This document shows positions 1-64,000 of a stretch of 64,000 nucleotides of DNA, in pieces; position 1 is the first letter of the stretch, and every line of letters begins with the position of its first letter. The notes under the pieces are model-generated. The model was given only the letters and a program-made list of their open reading frames with translations. It ran no database searches and was not told the origin of the DNA. A program made the translations under genes and the position numbers. This DNA comes from Mariprofundus ferrinatatus (GTDB taxonomy: Bacteria > Pseudomonadota > Zetaproteobacteria > Mariprofundales > Mariprofundaceae), in contig NZ_CP018800.1 of NCBI RefSeq assembly GCF_002795825.1, positions 372,001 to 436,000 on the forward strand, written 5' to 3'.

Positions 1-1
1 C

Positions 2-2080
2 GACTACTCATTGAGGGCAGAGGAGTATGCATATAACAGGGAAACCAGTGATCTTCTAAGCGGCTTCAACAGGATGGCCGATGAAATTCAGAACAGTTTT
101 GCGAAGATCGAAGAGAAGAACCTGCAGCTGCAGGAGAGCGAGAGGCGCTTCAGGAGTATTATCGAACAGGTACCCATGCCTGTGCTGATCAGCCGAAAAA
201 GTGACGGTAAGATGCTGTTTTATAATCAGGCTGTTGCCCAACTGCTTGCTATCGACCCCTCGGCATCAAAAGTGTTCCACACGTTGAACTATTATCGCCA
301 CCCGGAAGACAGATCAAAGGTTATCGGGAAATTGAGAGATGAGGGGACACTCGTCGGGTATGAAATGGAGGCTGTTAAGAGTGACGGTACACCTTTCTGG
401 ATTTCACTCTCAGTTAGCCAGATTGGCTTTGAAGGAGAGGAGGTGCTCTGCAGTACCTTCATGGATATCACCGATCAGAAAGAGATCGAGAAGAGGCTGG
501 AAGTGGAGGTGTCTGAGCGAACGCAGGAGCTTAAGAGTGCGCGTGATGAACTGCAGTCGACTCTCGATAATATGATGGATGTCTATTATCGCATCGCAAC
601 CGATGGCTCTGTTGAGTGGGTATCCAGTGCGATCACGCCTCTACTTGGGTACAGCGTTGATGAATCCATCGGCAAGCCCATGCAGTTGTTCTGGCCTGAC
701 AGTCCGCCCTTTTCAGAGGCGGTGGCGGCCCTGTCCGCAAACGATGGTGTGATGATGAACCATGAAATCCAGTTGCAGCACAGGCAGGGCAAAACAGTCT
801 GGAGCTCCATATCCGCCCATCTGGTTCTCGATGGCAATATGGAGGCCAAAGCCATTGAGGGAGTGGTAAGGGATATCTCCCTGCTTGTTGAGGCAGAGGA
901 GCGGAAGCAGGAGATGGAGAAGAAAATGGCTCACGTTCAGCGCCTTGAGTCATTGGGGGTTCTGGCCGGCGGCATAGCCCATGACTTTAACAATATCCTC
1001 GCCGGGATCATGGGCAATGCGGAGCTGGCAGAGCTGAACCAGCACTCCAACCTTCCGGTCGACAGGGAGCTGAAAAGTATTATCAACGGCAGTGTCCGTG
1101 CGGCAGACCTTTGCCGCCAGATGCTTGCCTATTCCGGTCAGGGCGCGCTCATCCGGGAGTCTGTTAATCTCTCTTCCCTGGTTAAGGAAACGGTTCACCT
1201 GATAGACGTTTCAGTCTCCAAGAAGGTCGCTATTACGTTTGACCTGCAGGCAGATATACCACCGATTTTTGCCGATAAAACCCAGATGCAGCAGATCATC
1301 ATGAATCTGATTACCAATGCATCAGAGTCAATGGATGAGAAGAGCAGTGGAGAGATTCGTGTCTCAACCGGTTCAGTTCACGCCGGCAGAAGGGAGCTGG
1401 ACTCACCCTTCATGGAGGAGAAACGGCCTGAAGGGGAGTATGTCTTCCTTGAGGTGATTGATAACGGCTGCGGCATGGATGAACAGGTCTTGGGCAGAAT
1501 GTTTGACCCGTTCTTTTCCACCAAATTCACCGGGCGGGGCCTGGGCATGAGTGCTGTTCTCGGTATCGTGCGCTCCCATGGCGGAACCATTCATGTTGAG
1601 AGTAGTCCCGGCTCCGGGACAAGGTTCAGGGCCCTGTTGCCGGTCTATCTGGAAGCACCAGCCGTCGAGGTCGTGGATGGCGATACTGACCACGAGGAGC
1701 TGGCTGATAATAATCTGACCATCTTGGTGGTTGATGATGAGGCGATGGTACGATCCATCTTTGAAAGGATGTTTAATAAGCTCGGCTTTAAGGTGCTGCT
1801 TGCCGCTGACGGGGAAGAGGGGTTGAGGTGTTATCGGGAACATAAACATCAGATTGATGCCGTATTTCTTGATATGACAATGCCTAAAATGGATGGCAGG
1901 GAGACGTTGTCGAAGATGAGGGAGATGGGAATCAAGGTGCCCGTGGTGGTCTGTAGCGGCTACAGGGGGGAATCAGTCAGCAGCCAGTTTGACGATGCGC
2001 CGCCAGATGCATTCCTGCAAAAGCCCTTTTCACTGCAATCACTGCAACAGGTGCTTGGCATCTGTTTGAATGGAGATTAA
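2..2080 (+). CDS. Hybrid sensor histidine kinase (HAMP-PAS-PAS-HisKA-HATPase-REC), 5' end outside window
   Basis: The reading frame is open to the left edge, so the N-terminus (expected periplasmic sensor and membrane segments) is missing; the first visible residues resemble the end of a HAMP domain followed by a short coiled coil. Two PAS domains follow (about residues 45-160 and 180-295). The phospho-accepting His lies in GGIAHDFNN (codon at 980), then an ATPase domain with N-box NASES, G1 DNGCGM and G2 GRGLGMS, and a C-terminal receiver with acceptor Asp in FLDMTMPKMDG (codon at 1871). The layout predicts an autokinase that passes phosphate to its own receiver. No DNA-binding output is attached. 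The downstream TonB receptor may share its regulation. The signal is unknown. Confidence 0.9.
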   Translation, partial: DYSLRAEEYAYNRETSDLLSGFNRMADEIQNSFAKIEEKNLQLQESERRFRSIIEQVPMPVLISRKSDGKMLFYNQAVAQLLAIDPSASKVFHTLNYYRHPEDRSKVIGKLRDEGTLVGYEMEAVKSDGTPFWISLSVSQIGFEGEEVLCSTFMDITDQKEIEKRLEVEVSERTQELKSARDELQSTLDNMMDVYYRIATDGSVEWVSSAITPLLGYSVDESIGKPMQLFWPDSPPFSEAVAALSANDGVMMNHEIQLQHRQGKTVWSSISAHLVLDGNMEAKAIEGVVRDISLLVEAEERKQEMEKKMAHVQRLESLGVLAGGIAHDFNNILAGIMGNAELAELNQHSNLPVDRELKSIINGSVRAADLCRQMLAYSGQGALIRESVNLSSLVKETVHLIDVSVSKKVAITFDLQADIPPIFADKTQMQQIIMNLITNASESMDEKSSGEIRVSTGSVHAGRRELDSPFMEEKRPEGEYVFLEVIDNGCGMDEQVLGRMFDPFFSTKFTGRGLGMSAVLGIVRSHGGTIHVESSPGSGTRFRALLPVYLEAPAVEVVDGDTDHEELADNNLTILVVDDEAMVRSIFERMFNKLGFKVLLAADGEEGLRCYREHKHQIDAVFLDMTMPKMDGRETLSKMREMGIKVPVVVCSGYRGESVSSQFDDAPPDAFLQKPFSLQSLQQVLGICLNGD

Positions 2081-2092
2081 AGGGGGAGAGTG

Positions 2093-2233
2093 ATGACAAC
2101 CATATTCTCATGGAAGAGAACCCTGCTTGGGTTAATGCTCACGCTTCCTTTGGTAAGTGACGCAGAGGATTACTTTCAGGCTGACCGGCCATTGCCTGAA
2201 TGCGGATCTGCGGAACTCAAGTGTTGGCTATGA
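2093..2233 (+). CDS. Possible 46-residue secreted peptide or gene remnant
   Basis: A short frame starts at an ATG 12 bases after the kinase stop, behind a purine-rich ribosome site (GGGGGAG). It begins with a signal-peptide-like stretch (basic KR, then LLGLMLTLPL) and ends after CGSAELKCWL. Kinase-receptor loci of this kind sometimes carry a small periplasmic protein gene at this place, so this may be a shortened remnant. I do not recognise the sequence, and it may not be translated. Confidence 0.3.
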   Translation: MTTIFSWKRTLLGLMLTLPLVSDAEDYFQADRPLPECGSAELKCWL

Positions 2234-2298
2234 GAGGTTTGGGAGGCATCATTCTTGCTTGCTTTTATGGGATCAGGGATTGAGAGGGGGAGAGGCTC

Positions 2299-4362
2299 AT
2301 GGAGAGGATTGGCTTGTTATTAAGGTACCCGGCAGGGGTGCTGTTTTCGCTGCTTTTGTCGGTGTCCGTGTCATCGTGGGCTACAGCTGCTGAAAAATAT
2401 TCCACAGATGACCTTCTCGCCATGAACATTGAAGATCTGGTGAATGTTAATGTGACGACCCTCTCCAAACGTGAAGAGCGCTACATGGCAACAGCGGGTG
2501 CCGTTTTCGTGATTACCAGTGATGATATCAGGCGCTCGGGCGTCAGAAGTATCCCTGATGCCTTGAGGCTGGCGCCCGGTATGCAGGTTACACAAACAAA
2601 TGCCAATCAGTTTCAGATAGGAATCCGTGGTCAGACCGACTTCTGGACAGATCTTCTTCTTGTCATGGTTGATGGCCGCCCGATTTATAACACGACATTT
2701 TCAGGGGTATGGTGGGTAGCCCAGAACTACCCGCTGGAGGAGATTGATCGCATCGAAGTGGTGCGCGGGCCTGGCGGTGCAATCTGGGGCTCCAATGCCG
2801 TGAACGGTGTGATTAACATAATCACCAAACATGCGGGTAAATCCCAGGGTTTACGTGTTACCGCCGGTGCAGGTACGGAAGAGAAAGGCTTTGGCAACAT
2901 CAGATACGGCGCAAGCAGTGGCGGACTCGATTACAGGCTGTATGCCATGCGTGAAACGAGGGATGGCGGTTTGGCGAACGTTGACTCTTTTGGCTATCCT
3001 GCCGGTTCTGATATGCCTGATTTCAGGCGTATGAAGCAGCAAGGCTTCCGCCTCGACTGGCAGGCAAGTGCGGCGACCAGGGTTTCCCTGCATGGCGATG
3101 CCTACCAGATTCATTCCGGTCAGTTCGGTTACTGGATGCCAAACCCGACACCTCTGAATTTTGTCGAGTTCTCACGCAGCCATAATGGCTACAGCGGTAA
3201 GAACATAGTGTTTCGTCTGGAAAACGAGCTGATGCCGGGCATCGATTTTAAGGGGCAGCTCTTTTACGATCAGTACAAGGTGCATACGCGCATTATCCGA
3301 GAGAAGAAAGAGACAGTTGATGCGGATCTTCAGTTCGATTTCAGTGATGTTGCAAACCAGAATATCTCACTGGGTGCAAACCTGAGAGGGACCAGATCCC
3401 GCTTTGATAGCACGCCCCAGTTTCAGATGCCGTCGCGCACTACCGGCCTCACGTCGTTCTTTATCAATGATGAACTCTCCATGTTTGATGGCCTGTTCCG
3501 AATTATTGGTGGTGTAAAGGTGGAGAAGAACTCATTCACGAAATGGGAGTCGCAACCAAGCATCCGCGCTATTGCATCGGATGATGACTGGGCGATATGG
3601 GTGGCTGCATCCAAATCGGCACGCACTCCGAATGAGATGGAGAATGGTCTGCGCTGGAATCGGAAGGCTTCCGGGTGCTGGACCTCACCAGTCACCAGGG
3701 TGGCCTGTCTGGTCAGGCAGACGGGTGATGGCAATGTGCGGACCGAACATGTGAAGACATACGAAATCGGTGGTCGTGTGCGACCTACTGAAAAGAGCCT
3801 GATAGAGGTTTCTGCCTTCAAGATTATCTATAAGGGCGTACCTGACACCTGGCAGGACAGGAGCTTGGCCAATCCTCTTATTCCGCAGGCGATCGTACCT
3901 GAATACCTGAGGAATGTGCTTAACGGCAAGGCGGATGGTTTTGAGGCCAATTTCCGCCTCGAGGCTTCAGATAGTCTGACCCTTAAAGGCTCCTTAACCT
4001 TTCTGAATCAGGATTATGTCGATTACCCGATTGCTGACGGTGAAACCGTCTGGACTGTTCGCTCAAACCTGGAGCAGGATCCCAAGGTTCGGTTCCATGT
4101 TGGAAGCAGCTGGAGCCCGGTGAGAAGTCTGGAACTTGATGCCAACCTCTATTTTTATGGTCCGTTTCGAGACAACAATGTTACCGGTCATCACCGGCTT
4201 GACCTTCGTGCAGCTTACAAACCCTCAGATGAGCTTGAGATCAGCGTTGTCGGACAGGACATGCTTAAGCTGAAGCATGTGGAGAATGAGAGTAACTCGA
4301 TGCAGTACGCAACCCAGCAGCAGCAGCGCTGGTATGTCCAGGCGACATACTCCTATGATTAG
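2299..4362 (+). CDS. TonB-dependent outer-membrane receptor
   Basis: The 687-residue protein has an N-terminal signal peptide (hydrophobic stretch ending near SSWATAAEK), then a plug domain with characteristic blocks: FVITSDDIRRSG, IPDALRLAPGMQV, VMVDGRPIYN, RIEVVRGPGGAIWGSNAVNG and VINIITK. A long beta-barrel region follows to the C-terminus. The short lead-in (STDDLLAMNIEDLVNV) is typical of receptors linked to PAS-type signalling kinases. It should import a ligand such as a siderophore, cobalamin or another chelate using TonB energy, but the substrate cannot be read from sequence. The last residue is Asp rather than the usual aromatic residue. The start is an ATG behind GAGGGGGAGAGG. Confidence 0.9.
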   Translation: MERIGLLLRYPAGVLFSLLLSVSVSSWATAAEKYSTDDLLAMNIEDLVNVNVTTLSKREERYMATAGAVFVITSDDIRRSGVRSIPDALRLAPGMQVTQTNANQFQIGIRGQTDFWTDLLLVMVDGRPIYNTTFSGVWWVAQNYPLEEIDRIEVVRGPGGAIWGSNAVNGVINIITKHAGKSQGLRVTAGAGTEEKGFGNIRYGASSGGLDYRLYAMRETRDGGLANVDSFGYPAGSDMPDFRRMKQQGFRLDWQASAATRVSLHGDAYQIHSGQFGYWMPNPTPLNFVEFSRSHNGYSGKNIVFRLENELMPGIDFKGQLFYDQYKVHTRIIREKKETVDADLQFDFSDVANQNISLGANLRGTRSRFDSTPQFQMPSRTTGLTSFFINDELSMFDGLFRIIGGVKVEKNSFTKWESQPSIRAIASDDDWAIWVAASKSARTPNEMENGLRWNRKASGCWTSPVTRVACLVRQTGDGNVRTEHVKTYEIGGRVRPTEKSLIEVSAFKIIYKGVPDTWQDRSLANPLIPQAIVPEYLRNVLNGKADGFEANFRLEASDSLTLKGSLTFLNQDYVDYPIADGETVWTVRSNLEQDPKVRFHVGSSWSPVRSLELDANLYFYGPFRDNNVTGHHRLDLRAAYKPSDELEISVVGQDMLKLKHVENESNSMQYATQQQQRWYVQATYSYD

Positions 4363-4398
4363 TCTACAATAGTTCCACCTGCTTTTCAGGAGGTGGCC

Positions 4399-5205
4399 AT
4401 GTCAGTTCGTCCTGCAGCTGTGGCAGCACTATTTTATCCTGGCGATGCTCAGGAACTCTCTTCAGCCGTTGACACTTTTCTGGCTGCAGCTGCCTCACAA
4501 GCCTCTGCTATTGGCGCATGGCCCAGGGCCGTTATTGTGCCGCATGCAGGATACATCTATTCAGGTCAGACGGCTGCCTATGCCTACCAGGCCATTCGAG
4601 GTGCGAGCTTCAGTCGCGTGGCCCTGTTCGGGCCGGCACACAGGGTTGGCTTCTATGGTATGGCAGTGCCGGAGGCGGACAAATTTGAAACACCGTTGGG
4701 AGCCATTCCGATCAACAGAGAGGGGCTCCGTGAAGCCCTGAATCATCCGGACGTGCAGTCATCCGATCTTGCCCAGGCGCAGGAGCACTCTCTGGAAGTG
4801 CAGCTTCCTTTTCTACAGTCGGTGCTGGGCCATTTTGAACTGCTGCCGGTCTGTGTCGGCATGGTTGATCCCGAGGCGGTGGCCGAGGTGATGTCTCTCT
4901 TTCTTGAGGATCCGGACACACTGGTGGTGATCAGTTCTGATCTCTCGCACTTTCACGATTATGAGAGTGCCAGGGCGATAGACCATGCAACTGTAAACAG
5001 TATCTTGTCGATGCATGGGCCGATCGGCCACGAACAGGCGTGCGGTGCTACCGGTATTAATGCGCTGCTGCTGCTGGCAGAAAAACAGGGGCTTGTGCCC
5101 CGCCTGCTAGACTATCGCAACTCCGGGGATACGGCAGGAGATAAATTGCGTGTGGTCGGCTATGCTTCGATCGCATGGTTTGATCAGGAGTGTTTGAATG
5201 AGTGA
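4399..5205 (+). CDS. amrB: AmmeMemoRadiSam system protein B (MEMO family)
   Basis: A MEMO-family protein of 268 residues, related to extradiol dioxygenases. Visible blocks are VPHAGYIYSGQTAAYAY near the start, FGPAHRVGF, the central QEHSLEVQLPFLQ with conserved His and Glu, and SSDLSHFHDY. These His and Asp residues form the putative metal site of the fold; no reaction is established for the bacterial protein. I chose the ATG at 4399 because CAGGAGGTGG sits just upstream; an in-frame GTG six bases earlier overlaps that site. It overlaps the AMMECR1 gene by 8 bases and is followed by the radical SAM gene, so the complete three-gene set is present. Confidence 0.9.
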   Translation: MSVRPAAVAALFYPGDAQELSSAVDTFLAAAASQASAIGAWPRAVIVPHAGYIYSGQTAAYAYQAIRGASFSRVALFGPAHRVGFYGMAVPEADKFETPLGAIPINREGLREALNHPDVQSSDLAQAQEHSLEVQLPFLQSVLGHFELLPVCVGMVDPEAVAEVMSLFLEDPDTLVVISSDLSHFHDYESARAIDHATVNSILSMHGPIGHEQACGATGINALLLLAEKQGLVPRLLDYRNSGDTAGDKLRVVGYASIAWFDQECLNE

Positions 5206-5772
5206 TACGGTTGACAAGGGAAAGGTCCTTATCGCGCTGGCCCGAACTGCTATTGCAAAGCGGCTTGGCCTTGGCAGTGAGCTGGTCTCTACTGAGGGAA
5301 AAACATGGCTGGAGAAACCGGCTGCCACCTTTGTTACATTGACACTGAACGGCGCACTGCGTGGCTGCATCGGATCACTGGAGGCGTATCGTCCGTTAAT
5401 CGAGGATGTGCGCGGCAATGCCGAAGCGGCCGCGTTTCAGGATTCCCGGTTCACCCCATTGACTGCGGAGGAGTTTGCCAGTGTGAATGTTGAGGTCTCC
5501 GTGCTGACGGAGCTGGAAGCGATGCATGCCTACACTGAGAATATTGCCCTCTCCACGCTGCGTCCCGGTATCGATGGCGTGGTCTTCAAGTTCGGCATGT
5601 ACAAGGCGACCTTCCTGCCACAGGTGTGGGATCAGCTGCCCAATCCGGTCGATTTTCTAGGCCATCTGAAGGTCAAGGCAGGGCTCTCCGCCGACTTCTG
5701 GCATCCTGAGGTGCTGCTCTTCAAATATCAGGTGAAGAAATATCGAGAAAAGGATCTCTCCACGGAAAGGGT

Positions 5773-5776
<4 letters not shown>
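5198..5776 (+). CDS. amrA: AmmeMemoRadiSam system protein A (AMMECR1 family)
   Basis: A 192-residue AMMECR1-domain protein. The family signature LRGCIGSLEAYRPLIEDV is plain (TLNGALRGCIGSLEAY), with the conserved Cys in the RGCIG loop, followed by AAAFQDSRFTPLT and the later block LPQVWDQL. The biochemical role is unknown in bacteria. The conserved Cys and the constant linkage with MEMO and a radical SAM enzyme suggest a modification or radical-chemistry system. The start ATG overlaps the end of amrB and its stop overlaps the amrS start (ATGA), so the three are probably translationally coupled. Confidence 0.9.
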
Positions 5777-6852
<1,076 letters not shown>

Positions 6853-7044
6853 GTATCCGCATCCTGCCAATCACCAAGGGGTAATAACGGCCATTCCAAG
6901 ACGGGCAAAGTGTAACAGCCATGGCATCTGCTTAGCGGTTCCCCGATTTATTCGATCCGGGAGTCGAAAGGGATAGCTCGCCGCGTTCACACCTTGCATT
7001 GAATCAAGTATGGTTCTATCTGAATTCAACCTTGGGGCATCGCC

Positions 7045-7953
7045 ATGAAGTTTGCACATCTGGATAACGATAATAGAAAAATTGAAGTTTCAGATGATGA
7101 GTCGATTCTTCAGGCCTCATTAAAAGCAGGCATCAGGCACACGCATGCCTGCGGCGGCAATGCTCAATGCTCCACATGCAGAGTGGAGGTTCTTGATGGG
7201 ATTCACCACTTCTCTCCGCGCAACGAAGCGGAACAAAGGATGGAGGCATTGCTGAATCTTCCGGAGACGGTTCGCCTTGCATGCCAGAGCCTCATCTCTG
7301 GTGATGTCACGATTCGCCGGCTTGTCGTCGACGAAATCGATAGCCGAATCATCAGGGATCAGCTCGCCAGCCATGATGAGAATTCGCTCGGCAGAGAGAA
7401 AAATATCGCGGTGATGTTTGTAGACCTTGCCAACTACACCAGCTTTGCGGAATCACTCCCCGCCTATGATGTCGTCCACGTGCTTAATCGTTACTACCTG
7501 ACAATGAATGAGATTGTTACTCAGCATAACGGCGTAATCAGCGATGTCGCAGGTGACGGCATGTTGATTCTCTTTGGCGCCTGTAAAAAGAGCGATGGCC
7601 TTGTGGAGGATGCAATTGCGTGCATTCGCGCCATGAAGGAAAAAATGTCCGGGTTTAACGCCTATCTGCAATCGATGTATCACCGATCATTCGGCCTGAG
7701 GGCCGGTATCCATTTTGGTCCGGCCATTATCGGTCACTTCAGCACCGGCCCCATGAGCAAGGTCGCTGCGATCGGGGATACGGTCAATATGGCCAGCCGC
7801 ATTGAACAGGCGAACAAAACATTCGGAACCCAGCTTCTTATCTCGGAGGCGGCTTTCTTGCAGGTCTCCACTGCATTGCCAGTCGGCAACTCACATCAAA
7901 TTGAACTTAAAGGCAAAAGCGGCGTTCACACACTTCATGAGGTCTCACTATAG
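7045..7953 (+). CDS. [2Fe-2S] ferredoxin-class III nucleotide cyclase fusion
   Basis: Residues 1-95 form a plant-type ferredoxin domain: three ligands in HACGGNAQCSTCRVEV (CX4CX2C) and a fourth Cys about 30 residues later in RLACQS. After a short linker, residues 115-300 are a class III adenylate/guanylate cyclase domain with the metal-binding Asp pair in FVDLANYT and VAGDGMLILFG, and the transition-state region IGDTVNMASRIEQANK. The arrangement implies a soluble cyclase making cAMP (or cGMP) under redox or electron-transfer control. It stands alone between amrS and the convergent CinA-like gene. ATG start at 7045. Domain assignment is firm; redox gating is inference. Confidence 0.9.
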   Translation: MKFAHLDNDNRKIEVSDDESILQASLKAGIRHTHACGGNAQCSTCRVEVLDGIHHFSPRNEAEQRMEALLNLPETVRLACQSLISGDVTIRRLVVDEIDSRIIRDQLASHDENSLGREKNIAVMFVDLANYTSFAESLPAYDVVHVLNRYYLTMNEIVTQHNGVISDVAGDGMLILFGACKKSDGLVEDAIACIRAMKEKMSGFNAYLQSMYHRSFGLRAGIHFGPAIIGHFSTGPMSKVAAIGDTVNMASRIEQANKTFGTQLLISEAAFLQVSTALPVGNSHQIELKGKSGVHTLHEVSL

Positions 7954-8042
7954 TCGTTATTGCTACCGACCTGGCTCCTCCATTCTTCCGGTAAAGAGGG
8001 CCGACCCGGTGAGCCGGCAGCCGGAAGAGGTCACTGATGATG

Positions 8043-8771
8043 TTAGTTTGAGATGGCCTTCAGCATGCTGTTAACCGAATCGACCGCTTCGTTGAGGCGG
8101 AGTTTATCCTGGCTTGAGAGGCAGATCTTGCCGCAGGGGTTGGGGCCGCAGCGTCCCGGGTAGGATCCGATCTCCACATCGTCAAACTGCTGCTGGATGG
8201 CGGTGAGCTGGTTGGCGAAGATGCTCTCTGCCAGCGCCACTTCAATCTCGATACGCTGATAAGGGGTGTCGCCGAAGTCGTCGAGGATGGAGTCCAGTTG
8301 CGATTCGAAGATGTAGGGGACACCGGCAAGGATATAGACGTTGCCGATGCGGGCGCCTGGTGCGATTGTTTTATCGCAGCGAATCAGTTTTGCTCCCTGT
8401 GGTACGCGGCTCATGCGCCTGCGCCCCTCGTTCATCCCCTCTTCGCCGTAGTGGTCGGTCATTGCCTGCACGATGTAGCTGTGTTCGATCAGCTCAACGC
8501 CAAATGCCTCGGCGATCGACTCCATGGTGATGTCATCGTGGGTGGGGCCGATGCCGCCGGAGGTGATCACGGCATCAAACTGCGTCCGCAGCCGGTTCAG
8601 GGTTGAGATGATGGCATCGGCCTCATCGGGAACGATGGCAACTTCAGACAGTCTGCAGCCGCGATTAAACAATTTGCCGGCGGCATAATAAGCATTGGCC
8701 TCGCGGGTGCGCCCGGAGAGCACCTCGTTGCCGATAACCAGAATCGCTGCTGTTTGATGCGCCATGGACAT
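8043..8771 (-). CDS. CinA-like / molybdopterin-binding domain protein
   Basis: A 242-residue protein of the MoaB/CinA N-terminal fold. Diagnostic blocks are AAILVIGNEVLSGRTREAN, ITSGGIGPTHDDITMESIA and PQGAKLIRC. It lacks the C-terminal nicotinamide-nucleotide amidase half of full CinA, so it is the stand-alone form found next to or instead of CinA. The C-terminus carries a Cys-rich stretch, CGPNPCGKIC, before a helical tail; I cannot assign it, but it could bind a metal. It reads toward the cyclase gene and is separated from htpX by a hairpin terminator. A second in-frame ATG lies six bases downstream of the first. Confidence 0.8.
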   Translation of the reverse strand: MSMAHQTAAILVIGNEVLSGRTREANAYYAAGKLFNRGCRLSEVAIVPDEADAIISTLNRLRTQFDAVITSGGIGPTHDDITMESIAEAFGVELIEHSYIVQAMTDHYGEEGMNEGRRRMSRVPQGAKLIRCDKTIAPGARIGNVYILAGVPYIFESQLDSILDDFGDTPYQRIEIEVALAESIFANQLTAIQQQFDDVEIGSYPGRCGPNPCGKICLSSQDKLRLNEAVDSVNSMLKAISN

Positions 8772-8808
8772 ATCATAGATTGAGAGTCAGAGGATCGCCA
8801 CTACAAGT

Positions 8809-8836
8809 AAAAAGGCGCACCACGGTGCGCCTTTTT
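8809..8836. terminator. Bidirectional rho-independent terminator
   Basis: A near-perfect palindrome (AAAAAGGCGCACC ... GGTGCGCCTTTTT) with a 2-base centre lies just left of the htpX stop. On the minus strand, the direction of htpX, it gives a GC-rich hairpin followed by T residues; the mirrored A/T tails allow it to work in either direction. Confidence 0.85.
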
Positions 8837-8855
8837 ACAGTCATGCCATTGTGAT

Positions 8856-9785
8856 TTAGTTGCGATTCCTCAACGCGGCGATACGCGCCTCGGTGGATGG
8901 GTGTGAGGCGAAGAGGTGCATCAGACCACTGCTGCGTCCATGGATCTTCATCGTTGCCAGCGCATCCTTCGGAGCAAGTGCTGATTCATGCTGCTCTTCA
9001 ACCGGTTCAACGCGGTGCGCCAGCGCATCGATCTTCTGCAGTGCACTGATCATCGCATCGGCTCCGTAGGCATTTGCAGCATAGGCATCAGCCTTGAATT
9101 CGCGGCGGCGCGAGTGCCACATCACCACGATCATGGCGAGGATCGAGAAGAGGATCTGCAATATGATATCGACGATAAAGTAGAGCATGTAATTCATCTC
9201 GCCGTCGCGGGATCCGGCGCTGGCCACCAGTCTCGCGATCATGCTGGCCAGGAAATAGACGAAGGTGTTCATCAGCCCCTGCAGCAAGGTAGTAGAGACC
9301 ATGTCACCGCTGTCGACATGGCCGACTTCGTGGGCAAGTACGGCTTTCAGTTCCGCATCGGTCAGGTTCATGGCCAGGCCCGATGAAACGGCTACCATCG
9401 AATTGTTGCGCGTTGGACCGGTGGCAAATGCATTGGGGGCATCATCCCAGTAGACCCATACCTCAGGCATCTTGATGCCTGCTCGTTCAGCGAGCTCTTT
9501 CACGGTGTTGTAAACCAGCTTCTCTTTCGGCGTGGAAGGGTCGGTTACCTGCTGCATGCGGTACATCCGCTTGGCCATCGGTTTGCTCATCAACAGTGAA
9601 ATGAAGGCGCCGCCAAAGCCGAATACCATCGCCCATGCAAACTGATGGGTGGCGAAAGCGCCACGTACATCGATGCCGAACATTGGCAAAATGAAGTGAA
9701 TAAGAATATTTCCTGAGATGATCAGGGTGAGAAAGACCAGTAAATTGGTGATGATTAACAGGAAAATACCTTTTAAGCCGCGCAT
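8856..9785 (-). CDS. htpX: Membrane zinc metalloprotease HtpX
   Basis: A 309-residue M48-family protease with two N-terminal membrane segments, the zinc-binding motif HEVGH in VLAHEVGHVDSGD, a further membrane hairpin after it, and the third ligand region SRRREFKADAYAA with the conserved Glu. It degrades misfolded or damaged inner-membrane proteins. The ending FASHPSTEARIAALR is typical of the family. It is transcribed divergently from lon, giving a quality-control pair of proteases around one intergenic region of about 100 bases. Confidence 0.95.
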   Translation of the reverse strand: MRGLKGIFLLIITNLLVFLTLIISGNILIHFILPMFGIDVRGAFATHQFAWAMVFGFGGAFISLLMSKPMAKRMYRMQQVTDPSTPKEKLVYNTVKELAERAGIKMPEVWVYWDDAPNAFATGPTRNNSMVAVSSGLAMNLTDAELKAVLAHEVGHVDSGDMVSTTLLQGLMNTFVYFLASMIARLVASAGSRDGEMNYMLYFIVDIILQILFSILAMIVVMWHSRRREFKADAYAANAYGADAMISALQKIDALAHRVEPVEEQHESALAPKDALATMKIHGRSSGLMHLFASHPSTEARIAALRNRN

Positions 9786-9881
9786 GAAAACTCCTTTTTA
9801 TATTGTCAGGTTAAATGTGGGGATGCTAGCGTATGAATTCAAGTCTTGAAAAAAGATGAGGGTAACCTTAAAAAAGCATTT

Positions 9882-12389
9882 ATGAAGCCAGACGATATTC
9901 ACGACCCTGAAATTGTAGATGAGACCGATCCTGTAGAGGATGCGGCTGACAGCGATGGTACAACCACGGAGGCCTTGCTGGTTCGAAGCGATGACGCCCT
10001 TCCCAGTCAGTTGACCCTCCTGCCGCTCTCCAACCGGCCGCTTTTCCCAGGACTTGTGGTTCCGCTTGTTTATGAGAATGAGGAGATGACCCGTGTTGTT
10101 CGCGAGCTGGCAGCAAGCCATATGCAGCATATCGGTCTGGTTCTGGTCAAGGATGAGAGTGGGCCGTACGAGCCGGACAATCTCTACAGGGTTGGGGTGG
10201 TGGCGCGAGTCGCCAAAGCTGTGGAGATCGAGGGTCATGGCCTGCATCTGGTGGTTGAGTGCCTGCGCCGTTTCAGGATCGACAGTTTCATTACTAATGA
10301 GCATCCGATCCGTGTGAAGGCAACCTACCGCGTCGAGACATCCTATGAGGATAATGTCGAACTGCGTGCCTACACCGTTGCCGTGATCAATACGATCAAG
10401 GAGCTGCTCAAGCATAATCCGCTGCACGAGGAGGAGCTGCGGCTGTTCGCCTCCCGTTTTGATGTCAATGAGCCCAACCGCCTGGCTGATTTTGCCGCCA
10501 GCCTGACCACGGCCAGTCGCGAGGATCTGCAGGATATCCTTGAAACCTATCCGATCTATGATCGCCTCAAGAAGGTGGTCACCCTGCTAAATCGTGAACT
10601 CAATGTCAGCAAGGTGCAGAGCAAGATTCGTGAACGAATTGATGAGCGTGTCTCCGACCAGCAGCGGCGCTTTTTCCTGCAGGAGCAGTTGCACGAAATC
10701 CAGCGCGAACTTGGCATGAATGAAGATCCGCGCGATAAGGAGATTGAGGATTTCAGGGAGAAGGCGAAAAAACTGAAATTCAGCAAAGAGGCACAGAAGG
10801 CCTTTGATGAGGAGCTGGAGAAGCTGACGATGCTTGAACCCTCCTCTCCCGAGTACGGTGTTACTCGCGCCTACCTTGACTGGCTCACCTGCCTGCCCTG
10901 GGGCAGGACATGCCGTGACCGCTATAACCTGAAGGCTGCCAGTCGCGCCCTGAACAAGGATCACTCAGGTCTTGAAGATGTGAAGGATAGAATCCTCGAA
11001 TTTATCGCCGTTGGTGGCCGCAAAAAGCAGGTGGGCGGTTCAATCATCCTGTTTGTGGGGCCTCCGGGCGTTGGCAAAACATCGATCGGCAGGGCAATTG
11101 CCGAGGCGGTCGGCCGTCCATTCTTCCGCTTTTCTGTAGGTGGCATGCGCGATGAAGCTGAGATCAAGGGGCACCGGCGCACCTATATCGGCGCAATGCC
11201 GGGTAAGATAGTACAGGCTCTCAAGAGAGTTGAGGTGGCCAATCCGGTGATCATGATCGACGAGGTGGACAAGATCGGAAATGATTTCCGCGGCGATCCG
11301 TCATCGGCACTGCTTGAGGTTCTCGATCCCGAGCAGAACTCGGACTTTATGGATCACTATCTCGATGTCCGCTTCGATCTGTCGCAGATTCTCTTCCTGC
11401 TCACGGCCAACCAGCTTGATACCGTGCCGAGGCCACTGCTCGATCGTGCCGAAATTATTCATCTTGCCGGTTATATGCCGAGCGAGAAGATCGAGATTGC
11501 ACGCAAACACCTCTGGCCCAAGCAGCTGCGTGAGCATGCGGTCGACCGTGAAGAGGTGGTGCTTACCCCCGCTGTGATCAAGCATCTGGTGGAGGATTAT
11601 GCCCGCGAACCGGGGGTTCGCCGTCTTGAGGGGCTGCTGAAAAAGATTCTTCGCAAGGTTGCGCGCAATGTTGCCGAGGGCAAAATCGAGACGCCCGTGC
11701 GGATTGGTGTTTCCGATATTTCCGATTATGTCGGCAAACCGCGTTTCCGCGAGCAGGCTATCAAGGTGGGGGTTGGCCTCTCCACTGGACTTGCATGGAC
11801 GGCCCTCGGTGGTACGACACTGTCGCTGGAGGCAACCATTGCCCACTACGACCGCCGTGGCATGAAGGTGACCGGTCAGCTGGGCAAGGTGATGCAGGAG
11901 TCGGCCGAGATTGCCTACTCCTACATTACGGCCAATCTTGAGCGATTCGGTGCCCCTGCCGATTTCTATGACAGCGCATTTATCCACCTGCATGTACCTG
12001 AGGGTGCAGTGCCGAAGGATGGGCCATCAGCAGGTATTACAATTGCCACGGCACTTCTCTCGCTGGCGCTTGATAAAGCGCCTGCACGTATCACCATGAC
12101 GGGAGAGCTGACGCTGACCGGGGATGTGCTGCCGATTGGAGGCGAGCGTGAGAAGCTGCTGGCTGCCAAACGGCTTGGGATTTCAGAAGTGATTCTTCCC
12201 GCTGCCAACGAGGTGGATGTGGCTGAGCTTCCGAAGAGCGTGTGTGAAGGGCTGGTTATCCACTATGCCCGCCACTTCAGGGATGTCGCACGACTGATGT
12301 TCGGCGTCCGCATGCGTCCGGCCAAGAAGCAGGCTCCCAGGCCAAAAGCGCATCATGCCGCTGGCAACAGCAGCGAAGAGGACTCATAA
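9882..12389 (+). CDS. lon: ATP-dependent protease Lon
   Basis: Lon protease of about 835 residues: N-terminal substrate domain (LPLSNRPLFPGLVVPL), coiled-coil region, AAA+ module with Walker A GPPGVGKTS and Walker B VIMIDEVDKIG, and a C-terminal serine protease domain with the catalytic Ser in PKDGPSAGITIATALLS and the partner Lys after GEREKLLAAKRLG. It degrades misfolded and regulatory proteins in the cytoplasm. The N-terminal extension of about 45 acidic residues is longer than in Escherichia coli Lon. The start is uncertain: I give the ATG at 9882, but the frame is also open from a TTG at 9846 and neither has a strong ribosome site. Confidence 0.95.
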   Translation: MKPDDIHDPEIVDETDPVEDAADSDGTTTEALLVRSDDALPSQLTLLPLSNRPLFPGLVVPLVYENEEMTRVVRELAASHMQHIGLVLVKDESGPYEPDNLYRVGVVARVAKAVEIEGHGLHLVVECLRRFRIDSFITNEHPIRVKATYRVETSYEDNVELRAYTVAVINTIKELLKHNPLHEEELRLFASRFDVNEPNRLADFAASLTTASREDLQDILETYPIYDRLKKVVTLLNRELNVSKVQSKIRERIDERVSDQQRRFFLQEQLHEIQRELGMNEDPRDKEIEDFREKAKKLKFSKEAQKAFDEELEKLTMLEPSSPEYGVTRAYLDWLTCLPWGRTCRDRYNLKAASRALNKDHSGLEDVKDRILEFIAVGGRKKQVGGSIILFVGPPGVGKTSIGRAIAEAVGRPFFRFSVGGMRDEAEIKGHRRTYIGAMPGKIVQALKRVEVANPVIMIDEVDKIGNDFRGDPSSALLEVLDPEQNSDFMDHYLDVRFDLSQILFLLTANQLDTVPRPLLDRAEIIHLAGYMPSEKIEIARKHLWPKQLREHAVDREEVVLTPAVIKHLVEDYAREPGVRRLEGLLKKILRKVARNVAEGKIETPVRIGVSDISDYVGKPRFREQAIKVGVGLSTGLAWTALGGTTLSLEATIAHYDRRGMKVTGQLGKVMQESAEIAYSYITANLERFGAPADFYDSAFIHLHVPEGAVPKDGPSAGITIATALLSLALDKAPARITMTGELTLTGDVLPIGGEREKLLAAKRLGISEVILPAANEVDVAELPKSVCEGLVIHYARHFRDVARLMFGVRMRPAKKQAPRPKAHHAAGNSSEEDS

Positions 12390-12588
12390 GAAGAGCGCTT
12401 TTTTTGCGGGGAGAGATCTCCCTGTTCCCCTGCATGAAATGTGACTAATCCCCAAAATCAATTTTTTCTGCTATTAATATCTCTTATAGGCAGGAGGCCG
12501 GGTCTATAAGGCGCCAGGATCTGTGTACCAGCTCTGAGTGTCAGCATAGTTCCCTCAGGCAGGAGCCAGTGACCGGGAGGTGTTTCTG

Positions 12589-13260
12589 GTGGACGCTCAG
12601 GACAAACGGCTTCCAAGAGTTCTTATCGTTGAAGATGATGAGCACGTCAGACGCTATTTCGAAAGATCCATTCATCAGCATGACCATCTGTCACTGTTCG
12701 GATCGGTCGGAAGCTTCAGGGATGCAGTGGAAAAGCTTGCCGATAGTCCGGATGTGATGCTGGTCGACCTTGGTCTGCCCGATGGCAACGGGGCAGATCT
12801 GATCCGGCTGCTCAAAAACAGTTCTCCACAAAGTGAAGCGATCGTCATTACCGTGTTTGCCGATGAGTTCCGGGTTGTTGAAGCGATCAAGGCCGGAGCA
12901 ACCGGTTACCTTCTCAAGGACTCCATGCCGGATGATATCGGTGATCTGATTGTGCGGATGCTGGCTGGCGATGCGCCGATCAGCTCTTCGATAGCCCGGC
13001 ATATACTGAAAATGTTTAACACCCAGCCGGATCCGGTTCCTGAAAGCGTGGAGGAAAGCCTGCTCAGCAAGAGAGAACTTGAAGTGTTGCAGCTGGTGGC
13101 GCGCGGATTTAATCGTGAAGAGATAGCGAATTATATGGAACTCAGTATCCATACTGTCGTTTCGCATATTCGCCACATCTATCAAAAACTCGAAGTTCAT
13201 AGCCGAAACGAAGCGGTATTCGAGGCAGTTCAGCTGGGGCTGATCAAGCTGAATGAGTAA
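12589..13260 (+). CDS. LuxR/NarL-family response regulator
   Basis: A receiver domain (acidic pocket VEDDEHV, phospho-acceptor Asp in VMLVDLGLPDGNG, Lys in YLLKDS) is followed by a C-terminal LuxR-type helix-turn-helix (LSKRELEVLQLVARG, SIHTVVSHIRHIYQKLEV). The normal output is DNA binding after phosphorylation. I chose the GTG at 12589, eight bases after GGGAGG; a GTG at 12580 overlaps that site. The gene overlaps the following sensor kinase by 8 bases, so the two make a cognate pair with the regulator first. The targets are unknown. Confidence 0.9.
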   Translation: MDAQDKRLPRVLIVEDDEHVRRYFERSIHQHDHLSLFGSVGSFRDAVEKLADSPDVMLVDLGLPDGNGADLIRLLKNSSPQSEAIVITVFADEFRVVEAIKAGATGYLLKDSMPDDIGDLIVRMLAGDAPISSSIARHILKMFNTQPDPVPESVEESLLSKRELEVLQLVARGFNREEIANYMELSIHTVVSHIRHIYQKLEVHSRNEAVFEAVQLGLIKLNE

Positions 13261-15103
13261 GATTCATTTCGGCACTGTTGCTTTGGTGCTGCTGTTTTTG
13301 GGTTGTAGCCAGATCTCTGGGGATGGGCCAGCCTCTTCGCTGCGGCTGGATCGCGCCGAAGCCCTTGTTTCTGATGATCCACATCACCTGCCGTTTGATG
13401 CAGTCGAGTGGGAGAGAGTGGCGCTTCCTGATGCCTGGGATAAAACGCGCCCGGGTCTGTCAGGAGGGGTCTGGTACCGGATCCCTGTATTAATCAGCGG
13501 CCAAGTCAATGAACCATGGGCTGTCCTGCTGCCAAGGTTCAGCATGAATGCTGCCATCTGGTGGAACGGTAGAATGCTGGGTTCCGGTGGCAGTATGAGT
13601 GATCCTGTTGCTCGTAACTGGTCACGGCCTCTCTCTCTGCTGTTGCCTGCAGATTCATTGGAGCAGGGGGAACATTGGCTCTATATCTATCTTCGGGCAC
13701 TTGCCCATGATGCTGGCGGCCTGGGATATGTCTATGTAGGTCCGCATAAGTATTTGAAGCCGCTTTTTGAAAGAAACACCTTTATACATATTACCCTCGC
13801 ATGGGTTGCGCTTGTGATCACCAGTGTGATCACACTGGTGATGGGGGTACTGTGGTTCTTGCAAAAGAAGCATCTTGAGCTCTTCTGGATGGCACTGGCA
13901 GGCCTCTTCTGGAGTTTTGTTATTGGCAACCAGGTGCTCAAGTACCCTCCGGTTTCTCACTACTACTGGGAGTGGATAGTTTTCTCATCTCTGGGCGGGT
14001 TCACTGTTTGCCTGCTCATGGCGGTGCACCGGTTCATTGAGAGAGGTAATGAGCATCTGGAGAGGGCGATTGTTGCCATCTACGTGCTTAACTCGCTGCT
14101 GGCCCTTGCATATTCAGGGGGCAATCTGGTGATCTGGTTCAATTTCTTTCATATCGCTTCGATTGCCCTTGGGTTCTATATGGTTTGCCTCTGCCTTTGG
14201 CACTATCGACAGACCGGAATGATAAAAGCGTTGTGGATGGGTATGGCAATTTCATGTGCCATGCTGTTTGCAGGCCACGACTGGTGGGTGACCATTCACG
14301 CCGAGCACCTTACAAGCCTGTTTGTCATGCAGTTCGGTCCGCCGTTGATGCTACTGCTGATCGGTGGGTGGATGCTGATGCACGTCTCATCTTCACTCAG
14401 GTCTCAGGAGCAGCAGCGACTTGAGGCCGAGGAGAAGGTGGCGGAAATCTCCATCAAATTGCAGCAGGAGAGTAAAAGACGACTGGAGCTTGAACGGAAG
14501 CGAATCCTGACCGAAGAGCGCCATCGCTTTACCCGCGAACTGCATGACGGCATGGGGGGGCATCTTGTGGCACTGAAGTCGATGCTCGCTGAGAAGGGGG
14601 CAGAGGCCGATAACGCACCGTTTTCCGAAGTGCTTGATCAGGCAATACGGGATATGCGCCTCATTATCGATGCGGTTGGCGATGAGTGTGATGATATCGG
14701 TATGATCCTGGGGTTGCTCCGCTCACGCATGGAGCACGAATTGAAGGCTGCAGATCTGCATGTGACATGGAATATGATCAGTCTGCCCGCCGGTTGTCTG
14801 CTGAGGGAGGGGAGTTCCATTCATCTGGTGCGGATTCTGCAGGAGGCCATTACCAATATTATCCGCCATGCCGATGCAAGCTGGGTGGAGATCAGGGCCA
14901 CTGAGTTCAGACAGGGAAGCAAATCCATGGTTCGCATAGATGTTGCGGATAACGGTGAGGGCATTGTGCAGAAAAATAGCCGCGGCAGGGGTATTGGTAA
15001 CATGGAGCAGCGCTGTGAAGTGCTGGGTGGGCAACTTTCCGTAGAAGGCAATCCCCATGGTGGAACACTGGTTAGCTTGACGCTGCCATGCCGGGAACTC
15101 TGA
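13253..15103 (+). CDS. 7TM sensor histidine kinase (7TMR-DISM type, HisKA_3)
   Basis: A 616-residue sensor kinase. An N-terminal export signal precedes a periplasmic beta-sandwich region (about residues 30-170), then seven predicted membrane segments (about 175-380), as in 7TMR-DISM receptors. A coiled coil leads to a NarX-type HisKA_3 domain with phospho-His in RFTRELHDGMGGHL, and an ATPase domain with NIIRHADA, DNGEGI and GRGIGNMEQR. DISM-type periplasmic domains usually bind carbohydrates or other small molecules; the ligand here is unknown. A Cys in LFLGCSQ near the N-terminus resembles a lipobox, but its -3 residue is not canonical. It overlaps the partner regulator. Confidence 0.9.
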   Translation: MSKIHFGTVALVLLFLGCSQISGDGPASSLRLDRAEALVSDDPHHLPFDAVEWERVALPDAWDKTRPGLSGGVWYRIPVLISGQVNEPWAVLLPRFSMNAAIWWNGRMLGSGGSMSDPVARNWSRPLSLLLPADSLEQGEHWLYIYLRALAHDAGGLGYVYVGPHKYLKPLFERNTFIHITLAWVALVITSVITLVMGVLWFLQKKHLELFWMALAGLFWSFVIGNQVLKYPPVSHYYWEWIVFSSLGGFTVCLLMAVHRFIERGNEHLERAIVAIYVLNSLLALAYSGGNLVIWFNFFHIASIALGFYMVCLCLWHYRQTGMIKALWMGMAISCAMLFAGHDWWVTIHAEHLTSLFVMQFGPPLMLLLIGGWMLMHVSSSLRSQEQQRLEAEEKVAEISIKLQQESKRRLELERKRILTEERHRFTRELHDGMGGHLVALKSMLAEKGAEADNAPFSEVLDQAIRDMRLIIDAVGDECDDIGMILGLLRSRMEHELKAADLHVTWNMISLPAGCLLREGSSIHLVRILQEAITNIIRHADASWVEIRATEFRQGSKSMVRIDVADNGEGIVQKNSRGRGIGNMEQRCEVLGGQLSVEGNPHGGTLVSLTLPCREL

Positions 15104-15139
15104 TATACGACCACACAGGCTCCTCTCTGCAGATATGGC

Positions 15140-15157
15140 ATAACACATTCGTGTTAT
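15140..15157. repeat. Short perfect inverted repeat
   Basis: ATAACAC-attc-GTGTTAT, a 7-bp perfect stem with a 4-base loop, lies between the sensor kinase stop and the next gene. There is no T tract, so it is a weak terminator at best; it could also be an operator or an RNA hairpin. Confidence 0.4.
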
Positions 15158-15227
15158 ATCCGAGATGTAAGCCTTTCAACTACAATTTCACTATCAGGAA
15201 ATAACCAATTCTGTTGAGGAGATTGTT

Positions 15228-15914
15228 ATGAGATATGCAGGAATTGCTACAATGAAAAGCGATGAAAACCTGGCAAGGGAAATCATTGAAGACATCAATA
15301 ATCTGAAAGTGTTCCATATCGACAGTAAGAGAGGGCTGAAGATGATCTTCTCAACAGGCATATTCGCATATGGCTTTGAGCTTCTGGAGAGGAGAAGGCA
15401 TACAAGAGCGTTTCAGGGCCTGCTCGATGGTTACCTGAAGAGCGGCAGATATCCGGTCTCACTGAAGAAAGCAATGGAGGGGAAAGAGGAGGTTGATGAG
15501 TCTGAAGTGCACAGGTTTTCTGACAGTGTTGATAAAGAGCATGTGATTAAACAGTTCGTCTCATTTGCGCTGTTCAAGAAGCTCTATATTGTCAAAGATC
15601 TATCGAAATCAGGCAGGCTGGATGAGATCAGGCTGGATGAGATGCGGGCGTCCATCCATTTCTTCGACACGGTTCTGTCCGACCTGAAGCCACATGTGGA
15701 TGAAAAAACCAGACGGGTAATCAGCCATGCCCTGACCATTGGTGCCGATATTATCTCCCTGATCCAGATCAAGGAGCGGAGCCACAGCAACCACCTTAAG
15801 CCCCTTTTTGCAGCGGTGGCCATGTTTGTAGCCTGTTACCTGCTGGCGTTCACATTCATCGATCTTGGCGCATCCTACAGGGCGCTTATCGCTTTCGTGT
15901 CGCTTGATTACTGA
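15228..15914 (+). CDS. Unknown protein with C-terminal membrane segment
   Basis: A 228-residue protein I do not recognise. Residues 1-185 are charged and mostly helical (many Lys, Glu and Asp; a DEIRLDEMR repeat near 130), with no export signal. Residues 190-215 are strongly hydrophobic (FAAVAMFVACYLLAFTFIDL), so it is probably anchored in the inner membrane by its tail with the bulk in the cytoplasm. It has a good ribosome site (TTGAGGAGA) before its ATG. It lies after the two-component pair and runs toward convergent lspA, and may be a single-gene unit. No catalytic motif is evident. Confidence 0.75.
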   Translation: MRYAGIATMKSDENLAREIIEDINNLKVFHIDSKRGLKMIFSTGIFAYGFELLERRRHTRAFQGLLDGYLKSGRYPVSLKKAMEGKEEVDESEVHRFSDSVDKEHVIKQFVSFALFKKLYIVKDLSKSGRLDEIRLDEMRASIHFFDTVLSDLKPHVDEKTRRVISHALTIGADIISLIQIKERSHSNHLKPLFAAVAMFVACYLLAFTFIDLGASYRALIAFVSLDY

Positions 15915-15941
15915 GCCGGGACCGCACCCGGAGAAGGGTGT

Positions 15942-16424
15942 TTATCGATGCCTGAAACTGGTGATCAGTAGCAGGACGACTGAAACAGAGATGCAGGCGT
16001 CAGCAACATTGAATGCAGGCCAGTGGTACTCATTTCCGTTGGTCCGCACATACCAGTCGACAAAATCGACAACATAACCGAGTTGCATCCGATCCCATAT
16101 ATTGCCGACGGCACCAGCCAGAATCAGTACCAGCAGCCAGGAGGTGATGCCGTAACGCCTGCGCTCCTGCCACCACCAGAAGAGAACAGCAATGGCGATA
16201 CCGATGGTAACTCCGAGCAGCAGATAAACCCGCCAGGCATCGGGCAGGTTGGCAAACATCGAAAAGGCCACGCCATAGTTATAGGCGCGAACGATATTGA
16301 AATAACCCTCGATGACGACAAAAGCGTGGAAGTCAGGCTGCTGAATCCACCATTTGCTTATCTGATCGGCGGCAACCAGCAGCGCAAACAGGGTTATCTG
16401 TAACAGTGTTCGTCTCTTCGTCAT
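15942..16424 (-). CDS. lspA: Lipoprotein signal peptidase (signal peptidase II)
   Basis: A 160-residue inner-membrane aspartyl protease with four membrane segments. It removes the signal peptide from prolipoproteins after lipid attachment. The two catalytic Asp residues are in the conserved blocks AGAVGNIWDRMQLGYVVDF and FNVADACISVSV, and the N-terminal block VAADQISKWW is also standard. The residues NIWDR replace the more common NLIDR. The window encodes several lipoproteins that would be substrates. The gene usually follows ileS; here its upstream neighbour on the minus strand is a gene-free gap and then divergent mutS. Confidence 0.95.
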   Translation of the reverse strand: MTKRRTLLQITLFALLVAADQISKWWIQQPDFHAFVVIEGYFNIVRAYNYGVAFSMFANLPDAWRVYLLLGVTIGIAIAVLFWWWQERRRYGITSWLLVLILAGAVGNIWDRMQLGYVVDFVDWYVRTNGNEYHWPAFNVADACISVSVVLLLITSFRHR

Positions 16425-16727
16425 GACCCGTCCTTAAGTAGCCGGAACGCTCCGGTGCATATCGGGCGAAGTCAACGCTCAAACGCAGCGCTGCTGAATA
16501 ATTCATGATCTGGATCACATCTTCAGCCCGCACGACTGTTACTGTCACTCCTGTTGCAACCCTTCTGGCAACAGATATGTGAGCAACAGTGCTTTTTCAC
16601 ACATGGCCCGGGTAAATATGCGTCCCTCCCCCTTCCCTTCCCTAGCATGTTTCCCGGGCCTAAGCATTTCCTGAAAAGATCACCAAACATGCTTAAGTAA
16701 CGCAGAGCGGCGTGTTACATTGCGGGC
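16425..16727. other. Gene-free region between lspA and mutS
   Basis: About 300 bases separate the divergent lspA and mutS starts. I see no credible coding frame. It contains an FNR-like half-site pair near 16506, a small hairpin-forming stretch (GTTGC ... GCAAC) near 16550, a pyrimidine-rich tract (around 16622-16640) and AT-poor sequence before mutS. Both promoters must lie here, but I cannot place them with confidence. Confidence 0.5.
16505..16518. promoter_or_regulatory. Possible FNR/CRP-family operator
   Basis: The sequence ATGATCTGGATCAC has the inner core TGAT-N4-ATCA of the FNR-type consensus TTGAT-N4-ATCAA, with mismatches only at the two outer positions. It sits about 80 bases upstream of lspA and 210 bases upstream of mutS. 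A single site could arise by chance. Confidence 0.3.
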
Positions 16728-19322
16728 ATGGTAAAGAAGAAGAGCGAAACGGCTCACACCCCCATGATGCAGCAGTATCTGAAGATCAAATCCGAACATT
16801 CGGATTGCCTGCTCTTTTATCGCATGGGCGACTTCTACGAGATGTTTTTCGAGGATGCGGTCGACGCATCAAAGATTCTCGATATCACCCTGACCAAGCG
16901 TGGAAAATCGGGTGGCGAAGATATTCCCATGGCGGGCGTGCCATGGCATCAGGCCGAAGGCTATCTGGCCAGGCTTGTTGCCGCCGGCAAGAGGGTGGCG
17001 GTATGCGAACAGATGGAGCCGCCCGACGGCTCCAAGGGGCCGGTCAGGCGCGAGGTGGTGCGCGTTGTTACCTCAGGCACCATTACCGAAGCGGAGTTGC
17101 TGGATCATTCCCGTTCGGCTCCGCTTGTAGCCTGCTACAGGAAGGGTGAGAAGTGGGGGTTAGCGGCGGTTGATCTCTCATGCGGCCACTGGCGTCTGCT
17201 GGAAGGGTCCGGTGATCTGCTGCTTGATGAGCAGCTGGCAGTCATGGCTCCGGCAGAGCTGCTTCTGACCACATCCGACGATTCGCGGCACAGTGTTCCG
17301 GTCAATCGACCGGGGGATTGGAGTTTCAGTCCAGCCGTCGCGCGCGAGCAGCTGGAGCGCCATTTCGGCGTGACCGATTGGGACTCGCTCAATCTTGAGC
17401 AGCACGAAGCTGCCGCTTCGGCAGTTGGCGCAGTGCTGGCCTATCTCGGGCAGACCCAGAAATGTGCGCTTGAGCACCTCTCGCTGCCGGTATTTGCTGA
17501 GCAGGGCGAGGGGATGCGTATCGATATGCGCTCCAGACGCAACCTCGAACTCTACTGTTCGCTGAATGGTGACCCCAAGGGTGGTCTGATCCATGTGCTG
17601 GATGAGTCGAAGACGCCGATGGGGGCACGGCTGCTGCGTGCGTGGATCGACCGGCCGCTAACCAACCTTGCCGAGTTGAATGAGCGACAGAATGCGGTGC
17701 AGAGCCTGCTCGATGATCAGGAGGCGCTGCATGCGCTACGCCATGGGTTGAGTGGCGTGCGTGATATGGAGCGCATGCTGACCCGTATCGTATTGAATCG
17801 GGCCAGCCCGCGTGACTACAGGGGGCTGGCTGAGGCGATGGTCGCACTGCCAGAGCTCTATGCCATCATCGGTGATCGCAGCGGCCTGTTTGCCGAGATG
17901 GTGCAGGCGATGCAGGGGCTTGAATCGCTGGCGGAGGAGCTGGACCGTGCCATTATCGAGGCGCCGGCACAGGTGTTTCGCGATGGCGGAGTGATTCGGG
18001 AGGGATATGACGCAGAGCTTGATCGCCTGCGTGGACTGGCACTGGATGCGGATGCATGGCTTCGAGAGTATGAGGCTAAAGAGCGCGCGCGAACGGGGCT
18101 GGCCAATCTGCGTGTGAAATACAACAAGGTTTTCGGCTATTTCATCGAGATTTCCAAGGTTCAGGCGAAGGATGCGCCGCCAGAATATGTGCGCAAACAG
18201 ACGCTGGTCAATGCCGAACGTTTCATTACCGATGAGCTGCACCGCTTTGAGTCCGAGATTCTGGGTGCCAAAGATGCTGCACTCGTCCGTGAGGGTGAGC
18301 TTATCGAGCTGCTGCGTCGGAAGCTGTGTGGTGCTGCAGCATCGATTCAGAAGGCAGCACAGGCCGTGGCTAAAATTGATGTGCTGAGCTGCTTTGCGCA
18401 TCTGGCCAGGAGCTACCGCTATGTCAGGCCCGAGGTGCACAGCGGTCGCAGCATGAAGCTGGTTGGAGGCCGCCATCCGGTGGTCGAGCGCTTCCTCGAG
18501 AGCGACGAACCGTTTGTAGCCAATGACACCCATATGGATTTGAAGAGTCGTCGTTTCATGCTGCTTACCGGCCCCAATATGGGAGGTAAGTCGACCTACA
18601 TGCGGCAGGTGGCATGGATTGTATGGCTTGCGCACACCGGATGTTTTGTGCCGGCCGATGAGGCGCGCATCCCCCTTACCCGGCGTATCTTCACCCGTGT
18701 CGGTGCAGGCGATGAACTGACCAGTGGCCGCTCTACCTTTATGGTTGAGATGATGGAGACGGCAACGATCCTCAATCAGCTGGAGCCGCGCTCGCTGGTG
18801 ATTGTCGATGAGATAGGGCGCGGCACCAGCACATGGGATGGACTGGCCATTGCCTGGTCGGTGGCCGAGCAACTGATCGCCGCCCCCGATGTGTTGACCT
18901 TGTTCGCTACCCACTACCATGAGCTGACCGAACTGCCCGACGACTTCGATGAGGCCTTCAATGCCTCGGTCACGGTGCGCGAATGGAACGGCTCGGTGAT
19001 CTTCATGCATCAGGTGATCGAGGATGCCGCCGACCAGTCCTACGGTATCGCCGTGGCACAACTGGCCGGATTGCCACGCGAGGTGATCAAGCGGGCGCGC
19101 GAGCATCTGTTCAGGCTTGAGCACGGCTCGGAGCTGGCAGCCGAGAGCGGCAAGCCACAGCTTGGGCTGTTTGCCGTGGCTGAGAAACGGCAGCAGGAGC
19201 GCGATCTGGAACGGTTACGAGACATTGAAACATTACTGTCAGCAACAGATATCGAATCGATGCGGCCGGTCGATGCACTGCTGCTGCTGGATAAATTGAA
19301 AAACGAGGTGGATCGAAAATGA
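16728..19322 (+). CDS. mutS: DNA mismatch repair protein MutS
   Basis: An 864-residue MutS. The mismatch-reading Phe-X-Glu is in [13 protein letters not shown] near residue 40. The connector, lever and clamp regions follow, then the ABC-type ATPase with Walker [17 protein letters not shown], signature region [11 protein letters not shown] and Walker [16 protein letters not shown]. The length matches the family (about 850). It binds mismatches and recruits MutL, which is not in this window. Its end overlaps the following lipoprotein gene by 4 bases (ATGA), starting a chain of seven tightly packed genes to 24653. Confidence 0.97.
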
Positions 19323-19636
19323 AGCTATTACCTGGAATATGTCTCTTTTTTCTGTTGCTGGCAGGTGGATGCACATGGGTGAAACCGACTGATGCAGGCA
19401 TGTTGGTCTCAGTCAGCACATTCGAGCAGGTTGCTGCCTGTGGCAAGCTCGGCAAGGTGACAGTGAACGTTCTGGACAGCATCGGTTTTATCCCACGCTC
19501 TGAACGGAAGATGGCCGAAGAGTTGCAGACGATGGCGAAAAACAGTGCTGCCGAGATGAATGGCGACACCATTGTTGCGGTGAGCAAGGTAACTGATGGC
19601 GAACAGGCATTTAATGTTTACCGGTGCGGTAAATAG
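19319..19636 (+). CDS. DUF4156-family outer-membrane lipoprotein
   Basis: A 105-residue lipoprotein: signal peptide with lipobox LAGGC (lipidated Cys near 18), followed directly by TWVKPTDAG, which is the DUF4156 hallmark. Three further cysteines (AACGKLG and the C-terminal YRCGK among them) could form a disulfide in the periplasm. Family members such as YjeI have no proven role; some relatives resemble RcsF-like folds. It overlaps mutS by 4 bases, and its stop TAG overlaps the GTG start of glnD. Confidence 0.85.
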
Positions 19637-22200
19637 TGTTGCATAGCAGGGAAGCCTTAAAGCAGCTGCATGCAGCTGTTGCCGATGCATTCAGTGCGGG
19701 AGCAAGTGGCACGGAGTTGACCCGTATAATGTGCAGCGGTGTGGATGAGTTGTTGATCAGCCTATGGCAGAAGAAGGCTCCGACAGCTGCTGCCTGCATC
19801 GATCTGGTGCTTGTCGGTGGCAATGGACGGGGTGAACTGGCCCCAAAATCGGACTGGGATATCTGGTTTCTGGTGGCTGGCGACTGTTCCGAGGCTGTGG
19901 AGGAGGAGATCCAGGGGTTCCTGCTTGCACTTTGGGATATGGGGGCAAAGATCGGCCATGCAGTACGCTCAGTAAAAGAGTGTCTCGACCATGTGAATGA
20001 GGACTGGAACAGCGCCACGGCAGCTTCGGAATCGCGCCTGCTGACAGGCCCCGGCCAATTGTACGGCGAACTCCAGGCCGGACTGGAGAAGTTTTTCAAA
20101 AAGAGGCGCAAGGCATTTGTCGAAGCGAAGCTGGAGGAGGTCAAGGCTCGGCATAATCGCACCGGCGGAACCGCCTTCTGGATGGAACCGGATATCAAGG
20201 AGGGCAAGGGGGGCTTGCGCGATGTGCAGGCGGTCTTCTGGATGGCCAAGGTATGGTATGGCTGTGAAAATATTGCCGAACTGGTTGAGAAGGGCGCGAT
20301 CTCGATTGTTGAGCGCGACCATCTGCTGAGTGCGCAGGATTTTCTCTGGCGTTGCCGCACCGGCCTGCATCTGATGATGCGCCGTCCATCGGACCGTCTC
20401 GGTTTCGAGCAGCAGGCGCTGCTGGCCGAGGAGATGGGCTACCAGCCAATACCACCCCGGCCGGCCGTGGATGCTTTCATGAAGGAGTACTTCAGGCATG
20501 TCGGGCGTATTGCACGGGTATCCAGCCTGCTGTTCATGCATTTCAGGGAGCAGCTGAATCCGAAACTCTTTTCGTTTACCCGTTCGATTGATCACGGCTT
20601 CACCCTTGAAGGCAAGCGGCTGAGCATTGTCGATGACAACGTGTTCAGAGAGGAGCCGCTCAGGTTGCTGCGGATTTTCCGTGAAGCGCAAAAGGGAAAA
20701 CGGCGCCTCTCAAGCAGGGCTCTCCGGCAGATTCGTGAGGATGTACTGCTGATTGATGATGCCATGCGAGACGATCCGATAGCGCAGCGCATCTTTCTGA
20801 AAATCCTGCGCAGCAAGCGCAATGTTCAATGGGCGCTCAGGCAGATGCACGACACCGGTGTGCTGGGCCGTTTTATCCCTGAATTTCGTGATATCGTGGG
20901 GCTGGGGCAGTTTAACCAGTATCACGCGTTCACTGTAGATGAACATACGATCAGAGCGATCGGGGAGGCGCGGAACTTCTTTCATCGCGATCGCTATGTT
21001 CGGCTGCCGCTGGCTCACGAAGTGTGCCATAAGATCAGTCGGCCTGAACTGCTCTACATTGCGCTGATCTTCCACGACATTGCCAAGGGGTTGCCGGGTG
21101 ACCACTCGGAAGTGGGGGCGAAGATGGCCCGTCGGTTCTGCAAGCGTATGCAGCTCGATATTGATGCCGTGGAGCTGGTGGAGTGGCTGGTCAAAGAGCA
21201 TCTGTTGATGGCCGTGAAGAGCCAGCGCTTCGATCTCTCGGATCCCGGGGTGATCCGCGCCTTTGCCGATCGGGTAGGTAACCAGAATCGACTTAACTAT
21301 CTGCTGCTTCTGACCGTGGCCGATATTGCAGCAGTTGGTCCCAATGTCTGGAACGACTGGAAGGGATCGCTGCTATCCGAGCTCTATCGGCTAACCGAAA
21401 ACTATTTCCTCAGTGACGAGACCGTCACTGAAACCGCCGAGCGCCTCTACCAGACACGGGTTCGCTCTATGCTCAATAGCGTGGAAGGCGACGAGGCTAC
21501 AATCAGAGAGACGCTGGAGCTGATGTCTAGGCAGTGCGTGATGCATTTTCCGCCGCGTCAGCTGATGGATATTGTGCCTCTGATCGCAGGCTCTGATGGT
21601 AATGCGGTGAAATACTGGGTCGACAACGATCGCAGCGAAACGCTTTTTTATATCGTTGCGCATCCACGCCCAGGCATGTTTGCAGCACTTGCGGCAGCTC
21701 TCACCTCGGGTCACGCCAGCATCCTGGCAGCCCAGGCCTATATGCTGAATGACGGGCGCGTGCTCGATGTGTTCCATCTCCAGGGTCCGAACGGCAAGCC
21801 ATTTAATATCCACTCCGACCTTGAGCGGCTGGAGGCCAAGACCCGCAATCTTCTTGCAGCGGAGACCTTGCCGACACTTGTCTTTGATAAGAAGTTCAAG
21901 GTGAATCTGCTGATGCGCAATGTGCGTGTGCGTGTGCGCGAACTGCCGAAGGCATCCTTCCGTGAAACGGCGATCGAAGTCTCCACCGCCGATCAGCCGA
22001 GGCTGCTGGCACGGCTTGCAGATGCCATCGCGCGCGAGGGCTACTCACTGCACGGCGCATCGGTCTCGACTTTCGGTGAACGTGCAGTCGATGTGTTTTT
22101 TATTGCCGGTGACAATTCCGGTCCTCTTAGCGATGAGCAGATAGGTGACCTTTGCGCTAAACTCTCCGAAGTGGCTGCACTGCCCGAGGATAATGCATGA
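19636..22200 (+). CDS. glnD: Bifunctional uridylyltransferase/uridylyl-removing enzyme GlnD
   Basis: An 854-residue nitrogen sensor that uridylylates PII proteins when glutamine is low and removes UMP when it is high. Domains in order: nucleotidyltransferase (GGNGRGELAPKSDWDIWF, acidic metal ligands), helical middle, HD hydrolase (YHAFTVDEHTIRAI, ALIFHDIAKG), and two C-terminal ACT domains (AHPRPGMFAALAAAL; STADQPRLLARLADAIA) for glutamine sensing. The nucleotidyltransferase motif reads GNGRGEL where GYGRGEL is usual. It starts with GTG directly at the previous stop. No PII gene is nearby. Confidence 0.95.
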   Translation: MLHSREALKQLHAAVADAFSAGASGTELTRIMCSGVDELLISLWQKKAPTAAACIDLVLVGGNGRGELAPKSDWDIWFLVAGDCSEAVEEEIQGFLLALWDMGAKIGHAVRSVKECLDHVNEDWNSATAASESRLLTGPGQLYGELQAGLEKFFKKRRKAFVEAKLEEVKARHNRTGGTAFWMEPDIKEGKGGLRDVQAVFWMAKVWYGCENIAELVEKGAISIVERDHLLSAQDFLWRCRTGLHLMMRRPSDRLGFEQQALLAEEMGYQPIPPRPAVDAFMKEYFRHVGRIARVSSLLFMHFREQLNPKLFSFTRSIDHGFTLEGKRLSIVDDNVFREEPLRLLRIFREAQKGKRRLSSRALRQIREDVLLIDDAMRDDPIAQRIFLKILRSKRNVQWALRQMHDTGVLGRFIPEFRDIVGLGQFNQYHAFTVDEHTIRAIGEARNFFHRDRYVRLPLAHEVCHKISRPELLYIALIFHDIAKGLPGDHSEVGAKMARRFCKRMQLDIDAVELVEWLVKEHLLMAVKSQRFDLSDPGVIRAFADRVGNQNRLNYLLLLTVADIAAVGPNVWNDWKGSLLSELYRLTENYFLSDETVTETAERLYQTRVRSMLNSVEGDEATIRETLELMSRQCVMHFPPRQLMDIVPLIAGSDGNAVKYWVDNDRSETLFYIVAHPRPGMFAALAAALTSGHASILAAQAYMLNDGRVLDVFHLQGPNGKPFNIHSDLERLEAKTRNLLAAETLPTLVFDKKFKVNLLMRNVRVRVRELPKASFRETAIEVSTADQPRLLARLADAIAREGYSLHGASVSTFGERAVDVFFIAGDNSGPLSDEQIGDLCAKLSEVAALPEDNA

Positions 22201-23117
22201 GTTTTCTGGATCGCATCTTTGCTGCCCGTGAACAGAAGAAGAGTGGCTTCGTACTGGCGCTCGGCGGTGGTGGTGGCCGCGGCCTTGCCCATCTTGGTGT
22301 ACTGGAGGTGCTTGAGGAGCATCACCTGAAACCCGACGTGATAGTCGGCAGCAGTATCGGCGCGCTGTTTGGCGGCATGTATGCCGTGACCCCTGATGCG
22401 CGCTTGGTGATTCGCCGGGCGGAAGAGATTCTGGCTTCCGACCTGTTTGGCAGTATCGAGCTGCCGGTTCTGGGTGAGGAGGAGGATGAGAGCTGGTTGA
22501 GTCGGCTCACTTCTGCAGCCAAGCAGACCATCCTCTATACCCGTGCGGCGACAGACACCTCTTTTGCGGATACCAATGCGCTGGTGGATATTGCATTTGG
22601 CTTCTGTGGCGGAGAGTTCTTCTCCGATGCCAAGATTCCTCTGTTTGTCACGGCAGTTCAGTTTCCGGGCGGGGAGTGCGAGATATTCTCTATCGATTCA
22701 GGTGTGAAAATGCCGTGTGCTATTGCTGCCAGCATGGCCATTCCCGGCGTCTTCGACCCGGTTTCGATTGCCGGTAGAAAATATGTCGATGGCGGAGTGG
22801 CTTCGGAGCTGCCTTCAAAAGAGGCGCGAATGGTTGCACGGCCTGACCAGCTGGTGGTGGCTGTCAATGTCGGTTCCCGCCCAAGGCCTGATGTGGAGCC
22901 TGCGAATGTCTACGGCATGCTCGACTGGACCAACGAGATTAAATCGCTCTATCTGCGCCGTTATTCGAAGGAGTATGCGGATATCGTGATCGAGCCGCTG
23001 GTCTCTTTCACACAGTGGCACGATTTTTCCAATCCCGAGCAGGAGATCGATCGCGGCAGGCAGGCGGCCTATGAGCAGATGCCGAAGCTGATCGCTATGC
23101 TGGGACGGGACAAGTGA
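22197..23117 (+). CDS. Patatin-like phospholipase (RssA-like)
   Basis: A 306-residue patatin domain protein. The oxyanion-hole loop GGGGGRGLAHLGVLEVL comes first, then the nucleophile elbow GSSIG (VIVGSSIGALFGG) and the catalytic Asp in DGGVASELP. The expected activity is acyl-ester hydrolysis, probably of phospholipids; there is no signal peptide, so it is cytoplasmic or peripheral. Its start overlaps glnD by 4 bases (ATGA) and its stop overlaps the next GTG start. The substrate is unknown. Confidence 0.9.
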   Translation: MSFLDRIFAAREQKKSGFVLALGGGGGRGLAHLGVLEVLEEHHLKPDVIVGSSIGALFGGMYAVTPDARLVIRRAEEILASDLFGSIELPVLGEEEDESWLSRLTSAAKQTILYTRAATDTSFADTNALVDIAFGFCGGEFFSDAKIPLFVTAVQFPGGECEIFSIDSGVKMPCAIAASMAIPGVFDPVSIAGRKYVDGGVASELPSKEARMVARPDQLVVAVNVGSRPRPDVEPANVYGMLDWTNEIKSLYLRRYSKEYADIVIEPLVSFTQWHDFSNPEQEIDRGRQAAYEQMPKLIAMLGRDK

Positions 23118-23791
23118 GTGTCGATCGCGCCGTGGTATTGGCTGCAGGGCTCGGAACGCGGCTGAAGTGGCTGACCGATTCGCGCCCCAAGGCGCTGATG
23201 CATGTGGCGGGCGAGCCGGTCATCGGACACCTGATCCGCTCGCTGGTTTCGCAGGGAATCTCCGATATCGCCGTCAACGCCCACCACCATGCCCATGCGT
23301 TGAAGACGTACCTCGGCGACGGCAGCCGCTTCGGTTGTCGCATCCGTATCAGCTACGAACCGGTGCTGCTCGATTCCGGCGGCGGTGTGAAACAGGCGCT
23401 GGACTTTCTTCCCGGCAGTGGCCCGGTGGCAGTCTGTAATGCCGATGTGTTATCTGATTTCGATATCGGCAGGCTTGCAAATGTGATTCCCGATAGCGGC
23501 GCTGCGATCGGACTTGTTGAAAACGCGAGACACCATCCGGGCGGTGATTTCGCGCTGGATGGTAGCTCTGTTCTGGCCGATGGTGATTCAAAGCTCACCT
23601 TCTCAGGTATCTCGCTCTGGCAGGAGAGGTTGTTCGACGGTTATGAAGAGGGGGCCATCTTTTCGCTTGTCGAGCCGATGCGCAAACTGATTGCCACTGG
23701 CCGCTGTGCCGGCGTCAGGCATAACGGTTACTGGTTCGATATCGGCAGACCATCCGACCTGATGCGTGCCAACAGGCTCTTCGGCCGCTGA
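23114..23791 (+). CDS. murU: Sugar-1-phosphate nucleotidyltransferase, MurU-like
   Basis: A 225-residue nucleotidyltransferase with the signature [24 protein letters not shown], the catalytic region [10 protein letters not shown], and the end block [18 protein letters not shown]. Size and motifs match MurU, which makes UDP-MurNAc from MurNAc-1-phosphate in cell-wall recycling. The kinase AmgK, its usual partner and neighbour, is not here; the flanking patatin is an unusual neighbour. The start is a GTG overlapping the patatin stop. The general activity is well supported; the exact sugar is not. Confidence 0.8.
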
Positions 23792-24252
23792 TGCGTATCT
23801 GGATTGATGCCGACGCCTGCCCGAAGGTGATCAAGGAGATACTCTACCGTGCCGCCGAGCGAGTGAAGGTTCCGCTGACGCTGGTCGCCAACATGCAGCT
23901 GCAGCATCCAAAATCAGAGTATATTGATGCCGTGAAGGTGGATGCTGGTGCCGATGTGGCCGATGCCTATATTGTTGATCACGCAGAACCGGGCGATCTG
24001 GCGATCACCGCCGATATCCCGCTTGCTGCAGGTATGATCGGGAAGGGGGGCTTTGCACTCAACCCGCGCGGGCAGATGTACACAGCCGAGAATGTGCGCA
24101 GTGCACTGAGTATGCGTGATTTTATGGACAAGCTGCGCGGCGATGGCGTCATGACCGGCGGCCCGGCCGCATTCAGTCAGGCCGACCGCATGGCCTTCGC
24201 CAACCAGCTTGACCGGTTTCTGACGAAGCAACTGAAGGAGCAACAGCCATGA
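23791..24252 (+). CDS. yaiI: UPF0178 (YaiI/YqxD, DUF188) family protein
   Basis: A 153-residue member of the DUF188 family: N-terminal [21 protein letters not shown], then [12 protein letters not shown] and [16 protein letters not shown], all hallmark blocks. The fold is PIN-like with conserved acidic residues ([20 protein letters not shown]), which suggests a metal-dependent nuclease-type site, but no activity is established. The start abuts the previous stop (TGATG) and its end overlaps the HIT gene by 4 bases. Confidence 0.88.
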
Positions 24253-24653
24253 TTCTACATCCGCAGCTGGAGAAGGACTGTTTCGTGGTCGGGCAGCTGC
24301 CGCTATGTGCAGTTCTGCTGATGAACGACTCCAACTATCCCTGGTTTATCCTCGTGCCGCAGCGTGAAGGAGTCACCGAGATTCACCAGCTCCCGGAAGC
24401 AGACCAGCAGCAGCTGATACGCGAATCCTGCATGTTTGCTTCCGTGATCGAAAAAGAGTTCGGCGCCGACAAGATCAATATCGCCGCACTCGGAAACATG
24501 GTGCCGCAGTTGCATATCCACCACATTGTCCGTTACAAAACCGACCCCGCCTGGCCGGCCCCTGTCTGGGGGAAGTTCCCTGCCTCCCCTTATGACGAAG
24601 AAAGGTCAAGGCAGATATGTGAGGTGATAGGCAAAAGGCTGCTTGCGACCTAA
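24249..24653 (+). CDS. HIT-family nucleotide hydrolase/transferase
   Basis: A 134-residue histidine-triad protein. The active-site triad is in [14 protein letters not shown] (pattern H-X-H-H). The start block ([23 protein letters not shown]) and [11 protein letters not shown] match the bacterial HIT form found as a single small domain. Such proteins hydrolyse dinucleotides or nucleoside phosphoramidates; the real substrate is not known. It ends the packed chain that begins with mutS; the next gene is on the opposite strand. Confidence 0.88.
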
Positions 24654-24756
24654 ACCCGGATATTCAGTTATTGAGCTATCATCTTATGATGACAAAGAGT
24701 AGAGGGATGGCTTTTTTCGATTGAATCGATATGGCAGAACAATCAGCGCCTGCAGC

Positions 24757-25242
24757 TTAAAAGGTTGACGGATTGGTATCCGGATGAGGGCAGGACCAGC
24801 TTTTTAGGCCAAAGGAATTTCTGTCGTCGCAGTGAGCACAGCCAATATCTTTGGAAGCCCCGAATTGCACACATTTTGATAGGTTGTTAAGTATTTTTTT
24901 GATGGACTCCGGACAATAAGGCTTGGTCAGATACATGCATGCTTTTGATTGATATTCATGCCGGATAGCAGATTCACCAGTAGCAACAATAAACTTCATC
25001 TCTGGCTTAAAGTGGTGAACCTTTTCCATCATTTCGTAACCATTCATGATAGGCATATCAATATCGGTAATTGTACCCAATGGCATTTGAAACGCTTCGG
25101 ACTGCACATGGTCGACATATGCCTGCGGGCATGCAAAAGCCCTTGCAGAATAGCCGAATGATTCGATTATTTCAGCGAGGATTTCACCCAGGTATGGTTG
25201 GTCATCAACAATATGAAACATCCGCGGATACTCATAAATCAC
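24757..25242 (-). CDS. Stand-alone response regulator with Cys-rich tail
   Basis: A 161-residue protein: receiver domain in residues 8-125 (acidic pocket IVDDQ, probable phospho-Asp in TDIDMPIMNGYE, Thr/Ser region ATGES and Lys in YLTKPYCPESIKK), then a tail of about 35 residues with four cysteines (KCVQFG, GCAHCDD, SWSCPHPD). The tail could bind zinc or a cluster, or allow redox control. There is no DNA-binding domain. It starts at GTG 25242 or an in-frame ATG at 25221; neither has a strong ribosome site. Its kinase is not adjacent, so partner and output are unknown. Confidence 0.8.
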   Translation of the reverse strand: MIYEYPRMFHIVDDQPYLGEILAEIIESFGYSARAFACPQAYVDHVQSEAFQMPLGTITDIDMPIMNGYEMMEKVHHFKPEMKFIVATGESAIRHEYQSKACMYLTKPYCPESIKKILNNLSKCVQFGASKDIGCAHCDDRNSFGLKSWSCPHPDTNPSTF

Positions 25243-25377
25243 TTTTGACAGAGCAACCTCACTGTTTAGTCAGGAATATGATATCAGAAGGTGTTGCTGC
25301 CAGTTGAGATTGCCGTCGCAGGCAGCCCTTCAATGCTGTTGACGGTGAGTATTGAAAGTTGATGAAAGCAGCTGCTT

Positions 25378-25947
25378 TCAGATACGGATCAGAAGATGGG
25401 CAAGTTCAAAGCGGCCGGAAGGGTGGGGGACTTCGTTGCCATTGTCCGGCCACTGCCAGCGGCTGTCGCTAAACAGGTAGCTCATGTCGCTCACATCGCA
25501 GTGGAACGGCGGACCGCCTTCGGCGCCGGTCTGCATGAAGAGGGCCAGGAGTTGGCCGCCCGGTTTCAGGTGGGTATAAAGCCACTGCTCATAAGCAGGC
25601 CACTGTTCCGGTTGCAGGGCACAGAGGCAGGTCTGCTCGTAGATCGCATCGAACGGTTCAAGAATGAGTTCAAAGAGATCGCCGTGGATCAGGGTGGCAG
25701 TCAGCCTCTCCTTTTCCAGCATCGCCTGCATGTGATCAATGGCAGGGGTGGCGATATCGACAGCGGTAACGTCAAAACCGCGACGGGCAAGCTCGATCAC
25801 CTCATGGCCTCGGCCGCAGCCGGGCACGAGGATGCGGCAAGGCTCCAGCTCTTTGAGCCAGTCGAGAAGGGCAGGGCTGGCATTGCCGCGATCCCAGCCG
25901 GTTTCGTTGTTGTGGTATTTGCCTTCCCAGAACGCACGATTACTCAT
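25378..25947 (-). CDS. TPMT-family SAM-dependent thiol methyltransferase
   Basis: A 189-residue class I methyltransferase of the thiopurine methyltransferase family. Opening block FWEGKYHNNETGWDRGNASPAL, SAM-binding loop ILVPGCGRGHEV, acidic residue in VTAVDIATPAI, and YEQTCLCALQPEQW are all family hallmarks. Bacterial members methylate thiols, sulfide or metalloids such as tellurite and selenite. I start it at ATG 25947, six bases after GGAG; the frame also reads from a TTG 12 bases upstream. It is the last gene in the minus-strand run mrp, dsrE-like, tusA, TPMT, which makes a sulfur role reasonable though unproven. Confidence 0.85.
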   Translation of the reverse strand: MSNRAFWEGKYHNNETGWDRGNASPALLDWLKELEPCRILVPGCGRGHEVIELARRGFDVTAVDIATPAIDHMQAMLEKERLTATLIHGDLFELILEPFDAIYEQTCLCALQPEQWPAYEQWLYTHLKPGGQLLALFMQTGAEGGPPFHCDVSDMSYLFSDSRWQWPDNGNEVPHPSGRFELAHLLIRI

Positions 25948-26070
25948 ACCCTGCTCCAACAGCCTTCATGCCGCGCTAAGCGCCGCTTATTTGTAAGGAA
26001 CAAACTGCGCTCCCCCTGTCTTGAATGCAGGCCGCTTGAGCCGGAGCAGAAGAGTTCCATGGTTATCAAA

Positions 26071-26295
26071 TTACTTCTCGATCACCAGCATATGCTTGCC
26101 TTCCTCATCGGTCGGCTCGTTGGATAGTACCTTGAAACCCTGCTCTTCGCATGAGCGGGGAACATTCTCCAGCGGTTCGCCCTCGTTAAGCAGCACTTCC
26201 AGCTGTTCGCCCTTGTTGATCTGGGCCAGCTTCAGCTTCACCTTCACAAAGGTCATCGGGCAGGTCTCGCGGGTAATATCGAGAAAATGTTTCAT
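26071..26295 (-). CDS. tusA: TusA/SirA-family sulfur carrier
   Basis: A 74-residue TusA-like protein with a single Cys-Pro active site in RETCPMTFVKVKLKL. TusA proteins carry persulfide sulfur on this Cys between donors and acceptors. By eye it matches the TusA domain at the end of the sulfite reductase fusion (near 34760) at 28 of 46 aligned residues (for example shared CPM.FVK and the block ENVP.S.EEQG.KVL), so the two are paralogues. It follows a dsrE-like gene, the usual partner in sulfur relay. The start ATG is behind AAAAAC with no strong ribosome site. Confidence 0.9.
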   Translation of the reverse strand: MKHFLDITRETCPMTFVKVKLKLAQINKGEQLEVLLNEGEPLENVPRSCEEQGFKVLSNEPTDEEGKHMLVIEK

Positions 26296-26448
26296 GTTTT
26301 TCTATACCTCGTTCGTGTCAACACGGTCCATGGACGGGCCGCCAGGATGAGGGGCTCAGCTCCTCATCTTGTGAGCGATGGCGAAATGACGTTTTTGCCA
26401 TCGCGCCAGAGAACAGCGGCATGGAGGCCGGTGTTCGGGTCAAACAAA

Positions 26449-26937
26449 TCAAATAAAGATGATATGCGAATTTTCCGATTCGTTGAGGAAGGTCGCAACG
26501 CCGGCCACATCCTTCACCTCCTCAATCATCTCGCTCTTCTCGATCTCGAGAATATGCATCGCCATTTCGCATGCGACGATGCGTACGCCAAGCAGATGTG
26601 CCGCCTCGACCAGCTCAGGCAGGGTGGCAACGTTGTGTTTCTTCATCATGCCGGTCATCAGCTTGGGGCTGATGCCGCCGAAGTTAAGACGCGAAAGCGG
26701 AAGGTTGTTCAGGCCACCCATCAGGAAGTTGAAGGCTTTCGCCATAATGCTTTTGCCGGTTGCGGCACGACCCTTGTTCCTCTTCAGGGCATTGAGTCCC
26801 CAGAAGGTGAAGAACATGGTTACTTCGCGGTTGGTCGCGGCGGCACCTGTAGCGATCGTGAAGGCGGCAACGATCTTGTCGAAATCGCCGGAGAAGCAGA
26901 CGATCGATATCTTTTTCTTATCAACGGGCAGGTCCAT
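26449..26937 (-). CDS. DsrE/F-like protein (DsrE2-type)
   Basis: A DsrE-like domain of about 162 residues. Blocks ISIVCFSGDFDKIVAAFTIA, TMFFTFWGLNALKR and GVRIVACEMAMHILEI are typical of the DsrE2 (peroxiredoxin-like DsrE/DsrF) family, with the Cys in IVACEMAM at the persulfide-carrying position. These proteins exchange persulfide with TusA; the tusA gene is directly downstream. I chose the ATG at 26937, six bases after GGAGGT; the frame is open 18 bases further up. The position between mrp and tusA suggests sulfur trafficking or cluster assembly. Confidence 0.85.
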   Translation of the reverse strand: MDLPVDKKKISIVCFSGDFDKIVAAFTIATGAAATNREVTMFFTFWGLNALKRNKGRAATGKSIMAKAFNFLMGGLNNLPLSRLNFGGISPKLMTGMMKKHNVATLPELVEAAHLLGVRIVACEMAMHILEIEKSEMIEEVKDVAGVATFLNESENSHIIFI

Positions 26938-27011
26938 AACCATACCTCCATGCATGGAATCGGACGCCAGAATCTAGTCGCTGGCGGGAAAAGGGCAAAC
27001 CGGTCAGCCGA

Positions 27012-28085
27012 CTATCCCTGAACCATGACCGGAATATCGATCTTGCGGCTGTTCTGGATGCTGACCCTGCGGGCCACCTCGCCGGCCAGCGCGGTGTAGT
27101 GTTTTGCCTGTTCGGAGTCGGGAAAGGCTGCCACGATCGGTGTGCCCTCGTCCGCCTTTTCGCGGATTTTGATGTCGAGCGGAATATGCGCCAGCACCTC
27201 GGTTTTGAACTCCTGGCTCAGCCGCTCAGCCCCGCCTTCGGCAAAGATTGCACTGGCATGCCCGCAGTTGGGGCAGATGAACTGGCTCATGTTTTCGACA
27301 ATGCCGAGCGCTGGAACGCGTGCCTTGCGGAACATCTCAATGCCTTTTCGGCAGTCGAGCAGGGCAATGTCCTGTGGTGTGGTGACCAGCACCGCACCTG
27401 TCACCGGCACCTTCTGGGTCAGGGTAAGCTGTGCATCACCGGTTCCCGGAGGCATGTCGACAAAGAGGTAGTCGAGCTCGCCCCAGGCCACATCGGTAAG
27501 CAGCTGGGAGAGTGCGCCGGCCACCATCGGGCCGCGCCAGAGCATCGCCTGATTGTCCTCGATCATGTAGCCGATTGAGATGGTTTTTACACCGTAGTTC
27601 TCCAGCGGGTGGATCGTTTTGGTGTCGTAATCGATTTGAGGCTTGTATCCGGCCAGCCCCATCATGCGCGGGATGGAGGGGCCGTAGATGTCGGCATCGA
27701 GCAGGCCGACGCGAGCGCCGGTCTGCGCCATGGCAACAGCAAGGTTGACCGCCGTGGTCGATTTACCGACGCCACCTTTTCCGGAGGCAACAGCAACGAT
27801 ATTGGCCACACCAGGCAGATGTTCCTTGGCCTGACCCTGGGTGGTCTTCGCACTCATGGTGACAGAAACCTTCTCAACACCGGGCAGGGAGGATACCGCA
27901 ACTTCGGCCTGGCGCCGGAACTCCTCTTTAACCGGGCAGGCCGGTGTGGTCAGCTCCACCGTGAAGGCAACTTCGCCACTATTGATGGCGATGTTTTTGA
28001 CAAAACCGAGGCTTACGATGTCCTTGTTAAAATCGGGATCGATAATCACCGAGAGTGCTTTGAGAATTTCAGCTTCAGTTACCAC
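27012..28085 (-). CDS. apbC: Mrp/ApbC/NBP35-family Fe-S cluster carrier ATPase
   Basis: A 357-residue P-loop ATPase. It has the N-terminal DUF59/MIP18-like domain (EAEILKALSVIIDPDFNKDIVSLG), then the deviant Walker A GKGGVGKSTTAVNLA, ADIYGPSIPRMMG, DMPPGTGDAQLTL and the CXXC cluster-binding motif in FICPNCGHASAIF. It binds and delivers [4Fe-4S] clusters to target enzymes; the nearby sulfite and APS reductases would be clients. The start is GTG 28085. It is first in the minus-strand run toward dsrE-like and tusA, and is divergent from the riboswitch-controlled sulfur operon. Confidence 0.93.
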   Translation of the reverse strand: MVTEAEILKALSVIIDPDFNKDIVSLGFVKNIAINSGEVAFTVELTTPACPVKEEFRRQAEVAVSSLPGVEKVSVTMSAKTTQGQAKEHLPGVANIVAVASGKGGVGKSTTAVNLAVAMAQTGARVGLLDADIYGPSIPRMMGLAGYKPQIDYDTKTIHPLENYGVKTISIGYMIEDNQAMLWRGPMVAGALSQLLTDVAWGELDYLFVDMPPGTGDAQLTLTQKVPVTGAVLVTTPQDIALLDCRKGIEMFRKARVPALGIVENMSQFICPNCGHASAIFAEGGAERLSQEFKTEVLAHIPLDIKIREKADEGTPIVAAFPDSEQAKHYTALAGEVARRVSIQNSRKIDIPVMVQG

Positions 28086-28195
28086 GTCGGCCTCCAGTTG
28101 GGGTCATCTTTTTTGAGGGGGTGGCACTGTGTGAAGCTTGCCCGAAAGTGTCAAGGGCACTGCTTGTGGGGGTAATGCCAAAACGGAAAAGATTA

Positions 28196-28226
28196 GCACC
28201 CCGCCAGGCATTGCCTGACGGGGTGC
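28196..28226. repeat. Long GC-rich inverted repeat
   Basis: GCACCCCGCCAGG ... CCTGACGGGGTGC pairs over 13 positions with one mismatch and a short loop, in the 549-base gap between the divergent apbC and the thrC-like gene. It lacks a run of T on either side strong enough for a terminator (the minus strand has only TAATCTTTT). It may be a protein-binding site or a repeated extragenic palindrome. Confidence 0.5.
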
Positions 28227-28336
28227 TGCCGCGTCCTTGTAAAGGGAGGGGAAAGACGCGGTTCAAGAGGGGAATTACAACCAAACACCTAACCATTTTG
28301 CGGGTATGTGTCAAACAGGGCATGCAACAAGAGTGC

Positions 28337-28366
28337 TTGCCTTTTTCAAAATCGTCACGATAATTC
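28337..28366 (+). promoter_or_regulatory. Candidate promoter of the riboswitch operon
   Basis: TTGCCT and TAATTC separated by 18 bases lie just upstream of the riboswitch aptamer. The fit to sigma-70 consensus is moderate, and the position (about 20 bases before the aptamer) is right. Confidence 0.3.
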
Positions 28367-28385
28367 GCCGCCACTACATATTTTG

Positions 28386-28532
28386 ATCCGGCTTTATCCA
28401 GAGCAGTGGAGGGTTACAGGCCCTGAGAAACTGCGGCAACCGGCCAAAGATGATCGCAAGAGAATCCGAGGAGAATGGTGCCAATGCCTGCCCGAAGTAA
28501 TTTATTACCGAGGGAGCGATGATGGCGGGTTG
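28386..28532 (+). promoter_or_regulatory. SAM-I (S-box) riboswitch
   Basis: The aptamer core matches the S-box consensus: TTTATCCAGAG, then GTGGAGGG ... GGCCC, GAAACTGCGGCAACC, and the later GGTGCCAATGCCTGC, closing with GATGATGG that can pair back to the 5' strand (P1, with two mismatches). This RNA binds S-adenosylmethionine and normally stops expression when SAM is plentiful. A terminator hairpin follows at 28568. The class is much commoner in Firmicutes than in proteobacteria. Its presence marks the downstream gene as part of methionine/SAM metabolism. Confidence 0.88.
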
Positions 28533-28567
28533 TTCGTTTGGAACACCTTGGAGTTCCATCTATAGAC

Positions 28568-28597
28568 AACCTTCGCAATTATCGCGGAGGTTTTTTT
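28568..28597 (+). terminator. Riboswitch expression-platform terminator
   Basis: A 9-bp stem (AACCTTCGC pairing with GCGGAGGTT, one G-U) with a 7-base loop is followed by a run of T residues, 38 bases before the thrC-like start codon. It is the expected off-switch controlled by the SAM aptamer just upstream. Confidence 0.85.
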
Positions 28598-28634
28598 GTT
28601 TCTGGATATGGCCGAAAAAACGGAGTATCTATCA

Positions 28635-29885
28635 ATGAGTGAAAGTATCGTTCGTGCGCTGAAGTGTCGTGAATGTGGCCAGGAATATCCGATTGAGCCG
28701 ACGCATGTATGTGAGTTCTGCTTCGGGCCGCTGGAAGTGGCCTACGACTACCACAAGCTGGAGGGTAAATTCACCCGCGAGCTGATCGAGTCGCGTCCGC
28801 AGACCATGTGGCGTTATAAAGAGCTGCTGCCGATCGATGGCGAGCCAACCGTGGGTGCCCAGAACGGCTTCACCCCGCTGGTACGCGCCAGAAACCTTGA
28901 GAAGGCTCTTGGCGTCAAGGAGCTCTATATCAAGAACGATTCCGTCTGTTATCCGACCCTCTCCTTCAAGGACCGCGTAGTATCCGTGGCGCTCTCCAAG
29001 GCGGTCGAGTTCGGCTTCAAAACCGTGGCATGTGCCTCTACCGGCAATCTGGCCGGATCAGTTGCTGCCAATGCTGCGGCGGCAGGTTTGGAGTCTTATG
29101 TCTTTATCCCTCACGATCTCGAGCAGGGCAAGGTGCTCGGTGCGGGCATTTTCGGCACCAATATCATTGGCATCAAAGGCAAGTACGACGATGTAAACCG
29201 TCTCTGCTCCGAAGTGGCCGGCAAATACGGCTGGGCCTTCGTAAATGTGAATGTGCGCCCCTTCTATGCCGAAGGCTCCAAGTCGCTCGCCTATGAAATG
29301 ATGGAGCAGCTGGGCTGGAAGGCGCCGAAGCATGTGGTTGTGCCGATGGCGTCAGGATCCCTCTGCACCAAGGTGGACAAGGCGATCAAGGAGTTCATCA
29401 AGCTCGGCCTGATCGAAGATAACGGTACTGCTGTTTACGGCGCGCAGGCGACCGGCTGTTCGCCGATTGCCAAGTCTGTCAAGGATGGCACCGACATGAT
29501 TCATCCTGTGCATGCAGATACCATCGCCAAGTCTCTGGCAATCGGTAACCCTGCCGACGGTTATTATGCCAACCGCGTGATCAATGAGTCCGGTGGCTGG
29601 GCAGAGGACATCTCCGATGAGGAGGTGATCGCTGCCATGAAGCTGCTGGCCGAGACCGAGGGTATTTTTGCTGAGACCGCAGGCGGCGTGACATTGGGTT
29701 GCGCCAAGAAGATGATTGAGTCCGGCAAGTTGCCACGTGACGAGTCGATTGTACTCTGCATTACCGGAAACGGCCTGAAGACTCAGGAAGCGGTGGTGGA
29801 TGCAATTACCAAACCGCGTATTATCAATGCCAGTCTGAAAGAGTTCGACGTTCTGGCCGATGCAGACGGCGTTGCCGGCGCATAA
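28635..29885 (+). CDS. Threonine-synthase-like PLP enzyme, candidate homocysteine synthase
   Basis: A 416-residue fold-type II PLP enzyme of the threonine synthase family with an N-terminal zinc ribbon ([22 protein letters not shown]). The PLP Lys is in [11 protein letters not shown], with the phosphate-cup block [18 protein letters not shown]. On homology alone it is threonine synthase (O-phosphohomoserine to threonine). The SAM riboswitch and the adjacent sulfur-carrier, NIL, cysK and moeB genes suggest instead that it uses O-phosphohomoserine plus carrier-bound sulfur to make homocysteine. I recall a ThrC-like enzyme (MetM) of this sort described in Streptomyces. I chose ATG 28635 because CGGAG lies upstream and earlier starts fall in or next to the terminator. 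Confidence 0.8.
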
Positions 29886-29920
29886 AAAGTTTAGATTTAT
29901 TTAGTAACAGGAGAGATGAA

Positions 29921-30199
29921 ATGAGTGTAACCGTACGTATTCCAACCCCGCTGCGTAAGCTGACCGGCGGAGCCGATGAAGTATCCGTGGATGGTGCAAA
30001 TGTTGGCGATGTCATTGAAAACCTTGAAGCGGCACATCCGGGCCTGAAAGAGCGTCTCTGCGACGATGCCGGCGAAATCCGTCGTTTCGTGAACGTCTAC
30101 GTGAACGACGAAGATGTTCGCTTTCTTGATGGCCGCGGTACCGCGCTGAAAGATGGAGATGAGGTCTCTATCGTTCCTGCGATTGCTGGCGGCTGCTGA
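29921..30199 (+). CDS. MoaD/ThiS/CysO-like sulfur carrier protein ending in GGC
   Basis: A 92-residue beta-grasp protein. It begins [15 protein letters not shown] and carries [13 protein letters not shown] and [12 protein letters not shown], as in CysO and MoaD. The C-terminus is Gly-Gly-Cys. In this family the diglycine is adenylylated by a MoeB-like enzyme and turned into a thiocarboxylate sulfur donor, so the extra Cys would have to be removed first. No JAMM-type protease (Mec/HcyD) is encoded in the window. The gene has a strong ribosome site (AGGAGAG) and overlaps the next by one base (TGATG). The moeB-like gene downstream is the likely partner. Confidence 0.88.
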
Positions 30200-30438
30200 T
30201 GAAATTCCGCGTTTATCTGACTTTTAACGCGGAGACCGTTCGCGAACCGATTATATGGAAGCTGGGCAGAGAGTTCGACCTGATCACCAATATTCGCACT
30301 GCCGAGGTGAAGGATCACATGGGCCTTGTCGGCCTTGAGCTGGATGGCGATGACGATGTGATTGATGCTGCTGTGAAATGGCTTGGCGAGCAGGGCGTTC
30401 ACGTTGAGCCGATTGAACAGAATATCATTGAAGGGTGA
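30199..30438 (+). CDS. Stand-alone NIL-domain protein
   Basis: A 79-residue protein with only a NIL domain (RVYLTFNAETVREPIIWKL, ITNIRTAEVKDHMGLVGLEL). The NIL domain is known from the end of the methionine ABC transporter ATPase MetN, where it senses methionine, and in some archaea fused to ferredoxins implicated in homocysteine formation. Here it is translationally coupled to the sulfur carrier (TGATG), so it may sense methionine or assist the sulfur-transfer step. No cluster-binding Cys is present. Its function is inferred from context only. Confidence 0.85.
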   Translation: MKFRVYLTFNAETVREPIIWKLGREFDLITNIRTAEVKDHMGLVGLELDGDDDVIDAAVKWLGEQGVHVEPIEQNIIEG

Positions 30439-30620
30439 TTGGTTGATGCGAAATAACGTCCAGGTATTTTGCTTGGGCATAGGAAGAGAGCAGTGGTTTC
30501 CACCTGCTTGCAAAATAAGGGGTAAGCAACATGTTGTGTCTCCCCGTCCGCGGCTCGCGTCATATGCGCACGTATACAGATGATGTTTTATGTTCTTTGT
30601 GGTGAGTAAAGGAGTTTGAT

Positions 30621-31553
30621 ATGGCAATTTATAACAATGCTGCAGAAGCGATCGGTAATACCCCGCTGGTTCGTCTGAACCGGATCGGTGCGGATTGTGG
30701 TGCTGAAATCGTCGCCAAGCTGGAGTTTTTCAATCCGCTGAATTCGGTAAAAGACCGGATCGGCAAGGCGATGATCGAGGCGGCCGAGGCCGATGGGCGA
30801 CTGAAACCGGGCGGTTTGATTGTCGAGCCGACCAGTGGTAATACCGGTATTGCACTCGCCTTCGTGGCTCGCGCCAAGGGTTATCGCTGTATTCTCACGA
30901 TGCCGGAGTCAATGAGCCTGGAGCGCCGCAAGCTGCTGAAGCTGCTTGGTGCAGAGCTGGTGCTCACGCCTGCCGAGAAGGGCATGAAGGGTGCGATTGC
31001 CAGGGCTGAGGAGATCACCCACAGCACTGAGGGTGCATTCATGCCGCAGCAGTTTGAGAACCCGGCCAATCCCGAAGTTCACCGCCAAACAACGGCTCAG
31101 GAGATCTGGTCTGATTGTGACGGGAAGGTTGATGCGATCGTTGCAGGGGTAGGCACCGGCGGCACGATCACAGGTGTTGCTGAGGTACTCAAGCAGCGTA
31201 ATCCTGCATTCAAGGCGTTTGCTGTTGAGCCTGCCGATTCTCCGGTCATCTCAGGTGAGGCTCCCGGCCCGCACAAGATTCAGGGTATCGGTGCGGGGTT
31301 TATTCCGAAGAACCTGAACGTGGATATTCTCGACGGCGTTGAAAAGGTCACCAACGACGAAGCCTTCGAAATGGCACGCCGCCTCTCCAATGAGGAGGGG
31401 ATTCCGGGAGGTATCTCATCGGGTGCCGCCGTGACTGCGGCGGTTCGCGTGGCAAGTCGTCCTGAGATGAAGGGTAAGCGCATCGTCGTGATCATCCCTT
31501 CGATGGCAGAGCGCTATATGTCCACCGACCTTTTTAAAGGAATCGAAGTTTAA
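30621..31553 (+). CDS. cysK: Cysteine synthase (O-acetylserine sulfhydrylase)
   Basis: A 310-residue PLP enzyme. The Schiff-base Lys is in [14 protein letters not shown], with substrate loop [15 protein letters not shown] and phosphate loop [11 protein letters not shown]. The length and the SAMSL-type ending fit CysK. It makes cysteine from O-acetylserine and sulfide. About 180 bases separate it from the NIL gene, so a second promoter is possible. Because a sulfur carrier and MoeB flank it, use of protein thiocarboxylate rather than free sulfide (as CysM does with CysO in mycobacteria) is an alternative, but its motifs are those of ordinary CysK. Confidence 0.93.
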
Positions 31554-31599
31554 TTATTGATAACCGCGGTTGTTGCAGCGGAAGATTTTGGAGAAACAC

Positions 31600-32424
31600 G
31601 TGATCGATTTTACAGAGAAACAGATCGAGCGCTATTCGCGCCACATTATTTTGCCGGAGGTCGGCGCCGAGGGTCAGAGCAAGTTGCTCGAATCCAAGGT
31701 GTTCATGATCGGTGCCGGTGGTCTGGGCTCACCTGTCGCCTACTATCTGGCAGCAGCCGGCGTTGGAACTATCGGCATTGCCGATGCCGACGTGGTGGAC
31801 TCATCCAACCTGCAGCGCCAGATTATTCATAACGAAGATCGTGTCGGCATGCCGAAGGTGGAGAGTGCGCGCGAAACGATGCAGGCGCTCAATCCGGATG
31901 TGAAGGTCAATACCTACAACTACTTTGTCACCGAGGACAATATCCGTGAAATTATCCGCGACTACGATCTGGTCATCGACGGTTGTGATAATTTCCCGAC
32001 CCGTTTCCTGGTCAATGACGCGTGCTTCTTTGAGAAGAAGACACTGATCTCCGGCGCCATGTTCCGCTTTGACGGCCAGGTGGCGACTTTCAAACCGACC
32101 AGCCAGAAAGATGCACCGTGCTACCGCTGTCTCTACCCTGAGCCGCCACCAGCAGGCCTTGTGCCCTCCTGTTCCGAGGCGGGCATTCTGGGGGCGCTGG
32201 CCGGAGCGGTCGGTACCATCCAGGCGGTTGAAGCGGTTAAGGAGCTGCTTGGAATCGGCGATTCTCTGGCAGGTAAACTGATGACCTTCGATGCGCTCCG
32301 GATGGAGTGGAAGAAGCTGAAGCTGCGTAAGGATCCGGCTTGCCCGCTCTGCAGTGAGAATCCGAGCATTACCGAGCTGGTGACCTATGAGCAGTCCTGT
32401 GCGCTGCAGATGGGACATAGCTGA
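31600..32424 (+). CDS. moeB: MoeB/ThiF-family sulfur-carrier adenylyltransferase
   Basis: A 274-residue E1-like enzyme. It has RYSRHIILPEVG, nucleotide loop IGAGGLGSPVAYYLAAAG, DADVVDSSNLQRQI, CDNFPTRF, zinc cysteine pairs (CYRCLYP and CPLC near the end) and the conserved Cys region GLVPSCSEAGILG. It activates the C-terminal glycine of MoaD/ThiS-like proteins as acyl-adenylate. There is no rhodanese domain, so sulfide must come from elsewhere, probably the sulfite reductase encoded next. I start it at GTG 31600, six bases after GGAG, instead of an upstream TTG. The likely partner is the carrier encoded at 29921. Confidence 0.9.
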   Translation: MIDFTEKQIERYSRHIILPEVGAEGQSKLLESKVFMIGAGGLGSPVAYYLAAAGVGTIGIADADVVDSSNLQRQIIHNEDRVGMPKVESARETMQALNPDVKVNTYNYFVTEDNIREIIRDYDLVIDGCDNFPTRFLVNDACFFEKKTLISGAMFRFDGQVATFKPTSQKDAPCYRCLYPEPPPAGLVPSCSEAGILGALAGAVGTIQAVEAVKELLGIGDSLAGKLMTFDALRMEWKKLKLRKDPACPLCSENPSITELVTYEQSCALQMGHS

Positions 32425-32604
32425 ACATTAGAGAAGGGGAGAAACGGGCCTCTGGTCGATTCGGAACATCTGGGGGGATGCGAAGAATCGAATAACAGAC
32501 CGGAGGTTCGATATCTCACCGGCGACAGCTGTCGTCACAGTAACAGCAGGGGTGAAGCGGATAGTTCCGGTTTGCCCCCCTGCTTAAGCGTATGGGGTTT
32601 GAAT

Positions 32605-34950
32605 ATGGCAACAGAATTTGATTTTGCACGCACCAGCGATGTCGATGAGTTCGACGCAGGTTATCGCGCCTTTAAAGAGGGGCGCATGTCCGAGGAGCGC
32701 TTCACGCCATTCCGTCTGCAGATGGGCGTATATGGTCAGCGGCAGGAGGGTGTGCAGATGGTGCGCGCCAAGCTGCCGGGTGGCTGTGTCACCCCTGATC
32801 AGATGGACGTCATCGCAGAGTGTGTTGAGCTTTATGCCGGGCGCCTGCCTACCGACGGAACCGTCACCGAGCCGCCTGAGAAGGTGGCGCATGTAACCAC
32901 GCGCCAGGACATTCAGGCTAATTTCGTGTCGCTTGATGATGTGCCGGCATTTCTTCGCAAGCTTGATGCCGCAGGCCTTACCACACGCGAAGCGTGCGGC
33001 AATACCGTTCGTAATGTTACCACCTGCTTCCTGGCGGGACGTTGTCCTGCAGAGCATGCCGATGTCACCATCCATGCGCGCAAGTTTGCCGAATTCTTCC
33101 TGCGCCATCCGCTCGGGCAGCAGTTTCCGCGCAAGTTCAAGGTGACCTTCTCCGGATGCGCCACCGATTGCGGCCTCTCGGGCATGCACGATATCGGTTT
33201 TATCGCTACCCATAAAGATGGCAAGCCCGGCTTTCAGGTATGGGCTGCCGGTGGCCTCTCATCGCAGCCGATGGGTGCGCTGCTGCTGGAAGAGTTTATC
33301 GAAGAGTCTGAGTTGTTCGTGGTTGGTGAAGCCTTGATGCGCATCCACTTCAAATACTCCGATCGCAAACGTCGTGCCCGCGCCCGTATGAAGTATGTGG
33401 CACAGAAGCTCGGGGCAGAGGGCTTTATCGAAGAGTATAAAAAGCAGCGTGCTATTATCGAGAAAACCCATGCCGATGATTCCGGTTACAGTGAAGCAAA
33501 CTGGCGCTCACCTTCGGCGGCACTTCCGTTTTCTGATTCCGGCGTCGTGGATCAGCACAATGGCAAGAAAGCGATTCTGCTTAACCTTTTCCGCGGTGAC
33601 CTGACGCCTGAACAGTGCCGGGCCGTAGCCAGTGCTGCCCGTGCAGCCGGCACCGATGAGCTGCGTGTTACCACCGAGCAGGGAATGGTAATCTGCGATG
33701 TCGATGGCGATAAAGTTGATGCGGCATTGGCGGTTCTTACCGGTGCAGGGCTCTCCAGCGAGTATGCCCGCGGCATATCCGATGTTGTTGCCTGCCCGGG
33801 CACGGAAACCTGTCGCCTGGGTATTACTTCGAGCCGGGGGCTTGCCGCAGCGCTGCAGCCTCTGATGAGTGACCTGAAAAAAGACGGCACACTGGCCGGC
33901 ATCACCGTGAAAGCATCCGGTTGCCAGCACTCCTGCGGTCGCCACCACATTGCCGATCTCGGGTTTCACGGCATGGCCAAGAAGGTGGCCGGTCAGGCTG
34001 TGCCGCACTATCAGCTGCATGTCGGTGGAAGCGGCGTTGCCGGATCACCCCTGGCATTTGCCACCGACCCCGTGCCGGCAAAACATGCTCCGGAAGCGGG
34101 CATTGCCGTGCTTAATGCTTACAAGACTGGCCGAACGGGTGATGAGTCGATGCATGACTGGGCATCACGAATCGGTAAAGAGGGTATTTCAGCAATCCTG
34201 GCACCGTTTGCCGCAGATGCCGGTGAGGTGGAGGGGCTGATCTACGACTGGAGCGAAAACGAGGCGTTCAATACCAAGGGCAACAAGAAGGGCGAGTGCG
34301 CTGGTGCGGTTCTCTCGATGTCTGACGCCCTGATCTCTGAGGCCGAGTACGAACTGTTGATTGCGCGTGCCCATGCCGATGCGATGTTCTGGGGAGAGGC
34401 GCTGACGGCGCTGCGGCGTTCGGCCATCTCGGCTGCGCGCGCTTATCTGGTTCCTTACGGTGAGGCGCCTGAGGATGATGCAGAGGTGTTTGGGTTACTG
34501 GCCCAGCATGCAGTTGTCGATGTCGAGGTGATCGGCGGTTTCCATGCCGTGCAGAATGCACTGATGAGTATCGACCTTGCTGATCCGGGTGCCGGAGTAA
34601 CAAAGTTGAAAGAGGTTCAGGGCGCATGGGTGAAGCTGGCAGCCAAACGCTTTGCTGCAGTGCCGCAAGAGCGTGTTGAAGATGCTGCGGAAGTAGCTGC
34701 CACTGGGCCCTCAGAAGATGTGGTGTTGCTCGACCTTTCCGGCGTTGCCTGTCCGATGAATTTTGTGAAAACAAAGATCAAGCTCTCTATGATGGCTGAA
34801 GGTTCACAGCTTGATGTCATCCTTGATGACGGGGCGCCGATTGAGAATGTTCCGCTTTCACTTGAGGAGCAGGGGCAGAAGGTGCTCGCCAAAGAGAAGA
34901 TCTCCGACAGCCAGTGGAAAATCCGCGTCGAGAAGAGCGGACAGATCTGA
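32605..34950 (+). CDS. Sulfite reductase (siroheme/4Fe-4S) fused to a TusA domain
   Basis: A 781-residue protein. Residues 1-300 and 325-560 are the two homologous halves of a sulfite/nitrite reductase. The second half has the full CX5C...CX3C set (ACPGTETC; GCQHSC), where the last Cys ligates siroheme. The first half also has CX5C (TCFLAGRC) and CX3C (GCATDC), which is unusual for a monomeric assimilatory enzyme. A helical region follows, and the last 75 residues are a TusA-like domain with its Cys in SGVACPMNFVK. The protein should reduce sulfite to sulfide and may pass sulfur to its own TusA domain. ATG 32605 is preferred over an upstream TTG. Flanking genes are moeB and the radical SAM-permease fusion. 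Confidence 0.9.
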   Translation: MATEFDFARTSDVDEFDAGYRAFKEGRMSEERFTPFRLQMGVYGQRQEGVQMVRAKLPGGCVTPDQMDVIAECVELYAGRLPTDGTVTEPPEKVAHVTTRQDIQANFVSLDDVPAFLRKLDAAGLTTREACGNTVRNVTTCFLAGRCPAEHADVTIHARKFAEFFLRHPLGQQFPRKFKVTFSGCATDCGLSGMHDIGFIATHKDGKPGFQVWAAGGLSSQPMGALLLEEFIEESELFVVGEALMRIHFKYSDRKRRARARMKYVAQKLGAEGFIEEYKKQRAIIEKTHADDSGYSEANWRSPSAALPFSDSGVVDQHNGKKAILLNLFRGDLTPEQCRAVASAARAAGTDELRVTTEQGMVICDVDGDKVDAALAVLTGAGLSSEYARGISDVVACPGTETCRLGITSSRGLAAALQPLMSDLKKDGTLAGITVKASGCQHSCGRHHIADLGFHGMAKKVAGQAVPHYQLHVGGSGVAGSPLAFATDPVPAKHAPEAGIAVLNAYKTGRTGDESMHDWASRIGKEGISAILAPFAADAGEVEGLIYDWSENEAFNTKGNKKGECAGAVLSMSDALISEAEYELLIARAHADAMFWGEALTALRRSAISAARAYLVPYGEAPEDDAEVFGLLAQHAVVDVEVIGGFHAVQNALMSIDLADPGAGVTKLKEVQGAWVKLAAKRFAAVPQERVEDAAEVAATGPSEDVVLLDLSGVACPMNFVKTKIKLSMMAEGSQLDVILDDGAPIENVPLSLEEQGQKVLAKEKISDSQWKIRVEKSGQI

Positions 34951-34979
34951 ATATTGACGATGCTGGAACAGTGGAAACG

Positions 34980-37601
34980 ATGAATCCATTCGAGAACCCG
35001 GGCCGCTGTAAGCTGGCACTGGTGAACCATGGTGTGGCATTGCCGGAAGGTCTTTCCAATGCGTCGCACTGGGTTGCACAGGCCAACGCGACCGAATCGA
35101 TTGTGGATATCAGATTACCCAGTGGCCATTTTGCCACCGTACCGGTAGGGCAGCCCTATACCCAGAAGAGTCCTATCCAGTTGATTCAGGAGGGTGACGA
35201 AGGTTCGGCTAGTCTGCAGTGGGGCGATGAGTCGCTGGAGGTGCAGCTGCTTCCGGCGCCAGCATACTACCGCAACAAAACCCGTTCCGGTGCTCGTATG
35301 GGTAGCTTCTCATCTCTGCACGAGAACCTGCTGATGCTCAACCCTCTGATGGGATGCGGTTTCTTTGCCGAGAAGGGCGAGGCGTGTCACTACTGTCAGT
35401 ACGATTCGATGCTTAATGAGAAAGAGCCGCCGCTGCGCGATCCGCTCGAGCTGGTGGAGGTGGTTCGGGCTGCACTCGCGGAGCGCGAAATTGATACCAT
35501 CTACCTCTACAACGGATTTGCGCCGGGTGATGATGCGGGACTGAATCGCCTCGTGCCGGTGATAGCGCTGCTCAGACGTCATGTCGGCCATCGCCAGATA
35601 GCCATTGAAACCGTTGCCCCGAGAGATACCCGAGTGATTGATGCACTCTATTCTGCCGGTCTCGATGTCTTTGTCTGCAACCTCGAGCTGCACGATAGGG
35701 ATCGATTTGCCGAAATATGCCCCGGCAAAGAGCATGCGGGCGGTCAGGCTGCTATCTGGAAGGCGCTGGATCATGCCCGTCAGGTGTTCCGTTCTGGTGC
35801 CGTGGTAAGTAACCTGATTGTCGGGCTGGAGGAGCTCGAATCGAGCAAGAGAGGTATTGATGCCCTGATTGCCCACGGCGTTGTGCCGCTGTTGCAGCCT
35901 TTCCGGCCACTGCCTGGCACACCGCTGGAGAAGCATGCACTGCCGACACTGGAAGGGTTGGAAGAGCTCTTTCTCTACCTCTACGCTGCGCTGGAAAGTG
36001 CAGCCTTTCCAACCCATCGCCTGCGTCATATGGGGCGTGTTCTGACACCGATGGAGAGTCGGGTTCTCGATGGCGGGGAACCTGCGCTGGCTGAACGATG
36101 GGTGGTCTCATCGATTGGCCGACGCTGGGACAGCTGGATTGATGGTTTAAGGCGACACCTTCGGGCCGGCAATGGTGAAGAGGGAGGAGCACTGGACCGC
36201 CGACCGATTCACCTGCTACTGGCGGGCGAGGTGCTGCCTTTTGCGGCATTGATGGCGATTGCTGTTCTGGCCGTTGCAGCCGGAACCATGCATGCGCCGG
36301 ATGGACTGAGTGAGAGTGGCTGGGTTTCATTGATTGTGTTTTCGCTCTGCCTAGTGTTGTGGGTAACGCAGCTACTACCACTTGCTGCGACCTCGATATT
36401 GGGGCTGGCGCTATTGCCTCTGCTTGGCGTAATGCCCGCGAACGAGGTCTTTGCGCTGTTCGGCAACCCTGCCGTATTCTTTATTCTCGGGGCTTTCATG
36501 CTTGCCGCAGGTGCGATGAAGAGCGGTCTCTCCGAACGACTCGCGCTGCTTACGATTGACAAGGTGGGCACCAGTCCACGCAGGCTACTGCTTGCGATGC
36601 TGCTGCTGCCGGCCTTGATGGCCTGTGTGATGCCCGAACATGCGGTGGCGGCACTTTTTCTCCCCATTGCATGGGAGATTGTACGCAGCCTCGGACTGAA
36701 AGCTGGAAACCGATATGCTCAGTCCATCTTCTTTGCACTGGCGTGGGGGGCAGTGACGGGCGGCGTAGTGACGCTGCTTGGCGGTGCGCGAGGCCCTCTG
36801 GCAATGGCGTTGAGCGAAGAGCTGACTGGAAGCAGTTTCTCATTTCTAGACTGGACGCTTGCAGCCGCCCCGATTGCACTCTCAGTATTGGCTGTGGCGG
36901 CAGTGGTTCTGTGCCGGATCACGCCGATGGGCGGACTTGATATCTCATCTGCACGCGAGCGCATCTCACTGCGCAGACTTGAGCTCGGTGATCTGAATCT
37001 GAAGTCAAAGGCGATGGCGCTGCTTCTGGTAGCAACTGTCGCCGGATGGGTTGTGGCAGGCCATGCCAGCGGCCTGGCCGGCATCGCGCTGATCAGTGTG
37101 GTCTGCATGTTTGCACTTCGGCTGGTGAGCTGGCGGTCAGTGGAGCAGCACGTGAACTGGGGTGTAGTGCTGATGTATGGCGGTGCTATTGCGATCGGCA
37201 AGGCGTTGACCGTGACGGGTGCCGGTGTATGGCTCGCTTATGCCATCTTTCCGGATAGCCTGACAGGGTTAGCCATGCTGGCACTGCTTGCCCTGATTAC
37301 GCTTCTCTTTACTGAAGGTGTGAGCAACGCTGCCGCGGTTGCGATCGTGCTTCCGGTAGCCATACCGATCGCGGCAGCAGCAGGTGTCGATCCGGTTACG
37401 GTGGCACTGACGGTGGGTATTGTATCCGGGTTTGCCTTTATGCTGCCGATGGGCACACCGCCGAATGCCATGATTTTTGGGACTGGCTTTGTGCGCGCAT
37501 CACACATGCTTCGCTACGGCGCACTTCTCTCACTTGCTTCGTTTGTACTATTTTTGATGACAGTGTCGATATTGTGGCCGGCACTCGGAAGGATTGGGTA
37601 A
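34980..37601 (+). CDS. Radical SAM domain fused to SLC13/DASS-family permease
   Basis: An 873-residue protein with two unrelated parts in one uninterrupted frame. Residues 1-415 include a radical SAM domain with an expanded motif (CX9CX2C in MGCGFFAEKGEACHYCQYD), a beta-barrel-type continuation (ETVAPRDTRVIDAL, VSNLIVGLEELESS) and PLLQPFRPLPGTPL. From about residue 420 it becomes an integral membrane protein of some 11 segments with both SLC13 hallmarks, SNAAAVAIVLPVAIP and LPMGTPPNAMIFG. The permease family moves sulfate, dicarboxylates or related anions with Na+. Its place between sulfite reductase and APS reductase suggests sulfate or sulfur-anion transport. I chose ATG 34980 (after GGAAA) over an overlapping GTG at 34914. 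Confidence 0.88.
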   Translation: MNPFENPGRCKLALVNHGVALPEGLSNASHWVAQANATESIVDIRLPSGHFATVPVGQPYTQKSPIQLIQEGDEGSASLQWGDESLEVQLLPAPAYYRNKTRSGARMGSFSSLHENLLMLNPLMGCGFFAEKGEACHYCQYDSMLNEKEPPLRDPLELVEVVRAALAEREIDTIYLYNGFAPGDDAGLNRLVPVIALLRRHVGHRQIAIETVAPRDTRVIDALYSAGLDVFVCNLELHDRDRFAEICPGKEHAGGQAAIWKALDHARQVFRSGAVVSNLIVGLEELESSKRGIDALIAHGVVPLLQPFRPLPGTPLEKHALPTLEGLEELFLYLYAALESAAFPTHRLRHMGRVLTPMESRVLDGGEPALAERWVVSSIGRRWDSWIDGLRRHLRAGNGEEGGALDRRPIHLLLAGEVLPFAALMAIAVLAVAAGTMHAPDGLSESGWVSLIVFSLCLVLWVTQLLPLAATSILGLALLPLLGVMPANEVFALFGNPAVFFILGAFMLAAGAMKSGLSERLALLTIDKVGTSPRRLLLAMLLLPALMACVMPEHAVAALFLPIAWEIVRSLGLKAGNRYAQSIFFALAWGAVTGGVVTLLGGARGPLAMALSEELTGSSFSFLDWTLAAAPIALSVLAVAAVVLCRITPMGGLDISSARERISLRRLELGDLNLKSKAMALLLVATVAGWVVAGHASGLAGIALISVVCMFALRLVSWRSVEQHVNWGVVLMYGGAIAIGKALTVTGAGVWLAYAIFPDSLTGLAMLALLALITLLFTEGVSNAAAVAIVLPVAIPIAAAAGVDPVTVALTVGIVSGFAFMLPMGTPPNAMIFGTGFVRASHMLRYGALLSLASFVLFLMTVSILWPALGRIG

Positions 37602-37605
37602 CTAT

Positions 37606-38328
37606 ATGAATGCTTTGGTTGAACCGGCTGTAAGCCTCCTTAAGCAGGCCAAACAGGTCCATGGCGATGCACTGGTCTATCCATGCTCTATGGGACTTGA
37701 AGGGTCGGTGCTGGTGGACATGATCAGTAAACATGGCTTGAACATTCCTGTCATGACACTCGATACCGGCAGGCTGCCGCAGGCGACCTATGATGTGATC
37801 ACTGCTTTCGAAGCGCGTTACGGCATCCGCATTCAGGTGCTGTTCCCTGACTGCCATGAAGTTGAAGCGATGGTGCGTGAATATGGCGTGAATTTATTCA
37901 GGAAATCCGTAGAGTTGCGCAAGCAGTGCTGTGAAGTACGCAAGGTGCGGCCGCTGATGCGTGCACTTGAGGGCAAAGAGGCGTGGGTTACCGGCAGGCG
38001 CAGGCAGCAATCGAAAGGACGCGCTGATCTGCAGTCTGTTGAAACTGATTCTGTATATGGACTGAAAAAGTATAATCCACTACTGGAGTGGAGCCTTGAT
38101 GATGTATGGAGCTATGTGAAAGAGAATGATGTTCCCTACAACAGGCTTCATGATGCCCACTACCAATCCATCGGTTGCGAATGTTGCACGCGAGCGATTA
38201 CCGTGGGTGAAGATGAGCGCGCCGGCCGCTGGTGGTGGGAAAATGATGAGGTTGCGGCAGAGTGCGGTCTGCATGTGATGAGCATCAAACAGGTTGTTGG
38301 CGAAATTGAAGATGGTGAAGGGATTTAG
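37606..38328 (+). CDS. cysH: Adenylyl-sulfate (APS) reductase, CysH family
   Basis: A 240-residue reductase. The P-loop-like PCSMGLEGSVLVDM, TLDTGRLPQATYD, and the two cysteine sets that bind [4Fe-4S] in APS-type enzymes are present: KQCCEVRKVRPL and GCECCTRAI. The cluster shows that APS rather than PAPS is the substrate, consistent with no APS kinase in the window. The second motif reads CECC where most homologues have C-X-P-C. It converts APS to sulfite and AMP, feeding the sulfite reductase upstream. It starts four bases after the permease fusion stop and precedes cysD by nine bases. Confidence 0.92.
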   Translation: MNALVEPAVSLLKQAKQVHGDALVYPCSMGLEGSVLVDMISKHGLNIPVMTLDTGRLPQATYDVITAFEARYGIRIQVLFPDCHEVEAMVREYGVNLFRKSVELRKQCCEVRKVRPLMRALEGKEAWVTGRRRQQSKGRADLQSVETDSVYGLKKYNPLLEWSLDDVWSYVKENDVPYNRLHDAHYQSIGCECCTRAITVGEDERAGRWWWENDEVAAECGLHVMSIKQVVGEIEDGEGI

Positions 38329-38337
38329 GAGAACGAA

Positions 38338-39258
38338 ATGTCTGGAAAGGTATCAGAACATAAGCTGACACAGCTTAAAGCGCTGGAAGCGGAATCGATC
38401 CACATTATCCGTGAGGTGGTGGCAGAATTCCGCAATCCGGTGATGCTCTACTCGGTCGGCAAGGATTCGAGTGTGTTGCTGCATCTGGCGCGCAAGGCAT
38501 TCTATCCTGCGCCGCTTCCGTTTCCGCTTTTGCATGTCGATACCGGCTTCAAGTTCAAGGAGATGTACGAATTCCGCGATAACTACTGTAAAGAGGTTGG
38601 CGCGGACCTGATCGTACGCCGCAATGAAGAGGCGATCGCTAGGGGTATGAATCCAAAGGATCACGGCGTGGCCCGCTGCTGTGGCGCATTGAAGACGCAG
38701 GGTCTTCTTGAAGCCCTGGAAGAGGGTGAATATGACGCTGCTTTCGGCGGTGCACGCCGCGATGAGGAGCGTTCACGCGCAAAGGAGCGCGTATTCTCGA
38801 TGCGCGACGAATTCGGACAGTGGGATCCGAAGAACCAGCGCCCTGAATTGTGGAATATCTACAACGGCCGTATTCACGAAGGTGAGTCGGTTCGCGTCTT
38901 TCCGATCTCCAACTGGACCGAGATGGATGTCTGGCTCTATATCCGTGAGGAGAAGATTCCGATTGTGCCGCTCTACTTTGCCAAAGAGCGCCTGATGGTT
39001 GAGCGCAAAGAGATGCTGATCCCCTATTACGAAGAGATGAAGGATCAACTGCTTGAGGGTGAAGAGCCGAAGCTGGTGATGAGCCGCTTCCGTACGCTGG
39101 GATGTTCCCCGTGTACAGGTGCAGTGCGCTCGGATGCATCGAATATGGACGAGATTGTGATCGAGGCAGCAGCAGCCCGGCGCTCGGAGCGTGAGACGCG
39201 CATTATCGATCACGGATCCAACAGCATGGAAGATAAAAAGAAAGAGGGTTACTTCTGA
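38338..39258 (+). CDS. cysD: Sulfate adenylyltransferase subunit 2 (ATP sulfurylase small subunit)
   Basis: A 306-residue ATP-pyrophosphatase-type protein with the PP-loop [50 protein letters not shown], and the C-terminal [13 protein letters not shown] and [12 protein letters not shown]. It transfers AMP from ATP to sulfate to give APS, driven by the GTPase partner CysN encoded just downstream. APS then goes to the APS reductase. Length and all motifs are normal. The 110-base gap before cysN contains two hairpins. Confidence 0.97.
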
Positions 39259-39269
39259 TAGATTCATAC

Positions 39270-39294
39270 GCAAAAGGGCATGAAACCCTTTTGC
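39270..39294. repeat. Perfect hairpin between cysD and cysN
   Basis: GCAAAAGGG-catgaaa-CCCTTTTGC is a 9-bp perfect stem 11 bases after cysD. A second small stem (ACCCTttcAGGGT) follows near 39304. There is no T tract, so these may adjust mRNA stability or the cysD:cysN ratio rather than end transcription. Confidence 0.5.
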
Positions 39295-39368
39295 TGATTC
39301 GCCACCCTTTCAGGGTAGGCCGGGCTCTTATTTAGAGGGTTCGCGAAAGGTTTTACGGGGTTAGAAAG

Positions 39369-40655
39369 ATGACTGAACTGAATATTAAGATGACCAAGGA
39401 GATCGAGCTGCTCCGGCTGGTGACAGTAGGCAGTGTGGACGATGGCAAATCGACACTGATCGGCCGCCTGCTGGTCGATACCAAAGGCGCATTCGAGGAC
39501 CAGTTGCTGGCCGTGCGCAAGAAAAAGGGACAGGAGCAGCATATCGCTTCTGCGTCCGAGATTGATCTGGCGATGCTGACCGACGGCCTTTCTGCCGAAC
39601 GGGAGCAGGGCATTACCATTGATGTTGCATACCGTTATTTTGCCACGCCGAAACGCAAGTTTATCATGGCCGATTGTCCGGGGCATGAGCAGTACACCCG
39701 TAATATGGTGACCGGTGCTTCCACTGCCAGTGCTGCGATCATTCTGATCGATGCGCGAAATGGCGTGATGCCGCAGACCAAACGCCACACCCATATTCTC
39801 GGTCTGCTCGGGATTCCCCACCTGATTGTTGCAGTCAATAAAATGGATCTGGTCGGTTTTGATCAGGCGACTTTCGAGAAAATCCGGGAAGATATGAGTG
39901 CCTATTGTGCCAAGCAGGGGATCAAGGACCTGATCTGCCTGCCGATGTCTGCGCTCGATGGCGATATGGTGGCCGTGCGCGGTGACAATATGGGGTGGTA
40001 TGAGGGTGAGACGCTGCTTGAGACACTGGAAAATCTTTCCGTGCTTGATGCGGTGGACCAGAAACCATTCCGGTTCCCTGTGCAGCTTGTAAACCGTCCC
40101 CAGACCGCCGATCTACCCGACTATCGTGGTTTCATGGGTACAATCGTATCCGGCACCGTTCGCGTGGGCGACGAGGTCGTTGCTGTGCCCAGTGGCAACA
40201 CCTCGACCGTTAAAGAGATCGTGACATTCGACGGCAATCTTGAAGAGGCATTTGCGCCGCAGAGTGTGACACTGACACTGAACGATGAGATCGACGTGTC
40301 TCGCGGTGATATGCTCACCCATGTGGGTGAGAAGGCGAAGGACTCGAAAGAGCTGCGCGCCAACGTCTGCTGGATCGGTAATGAGCCGCTGAGTGAACGT
40401 AAGAAGTACCTGCTCAAGCACAATACCAATACCGTCAAGGCGATGGTGACGCAGATCGATTTCAAAACCGACATCCATACACTGGAGCATGAAGAGGATG
40501 CTGCCGAACTGGCCATGAACGAGATCGGCCGAATTTCCTTCAAGCTCTTGAAGCCTTTACATTACGACACCTATGCGGAAAACCGCGCCACCGGCAGCTT
40601 CATTCTGATCGACACCTTTACCAACAACACCGTCGGTGCAGGTATGATCGTTTAG
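39369..40655 (+). CDS. cysN: Sulfate adenylyltransferase subunit 1 (GTPase CysN)
   Basis: A 428-residue translation-factor-like GTPase with G1 GSVDDGKSTLIGRLL, switch region REQGITIDVAYRYF, G3 DCPGHEQYTRN and G4 NKMDL, followed by the beta-barrel domains. It couples GTP hydrolysis to sulfate adenylation by CysD. It lacks the CysC (APS kinase) domain that is often fused to its C-terminus, in keeping with direct APS reduction here. It is the last gene of the sulfur cluster; a strong terminator follows. Confidence 0.97.
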   Translation: MTELNIKMTKEIELLRLVTVGSVDDGKSTLIGRLLVDTKGAFEDQLLAVRKKKGQEQHIASASEIDLAMLTDGLSAEREQGITIDVAYRYFATPKRKFIMADCPGHEQYTRNMVTGASTASAAIILIDARNGVMPQTKRHTHILGLLGIPHLIVAVNKMDLVGFDQATFEKIREDMSAYCAKQGIKDLICLPMSALDGDMVAVRGDNMGWYEGETLLETLENLSVLDAVDQKPFRFPVQLVNRPQTADLPDYRGFMGTIVSGTVRVGDEVVAVPSGNTSTVKEIVTFDGNLEEAFAPQSVTLTLNDEIDVSRGDMLTHVGEKAKDSKELRANVCWIGNEPLSERKKYLLKHNTNTVKAMVTQIDFKTDIHTLEHEEDAAELAMNEIGRISFKLLKPLHYDTYAENRATGSFILIDTFTNNTVGAGMIV

Positions 40656-40683
40656 AAACGGTCCGGATTGCAGATAAAGATAA

Positions 40684-40709
40684 AAAGAGGGGGCATATGC
40701 CCCCTCTTT
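40684..40709. terminator. Rho-independent terminator of the sulfate operon
   Basis: AAAGAGGGGGC-atat-GCCCCCTCTTT forms a perfect 11-bp stem with a tetraloop, followed by CTATTTG, 28 bases after the cysN stop. The palindrome is symmetric and could work in both directions. Confidence 0.85.
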
Positions 40710-40807
40710 CTATTTGCGACAGAGAAACAGGCATTGACCCTGTCGTGTAGTGTCACAGAATGGCCGGCCCGCTGGCGAGGATCGCAACGGGTTAGCAGGA
40801 GAGGTTC

Positions 40808-42178
40808 ATGTTCAATAGTTTAAGTGAGAAGCTTGGTAATATTGCCAATAAATTGCGCGGCTCTGCACGCGTATCGGAAGCCGATCTTGATGCCACGCTA
40901 CGCGAGATGCGTATGGCGCTGCTCGAAGCTGATGTAGCACTGCCGGTAGTGCGCCACCTGATGAGCGAGGTGCGTGAACGTGCCCTCGGTGCGGAGGTGG
41001 CAAAGAGCCTGCAGCCGGGCCAGGTGATCATTAAGATTCTTAACGATGCACTTGCCGACCTCCTCGGTGGCCAGCGTCGTGACCTCAACCTGTCCAAGAT
41101 TCCTTCAGTGATTCTGCTTTGCGGCCTGCAGGGTGCAGGTAAAACAACCACAGCAGGCAAGCTTGCCCGACTGCTGATCGGCCAGGGCAAAAAGGTGGCC
41201 CTGACCTCTGTCGATGCCACCCGCCCTGCTGCACGCGAACAGCTGCAGGTGCTGGCCGGTCAGGTGGATGTGCCCTATATCGCCGGTGATGGCGCCAGTG
41301 CAGCTGCCATGGCGAAATCTGCAGTCAAACAGGCAGGTCGCGACGGCCATCATGTTCTGATCCTTGATACCGCAGGTCGACAGGTCGTTGATGACGAGTT
41401 GATGGCTGAAATCAGGGAGGTTGCGGGTGCTGTCGGCGCCACCGAACGCCTGCTTGTGCTCGATGCCATGACCGGCCAGACAGCGCTCCAGATTGCTGAA
41501 CAGTTCCATTCGGCAGTCAATATGTCCGGCTGTATTCTTACCAAGACCGATGCGGATGTGCGTGGTGGTGCGGCACTGTCTGTGGCCCACAGTACCGGTG
41601 TTCCGGTTCGATATGTCGGTACCGGCGAGAAGATTGATGCTTTCGAGCTGTTCGATCCACAGCGCATGGCGGGCCGAATCCTCGGTCAGGGCGATGTGGT
41701 TGGCCTGGTTGAGAAGATACAGGCGGGTGTGGATGAGGAGCAGGCACAGAAGGCTGCCGACAGGCTCAAGAAGGGGCAGTTCGACCTTGGCGATTTTGCT
41801 GAACAGCTGGGGCAGATGCAGAACATGGGCGGCATGGCGAGCATGCTGAAAATGATGCCGGGCATGAAGCTGCCACAGGATGCTCTCGACCAGATTGATG
41901 ATAAGCCGATCAAGCGGATGCAGGCGATGGTCTACTCTATGACGCCGAAAGAGCGCAAGTATCCCAAGCTGATGAATGGCAGCCGAAAACGCCGCGTTGC
42001 CATGGGATCCGGTACTTCCGTCCCCGAATTGAACCGTATGCTCAAGCAGTTTGCACAGATGCAGCGCATGATGAAGAAGATGAAGGGCGGCAAGGGTCGT
42101 CGAATGCTGGCCCAGATGATGGGTAAGTTCGGTGGCATGGGTGGAGGGGGTATGCCTCCGGGCATGCCGAGGATGTGA
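40808..42178 (+). CDS. ffh: Signal recognition particle protein Ffh (SRP54)
   Basis: A 456-residue SRP GTPase: N-domain four-helix bundle, G-domain with GLQGAGKTTTAGKLA, SVDATRPAAREQL, DTAGRQVVDDELM and LTKTDADVRGG, and a Met-rich M-domain that binds 4.5S RNA and signal peptides (RVAMGSGTSVPELNRML, then GGMGGGGMPPGMPRM at the end). It targets nascent membrane proteins to FtsY. Some G-domain positions are less common (LTSVDAT where most have AADTY; LTKTDAD where most have LTKLDGD). It is followed by the rpsP-rimM-trmD group, as in many bacteria. Confidence 0.97.
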   Translation: MFNSLSEKLGNIANKLRGSARVSEADLDATLREMRMALLEADVALPVVRHLMSEVRERALGAEVAKSLQPGQVIIKILNDALADLLGGQRRDLNLSKIPSVILLCGLQGAGKTTTAGKLARLLIGQGKKVALTSVDATRPAAREQLQVLAGQVDVPYIAGDGASAAAMAKSAVKQAGRDGHHVLILDTAGRQVVDDELMAEIREVAGAVGATERLLVLDAMTGQTALQIAEQFHSAVNMSGCILTKTDADVRGGAALSVAHSTGVPVRYVGTGEKIDAFELFDPQRMAGRILGQGDVVGLVEKIQAGVDEEQAQKAADRLKKGQFDLGDFAEQLGQMQNMGGMASMLKMMPGMKLPQDALDQIDDKPIKRMQAMVYSMTPKERKYPKLMNGSRKRRVAMGSGTSVPELNRMLKQFAQMQRMMKKMKGGKGRRMLAQMMGKFGGMGGGGMPPGMPRM

Positions 42179-42283
42179 AGACGAACTTCGATTCACATGC
42201 ATCTCTTCGCAGTGAGGAGATGCCTCATGAATTCGAGGCTGCAAATAAAATCGGCGGTTTGGGAGAGTGGTGCACCTAACTCC

Positions 42284-42312
42284 TTGCTCCTTACGCGTTA
42301 CCTCTCTATAGT
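42284..42312 (+). promoter_or_regulatory. Sigma-70-type promoter of rpsP-rimM-trmD
   Basis: TTGCTC (-35) and TATAGT (-10) are spaced by exactly 17 bases, and the -10 lies 34 bases before the rpsP start codon. An upstream hairpin (GCATCTC ... GAGATGC near 42200) may be the end of the ffh transcript. Confidence 0.65.
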
Positions 42313-42345
42313 GCGCCGCCTGTTTTTCGGAGGTTTGTATATAAA

Positions 42346-42585
42346 ATGGCAACTGTTATTCGTCTGAGCCGTGGTGGCCGCAAAAAGCGCCCATTCTATT
42401 CTGTAGTTGTAATGGACGAGCGTAAGCGTCGCGATGGTGCATTCATCGAGAAGCTTGGCTACTTCGATCCTTGCACCGATCCTGAAGTGATCGAGCTTGA
42501 TCTGGAGCGTGTAAAAGCATGGACCGATCAGGGTGCGCAGGTTTCCGACCGCGTCGCCAGCCTGATCGTCAAAGCGTCCGCTTAA
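42346..42585 (+). CDS. rpsP: 30S ribosomal protein S16
   Basis: A 79-residue S16 with the canonical start VIRLSRGGRKKRPFYSVVVMD, then EKLGYFDP and the VKAWTDQGAQVSDRV helix. The size is normal. It has a strong ribosome site (CGGAGGT) and heads the rpsP-rimM-trmD cluster, linking small-subunit assembly with rRNA maturation and tRNA methylation. Confidence 0.98.
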   Translation: MATVIRLSRGGRKKRPFYSVVVMDERKRRDGAFIEKLGYFDPCTDPEVIELDLERVKAWTDQGAQVSDRVASLIVKASA

Positions 42586-42624
42586 TTGATTCGATCAACG
42601 AAGCCTGACTGAGGGCTTTGTTTG

Positions 42625-43176
42625 ATGGCGCTTGAACCATCGTATCTGCATGTCGGCGATATTCTTGGGACACATGGTCTCAAGGGCACGTTGACACTCT
42701 ATTCGCATACCCGGCCCGCTTCGGCGGTCGCCGGGTATTCTTGTTGGTGGGTCGGAGAAAGCGGCGAGCTTGCAAAGCCTTATCAGGTCAAGCGTTGCTG
42801 GCAGCACGGCAAACGGATGTTGGCCGATCTGGAGGGCATCGCTGATTGCAACAGTGCTGAAAAACTGAAGGGGCAGAAGATCTGGGTGCCTCTCTCCGAG
42901 GTGGAGGTTGATGAGGGTGAGTACCTCTGGGAGGAGCTGATCGGCTGCGAGGTGATCCTCGATGAGAGCGATGAGCTGCTCGGCACGGTGGTGGCCCTTG
43001 AGGATTACGGTGCTCAGGATAATCTGGTGGTAAAAGCCCCGGATGATGCCGAATCACAGGGAGAGTGGCTGATCCCGTTTATCGAAGAGGTCATTGTCGA
43101 GGTTGATCTCGAAGAGGGCATCATCGCGGTCGACCTGCCGGATGGGATGGATGCATGTTTCACGCCCAGATCCTGA
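42625..43176 (+). CDS. rimM: Ribosome maturation factor RimM
   Basis: A 183-residue RimM: N-terminal beta-barrel (YLHVGDILGTHGLKGTLTL) and C-terminal PRC-barrel (LIGCEVILDESDELLGTVV, WLIPFIEEVIVEVDLEEG). It helps mature the 3' domain of 16S rRNA in the 30S particle and binds S19. ATG 42625 is preferred to an in-frame TTG one codon earlier. Its end overlaps trmD by 22 bases. Confidence 0.95.
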   Translation: MALEPSYLHVGDILGTHGLKGTLTLYSHTRPASAVAGYSCWWVGESGELAKPYQVKRCWQHGKRMLADLEGIADCNSAEKLKGQKIWVPLSEVEVDEGEYLWEELIGCEVILDESDELLGTVVALEDYGAQDNLVVKAPDDAESQGEWLIPFIEEVIVEVDLEEGIIAVDLPDGMDACFTPRS

Positions 43177-43844
43177 CCCTCTTCCCTGAATTCTTTGAAT
43201 CCCCGCTCTCCTGTTCAATTCCAAAGCGGGCGATTGAGGCGGGCATCGTCAGGGTCGATGCCATTCAGATCCGCGACTTTGCAACCGACAAACACAATCG
43301 GGTGGATGATACCCCCTACGGTGGCGGCCCTGGCATGCTGATGAAACCGGAACCCGTGGTGGCCGCCATTCGCAGGGCCAGAGAACTGCATCCCGATACG
43401 CATGTGGTGATGCTGACCCCCTCCGGCAGTCGGTTTACCCAGGCCAAGGCGCTCGAATTTACCGGCAAGCCGGGTATCACACTGCTATGCGGGCGCTACG
43501 AGGGCTTTGACGAAAGAATCTGCGATTACGTCGATGAGGAGATCTCACTCGGTGACTACGTTCTATCCGGCGGCGAGCCCGCCGCGATGTGTGTCCTGGA
43601 TGCGGTGATCCGTCTGCTGCCCGAGGTGCTTGGTTCGCCCGAGTCGGCCGTGCTCGACTCCTTCAGCGAAGAGGGTATCCTCGACTGGCCGCACTACACT
43701 CGCCCTGAGGAGTTTGAGGGAAAGAAGGTGCCCGAAGTTCTGCTTTCGGGAAATCATGCTGCCATCGAGAAGTGGCGTCATGAACAGGCACGATTGCGCA
43801 CAAGTAAGCGCCGAGGAGCAAGGGTCGATCATGACGAAAAATAA
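43155..43844 (+). CDS. trmD: tRNA (guanine-N1)-methyltransferase TrmD
   Basis: A 229-residue SPOUT methyltransferase that makes m1G37 in tRNAs to prevent frameshifting. Visible blocks are ILTLFPEFFESPLS, TPYGGGPGMLMKPEP, LLCGRYEGFDERICDYVDEE and LGDYVLSGGEPAAM, which forms the SAM-binding knot. The end overlaps the arginine decarboxylase gene by 14 bases. The ribosomal protein L19 gene, which nearly always follows trmD, is absent from this position. Confidence 0.97.
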   Translation: MFHAQILTLFPEFFESPLSCSIPKRAIEAGIVRVDAIQIRDFATDKHNRVDDTPYGGGPGMLMKPEPVVAAIRRARELHPDTHVVMLTPSGSRFTQAKALEFTGKPGITLLCGRYEGFDERICDYVDEEISLGDYVLSGGEPAAMCVLDAVIRLLPEVLGSPESAVLDSFSEEGILDWPHYTRPEEFEGKKVPEVLLSGNHAAIEKWRHEQARLRTSKRRGARVDHDEK

Positions 43845-45750
43845 GTGGTCCACTGAACAGGCTGGCGAACTCTATCAGGTAGAGGGGTGGGGGAACGGTT
43901 TCTTCGGCATCAATGAAGCTGGCCATATGATGGCCATCCCCGATGGCGAGCATCAGGTTGACCTGAAACTTCTCTGCGATGAGTTGACTGAGCGAGGCCT
44001 TTACCCGCCATTGCTGTTGAGATTCTCGGATATCCTTAAGCAGCGCATGGCACAGATTCACCAGCGCTTCTCGATCGCCCGCGAAGAGTCGGGCTACGAG
44101 GGGCGCTATTACGGCGTTTATCCGATCAAGGTAAACCAGCAGCGGCAGGTGGTAGAAGAGATCATCGAATTCGGGCAGGAGTACAACTGGGGGCTTGAGG
44201 CAGGCTCCAAGCCTGAGTTGCACGCCACGCTGGCCATGCTTGAGGATGTTGAGGGATTGATCGTCTGTAACGGTTACAAGGACCGCGAGTTTATTGAGTT
44301 GGCCATGATCGGGCGCAAGATGGGCAAACGCGTATTTATCGTGGTCGAAAAGTCCAATGAACTGGATATGATTCTCGAAGCCTCAAAGCGACTCCAGGTA
44401 GAGCCGCTGATCGGGCTGCGCTGCAAGCTTGCCGCTACCAGTAAGGGCAAGTGGGAGGACTCCGGCGGAGACCGGTCCAAGTTCGGTCTGGCCGCCTCTG
44501 AGCTGGTAGAGGTTGTCGATAAGCTGAAAGAGGCCGGCATGCTCGATGCCTTAAGGTTACTTCATTTTCATATCGGATCGCAGGTTCCGCGTATCCGTCG
44601 CATCAAGCAGGCGATGCAGGAGGCGGCGCGCTTCTATGTCGAGCTACGCAAGCTTGGCGCTCCGATCGAATATATGGATGTCGGCGGCGGTCTCGGTGTC
44701 AACTACGATGGATCGATTTCGGGGACACAAACCTCGGTGGACTATTCGCTGCAGGAGTATGCCAACGATATTGTCTGGTCGCTGAAGGCGGTCTGTGACG
44801 ATGAGGAGCTGCCGCATCCGAATATTATTTCCGAATCGGGAAGGGCTCTTGTGGCCCATCATGCCGTGATGGTGATTGATGTGCTTGGTGTGACAAAACG
44901 ATCGAGTCAGGCGCCTTCCGAAGAGCCTGATGAAGCGGCTCCGATGCAATTGCGCCAGCTCTGGAACACCTATGTCGACTTTGAGCGCATTGAACCACGT
45001 GAGGCGCTGCACGATGTTGTGTCGCTACGCGAGGATGTGAATCGTCTTTTCGTGCTTGGGCACTGTTCGCTGGCAGAAAGAGCACAGGCCGATGAACTTT
45101 ACTGGCATATGCTTACCGTGCTCATCGACAGGCTGGATGAGGATGAGGTTGCTGAGTTGATCCCGGGTATCCGCACCCAGATGGCTGATCGCTACTTCTG
45201 TAACTTCTCACTGTTCCAGTCACTGCCTGACTCCTGGGCTATCGATCAACTTTTCCCGGTGGTGCCGATTCACCGTCTGAACGAAAAGCCTGGACAACAA
45301 GGGATTCTGGTTGATATCACCTGTGATTCTGACGGTAAGATCCAGAATTTCGCGTTAGAGGGTGGACATGCCGAGACCTTGCCTCTGCACGCCCTGAACA
45401 ATGGCGACGATTACCTGATCGGCGTATTTCTGACCGGTGCCTATCAGGAGATTCTCGGTGACCTGCACAATCTGTTCGGCGACACCCATGCGGTGCATGT
45501 TCGCATGGACGGAGACCAGTATGAGCTGGAACAGATTGTCGAGGGCGAGAGCGTGGCCGAGGTGCTCGATTACGTTCAGTTCAATGAGAAGGTGCTGATC
45601 GATCGTATGCGCCGCCAGCTTACCCAGGCTCGGACTGAAGGCCGCCTGAGTGCTGCCGAGTCGAGCGTGTTTCTGCGCTTCTACAAAGAGGGGCTGGCCG
45701 GTTATACCTACCTGGAAGAGCAGCTTCCGCCTTCCATTTCTACAAAATAG
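43831..45750 (+). CDS. speA: Biosynthetic arginine decarboxylase
   Basis: A 639-residue fold-type III PLP decarboxylase. Its PLP Lys is in GVYPIKVNQQRQVVEEI, with FHIGSQVPRIRRIKQAM, DVGGGLGVNYDG and ESGRALVAHHAV as the other standard blocks. It converts arginine to agmatine, the first step of the putrescine/spermidine route completed by speB and the carboxyspermidine genes near 59-62 kb. I start at ATG 43831 (GAGGAGC upstream); the start lies inside trmD, so the genes are probably translationally coupled. Confidence 0.96.
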   Translation: MTKNKWSTEQAGELYQVEGWGNGFFGINEAGHMMAIPDGEHQVDLKLLCDELTERGLYPPLLLRFSDILKQRMAQIHQRFSIAREESGYEGRYYGVYPIKVNQQRQVVEEIIEFGQEYNWGLEAGSKPELHATLAMLEDVEGLIVCNGYKDREFIELAMIGRKMGKRVFIVVEKSNELDMILEASKRLQVEPLIGLRCKLAATSKGKWEDSGGDRSKFGLAASELVEVVDKLKEAGMLDALRLLHFHIGSQVPRIRRIKQAMQEAARFYVELRKLGAPIEYMDVGGGLGVNYDGSISGTQTSVDYSLQEYANDIVWSLKAVCDDEELPHPNIISESGRALVAHHAVMVIDVLGVTKRSSQAPSEEPDEAAPMQLRQLWNTYVDFERIEPREALHDVVSLREDVNRLFVLGHCSLAERAQADELYWHMLTVLIDRLDEDEVAELIPGIRTQMADRYFCNFSLFQSLPDSWAIDQLFPVVPIHRLNEKPGQQGILVDITCDSDGKIQNFALEGGHAETLPLHALNNGDDYLIGVFLTGAYQEILGDLHNLFGDTHAVHVRMDGDQYELEQIVEGESVAEVLDYVQFNEKVLIDRMRRQLTQARTEGRLSAAESSVFLRFYKEGLAGYTYLEEQLPPSISTK

Positions 45751-45879
45751 TATTCACCCGATACGAAAAGTTACCTCCTTTGCTGCAAGGGAGATTTAAT
45801 CGCTTTTGAATATGTAGGCCGGAATTCCATATCCGCGTTGTTTTCCGGGTTCGGATGAATTTCCGCCATACAGTATTTG

Positions 45880-45888
45880 TGCTATACT
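45880..45888 (+). promoter_or_regulatory. Extended -10 promoter before the GGDEF-EAL gene
   Basis: TGCTATACT is an extended -10 element (TGnTATACT) 80 bases upstream of the start codon. There is no clear -35 box, as often with extended -10 promoters. The rest of the 219-base gap shows no coding frame. Confidence 0.5.
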
Positions 45889-45969
45889 GAACGGACTTGA
45901 GGCGGTTTTCAGGGGATTCGGCAGTGCATGGGGTGGAGATGGAACTCAAAACAGGATTGTTGACCAGCG

Positions 45970-47892
45970 ATGTCTCCTGATCTGCAAGAGCTGTTCAGGG
46001 CGGAGGCCGAAGCCCGCGATTGGGGAGAGCGTCGCAAGGGCGTCCGTCTGGCGCTGTTTGCTGCGATTCCGGTCTGCCTCCTGTTTACTGTCGTGAACTA
46101 TTTTGCAGTCCACTACTGGCTGGCATCCGTTCTGATCTCGACAACCTTTCTGCTGCTGCTGCCGAGCATTCTTCTCTCAACCTCCGAACGCTATATCGTT
46201 CTTGCCGAATATCTGCTGATGTTTGGCGCCGTACTGAATTTCGGTGCCCTGTTCATTGATGGCGGTATCGCTGAAACCGGGGTTTACTGGGTTTATGTCT
46301 ACCCGTTCGTTGCTTTTTATATCATGGGGCAGAACCGGGGATGGTTGTGGATCAGCTTATTCGGGGGCGCGCTGCTGCTCTGCGCCGGATTGCATGCCTA
46401 CGGAATAATTGTGCTCCCGTATCAGGAAGACCGGCTGAGCTTCTTCTTTGCCTCATTTATATTTTATTCACTGATTGCATCAATCTTTAACATGCTGCGC
46501 AACAATTTTGAGCAGAAGCTCACAGCTCTGCTAAAAGAGAGGACTGCGACCGCAGAGGCCTATCTCGATGAACTCAAACACAGGATGTTGCACTCGCAGT
46601 TGACCGGCCTTCCGAACAGGGGGCTGATGCTCGATCGTCTTGAACAGATTCTGTACAGCGCTCGGCGCAGCAATACTCCGGTTGCTGTGGCCCTGATTAA
46701 CATTGATCGCCTGACCGAGATCAATAATGTGCTGGGCCACAAGGCTGGAGATGACGTGCTTAAGCACGTGGCACGCTCATTAAAAGATGCAGTGCGCGAC
46801 ATGGACACGGTGGCCCATATCGGTGCCGATGAATTTGCTGTGATCATGCCAACTGTTGGCACTGACCTGATCGAGCATGCTTCAAAGCGGATGCTGGAAG
46901 TGTTCAGTCATCCGGTTGAGGTGGAAGAGACGTCACTCGAAATCAGCGCCCAGACCGGCTTCGCGATTTTCCCCGAGCACGGAGGCAGCGCCAATGAGTT
47001 GCTGCAAGCGGCCGATTCGGCGATGCGGCTGGCCAAGAAAGAGCAGAGCAGCGTTAGGGTTTATGATGCATCTCATAACCCCTTTAATCTAAGGCATCTG
47101 GAGCTCTATCGTGACCTGAAGCGGGCATTGGCTGCGGATGAACTGCAGCTCTATTATCAGCCGCAGATCGATCTGAAATCAGGAAAGGTGGTCAGTGCCG
47201 AGGCATTGATGCGCTGGATGCATCCTGATGAAGGCTTTATTTCACCGGGCGAATTCATACCGCTGGCTGAACAGACCGGCCTGATTACAAAGCTAAGCAG
47301 ATGGGCGCTGAAGCGGGCAATCAAGCAGTGTGCCAAGTGGCAGGTGATGCAAAACAGCCGCGTCGGGGTTTCGGTTAACCTCTCCTGTCGATGCCTTGTT
47401 GAGCCCGACTTGATCGATCTCATCTCCAGATTGCTTTCGAGATATAATCTTTCCGGCGATTATCTCACTGTCGAGGTAACTGAGAGCCTGTTTATGGAGA
47501 AATCGGAACAGGTTGTCGAAGCCCTGAATACACTCCGTAAAATGGGTGTGAAGGTCGCCATCGATGATTTTGGAACGGGTTACTCATCCCTGAGTTATCT
47601 GAAAACGCTGCCTGTCGATGAGTTGAAAATAGATCAGGCATTTATTTTTCCGATGGCCAACAGCAAACAGGACCAGATGATTGTCCATTCGATCGTTGAA
47701 CTGGGGAAAAGCCTTGGCTTCAGTCTGCTTGCTGAAGGCGTGGAAGACAGGGTGACCGGTGAGATTCTCAAAGAGATCGGAGTACACAGGGTGCAGGGCT
47801 TTCACTACGCCAGGCCTATGCCCATCGACCATTTCTGTGCTTGGATGGGAGCTGCGCAATTCGACAGGATGACTGAAGCGGGCGGCCAATAA
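45970..47892 (+). CDS. Membrane GGDEF-EAL protein, probable c-di-GMP phosphodiesterase
   Basis: A 640-residue protein with about six N-terminal membrane segments (residues 28-180), then a GGDEF domain and an EAL domain. The GGDEF signature is GADEF (HIGADEFAVI), so cyclase activity may be lost or reduced. The EAL domain keeps SAEALMRW, VEVTESLF, AIDDFGTGYSSLSYLKTLPVDELKID and LAEGVEDR, so hydrolysis of cyclic di-GMP is likely. The short-looped N-terminal bundle might sense a membrane or redox signal. It appears to be a single-gene unit with its own extended -10 promoter. Confidence 0.92.
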   Translation: MSPDLQELFRAEAEARDWGERRKGVRLALFAAIPVCLLFTVVNYFAVHYWLASVLISTTFLLLLPSILLSTSERYIVLAEYLLMFGAVLNFGALFIDGGIAETGVYWVYVYPFVAFYIMGQNRGWLWISLFGGALLLCAGLHAYGIIVLPYQEDRLSFFFASFIFYSLIASIFNMLRNNFEQKLTALLKERTATAEAYLDELKHRMLHSQLTGLPNRGLMLDRLEQILYSARRSNTPVAVALINIDRLTEINNVLGHKAGDDVLKHVARSLKDAVRDMDTVAHIGADEFAVIMPTVGTDLIEHASKRMLEVFSHPVEVEETSLEISAQTGFAIFPEHGGSANELLQAADSAMRLAKKEQSSVRVYDASHNPFNLRHLELYRDLKRALAADELQLYYQPQIDLKSGKVVSAEALMRWMHPDEGFISPGEFIPLAEQTGLITKLSRWALKRAIKQCAKWQVMQNSRVGVSVNLSCRCLVEPDLIDLISRLLSRYNLSGDYLTVEVTESLFMEKSEQVVEALNTLRKMGVKVAIDDFGTGYSSLSYLKTLPVDELKIDQAFIFPMANSKQDQMIVHSIVELGKSLGFSLLAEGVEDRVTGEILKEIGVHRVQGFHYARPMPIDHFCAWMGAAQFDRMTEAGGQ

Positions 47893-48066
47893 CACAATTA
47901 CTGGTTGTACTTTCGAAAAATATGCGCAGGGTGCGCCCTCCTGAAGAGAGGCTCACCTCAATTCATCTGCCCGGCCAGTCACTGATGTCCGGCAAATCGG
48001 AAAATAAATCACGCACCCAACACATTCAGTGAATCTTCAGTCCGGGTGCTACGGAAATATAACTTA

Positions 48067-49344
48067 ATGACATTTGAACAACTGGGCCTTTCAGCCGAAC
48101 TTCTTCGCGCTGTGGCCAATGAGGGGTATACCACCCCGACCCCCGTACAGGAAAAATCTATCCCTGTCGTGCTGCAGGGCCACGATATTCTGGCTGGCGC
48201 TCAGACCGGCACCGGAAAAACCGCCGGCTTTACGCTGCCGATGTTGCAGCTGATGCAGAAAGTGCATCCCGAGCGCCATAAGAGGCATGTAATCCGCGCC
48301 CTTGTTCTGACACCGACACGTGAACTGGCTGCGCAGGTGGGCGAGAGTATTGCCACCTATGGCAGGCATCTGCCGCTCAAATCCACCGTCGTGTTCGGTG
48401 GCGTTGGTGTCAATCCGCAGATTGAGAAACTCAAGCGTGGCGTTGATATCCTTGTCGCCACCCCCGGTCGTTTGCTTGATCTCGTAGGGCAGGGGAAGGC
48501 TGATCTTGGGCATGTTGAATTCTTCGTGCTCGATGAAGCTGACCGTATGCTGGATATGGGCTTCATCCATGATATCCGCAAGGTGTTGAAGCTGTTACCA
48601 AAACAGCGTCAGAACCTCCTCTTCTCGGCAACCTTCTCCGATGAGATTAAGCAGCTTGCCAACGGATTTCTTCGCTCACCTGTTTATGTCGAGGTGGCAC
48701 GCAATGAAACCGCACACCAGGTTACGCAGGTGGTGCATCCGGTCAGCAAGAGCAAAAAGCGTGCGCTGCTCTCCCACCTGATCAAAGAAGGGGATTGGAA
48801 GCAGGTGCTGGTGTTTACCAAAACCAAGCATGGAGCCAATCGCCTTACCACACAGCTGGAGAGTGACGGCATTCAGGCTGCCGCGATTCATGGCAACAAG
48901 AGCCAGACCGCACGCACCAAGGCGCTGGCAGCTTTCAAGGATGGCAACATCCGCGTGCTGGTTGCGACCGATATTGCCGCCCGCGGGCTCGATATCGATC
49001 AATTGCCGCATGTGGTGAATTATGAACTTCCCAATGTGGCCGAGGATTATGTGCACCGCATCGGCCGCACCGGTCGTGCCGGCTGCAGTGGTGAATCTCT
49101 TTCGCTGGTTTCCGGTGATGAGAATAAGCTGCTTGCCGGCATTGAGCGGCTGATCAAAAAATCGATTACGAAGGTGGTTGTTCCCGGTTTTGAACCGGGC
49201 AACGAAGAAGAGACGGCAACCCCTGCACCACAGCGCAGAAGGCCGGACCATCGCAGGCACGATCCTTCTTCACCACGCAAGCCGCACAGCACCCGTGGCC
49301 GTCGCCCGGGCCGGCGTGAGCGGGCAGCAAAGAAGGCCACATGA
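48067..49344 (+). CDS. rhlE: DEAD-box RNA helicase, RhlE-like
   Basis: A 425-residue helicase with Q motif ([17 protein letters not shown]), motif I AQTGTGKT, Ia [40 protein letters not shown] and [12 protein letters not shown], followed by a short basic tail ([15 protein letters not shown]). The set and length are those of RhlE, which remodels ribosomal RNA and mRNA. ATG 48067 gives the normal RhlE beginning ([16 protein letters not shown]); a GTG 21 bases upstream is also in frame. It overlaps the following small gene by 4 bases. Confidence 0.92.
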
Positions 49345-49574
49345 GTTGCAAGTCTGCTATTGGCGTTTGCTATGGCCCCCGCTGCAGTGATTTCGGAAGC
49401 AGGGATATGGCTGAAGAGCTGAGGCAGCAGGGGTTTGAGGTGGAGGATCTGGATTGCCAGAGCCTCTGCCCTCATGCCCCTGCCATTCGGGTGGGAGACC
49501 GCTTTATTCACCGCGCCACACTGGAGCAGGTGGCGGAGCGGGCTGAAGGCCAGGTGACAGCAGACTCCGTCTAG
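49341..49574 (+). CDS. Small thioredoxin-like [2Fe-2S] protein
   Basis: A 77-residue protein with the thioredoxin-like ferredoxin pattern: Cys pair in [12 protein letters not shown] and a second pair in [15 protein letters not shown] (CX3C). The spacing resembles the NuoE/2Fe-2S thioredoxin-like domain family. It probably binds a [2Fe-2S] cluster and transfers electrons, or is a small redox protein. The partner is unknown. It overlaps the helicase gene by 4 bases (ATGA), so the two are co-translated; the link is curious but may only reflect packing. Confidence 0.75.
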
Positions 49575-49650
49575 CTGGCGGTGTTCAAACTGTTGTCTGA
49601 AGAGTGGCTCTGGGATATGGTAATGTTAATGCCTGTCCCGGAGGTGTGCT

Positions 49651-50430
49651 ATGGACATGGACATCGTCTGGTTAGGTTTTTTTGGCAGCCTGGTTGCAGG
49701 ATTAATGACTGCGGTTGGAGCAGCCGGTGTTTATTTTGTGAGGCAGCTTTCACCAAAACTTGAGGACGCGTTACTCAGTTTTGCTGCTGGCATCATGCTT
49801 GCAGCCTCCTTCTTTTCCCTGCTTCTGCCTGCCATCGAATATGGTGAGCTGCAGTTTGAGAGTAAAGGGCTGGCAGTGGCTGTCGTGATCATCGGCTTTC
49901 TGGCCGGCGCTGCCGTGCTTTTCTATTTACACCGCCATCTTCCGCATGAGCACTTCCTTTCAGGGCATGAGGGCCCGGATGCAAAAGCTTTCAAACGTAT
50001 CTGGCTCTTTGTTATCGCTATTGCACTGCACAACTTTCCGGAAGGGATGGCTGTAGGGTCCGGGTTTGCCAATGGCGACATTGCCAATGGAACCTCTCTG
50101 GCAACTGGCATTGGTATTCAGAACATTCCTGAAGGACTGGCCGTAGCCGTGGCCATGATTGCCATAGGTTACAGTCGCATGCAGGGGTTTATGGTTGCTG
50201 CGTTGACTGGTTTGGCAGAACCCGTAGGTGGTCTGTTCGGCAGTCTGGCCGTTTCACTGGCCGGGCCTGTTATGCCATTGGCGCTGGCTTTTTCAGCAGG
50301 AGCGATGCTGTTTATTATCAGTGATGAAATCATTCCCGAGACGCATCGCCGCGGCTTTGAGTCGATCGCCACATTCAGTCTGATTATCGGTTTTGCCTGT
50401 ATGATGTACCTCGACGCCACGCTCGCTTGA
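49651..50430 (+). CDS. ZIP-family metal transporter (GufA/ZupT-like)
   Basis: A 259-residue inner-membrane protein with about eight membrane segments. The metal-site motifs in segments 4 and 5 are ALHNFPEGMAVGSGF and GIQNIPEGLAVAVAM (HNFPEG and QNIPEG), plus a His-rich cytoplasmic loop (HRHLPHEHFLSGHEG). It imports divalent metals such as zinc or iron. In the second site Gln replaces the more common His or Asn. The ribosome site CGGAGGT is close to the ATG. It appears to be a single-gene unit. Confidence 0.92.
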   Translation: MDMDIVWLGFFGSLVAGLMTAVGAAGVYFVRQLSPKLEDALLSFAAGIMLAASFFSLLLPAIEYGELQFESKGLAVAVVIIGFLAGAAVLFYLHRHLPHEHFLSGHEGPDAKAFKRIWLFVIAIALHNFPEGMAVGSGFANGDIANGTSLATGIGIQNIPEGLAVAVAMIAIGYSRMQGFMVAALTGLAEPVGGLFGSLAVSLAGPVMPLALAFSAGAMLFIISDEIIPETHRRGFESIATFSLIIGFACMMYLDATLA

Positions 50431-50451
50431 ATACAAAGCAGAAACCAAAAT

Positions 50452-51951
50452 TTACCTGCCGCCGAGCAAGGAGCCGAGCAGGCCTCGTACCAGCTTACGG
50501 CCGATCGCTCCACCAATCGCCGAACTGACTGAACGGGCTGCCGATTTCATGATGGCTTCCCCCATGGAGTCACGCGGTCTTCCGGCCGGGCGTTTTGGTG
50601 CTGCCGGTTCCTGCCATATCTGCTGCTGTTCAGCTTTGGCTGCACTTTCCCTTCTTGCTTCATCTTCTGCGCGGGCTTTCAGGAGCTCATGGGCGGACTC
50701 CCGGTCGATCATCTCCTCATATCGTCCGGCCAGTGGGGAGCGCGATATCATGGCACTGCGTTCATCAATGCTGGCGGGGCCGATGCGTGACTGTGGCGGG
50801 GCAATCAGGATGCGTTCAACCTGGGTGGGCGCGCCTGTTGCATCAAGCGTGGATACCAGTGCTTCGCCGGTCCCAAGCTGGGAAATCACGGCTTCGGTAT
50901 CGAGTTCCGGATTCGTCCGGAAGGTTCCGGCGATTGTTTTTACCGCTTTCTTGTCTTTCGGCGTGAAGGCGCGCAGAGCATGCTGGATGCGCATGCCAAG
51001 CTGGCCCAGTACGCTTTCAGGAATATCGAGAGGGCTTTGGGTTACGAAATAGACGCCGACACCCTTGGAGCGGATCAGGCGTACAACCTGCTCAACCTTG
51101 TCCAGCAACACATCAGGTGCGCCATCAAACAGCAGATGTGCCTCGTCAAAGAAAAGAACCATCTTCGGCCTGTCGGCATCACCGACCTCCGGCAGATTTT
51201 CATACAGCTCTGCCAGTAGCCAGAGCAGGAAGGTGGCATAAAGCTTGGGTGATTTGGCGATCAGTTCAGTGACATCGAGCAGGCTTATCACGCCAAATCC
51301 CGAGAAGTCCGTTATCATCAGGTCCGAGAGTCTCAGGGCGGGTTCGCCGAAAAAGTGTTCCGCCCCCTGCTCTTCGAGCACCAGCAGGCCACGCTGAATG
51401 GATCCGATGCTGGCGGATGAGATATTGCCATAGTCAGATTTCAGCTCTTTAGCATTTTCACTCATCCAGGAGAGCATGGATCGCAGATCTTTCAGGTCGA
51501 GCAGGAGCAACCCCTGATCATCGGCAATGCGGAAAGCGGCATAGAGGAGACCGCTCTGCGTGTCATTGAGGTCGAGAAGGTTAGAGAGCAGCAGGGGCCC
51601 CATATCTGAGATGGTGGTGCGAACCGGGTGTCCGGAGCGACCGAAGATGTCCCAGAACAGTACCGGATTGCCGCGCTGACTGTAGCCGTCGATGGCAATT
51701 TCACGGATGCGCCGGTCAACCTCCTTGTGCGGTTTTCCTGCCTGCGAAATACCGGAGAGGTCCCCCTTGATGTCGGCCATAAATACCGGTACTCCGATAC
51801 GTGAAAAGCCTTCGGCTAGCGATTGCAGGGTGACTGTTTTTCCGGTGCCGGTGGCGCCTGCGATGAGGCCGTGGCGGTTGGCCATGCCAGCATCGAGTTT
51901 GACCTGCTGCCCGCAGGCTCCTCCTATCAGGAGTTGGGGTGCTTCGCTCAT
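50452..51951 (-). CDS. HerA-like ATPase, DUF853 (YjgR) family
   Basis: A 499-residue P-loop ATPase of the DUF853 family: Walker [27 protein letters not shown], Walker [15 protein letters not shown] and sensor region [13 protein letters not shown]. The C-terminus is a charged linker followed by a Gly-rich hydrophobic tail ([19 protein letters not shown]). It is related to HerA/FtsK motors, but its role is unknown; some members are tied to DNA or membrane processes. I start at ATG 51951 after AAGGAGGG; the frame is open six codons further. Confidence 0.9.
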
Positions 51952-52038
51952 GAAACCCTCCTTCAACAACCAGTAAACGAGTGTAGCGTAGTTGATAATC
52001 GCTATGACGGAAAGAGCCGGCAGGCTGAGGGGTGCTGG

Positions 52039-52693
52039 TCAGCAGTCTCTACAGTCTGGAGATGCGGCCGCATCCACAAACCAGGTGGCCGTGCCGACCT
52101 CGCTGGCTGGAAACCTTTCACCGCCGATAATCCGGCTCAATATTTCACGCTTACCAGCACCGGATAGCAGAATAATGCGCTCTTCCGCCCGACGGATGAA
52201 ATTCAGACTTAATGATACGCGTTCAGCAGGAGGTTTTGGCGCATCGAAAACAGGCACAGCCGCTTCACTCAGCTCCAGTGCGACATTCTCAGGAAAGAGG
52301 CTGGCGGTGTGTCCATCCTCGCCCATTCCCAACAGTATGATATCGAGCCCGGCAATGTCGCTCAGCTCCTTTGTGTATGCTGCTGCCGCTGCCGTTGCCC
52401 CACGCTCAGCAGGGATTGGATGAACATGATTATCTGGCAGCGGGATGTGATTGAGAAGAGCAAGTCGTACCATCGTATCATTGCGCTCGCTGTCACCGAC
52501 CGGAAGACAGCGCTCGTCCCCGAACCATATATGAAGACGACTCCAGTCAATCGGCTGCTGACGCAGTAATTCATAAGTTGTTTTCGGCGTCCCGCCACCA
52601 GCCAGTGACAGATGGCAGCTCCCCTTCTTCGCAATCACCTTTCGGATGCGCTCAGCAATATAACGTGCCGCATCCTCAGCCAGTGATTGTGAG

Positions 52694-52716
<23 letters not shown>
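52039..52716 (-). CDS. pgl: 6-phosphogluconolactonase
   Basis: A 225-residue DevB-type lactonase: SLAGGGTPKTTYELL, WFGDERCLPVGDSERND and ILLGMGEDGHTASLFP are diagnostic. It hydrolyses 6-phosphogluconolactone to 6-phosphogluconate, the step after Zwf. Its ATG overlaps the zwf end by 23 bases, so the gnd-zwf-pgl operon is translationally coupled and covers the full oxidative pentose phosphate branch. Confidence 0.94.
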
Positions 52717-54208
<1,492 letters not shown>

Positions 54209-54209
54209 C

Positions 54210-55130
54210 TCAAGCCTTCCCGGCAGGCTTAATGGCGTGGCCGCCGAAACCTGCACGCATGGCGTTGACGATTTTTCCGGAGTAGGCGTCCTGCTGGCGG
54301 CTGCGGAATCGCATCTGCAGCGCCAGTGTCAAAACCGGCGTCGGTACGCCGAGATCCACCGACTCGTTGACGGTCCAGCGTCCCTCACCTGAATCGTCCA
54401 TGTAATCGGACAGGGAGGAGAGGCCTTTGTCCTGCTCCAGCGCATCTGCGGTGAGGTCGAGAAGCCATGAGCTGACCACAGAGCCCTTCTGCCAGACGCG
54501 GGCAATCTGGTGCATGTCGAGCGCAAACTCAGACTTTGCCTGCATCAGCTCGAATCCCTCTGCGAAGGCCTGCATCATGCCGTATTCAATGCCGTTATGA
54601 ACCATTTTGACGAAGTGGCCGGAACCGACCGGGCCTACGTGGGCCCACCCCTTGCCATCATTCGCGGCAAGGGTGGTGAGTGCGGGCGCGATCAGCTCGA
54701 TCGCTTCGCTCTTTCCGCCGATCATCAGGCTGTAGCCGTTCTTAAGTCCCCAAATGCCACCGGAGGTTCCGCAATCGGCAAAGTGGATGTCGCTCTCTGC
54801 CAGTTTGCAGGCGCGGTGCTGGCCCTCCCGGTAGTTGGAGTTGCCGCCATCGATGATCAGGTCACCCGACTCAAGCCCCGCATCGAGCAGGGCGGCGATG
54901 GTGGCATCAACAACCTGATGAGGCACCATGATCCAGATAGCGCGCGGAGCAGGCATCGCAGCAACCAGTGCTGCCAAGTCAGCAACAGGATGAATCTCGT
55001 GATGTTCGGCCGCAATCGCTTTAGTCGTCTCAAAATCGACGTCGAAGGCGACCACCCGGTGTCCTCCGAGGGCCAGTCTTCTTGCCATGTTGCCGCCCAT
55101 GCGGCCCATACCCACCATTGCCAGTTGCAT
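54210..55130 (-). CDS. gnd: 6-phosphogluconate dehydrogenase, short form (decarboxylating)
   Basis: A 306-residue dehydrogenase of the short class: Rossmann loop MVGMGRMGGNMARRL, DGGNSNYREG, CGTSGGIWGLKNGYSLMIGG and HFVKMVHNGIEYGMMQ. Long-form Gnd has about 470 residues and an extra dimer domain, which is absent here; short forms often use NAD. It converts 6-phosphogluconate to ribulose-5-phosphate and CO2. It is the first gene of gnd-zwf-pgl on the minus strand, lying left of the first 6S-like RNA. Confidence 0.95.
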   Translation of the reverse strand: MQLAMVGMGRMGGNMARRLALGGHRVVAFDVDFETTKAIAAEHHEIHPVADLAALVAAMPAPRAIWIMVPHQVVDATIAALLDAGLESGDLIIDGGNSNYREGQHRACKLAESDIHFADCGTSGGIWGLKNGYSLMIGGKSEAIELIAPALTTLAANDGKGWAHVGPVGSGHFVKMVHNGIEYGMMQAFAEGFELMQAKSEFALDMHQIARVWQKGSVVSSWLLDLTADALEQDKGLSSLSDYMDDSGEGRWTVNESVDLGVPTPVLTLALQMRFRSRQQDAYSGKIVNAMRAGFGGHAIKPAGKA

Positions 55131-55284
55131 ACTTTTTCTCCATCGGTTGATCTACAGGTAGCTGAGTGACCTGTTCATAACTCATGATAGCAGAATGTAG
55201 GCCAACCTTCTGAGAAAGCCAGATCAAAGAATACATCCGCGCTGATGGCTATCATGGATGAAGCATTGAATGGGCTGGAGAAAC

Positions 55285-55322
55285 AAAAAGGCCTGCCAGA
55301 GGGAGGGGGGCTGGCAGGCCTT
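55285..55322 (-). terminator. Terminator of 6S candidate copy 1
   Basis: On the minus strand AAGGCCTGCCAG and CTGGCAGGCCTT form a 12-bp stem around an unusual C-rich loop (CCCCCCTCCC), followed by TTTTTGTTT. The same stem and loop recur at copy 2. Confidence 0.88.
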
Positions 55323-55506
55323 CGAGGAAAACTTGTCGTTGCACCAGTGTGGTGGCCTGTAGCTACTGAACCCTATTTACGAGGTGGGTGCCGCATACCG
55401 GCATTAGGTATCCCTTAGGGGCGGGATTCACACAACCTGGTTCTATAGGCTCCCGTTCAGTACGCATCGGCCCAGAATTACAAACCACCACGCCAGTGCA
55501 ACGAAC
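55285..55506 (-). ncRNA. ssrS: 6S RNA candidate, copy 1
   Basis: Read on the minus strand, a long outer stem joins CGTTGCACTGGCGTGGTGG to CCACCACACTGGTGCAACG, interrupted by an asymmetric bubble, then an inner stem (ACTGAAC with GTTCAGT). The 5' side of the bubble reads CTGGGCCGATG. This matches the 6S template strand: a product RNA made from it would begin AUCGGCCCAG, close to the AUCGGCUCAG of the Escherichia coli pRNA as I recall it. A strong terminator ends it. 6S RNA binds RNA polymerase with the housekeeping sigma factor. Copy 2 has compensatory changes in the same stems. Confidence 0.78.
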
Positions 55507-55723
55507 TGTTATAACCCTATAGCATATTTGATACCAGAGTCCTTAATCGTGGATATCTCCCTGTTCTTAAGTATTTTTTAACTCGAGTTGTTATTTCAAC
55601 CCTTGTTCAAACGTCAGAAATTCCTTTGGTGAGAGAGAATTTTTGACAGTTGGTGCCGATTGTCTGCATGCCTCTTGTCGGAGAGGGTCTTCTGAGTAAG
55701 CTAGAGCTATTCAGGAGGTGGGT

Positions 55724-56404
55724 ATGAATGGATTTGTATTGATTGCCGCGACTCTTGTTCTATCCGGTTGTGCAGCTTCACATCAGGAGCATTCAGTCAA
55801 AAAAGAGCCGTCGAGCAGCGTTGTTAGCAACTCGACTGATATTACTCAGAGTGATCGGGTTTTCGAAGGCGGTATTCAGGGTGGCGTGCTGGGTAGTCTT
55901 GTCGGGGCTGTTCTGGATAAGGAGAGGGATGACCGGATCCATGCTTCCGAAGTACGCTATCATCGGCCGAAATGTCAACATGGTGCCCGCTATTTTGACA
56001 AAGCCACGCGTACTCCCCATGTAGATGAACGGATCATATATATGGAGGAGGGGATTGAGTATTGTCCTGATAATGCAGCGGCCCACAATGATCTGGGCCT
56101 TGCTCTGGTGATCTGGGGAGATCTGCCTGCAGCGCGGGATCATTTCGATTACGCGCTCAAGCTTGAACCTGATTACGAGCCTGCGCGCTTGAACCTCGCC
56201 CGTATCGAGCTGGTGCCGGATGATGAAGTAGAGGGTGCTGAAAAAGAGGGCGTTAAACCGCAAGAGAAGCTGTGGGGCGGAAAACCCGCCAGCTGGCATC
56301 GGGAACGGATACTAAAGAACCATCAGAACAGCCAAGAGAATATCGAGAGACGCAACCGCTGGATTGAGCGCCAGAACAAGATTTCTGAGCAAAATGCACA
56401 ATAG
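55724..56404 (+). CDS. Lipoprotein with TPR-like region
   Basis: A 226-residue lipoprotein: lipobox LSGC (Cys near 16), then a low-complexity Ser-rich stretch, a short glycine-rich segment (GGIQGGVLGSLVGAVLD, like a Gly-zipper), a TPR-like helical pair (AAAHNDLGLALVIWGDLPAARDHFDYALKLEP, split here only by reading), and a charged C-terminus rich in Arg, Asn and Gln. It probably sits in the outer or inner membrane facing the periplasm. ATG 55724 follows AGGAGGT. It lies between two 6S-like RNA genes on the opposite strand. No function can be assigned. Confidence 0.8.
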   Translation: MNGFVLIAATLVLSGCAASHQEHSVKKEPSSSVVSNSTDITQSDRVFEGGIQGGVLGSLVGAVLDKERDDRIHASEVRYHRPKCQHGARYFDKATRTPHVDERIIYMEEGIEYCPDNAAAHNDLGLALVIWGDLPAARDHFDYALKLEPDYEPARLNLARIELVPDDEVEGAEKEGVKPQEKLWGGKPASWHRERILKNHQNSQENIERRNRWIERQNKISEQNAQ

Positions 56405-56439
56405 GATTTGCCATCTATAAAAACATCATGTGCAGGAAA

Positions 56440-56482
56440 TGAAAAGGCCTGCCAGAAAGGGAGGGGGGGGCTGGCAGGCCTT
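56440..56482 (-). terminator. Terminator of 6S candidate copy 2
   Basis: The stem AAGGCCTGCCAG / CTGGCAGGCCTT is the same as in copy 1, with a slightly longer C-rich loop and a TTTTC tail on the minus strand. It faces the lipoprotein gene end, 36 bases away, and may also slow plus-strand transcription. Confidence 0.85.
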
Positions 56483-56662
56483 GAGGATGTGTCATAACAC
56501 TGGTGTTGTGACCTATAAATACTGAACCCTTTATAGTAAGGGGGGCGCCGCATCCCGGTATCAGGTATCCCGCTTCAGGGATTCACACAACCTGAGTATA
56601 TAAGCTCCCATTCAGTATACATCGGCCCAGCTTTATAAGTCACAACACCAGTGCAACGAACT
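56440..56662 (-). ncRNA. ssrS: 6S RNA candidate, copy 2
   Basis: A diverged copy of the RNA at 55285, on the same strand and of the same length. Its outer stem pairs ACTGGTGTTGTGAC with GTCACAACACCAGT, where copy 1 has a different but still paired sequence, so base pairs have co-varied. It keeps the template block CTGGGCCGATG, the terminal-loop segments GGTTGTGTGAATCCC and GGGATACCT, and GGGTTCAGT. Predicted pRNA start is AUCGGCCCAG. Two 6S paralogues are known in some bacteria and can differ in growth-phase use. Confidence 0.78.
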
Positions 56663-56741
56663 AACTACCAAACAGTAAAGCAAACATGATGCCAAAAACA
56701 GGCGTGTGGCTTCTGACCTGGACTTTATTTTTGCCCGAATG

Positions 56742-57779
<1,038 letters not shown>

Positions 57780-57920
57780 GCCGACTCCCTTGTGTCTGAA
57801 TGGCTGTGAACTATGAGGGGCGTAAGCCCATGCTTCAACAATGGATCAATTGTGCCTTCCTTATCTGCCACCCATATTATGGGGCAGCTCAGTCACGAGG
57901 AAATAAAATACAACATCCTG

Positions 57921-58895
57921 TTATTGTGACGGCCGTTCCTCCCCCTGATTTGCATGCAATGGCTGTTCAATAATCGGCACACCACTCGGTGGCTGAGGTG
58001 CTGGAATGGGTCGTTCGCGGGCAACGGTGATGCCGGCGGCGGTGATGAATAAAATGCCAGCAAAGCCGATCAGGTCGGGTAATTCATTCCAGAGCAAGAA
58101 GCCGATCAGTCCGGCAAAGATCAGGCTTGTGTAACCCAGAGGCGAAACCTGTGTGGCTGGGGCACGCTGGTATGCCCATGTCAGTCCAAGCTGGCCAAGG
58201 CTTCCGAACAGGCCGACGGCAAGCAGCCAGATCCACTCTGTCCCATGCGGCGACTGGAAGTGCCAAAGGAGCGGGATAGCCGAAATAATTGATGAGATTA
58301 ACGCAAACCAGACAACGATGCTTACCGGATCATCGCTGTTCGAGAGCTGTTTCACCGTGGTCAGGGCAAGCCCGGCCAGCGCGCCCGATGCAAGTCCCAG
58401 CGCTCCGGCAAGTGAAAAGAGGCTGGCCGAGGGGTGAAAGAGCAAAATGATGCCGATCAGACTCAGCCCCAGTGCCCAGCGGCGGCTGGCTGTCCATGCC
58501 TCTTTCAGCCACAGCACGGCAAACAGAGCGACAAAGATCGGCGAGGTATAGTTGAGCAACAGTGCATCGGCCAGATGCAGATGGGCCAGTGCATAGAAGT
58601 AGAGATACATAGCTGTCAGCCCGGATATGGCGCGAAGCAGGTGCAATCGAAATTTGGCCGTTTTCATAGACGCCTTGTTGCGACCAAGCAGGGGGAGAAG
58701 GATTAACAGGGCGATGAAATTACGGAAAAAAACCACCTCGCTCTGCGGCAGTGATTCGCTGACCACCCGCACGCATGCACCCATCACCGCAAAGCTGGCG
58801 GATGAGAGCAGCGCAAAGCCAATCCATGCTGTTCCCTGGTGAAGATGGCGGTCCACGTTCAGAGCCACCTGCTGACCTACTCTACGGGGCTGCAT
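57921..58895 (-). CDS. EamA/RhaT-family (DMT) permease
   Basis: A 324-residue inner-membrane protein with ten predicted segments in two EamA repeats. The first repeat has VVFFRNFIALLILLPLL and LYFYALAHLHLADALLLNYTSPIF, the second QLGLTWAYQRAPATQVSPLGYTSLIFA, as in drug/metabolite transporters. The start overlaps the nspC stop by one base (TGATG), so it belongs to the carboxyspermidine operon and may export or import a polyamine or precursor; the substrate is unproven. Confidence 0.9.
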   Translation of the reverse strand: MQPRRVGQQVALNVDRHLHQGTAWIGFALLSSASFAVMGACVRVVSESLPQSEVVFFRNFIALLILLPLLGRNKASMKTAKFRLHLLRAISGLTAMYLYFYALAHLHLADALLLNYTSPIFVALFAVLWLKEAWTASRRWALGLSLIGIILLFHPSASLFSLAGALGLASGALAGLALTTVKQLSNSDDPVSIVVWFALISSIISAIPLLWHFQSPHGTEWIWLLAVGLFGSLGQLGLTWAYQRAPATQVSPLGYTSLIFAGLIGFLLWNELPDLIGFAGILFITAAGITVARERPIPAPQPPSGVPIIEQPLHANQGEERPSQ

Positions 58896-60028
58896 CAGGA
58901 GAGGCGGTCGCGGAAATCCTCATAGCTGAAGCGGCGAACCAGCTCAAATTCTCCGTTTTTGCGCCAGATGCCGATGTCCGGATGGCGCACACCATTGAAC
59001 ATTGTTGTCTTCACCATTGTGTAGTGAATCATATCCTCAAAGATCAGACGAGAACCGATCTCAAGCGGCGTATCAAAGGAGTAGTCACCGATCACGTCAC
59101 CGGCCAGGCAGGAGGTGCCGCCGAGACGGTAGGTGTGTTCTTTCTCGTTGGCCTCACCAGCACTGCTAATGGCGGGGCGGTAGGGCATCTCCAGCACATC
59201 GGGCATATGGGCAGTGGCCGAGATATCGAGAATCGCTACCGGCAACTGGTCAGTGGGCACGATATCGAGAACGCTTGTGATCAGCGGGCCTGTACGCCAT
59301 CCGATCGCACCTCCAGGCTCAAGATAGACCTCGACACTCCATTTTTCTTTGAATGCCTTGATTCGTTCAACCAGTTTTTTTACATCGTAATCTTTGTGGG
59401 TCATCAAATGGCCGCCGCCAAAATTCACCCATTTAAGGTTTGGGATGTAATCGGCGAACTTCGCTTCAAAGGCATCAATCAGGGCGACCGACGAGTCGGC
59501 GAGGTTCTCGCAGAGCGCATGCGCATGCAGCCCTTCGATACCGCTAAGGTCTTTCCCCTTCAGATGTTCCGGGCGTACGCCGAGGCGAGAGCCCGAGAAG
59601 CAGGGGTTGTAAAGGTCGGTGGCAACTTCACTGATACCCGGATTTACACGGATGCCGCAGGAGATGCCTGCCGCCAGTGCCTTTGGGCCGAAGAGTTGCC
59701 ACTGATTTACAGAGTTGAATACAATGTGGCCTGCCATTGAGCAGATCTCGTCGAACTCGTCCTCACGGTAGGCTGCCGAATAGATGTGGTTTTCTGCACC
59801 GAACTTCTCGTCGGAGAGCTTCAGTTCCCAGAGCGAGCTTGCCGTGCAGCCATGAAGGTACTGTTTGATCAGTTCGAAGGTGGACCACATGGCAAAGCCC
59901 TTCAGGGCAAGGATGATCTTGCAACCGGACTGCTCCTGCACCAGTTTCAAAACCTTAAGGTTGCTGATCAGCATCTCCTCTTCCAGCAGATAGCAGGGGG
60001 AGGGGACTTTACTCAGGTCAAATGACAT
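58895..60028 (-). CDS. nspC: Carboxynorspermidine/carboxyspermidine decarboxylase
   Basis: A 377-residue fold-type III PLP decarboxylase (alanine-racemase/LysA fold). The PLP Lys is in KIILALKGFAMWST, with SRLGVRPEHL, KWVNFGGGHLMT, EPGGAIGW and the Cys block GGTSCLAGDVIGDY typical of NspC. It decarboxylates carboxyspermidine (or carboxynorspermidine) to the polyamine. It is adjacent to the dehydrogenase that makes its substrate, with a 3-base gap, and to the DMT permease. Confidence 0.95.
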   Translation of the reverse strand: MSFDLSKVPSPCYLLEEEMLISNLKVLKLVQEQSGCKIILALKGFAMWSTFELIKQYLHGCTASSLWELKLSDEKFGAENHIYSAAYREDEFDEICSMAGHIVFNSVNQWQLFGPKALAAGISCGIRVNPGISEVATDLYNPCFSGSRLGVRPEHLKGKDLSGIEGLHAHALCENLADSSVALIDAFEAKFADYIPNLKWVNFGGGHLMTHKDYDVKKLVERIKAFKEKWSVEVYLEPGGAIGWRTGPLITSVLDIVPTDQLPVAILDISATAHMPDVLEMPYRPAISSAGEANEKEHTYRLGGTSCLAGDVIGDYSFDTPLEIGSRLIFEDMIHYTMVKTTMFNGVRHPDIGIWRKNGEFELVRRFSYEDFRDRLS

Positions 60029-60031
60029 GGC

Positions 60032-61246
60032 TTACTCTGGAAGAGAATCGACGTCGATATCTGTTTCGATATCGGACCAGGGCAGGCCATGTTCATTCAG
60101 CGCAGCCATGAACGGATCGGGGTCGAACTCCTCCATGTTGTAGACACCTGCTTTCATCCAGTGGCCCTGACACATCATCATCGCGCCGATCATGGCCGGC
60201 ACACCTGTGGTGTAGCTGACTGCCTGTGCGTTGGTCTCTTTGTAGCACTCCTGGTGGTCGCAGATGTTGTAGACATAGCGCGAGAGAGGTTTGCCATCCT
60301 TGGTGCCTTTCACAATCACGCCGATGTTGGTCTTACCGACGGTGCGTGGTCCAAGGCTCGCAGGATCAGGCAGCAGTGCTTTCAAAAACTGAATAGGCAC
60401 AATCTCGCGTCCTTCGAACATGATCGGCTCAATGGAGTCGAGGCCTATGTTGCGGAATACCTCGAGATGCTTGAGGTAGGCATCGCCGAAGGTCATCCAG
60501 AAGCGCATACGTTTAACACCTCTTAGGTTGACGGAGAGCGATTCCATCTCCTCGTGATAGAGCAGATACATGTTCTTCGGTCCGACCTGATCGAAATCGA
60601 ACTGTTTTTTGTACTGCATCGGCCTGGTTTCAATCCACTCGCCGTTCTCGAAGTAGCGGCCATTGCTGGTCACTTCTCGGATATTGATCTCCGGATTGAA
60701 ATTGGTGGCGAATGCATAGCCGTGGTCACCACCGTTGCAGTCGAGAATGTCGACGTAATCCAGTGTGTCAAAATGGTGTTTCTGCATATGGGCGCAGAAA
60801 ACATTGGTTACGCCCGGATCGAAGCCGGAGCCGAGCAGTGCCATCAACCCCGCCTTTTCAAAACGATCGCGGTAGGCCCACTGCCAGCTGTACTCGAACT
60901 TCGCCTCGTCCAGCGGTTCATAGTTGGCGGTATCGAGATAGTGAACGCCGGTCTCAAGGCAGGCATCCATGATGGTGAGATCCTGATAAGGGAGTGCCAC
61001 GTTGATAATCATGAACGGCTGAATCTGCTTTATCAGCGCAACCAGTTCAGGCACGTTATCGGCATCGACGGCTGCGGTCTGGATTGTTCGGCCGGTTTTC
61101 TCGGTGATTTCCGATGCGATCTGGTCGCACTTCGATTTGGTGCGACTGGCCAGCCAGATGTCTGAGAAGACATCTTCATTCTGGGCGCATTTATGTGCGA
61201 CTACGCGACCGACGCCACCTGCGCCGATGATCAGAACCCTTTTCAT
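60032..61246 (-). CDS. Carboxynorspermidine/carboxyspermidine dehydrogenase
   Basis: A 404-residue enzyme of the saccharopine dehydrogenase (LYS1-like) family: NAD(P) loop LIIGAGGVGRVVAHKCAQN, DIWLASRTKSKCDQI, GVHYLDTANYEPLDE and GSGFDPGVTNVFCAH. It condenses putrescine (or diaminopropane) with aspartate semialdehyde and reduces the imine, making carboxyspermidine for NspC. With the arginine decarboxylase and agmatinase also in the window, the route arginine to agmatine to putrescine to carboxyspermidine to spermidine is complete apart from aspartate semialdehyde supply. Confidence 0.93.
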   Translation of the reverse strand: MKRVLIIGAGGVGRVVAHKCAQNEDVFSDIWLASRTKSKCDQIASEITEKTGRTIQTAAVDADNVPELVALIKQIQPFMIINVALPYQDLTIMDACLETGVHYLDTANYEPLDEAKFEYSWQWAYRDRFEKAGLMALLGSGFDPGVTNVFCAHMQKHHFDTLDYVDILDCNGGDHGYAFATNFNPEINIREVTSNGRYFENGEWIETRPMQYKKQFDFDQVGPKNMYLLYHEEMESLSVNLRGVKRMRFWMTFGDAYLKHLEVFRNIGLDSIEPIMFEGREIVPIQFLKALLPDPASLGPRTVGKTNIGVIVKGTKDGKPLSRYVYNICDHQECYKETNAQAVSYTTGVPAMIGAMMMCQGHWMKAGVYNMEEFDPDPFMAALNEHGLPWSDIETDIDVDSLPE

Positions 61247-61387
61247 AATAAGACACCTGTATCCTGATATATTGCCGAATCACAGCAAGAGGTGACTGGC
61301 GGGTAGCGAGGCTAATGCCGTAGCTGGTATTCGACCAGCCCGATGAATCATCTATGCGGGAGGCGCGGATGCGATTATGCTGTCGCC

Positions 61388-62227
61388 ATGTTTGATTTTA
61401 CCGACCGTGACCTCAAAGAGGAGCATGATATTCGTATCATCGGTGCGCCGTTTGATGGCACCGTATCATTTCGCCCCGGCGCCCGTTTCGGGCCAGCGGC
61501 AATCCGTGACGCCTCCGATGGTGTGGAGACCTATTCACCCTATCTTGATGCCGATCTTGAGACAGTCCACTATGCTGATGCCGGTGATCTTGAGTTGCCA
61601 ATGGGTAACACCGAAGCGGTGCTCGCTATAATCCGTGAAACCGTCGATGAGTGCCTGAATGACGATGTGATTCCATTCCTGCTTGGCGGTGAACATCTGG
61701 TAACGCTGCCTGCCGTTGAAGCGGTGTTTGAGAAGTATCCCGAACTTGTCGTGGTGCAGCTCGATGCGCATGCCGATCAGCGCGATGATTACCTTGGCAT
61801 TGAGCTTTCACACGCCTGTGTAATGCGCCGTGTTTCGGAACTAGTCGGCGATGAAAATATTCGTCAGCTCGGCATCCGGTCAGGCACCCAGCGTGAATAT
61901 GAGTTGATGAAAGGGTTTGGTACCCTGACCACTTTCCGCGATGATGATCTTGATGAGATGGTCGCATGGATTGGTGATCGCCCTGTTTATCTCACCATCG
62001 ATCTTGATGTTTTTGATCCGGCCTGTTTTCCCGGCACCGGCACGCCTGAACCGGGCGGTATCGACTGGTGGACATTTAACCGCTTTATCAAGGCGATGAT
62101 GGAGTGCGACATCGTAGCTCTTGATGCCGTGGAGCTGGCGCCGCAGCTGGACACATCGGGCTGCTCATCGGTTCTGGCCGCCAAGGCTGTGCGTGAGATG
62201 CTGCTTGCGGTATCTCCAATCGCTTAA
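61388..62227 (+). CDS. speB: Agmatinase (ureohydrolase family)
   Basis: A 279-residue binuclear-manganese ureohydrolase with [53 protein letters not shown] and [10 protein letters not shown], which carry the metal ligands (His and Asp set). It cleaves agmatine to putrescine and urea. I start at ATG 61388; the frame is open 45 bases upstream but those codons look like leader. Its divergent arrangement with the carboxyspermidine operon suits polyamine synthesis; arginase or guanidinobutyrase are the alternatives. Confidence 0.9.
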
Positions 62228-62250
62228 TTTCAGATATAAGGAAATACGCT

Positions 62251-62532
62251 ATGTTCAAAACCAACGAATACTTTGATGGCTCCGTCAAATCAATCGCATT
62301 CGAGACTGCGGATGGCCCGGCGACAATTGGAGTCATGGCCGAAGGCGAGTACGAGTTTGGCACGGCCACGAAAGAGATTATGACAGTAACCTCAGGCCTG
62401 CTTGATGTGAAGTTGCCCGATTCCGATGATTGGGTCAGGTACTGTGCAGGCAGTGAATTTGTGGTTGAGAAGGATCAGCGTTTCGGCGTGCGCTCTATCG
62501 GCCAGAGTGCCTATCTCTGTCTCTACAGGTAA
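62251..62532 (+). CDS. ppnP: Pyrimidine/purine nucleoside phosphorylase PpnP (DUF1255)
   Basis: A 93-residue small cupin: [21 protein letters not shown] at the start, [18 protein letters not shown] and [16 protein letters not shown] are the family signature. PpnP splits several nucleosides with phosphate. It follows speB by 23 bases with AAGGAAA upstream, and may share its transcript. Confidence 0.93.
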
Positions 62533-62535
62533 GCT

Positions 62536-63180
62536 TTAGCTTCGAATTCTAAACCAGCCGGTGAGGCTCAGTCGATCGCGTCTGGCTGGCAGCACCTCGT
62601 GCGGAAACAGCTCGCTGATAAAGGTGACAAGCCTGCCCCCCTGCGGAATCACCTCCATCGGCAATGGCAGGTTTGAGGGCTCTGTTCCTTCGTAGACCTT
62701 CAGGGCGCCACCCTCATCAGGCTGCCAGTTATCATTAAGGTAGAGGATGCAGGTGACCACGCGCTCCATCGTGCCGATAAACCGGTCAAAGTGGATGTCA
62801 TAGGAGGCGCCGGGCGGATAGAGGGCAAAGTGCCCCTCGAATTCGAATAGTCCCATGTAGAGGTTACGGTTGATCTCCTTGCGCAGCGTTTCCAGATCAA
62901 GGAAATAGGGGAGCAGGGCTGCCCCCGGCTTTTCCGAGTCCAGCCAGAGAACCCGGTCATTTCGAATCTCAGGACGCAGTTGCATCGAGGCGCCGCGACC
63001 CACGCGAGCATGCCGGAATGCGCCTTTTTTGTACTGCTTTTTCGCTTCGAGAGCCATATTGCTGACTTGTAGTGGTGAGACAAAGCCATCGCAGATAGAA
63101 AAGCCGGTCTCGTGCAGATCAGCCACGATACGATCAAATTTGCTTGATGAGCCGTTGTCAGTAGAGAGGGCATGAGCCAT
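62536..63180 (-). CDS. 2-oxoglutarate/Fe(II)-dependent dioxygenase (prolyl-hydroxylase type)
   Basis: A 214-residue 2OG oxygenase. The iron site is HFD (YDIHFDRF) and a distant His in FPHEVLPARRDRLSLTGWFR, where the Arg anchors 2-oxoglutarate. Middle blocks (CILYLNDNWQPDEGGALKVYE) match P4Hc-type enzymes such as PiuC-like and SM-20-like proteins. The substrate is unknown. I prefer ATG 63180; the frame extends 29 codons upstream with a sequence unlike the family start. It converges on ppnP with a 3-base gap. Confidence 0.85.
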   Translation of the reverse strand: MAHALSTDNGSSSKFDRIVADLHETGFSICDGFVSPLQVSNMALEAKKQYKKGAFRHARVGRGASMQLRPEIRNDRVLWLDSEKPGAALLPYFLDLETLRKEINRNLYMGLFEFEGHFALYPPGASYDIHFDRFIGTMERVVTCILYLNDNWQPDEGGALKVYEGTEPSNLPLPMEVIPQGGRLVTFISELFPHEVLPARRDRLSLTGWFRIRS

Positions 63181-63333
63181 TGCTATACCTGCGGTTATAT
63201 TTTGTATCGCGACAACTGCCGCGGCTGATAGGCGTTGGATTATCCGTTTATCAGTTGGGCATGACAATCATATTGTAATGGGGTGGCTGGATGGCTTTGC
63301 AGATGGGTGCTATTCAGCGCACGCAATGGTGCG

Positions 63334-63999
63334 TTATTCCGGAACCAGCCATCCGAAATGTGTTTTGCCTTTACCCGAGAGCAAATGGGTATTTATCCAG
63401 TGCAGGGATGCTTTCATGGCATCCTCTGCCGCCCATGGCGGATTGACTATCAGCATGCCTGATCCCTGCATCTGCATTTGTGGAAATGCGCCATGGCAAT
63501 CAAGCTCTATCCTGAGGATCTTGCGAATACCTGCCCGCCTTAGTACGGCGAACAGTTCATTGTGGTTGGCGGCGGGAAGCAGGGGGTACCAGACTACATA
63601 GACACCGCCTGCAAATCTGGAGTAAACCTTGGCCACAGCAGTTGCCAGTTTTCGGTACTCCCCCTTCTCCTCGTAGGAGGGGTCGAGGAAGACCATGCCT
63701 CGCTTCTCTTTCGGTGGGAGTAGCGCCTTCATGGCCTCAAAGGCGTCGCGTTTATGAAGAGCAAGGTTGCGACTGCTTTTGAAGCTTGCCTGCAATCCTT
63801 CGAACTCCTGCGGGTGAAGGTCGCAGGCAGCGAGACGATCCTGCGGACGCATCATGGCGGCAAGCAGGGCAGTGGATCCGGGAAGGTGGGAAAAGTCTCC
63901 ATCGCTGTTTTTCTGTTCAATAAGCTTGAACCAGCGTGCGACACCCAATGGGTGCGGATCGTTGCGGAGCGCCCAGAGCCTGGCGATGCCGGTTTCGAA
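63334..63999 (-). CDS. rlmJ: 23S rRNA (adenine2030-N6)-methyltransferase RlmJ, 5' end outside window
   Basis: The visible frame stays open to the right edge (preceding codons read ETGIARLWALRND), so only the C-terminal ~220 residues are present. Blocks YPG-like STALLAAMMRPQDRLAACDLHPQE, FLDPSYEEKGEY (catalytic D-P-S/P-Y motif; here DPSYE where DPPYE is usual), VVWYPLL and MLIVNPPW identify RlmJ. It methylates A2030 of 23S rRNA. The Ser in place of the first Pro of DPPY is a mild difference from the norm. Confidence 0.9.
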   Translation of the reverse strand, partial: FETGIARLWALRNDPHPLGVARWFKLIEQKNSDGDFSHLPGSTALLAAMMRPQDRLAACDLHPQEFEGLQASFKSSRNLALHKRDAFEAMKALLPPKEKRGMVFLDPSYEEKGEYRKLATAVAKVYSRFAGGVYVVWYPLLPAANHNELFAVLRRAGIRKILRIELDCHGAFPQMQMQGSGMLIVNPPWAAEDAMKASLHWINTHLLSGKGKTHFGWLVPE

Positions 64000-64000
64000 C

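Follow-up and report, generated by a model that had tools for sequence, protein, structure and literature searches.

A single open frame in the genome of Mariprofundus ferrinatatus (34980-37601, plus strand, ATG to stop, in the window, i.e. the whole 64,000-nucleotide stretch of DNA that was analysed) encodes an 873-aa protein in which a radical-SAM (rSAM) enzyme (residues ~1-400) is joined to a permease of the DASS/SLC13 type (~410-873). The uninterrupted frame of the original prediction is thereby borne out, both halves scoring above their profile cut-offs. The rSAM-DASS fusion is real, class-wide in the Zetaproteobacteria and, as far as could be found, undescribed; no earlier report of it was found in the open-access literature, and to our knowledge no other radical-SAM enzyme resides in one polypeptide with a secondary transporter. 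The gene belongs to a sulfate-assimilation operon headed by a SAM riboswitch, its cluster motif is conserved, and the folds of both halves are supported by structure prediction. We see roughly an even chance that the protein combines an importer of sulfate, or a similar oxyanion, with a catalytically competent radical-SAM enzyme that works in Cys/Met/SAM metabolism.

The start codon at 34980 is backed by aligned homologues that begin near the same residue, and the M. ferrinatatus genome was assembled as one 2.30 Mb contig. Among 67 Zetaproteobacteria records, the joint is open in 58, including single-contig and isolate genomes, the halves are two separate neighbouring genes in seven, and a contig end cuts the locus in two. 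An assembly join, which the original prediction had wished to see excluded, is thus ruled out by open joints in independent records; nor do the homologues always occur as two genes, the finding that had been named as fatal to the fusion. In L066, which counts among the 58, a stop codon interrupts the frame at residue 39. Several of the seven split pairs lie so close together that the upstream stop overlaps the downstream start or almost adjoins it; in one (L049:1188-1462), ~275 bases of unrelated sequence separate the two genes, whereas the other pairs abut. All seven cluster as one group in the trees, so a single change of state is enough to account for them; in these poorly rooted trees, whose outgroup branches are saturated (~10 changes per column for the rSAM half), either the fusion or the split may have come first. 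Since seven species carry the halves as separate genes, covalent linkage is non-essential, which weakens the earlier proposal that uptake is coupled to the radical reaction.

Profile searching with the rSAM half detected the gene in 74 of the 78 class genomes, including every one of the 39 that are of high quality. A search of relatives recovered the fused protein, 60-84% identical, from over 30 genomes belonging to its own genus, family and order; it spans three families of the order and is present in the named isolates Mariprofundus ferrooxydans PV-1, M. micogutta, M. erugo and strain EBB-1. Two conserved peptides, compared with 84,980 species genomes, matched Zetaproteobacteria and two records labelled ‘proteobacterium’, which fall inside the Zetaproteobacteria group in the tree. 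No fused copy was found outside the class in a broader set of genomes from the phylum or, for other phyla, in this peptide scan, a single search with two Zeta-type peptides that reaches close relatives only and may miss distant rSAM relatives. In this broader set, NF045502 matches occur in 16 other genomes, each time as a free-standing gene of 360-436 aa; for the 15 whose surroundings were read, the adjacent genes mostly include those of Nit1C nitrilase clusters. Relatives of the permease outside the class are free-standing too. A divergent NF045502-like rSAM gene (L162:7539-8621; 121 bits, just under the cut-off) adjoins a squalene-cyclase-like gene and has no nitrilase cluster beside it.

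Features of the sulfate-assimilation operon and of the fusion gene (positions in the window; res., residues of the fused protein)
Feature	Position	Strand	Basis
SAM (S-box) riboswitch aptamer RF00162, operon head	28391..28525	+	59.5 bits vs gathering 44.4
Terminator-like stem after riboswitch	28568-28592		
PLP-dependent enzyme, threonine-synthase-like (thrC), zinc ribbon	28596..29885	+	PF00291
ThiS/MoaD-like sulfur carrier	29921..30199	+	PF02597; synteny
Cysteine synthase CysK/CysM	30621..31553	+	domain profile; synteny
MoeB/ThiF-like activating enzyme	31594..32424	+	PF00899; synteny
Sulfite/nitrite-reductase-type enzyme fused to TusA (SiR-TusA)	32605..34950	+	profile matches
Radical-SAM half of fusion, res. 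1-404	34980..36191	+	profile matches, alignments, AF2 model
Variable linker between halves, about res. 394-410	36160..36209	+	alignment across joint; low pLDDT in full-length model
DASS permease half of fusion, res. 405-873 (PEH 552-554, GGARG 601-605, SNA 782-784, GTPPN 825-829)	36192..37601	+	profile matches, alignments, full-length model
APS/PAPS reductase CysH	37609..38328	+	profile matches
Sulfate adenylyltransferase subunit CysD	38338..39258	+	domain profile; synteny
Sulfate adenylyltransferase subunit CysN (GTPase)	39369..40655	+	domain profile
Terminator-like stem downstream of CysN	40680-40713		

Profile matches and class-wide synteny confirm the place assigned to the gene, between SiR-TusA upstream and APS reductase downstream in a sulfate-assimilation operon. 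No strong sense-strand terminator lies between 28600 and 40680, scanner matches in this interval being at chance level, and all eight relatives tested likewise have a SAM riboswitch upstream of the fusion gene, at a distance of 6-7 kb. In the 19 neighbourhoods of the class that were examined, the order ThiS/MoaD-like carrier, cysK, moeB, SiR-TusA, rSAM-DASS, (cysH), cysD, cysN holds as far as the contigs reach; cysH is missing between the fusion and cysD in some Mariprofundus genomes (L037, L038). Two loci of other genera (L036:5800-6530, genus g9; L042:5527-5742, g8) have a free-standing TusA-like gene between cysH and cysD, which in L036 lies beside a DsrE-like gene. The same sulfur gene set recurs in L051, from another family of the phylum, where a DASS-type permease gene without rSAM follows ATP sulfurylase in the company of SiR-TusA and CysH; this permease is 39% identical to the DASS half and favours the sulfate reading of the fusion, and directly 3' of its gene lies a lipoate-protein-ligase-like gene (L051:9669-10718).

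The rSAM half matches PF04055 (Radical_SAM; residues 135-285, 35.1 bits vs cut-off 29.5) and NF045502 (variant_rSAM; residues 42-331, 174.4 bits vs cut-off 125). Its cluster motif, C126-X9-C136-X2-C139, is invariant in alignments of 16 and 30 sequences, and the only other invariant cysteines are C233 and C247, which are likely to act as active-site thiols. The CX9CX2C spacing had seemed odd; however, it is a family trait, since NitD-type rSAM proteins have the identical spacing, and a motif unique to the fusion is thus ruled out. Searches of PDB sequences with the rSAM half gave no useful match, but its AF2 model (pLDDT 87, pTM 0.88) matches the structures of HydE, biotin synthase (BioB) and lipoyl synthase (LipA). 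Judged by profiles and model, this half forms a branch of its own in the NF045502 ‘variant rSAM’ clade and has a fold of the BioB/LipA/HydE kind; its sequence suggests that it is catalytically competent.

The permease half matches the DASS model TIGR00785 over residues 439-866 (240.4 bits vs subfamily cut-off 198.6), and the full-length model (pLDDT 86, pTM 0.77) matches SLC13/DASS structures including VcINDY and human NaS1 with sulfate. Both hallmarks that had been reported, SNAA and MPMGTPPN, are indeed present; to speak of both hallmarks was nevertheless an overstatement. Only the second hairpin (SNA) and the second, TPPN loop are kept, whereas the first SNT motif reads PEH and the first SPPN loop GGARG, both of them retained across the class: the domain is a variant instead of a canonical SNT-type permease, and the two SNT hairpins of VcINDY-type co-transporters are replaced by PEH in the first and SNA in the second. 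With the first SNT motif changed to PEH and the first SPPN loop to GARG, one Na+ site of the permease looks lost or rebuilt, and substrate and coupling may differ from those of known DASS proteins. In other Pseudomonadota, (G/P)EH-GGAR permeases sit beside Usp-like (stress-protein) genes and not beside sulfate genes, so that the motif by itself is no sign of sulfate. Among these, the genes of a GEH/GGAR branch of DASS proteins have a Usp-like gene immediately beside them in several Pseudomonadota families (L193-L198). Seven K/R lie in the segment preceding the first membrane helix of the fusion, as against none in the loop that follows; by the positive-inside rule, this places the enzyme half in the cytosol.

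How sulfate enters these cells bears directly on the role of the permease. No sulfate ABC permease scored over the cut-off in a profile search of 42 genomes; together with the class-wide synteny and the SAM riboswitch, this supports the link to sulfate uptake drawn in the original prediction, and from its operon context the DASS half likely imports sulfate or a similar oxyanion. SulP-family transporters, however, are encoded in all 42 genomes; these proteins may carry sulfate or bicarbonate, and SulP could be the actual sulfate importer. The protein could contribute to sulfur assimilation in the following manner: The C-terminal DASS permease would bring sulfate, or a closely related oxyanion, into the cytosol for activation, reduction and incorporation into cysteine by the other enzymes of the operon. 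The [4Fe-4S] cluster on C126/C136/C139 would cleave SAM to yield a 5'-deoxyadenosyl radical, whose target may be a small molecule from the Cys/Met/SAM pathways. The fusion would hold both halves at the membrane, in equal amounts and under control of the SAM riboswitch. We infer that sulfate is the substrate, that the enzyme is active and that the halves are physically coupled. The ubiquitous SulP proteins, the loss of the Na1-type motifs, the seven split pairs and the occurrence of (G/P)EH-GGAR permeases near Usp-like genes all speak against this reading. A bolder one, which is possible but doubtful, is a new kind of transporter-enzyme, a radical-SAM enzyme built into an anion permease with a rebuilt cation site (E553/H554/R604 for Na1), that acts on or gates sulfur entry, class-wide in the iron-oxidising Zetaproteobacteria.

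Instead of catalysing a reaction, the rSAM half might serve as a regulator, its [4Fe-4S] cluster and SAM site sensing iron-sulfur and SAM status to throttle sulfate import. Control of the operon by a SAM riboswitch and the co-occurrence of both halves throughout the class would fit such a role, as would the covalent linkage, which is typical of regulatory domains of transporters (STAS, TrkA-C). Yet, conservation of the rSAM half equals that of the permease (mean column identity 73% vs 70% in the alignments), its cluster motif is intact, the existence of split pairs suggests that the enzyme is soluble, and no radical-SAM domain acting purely as a sensor is known to us; regulation is therefore an unlikely function. 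That both halves of the fusion are exposed to one cytosolic pool, that the substrate site of the permease is a variant one (PEH, GGAR) and that the related folds HydE, LipA and BioB act on sulfur compounds could also be accommodated by import of an organosulfur anion, a sulfonate or thio-acid, whose C-S bond the rSAM enzyme would cleave, supplying the operon with sulfite or sulfide. The hosts, however, are mostly Fe(II)-oxidising autotrophs, the operon encodes CysDN and APS reductase, which are unneeded for sulfonates, and no sulfonate genes were seen beside the fusion gene, so that we regard this route as quite improbable.

The position of the fusion gene directly 3' of SiR-TusA raises another scenario, in which a LipA/BioB/LipS-like enzyme would thiolate a cofactor with sulfide from its neighbour. 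The rSAM fold matches BioB, LipA and HydE, and the sister family NitD matches the profiles of LipS2, LipA and BioB. LipA, however, uses a CX4CX5C auxiliary cluster (PMC9585515), a motif that is absent from the aligned rSAM half, which has just two extra invariant cysteines. Moreover, LipA (41 of 42 genomes) and BioB (30 of 32) are already encoded elsewhere; a replacement of either enzyme is ruled out by their presence in nearly all genomes, and sulfur insertion in general appears improbable. The fusion may finally be one of convenience: two operon genes that became one when a stop codon was lost, with no coupling of function other than co-expression. The variable linker and the seven species with separate neighbouring genes, some overlapping and all in one tree group, are in line with such an origin, but the joint persists in 58 of 67 records, at identities as low as ~60% and across three families of the order, which makes it hard to credit. 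The reading as an oxyanion importer tied to an active radical-SAM enzyme thus has a larger share of our confidence than any of these four. The near-universal presence of the gene in an iron-oxidising class with cultured isolates points to a hitherto overlooked radical step connected with sulfate assimilation, and the permease represents a DASS branch with an apparently rebuilt first sodium site.

Among known systems, the nearest relatives of the rSAM half are the NitD/MSMEG_0568 proteins (TIGR04043; about 23-25% identity), NitD being named simply as a SAM-superfamily member in a cyanide-linked cluster (PMC11049912). Both proteins score above the NF045502 cut-off, share the CX9CX2C, PGK and PF.P..GTPL motifs and align with an hhalign probability of 99.4 (23% identity over ~326 columns, including the N-terminal beta region). 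Membership of the fusion in NitD/MSMEG_0568 is nonetheless ruled out by score, the rSAM half reaching 94.3 bits vs the TIGR04043 equivalog cut-off of 303.7, and by context: NitD is free-standing in Nit1C nitrilase clusters, whereas the fusion is joined to a permease in a sulfate-assimilation operon. The C-terminal CxxCxxC of NitD (C348, C351 and C354, invariant in the aligned NitD sequences) is absent from the fusion alignment, and NitD has other residues at the positions of C233 and C247. The closest solved folds are those of BioB, LipA, HydE and LipS, at <20% identity. The permease half shares with VcINDY and NaS1 the fold, TIGR00785 membership, the second SN(A) hairpin and the TPPN loop, and differs from both by the added N-terminal enzyme domain. 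In VcINDY, two SNT hairpins bind the substrate and form the Na+ sites (PMC9098524, PMC7553777), of which Na1 (PMC9098524) is not conserved in the fusion permease (PEH, GARG). In the exchanger LaINDY, an Arg-Glu pair at the Na1 position stands in for Na+ (PMC7553777); the fusion likewise has charged residues there, the invariant E553 and R604, if the positions are equivalent as presumed, and by analogy E553, H554 and R604 could play a LaINDY-like part as Na+ substitutes. At the second hairpin the two diverge: the fusion keeps SNA, in contrast to the LaINDY-type His at Na2.
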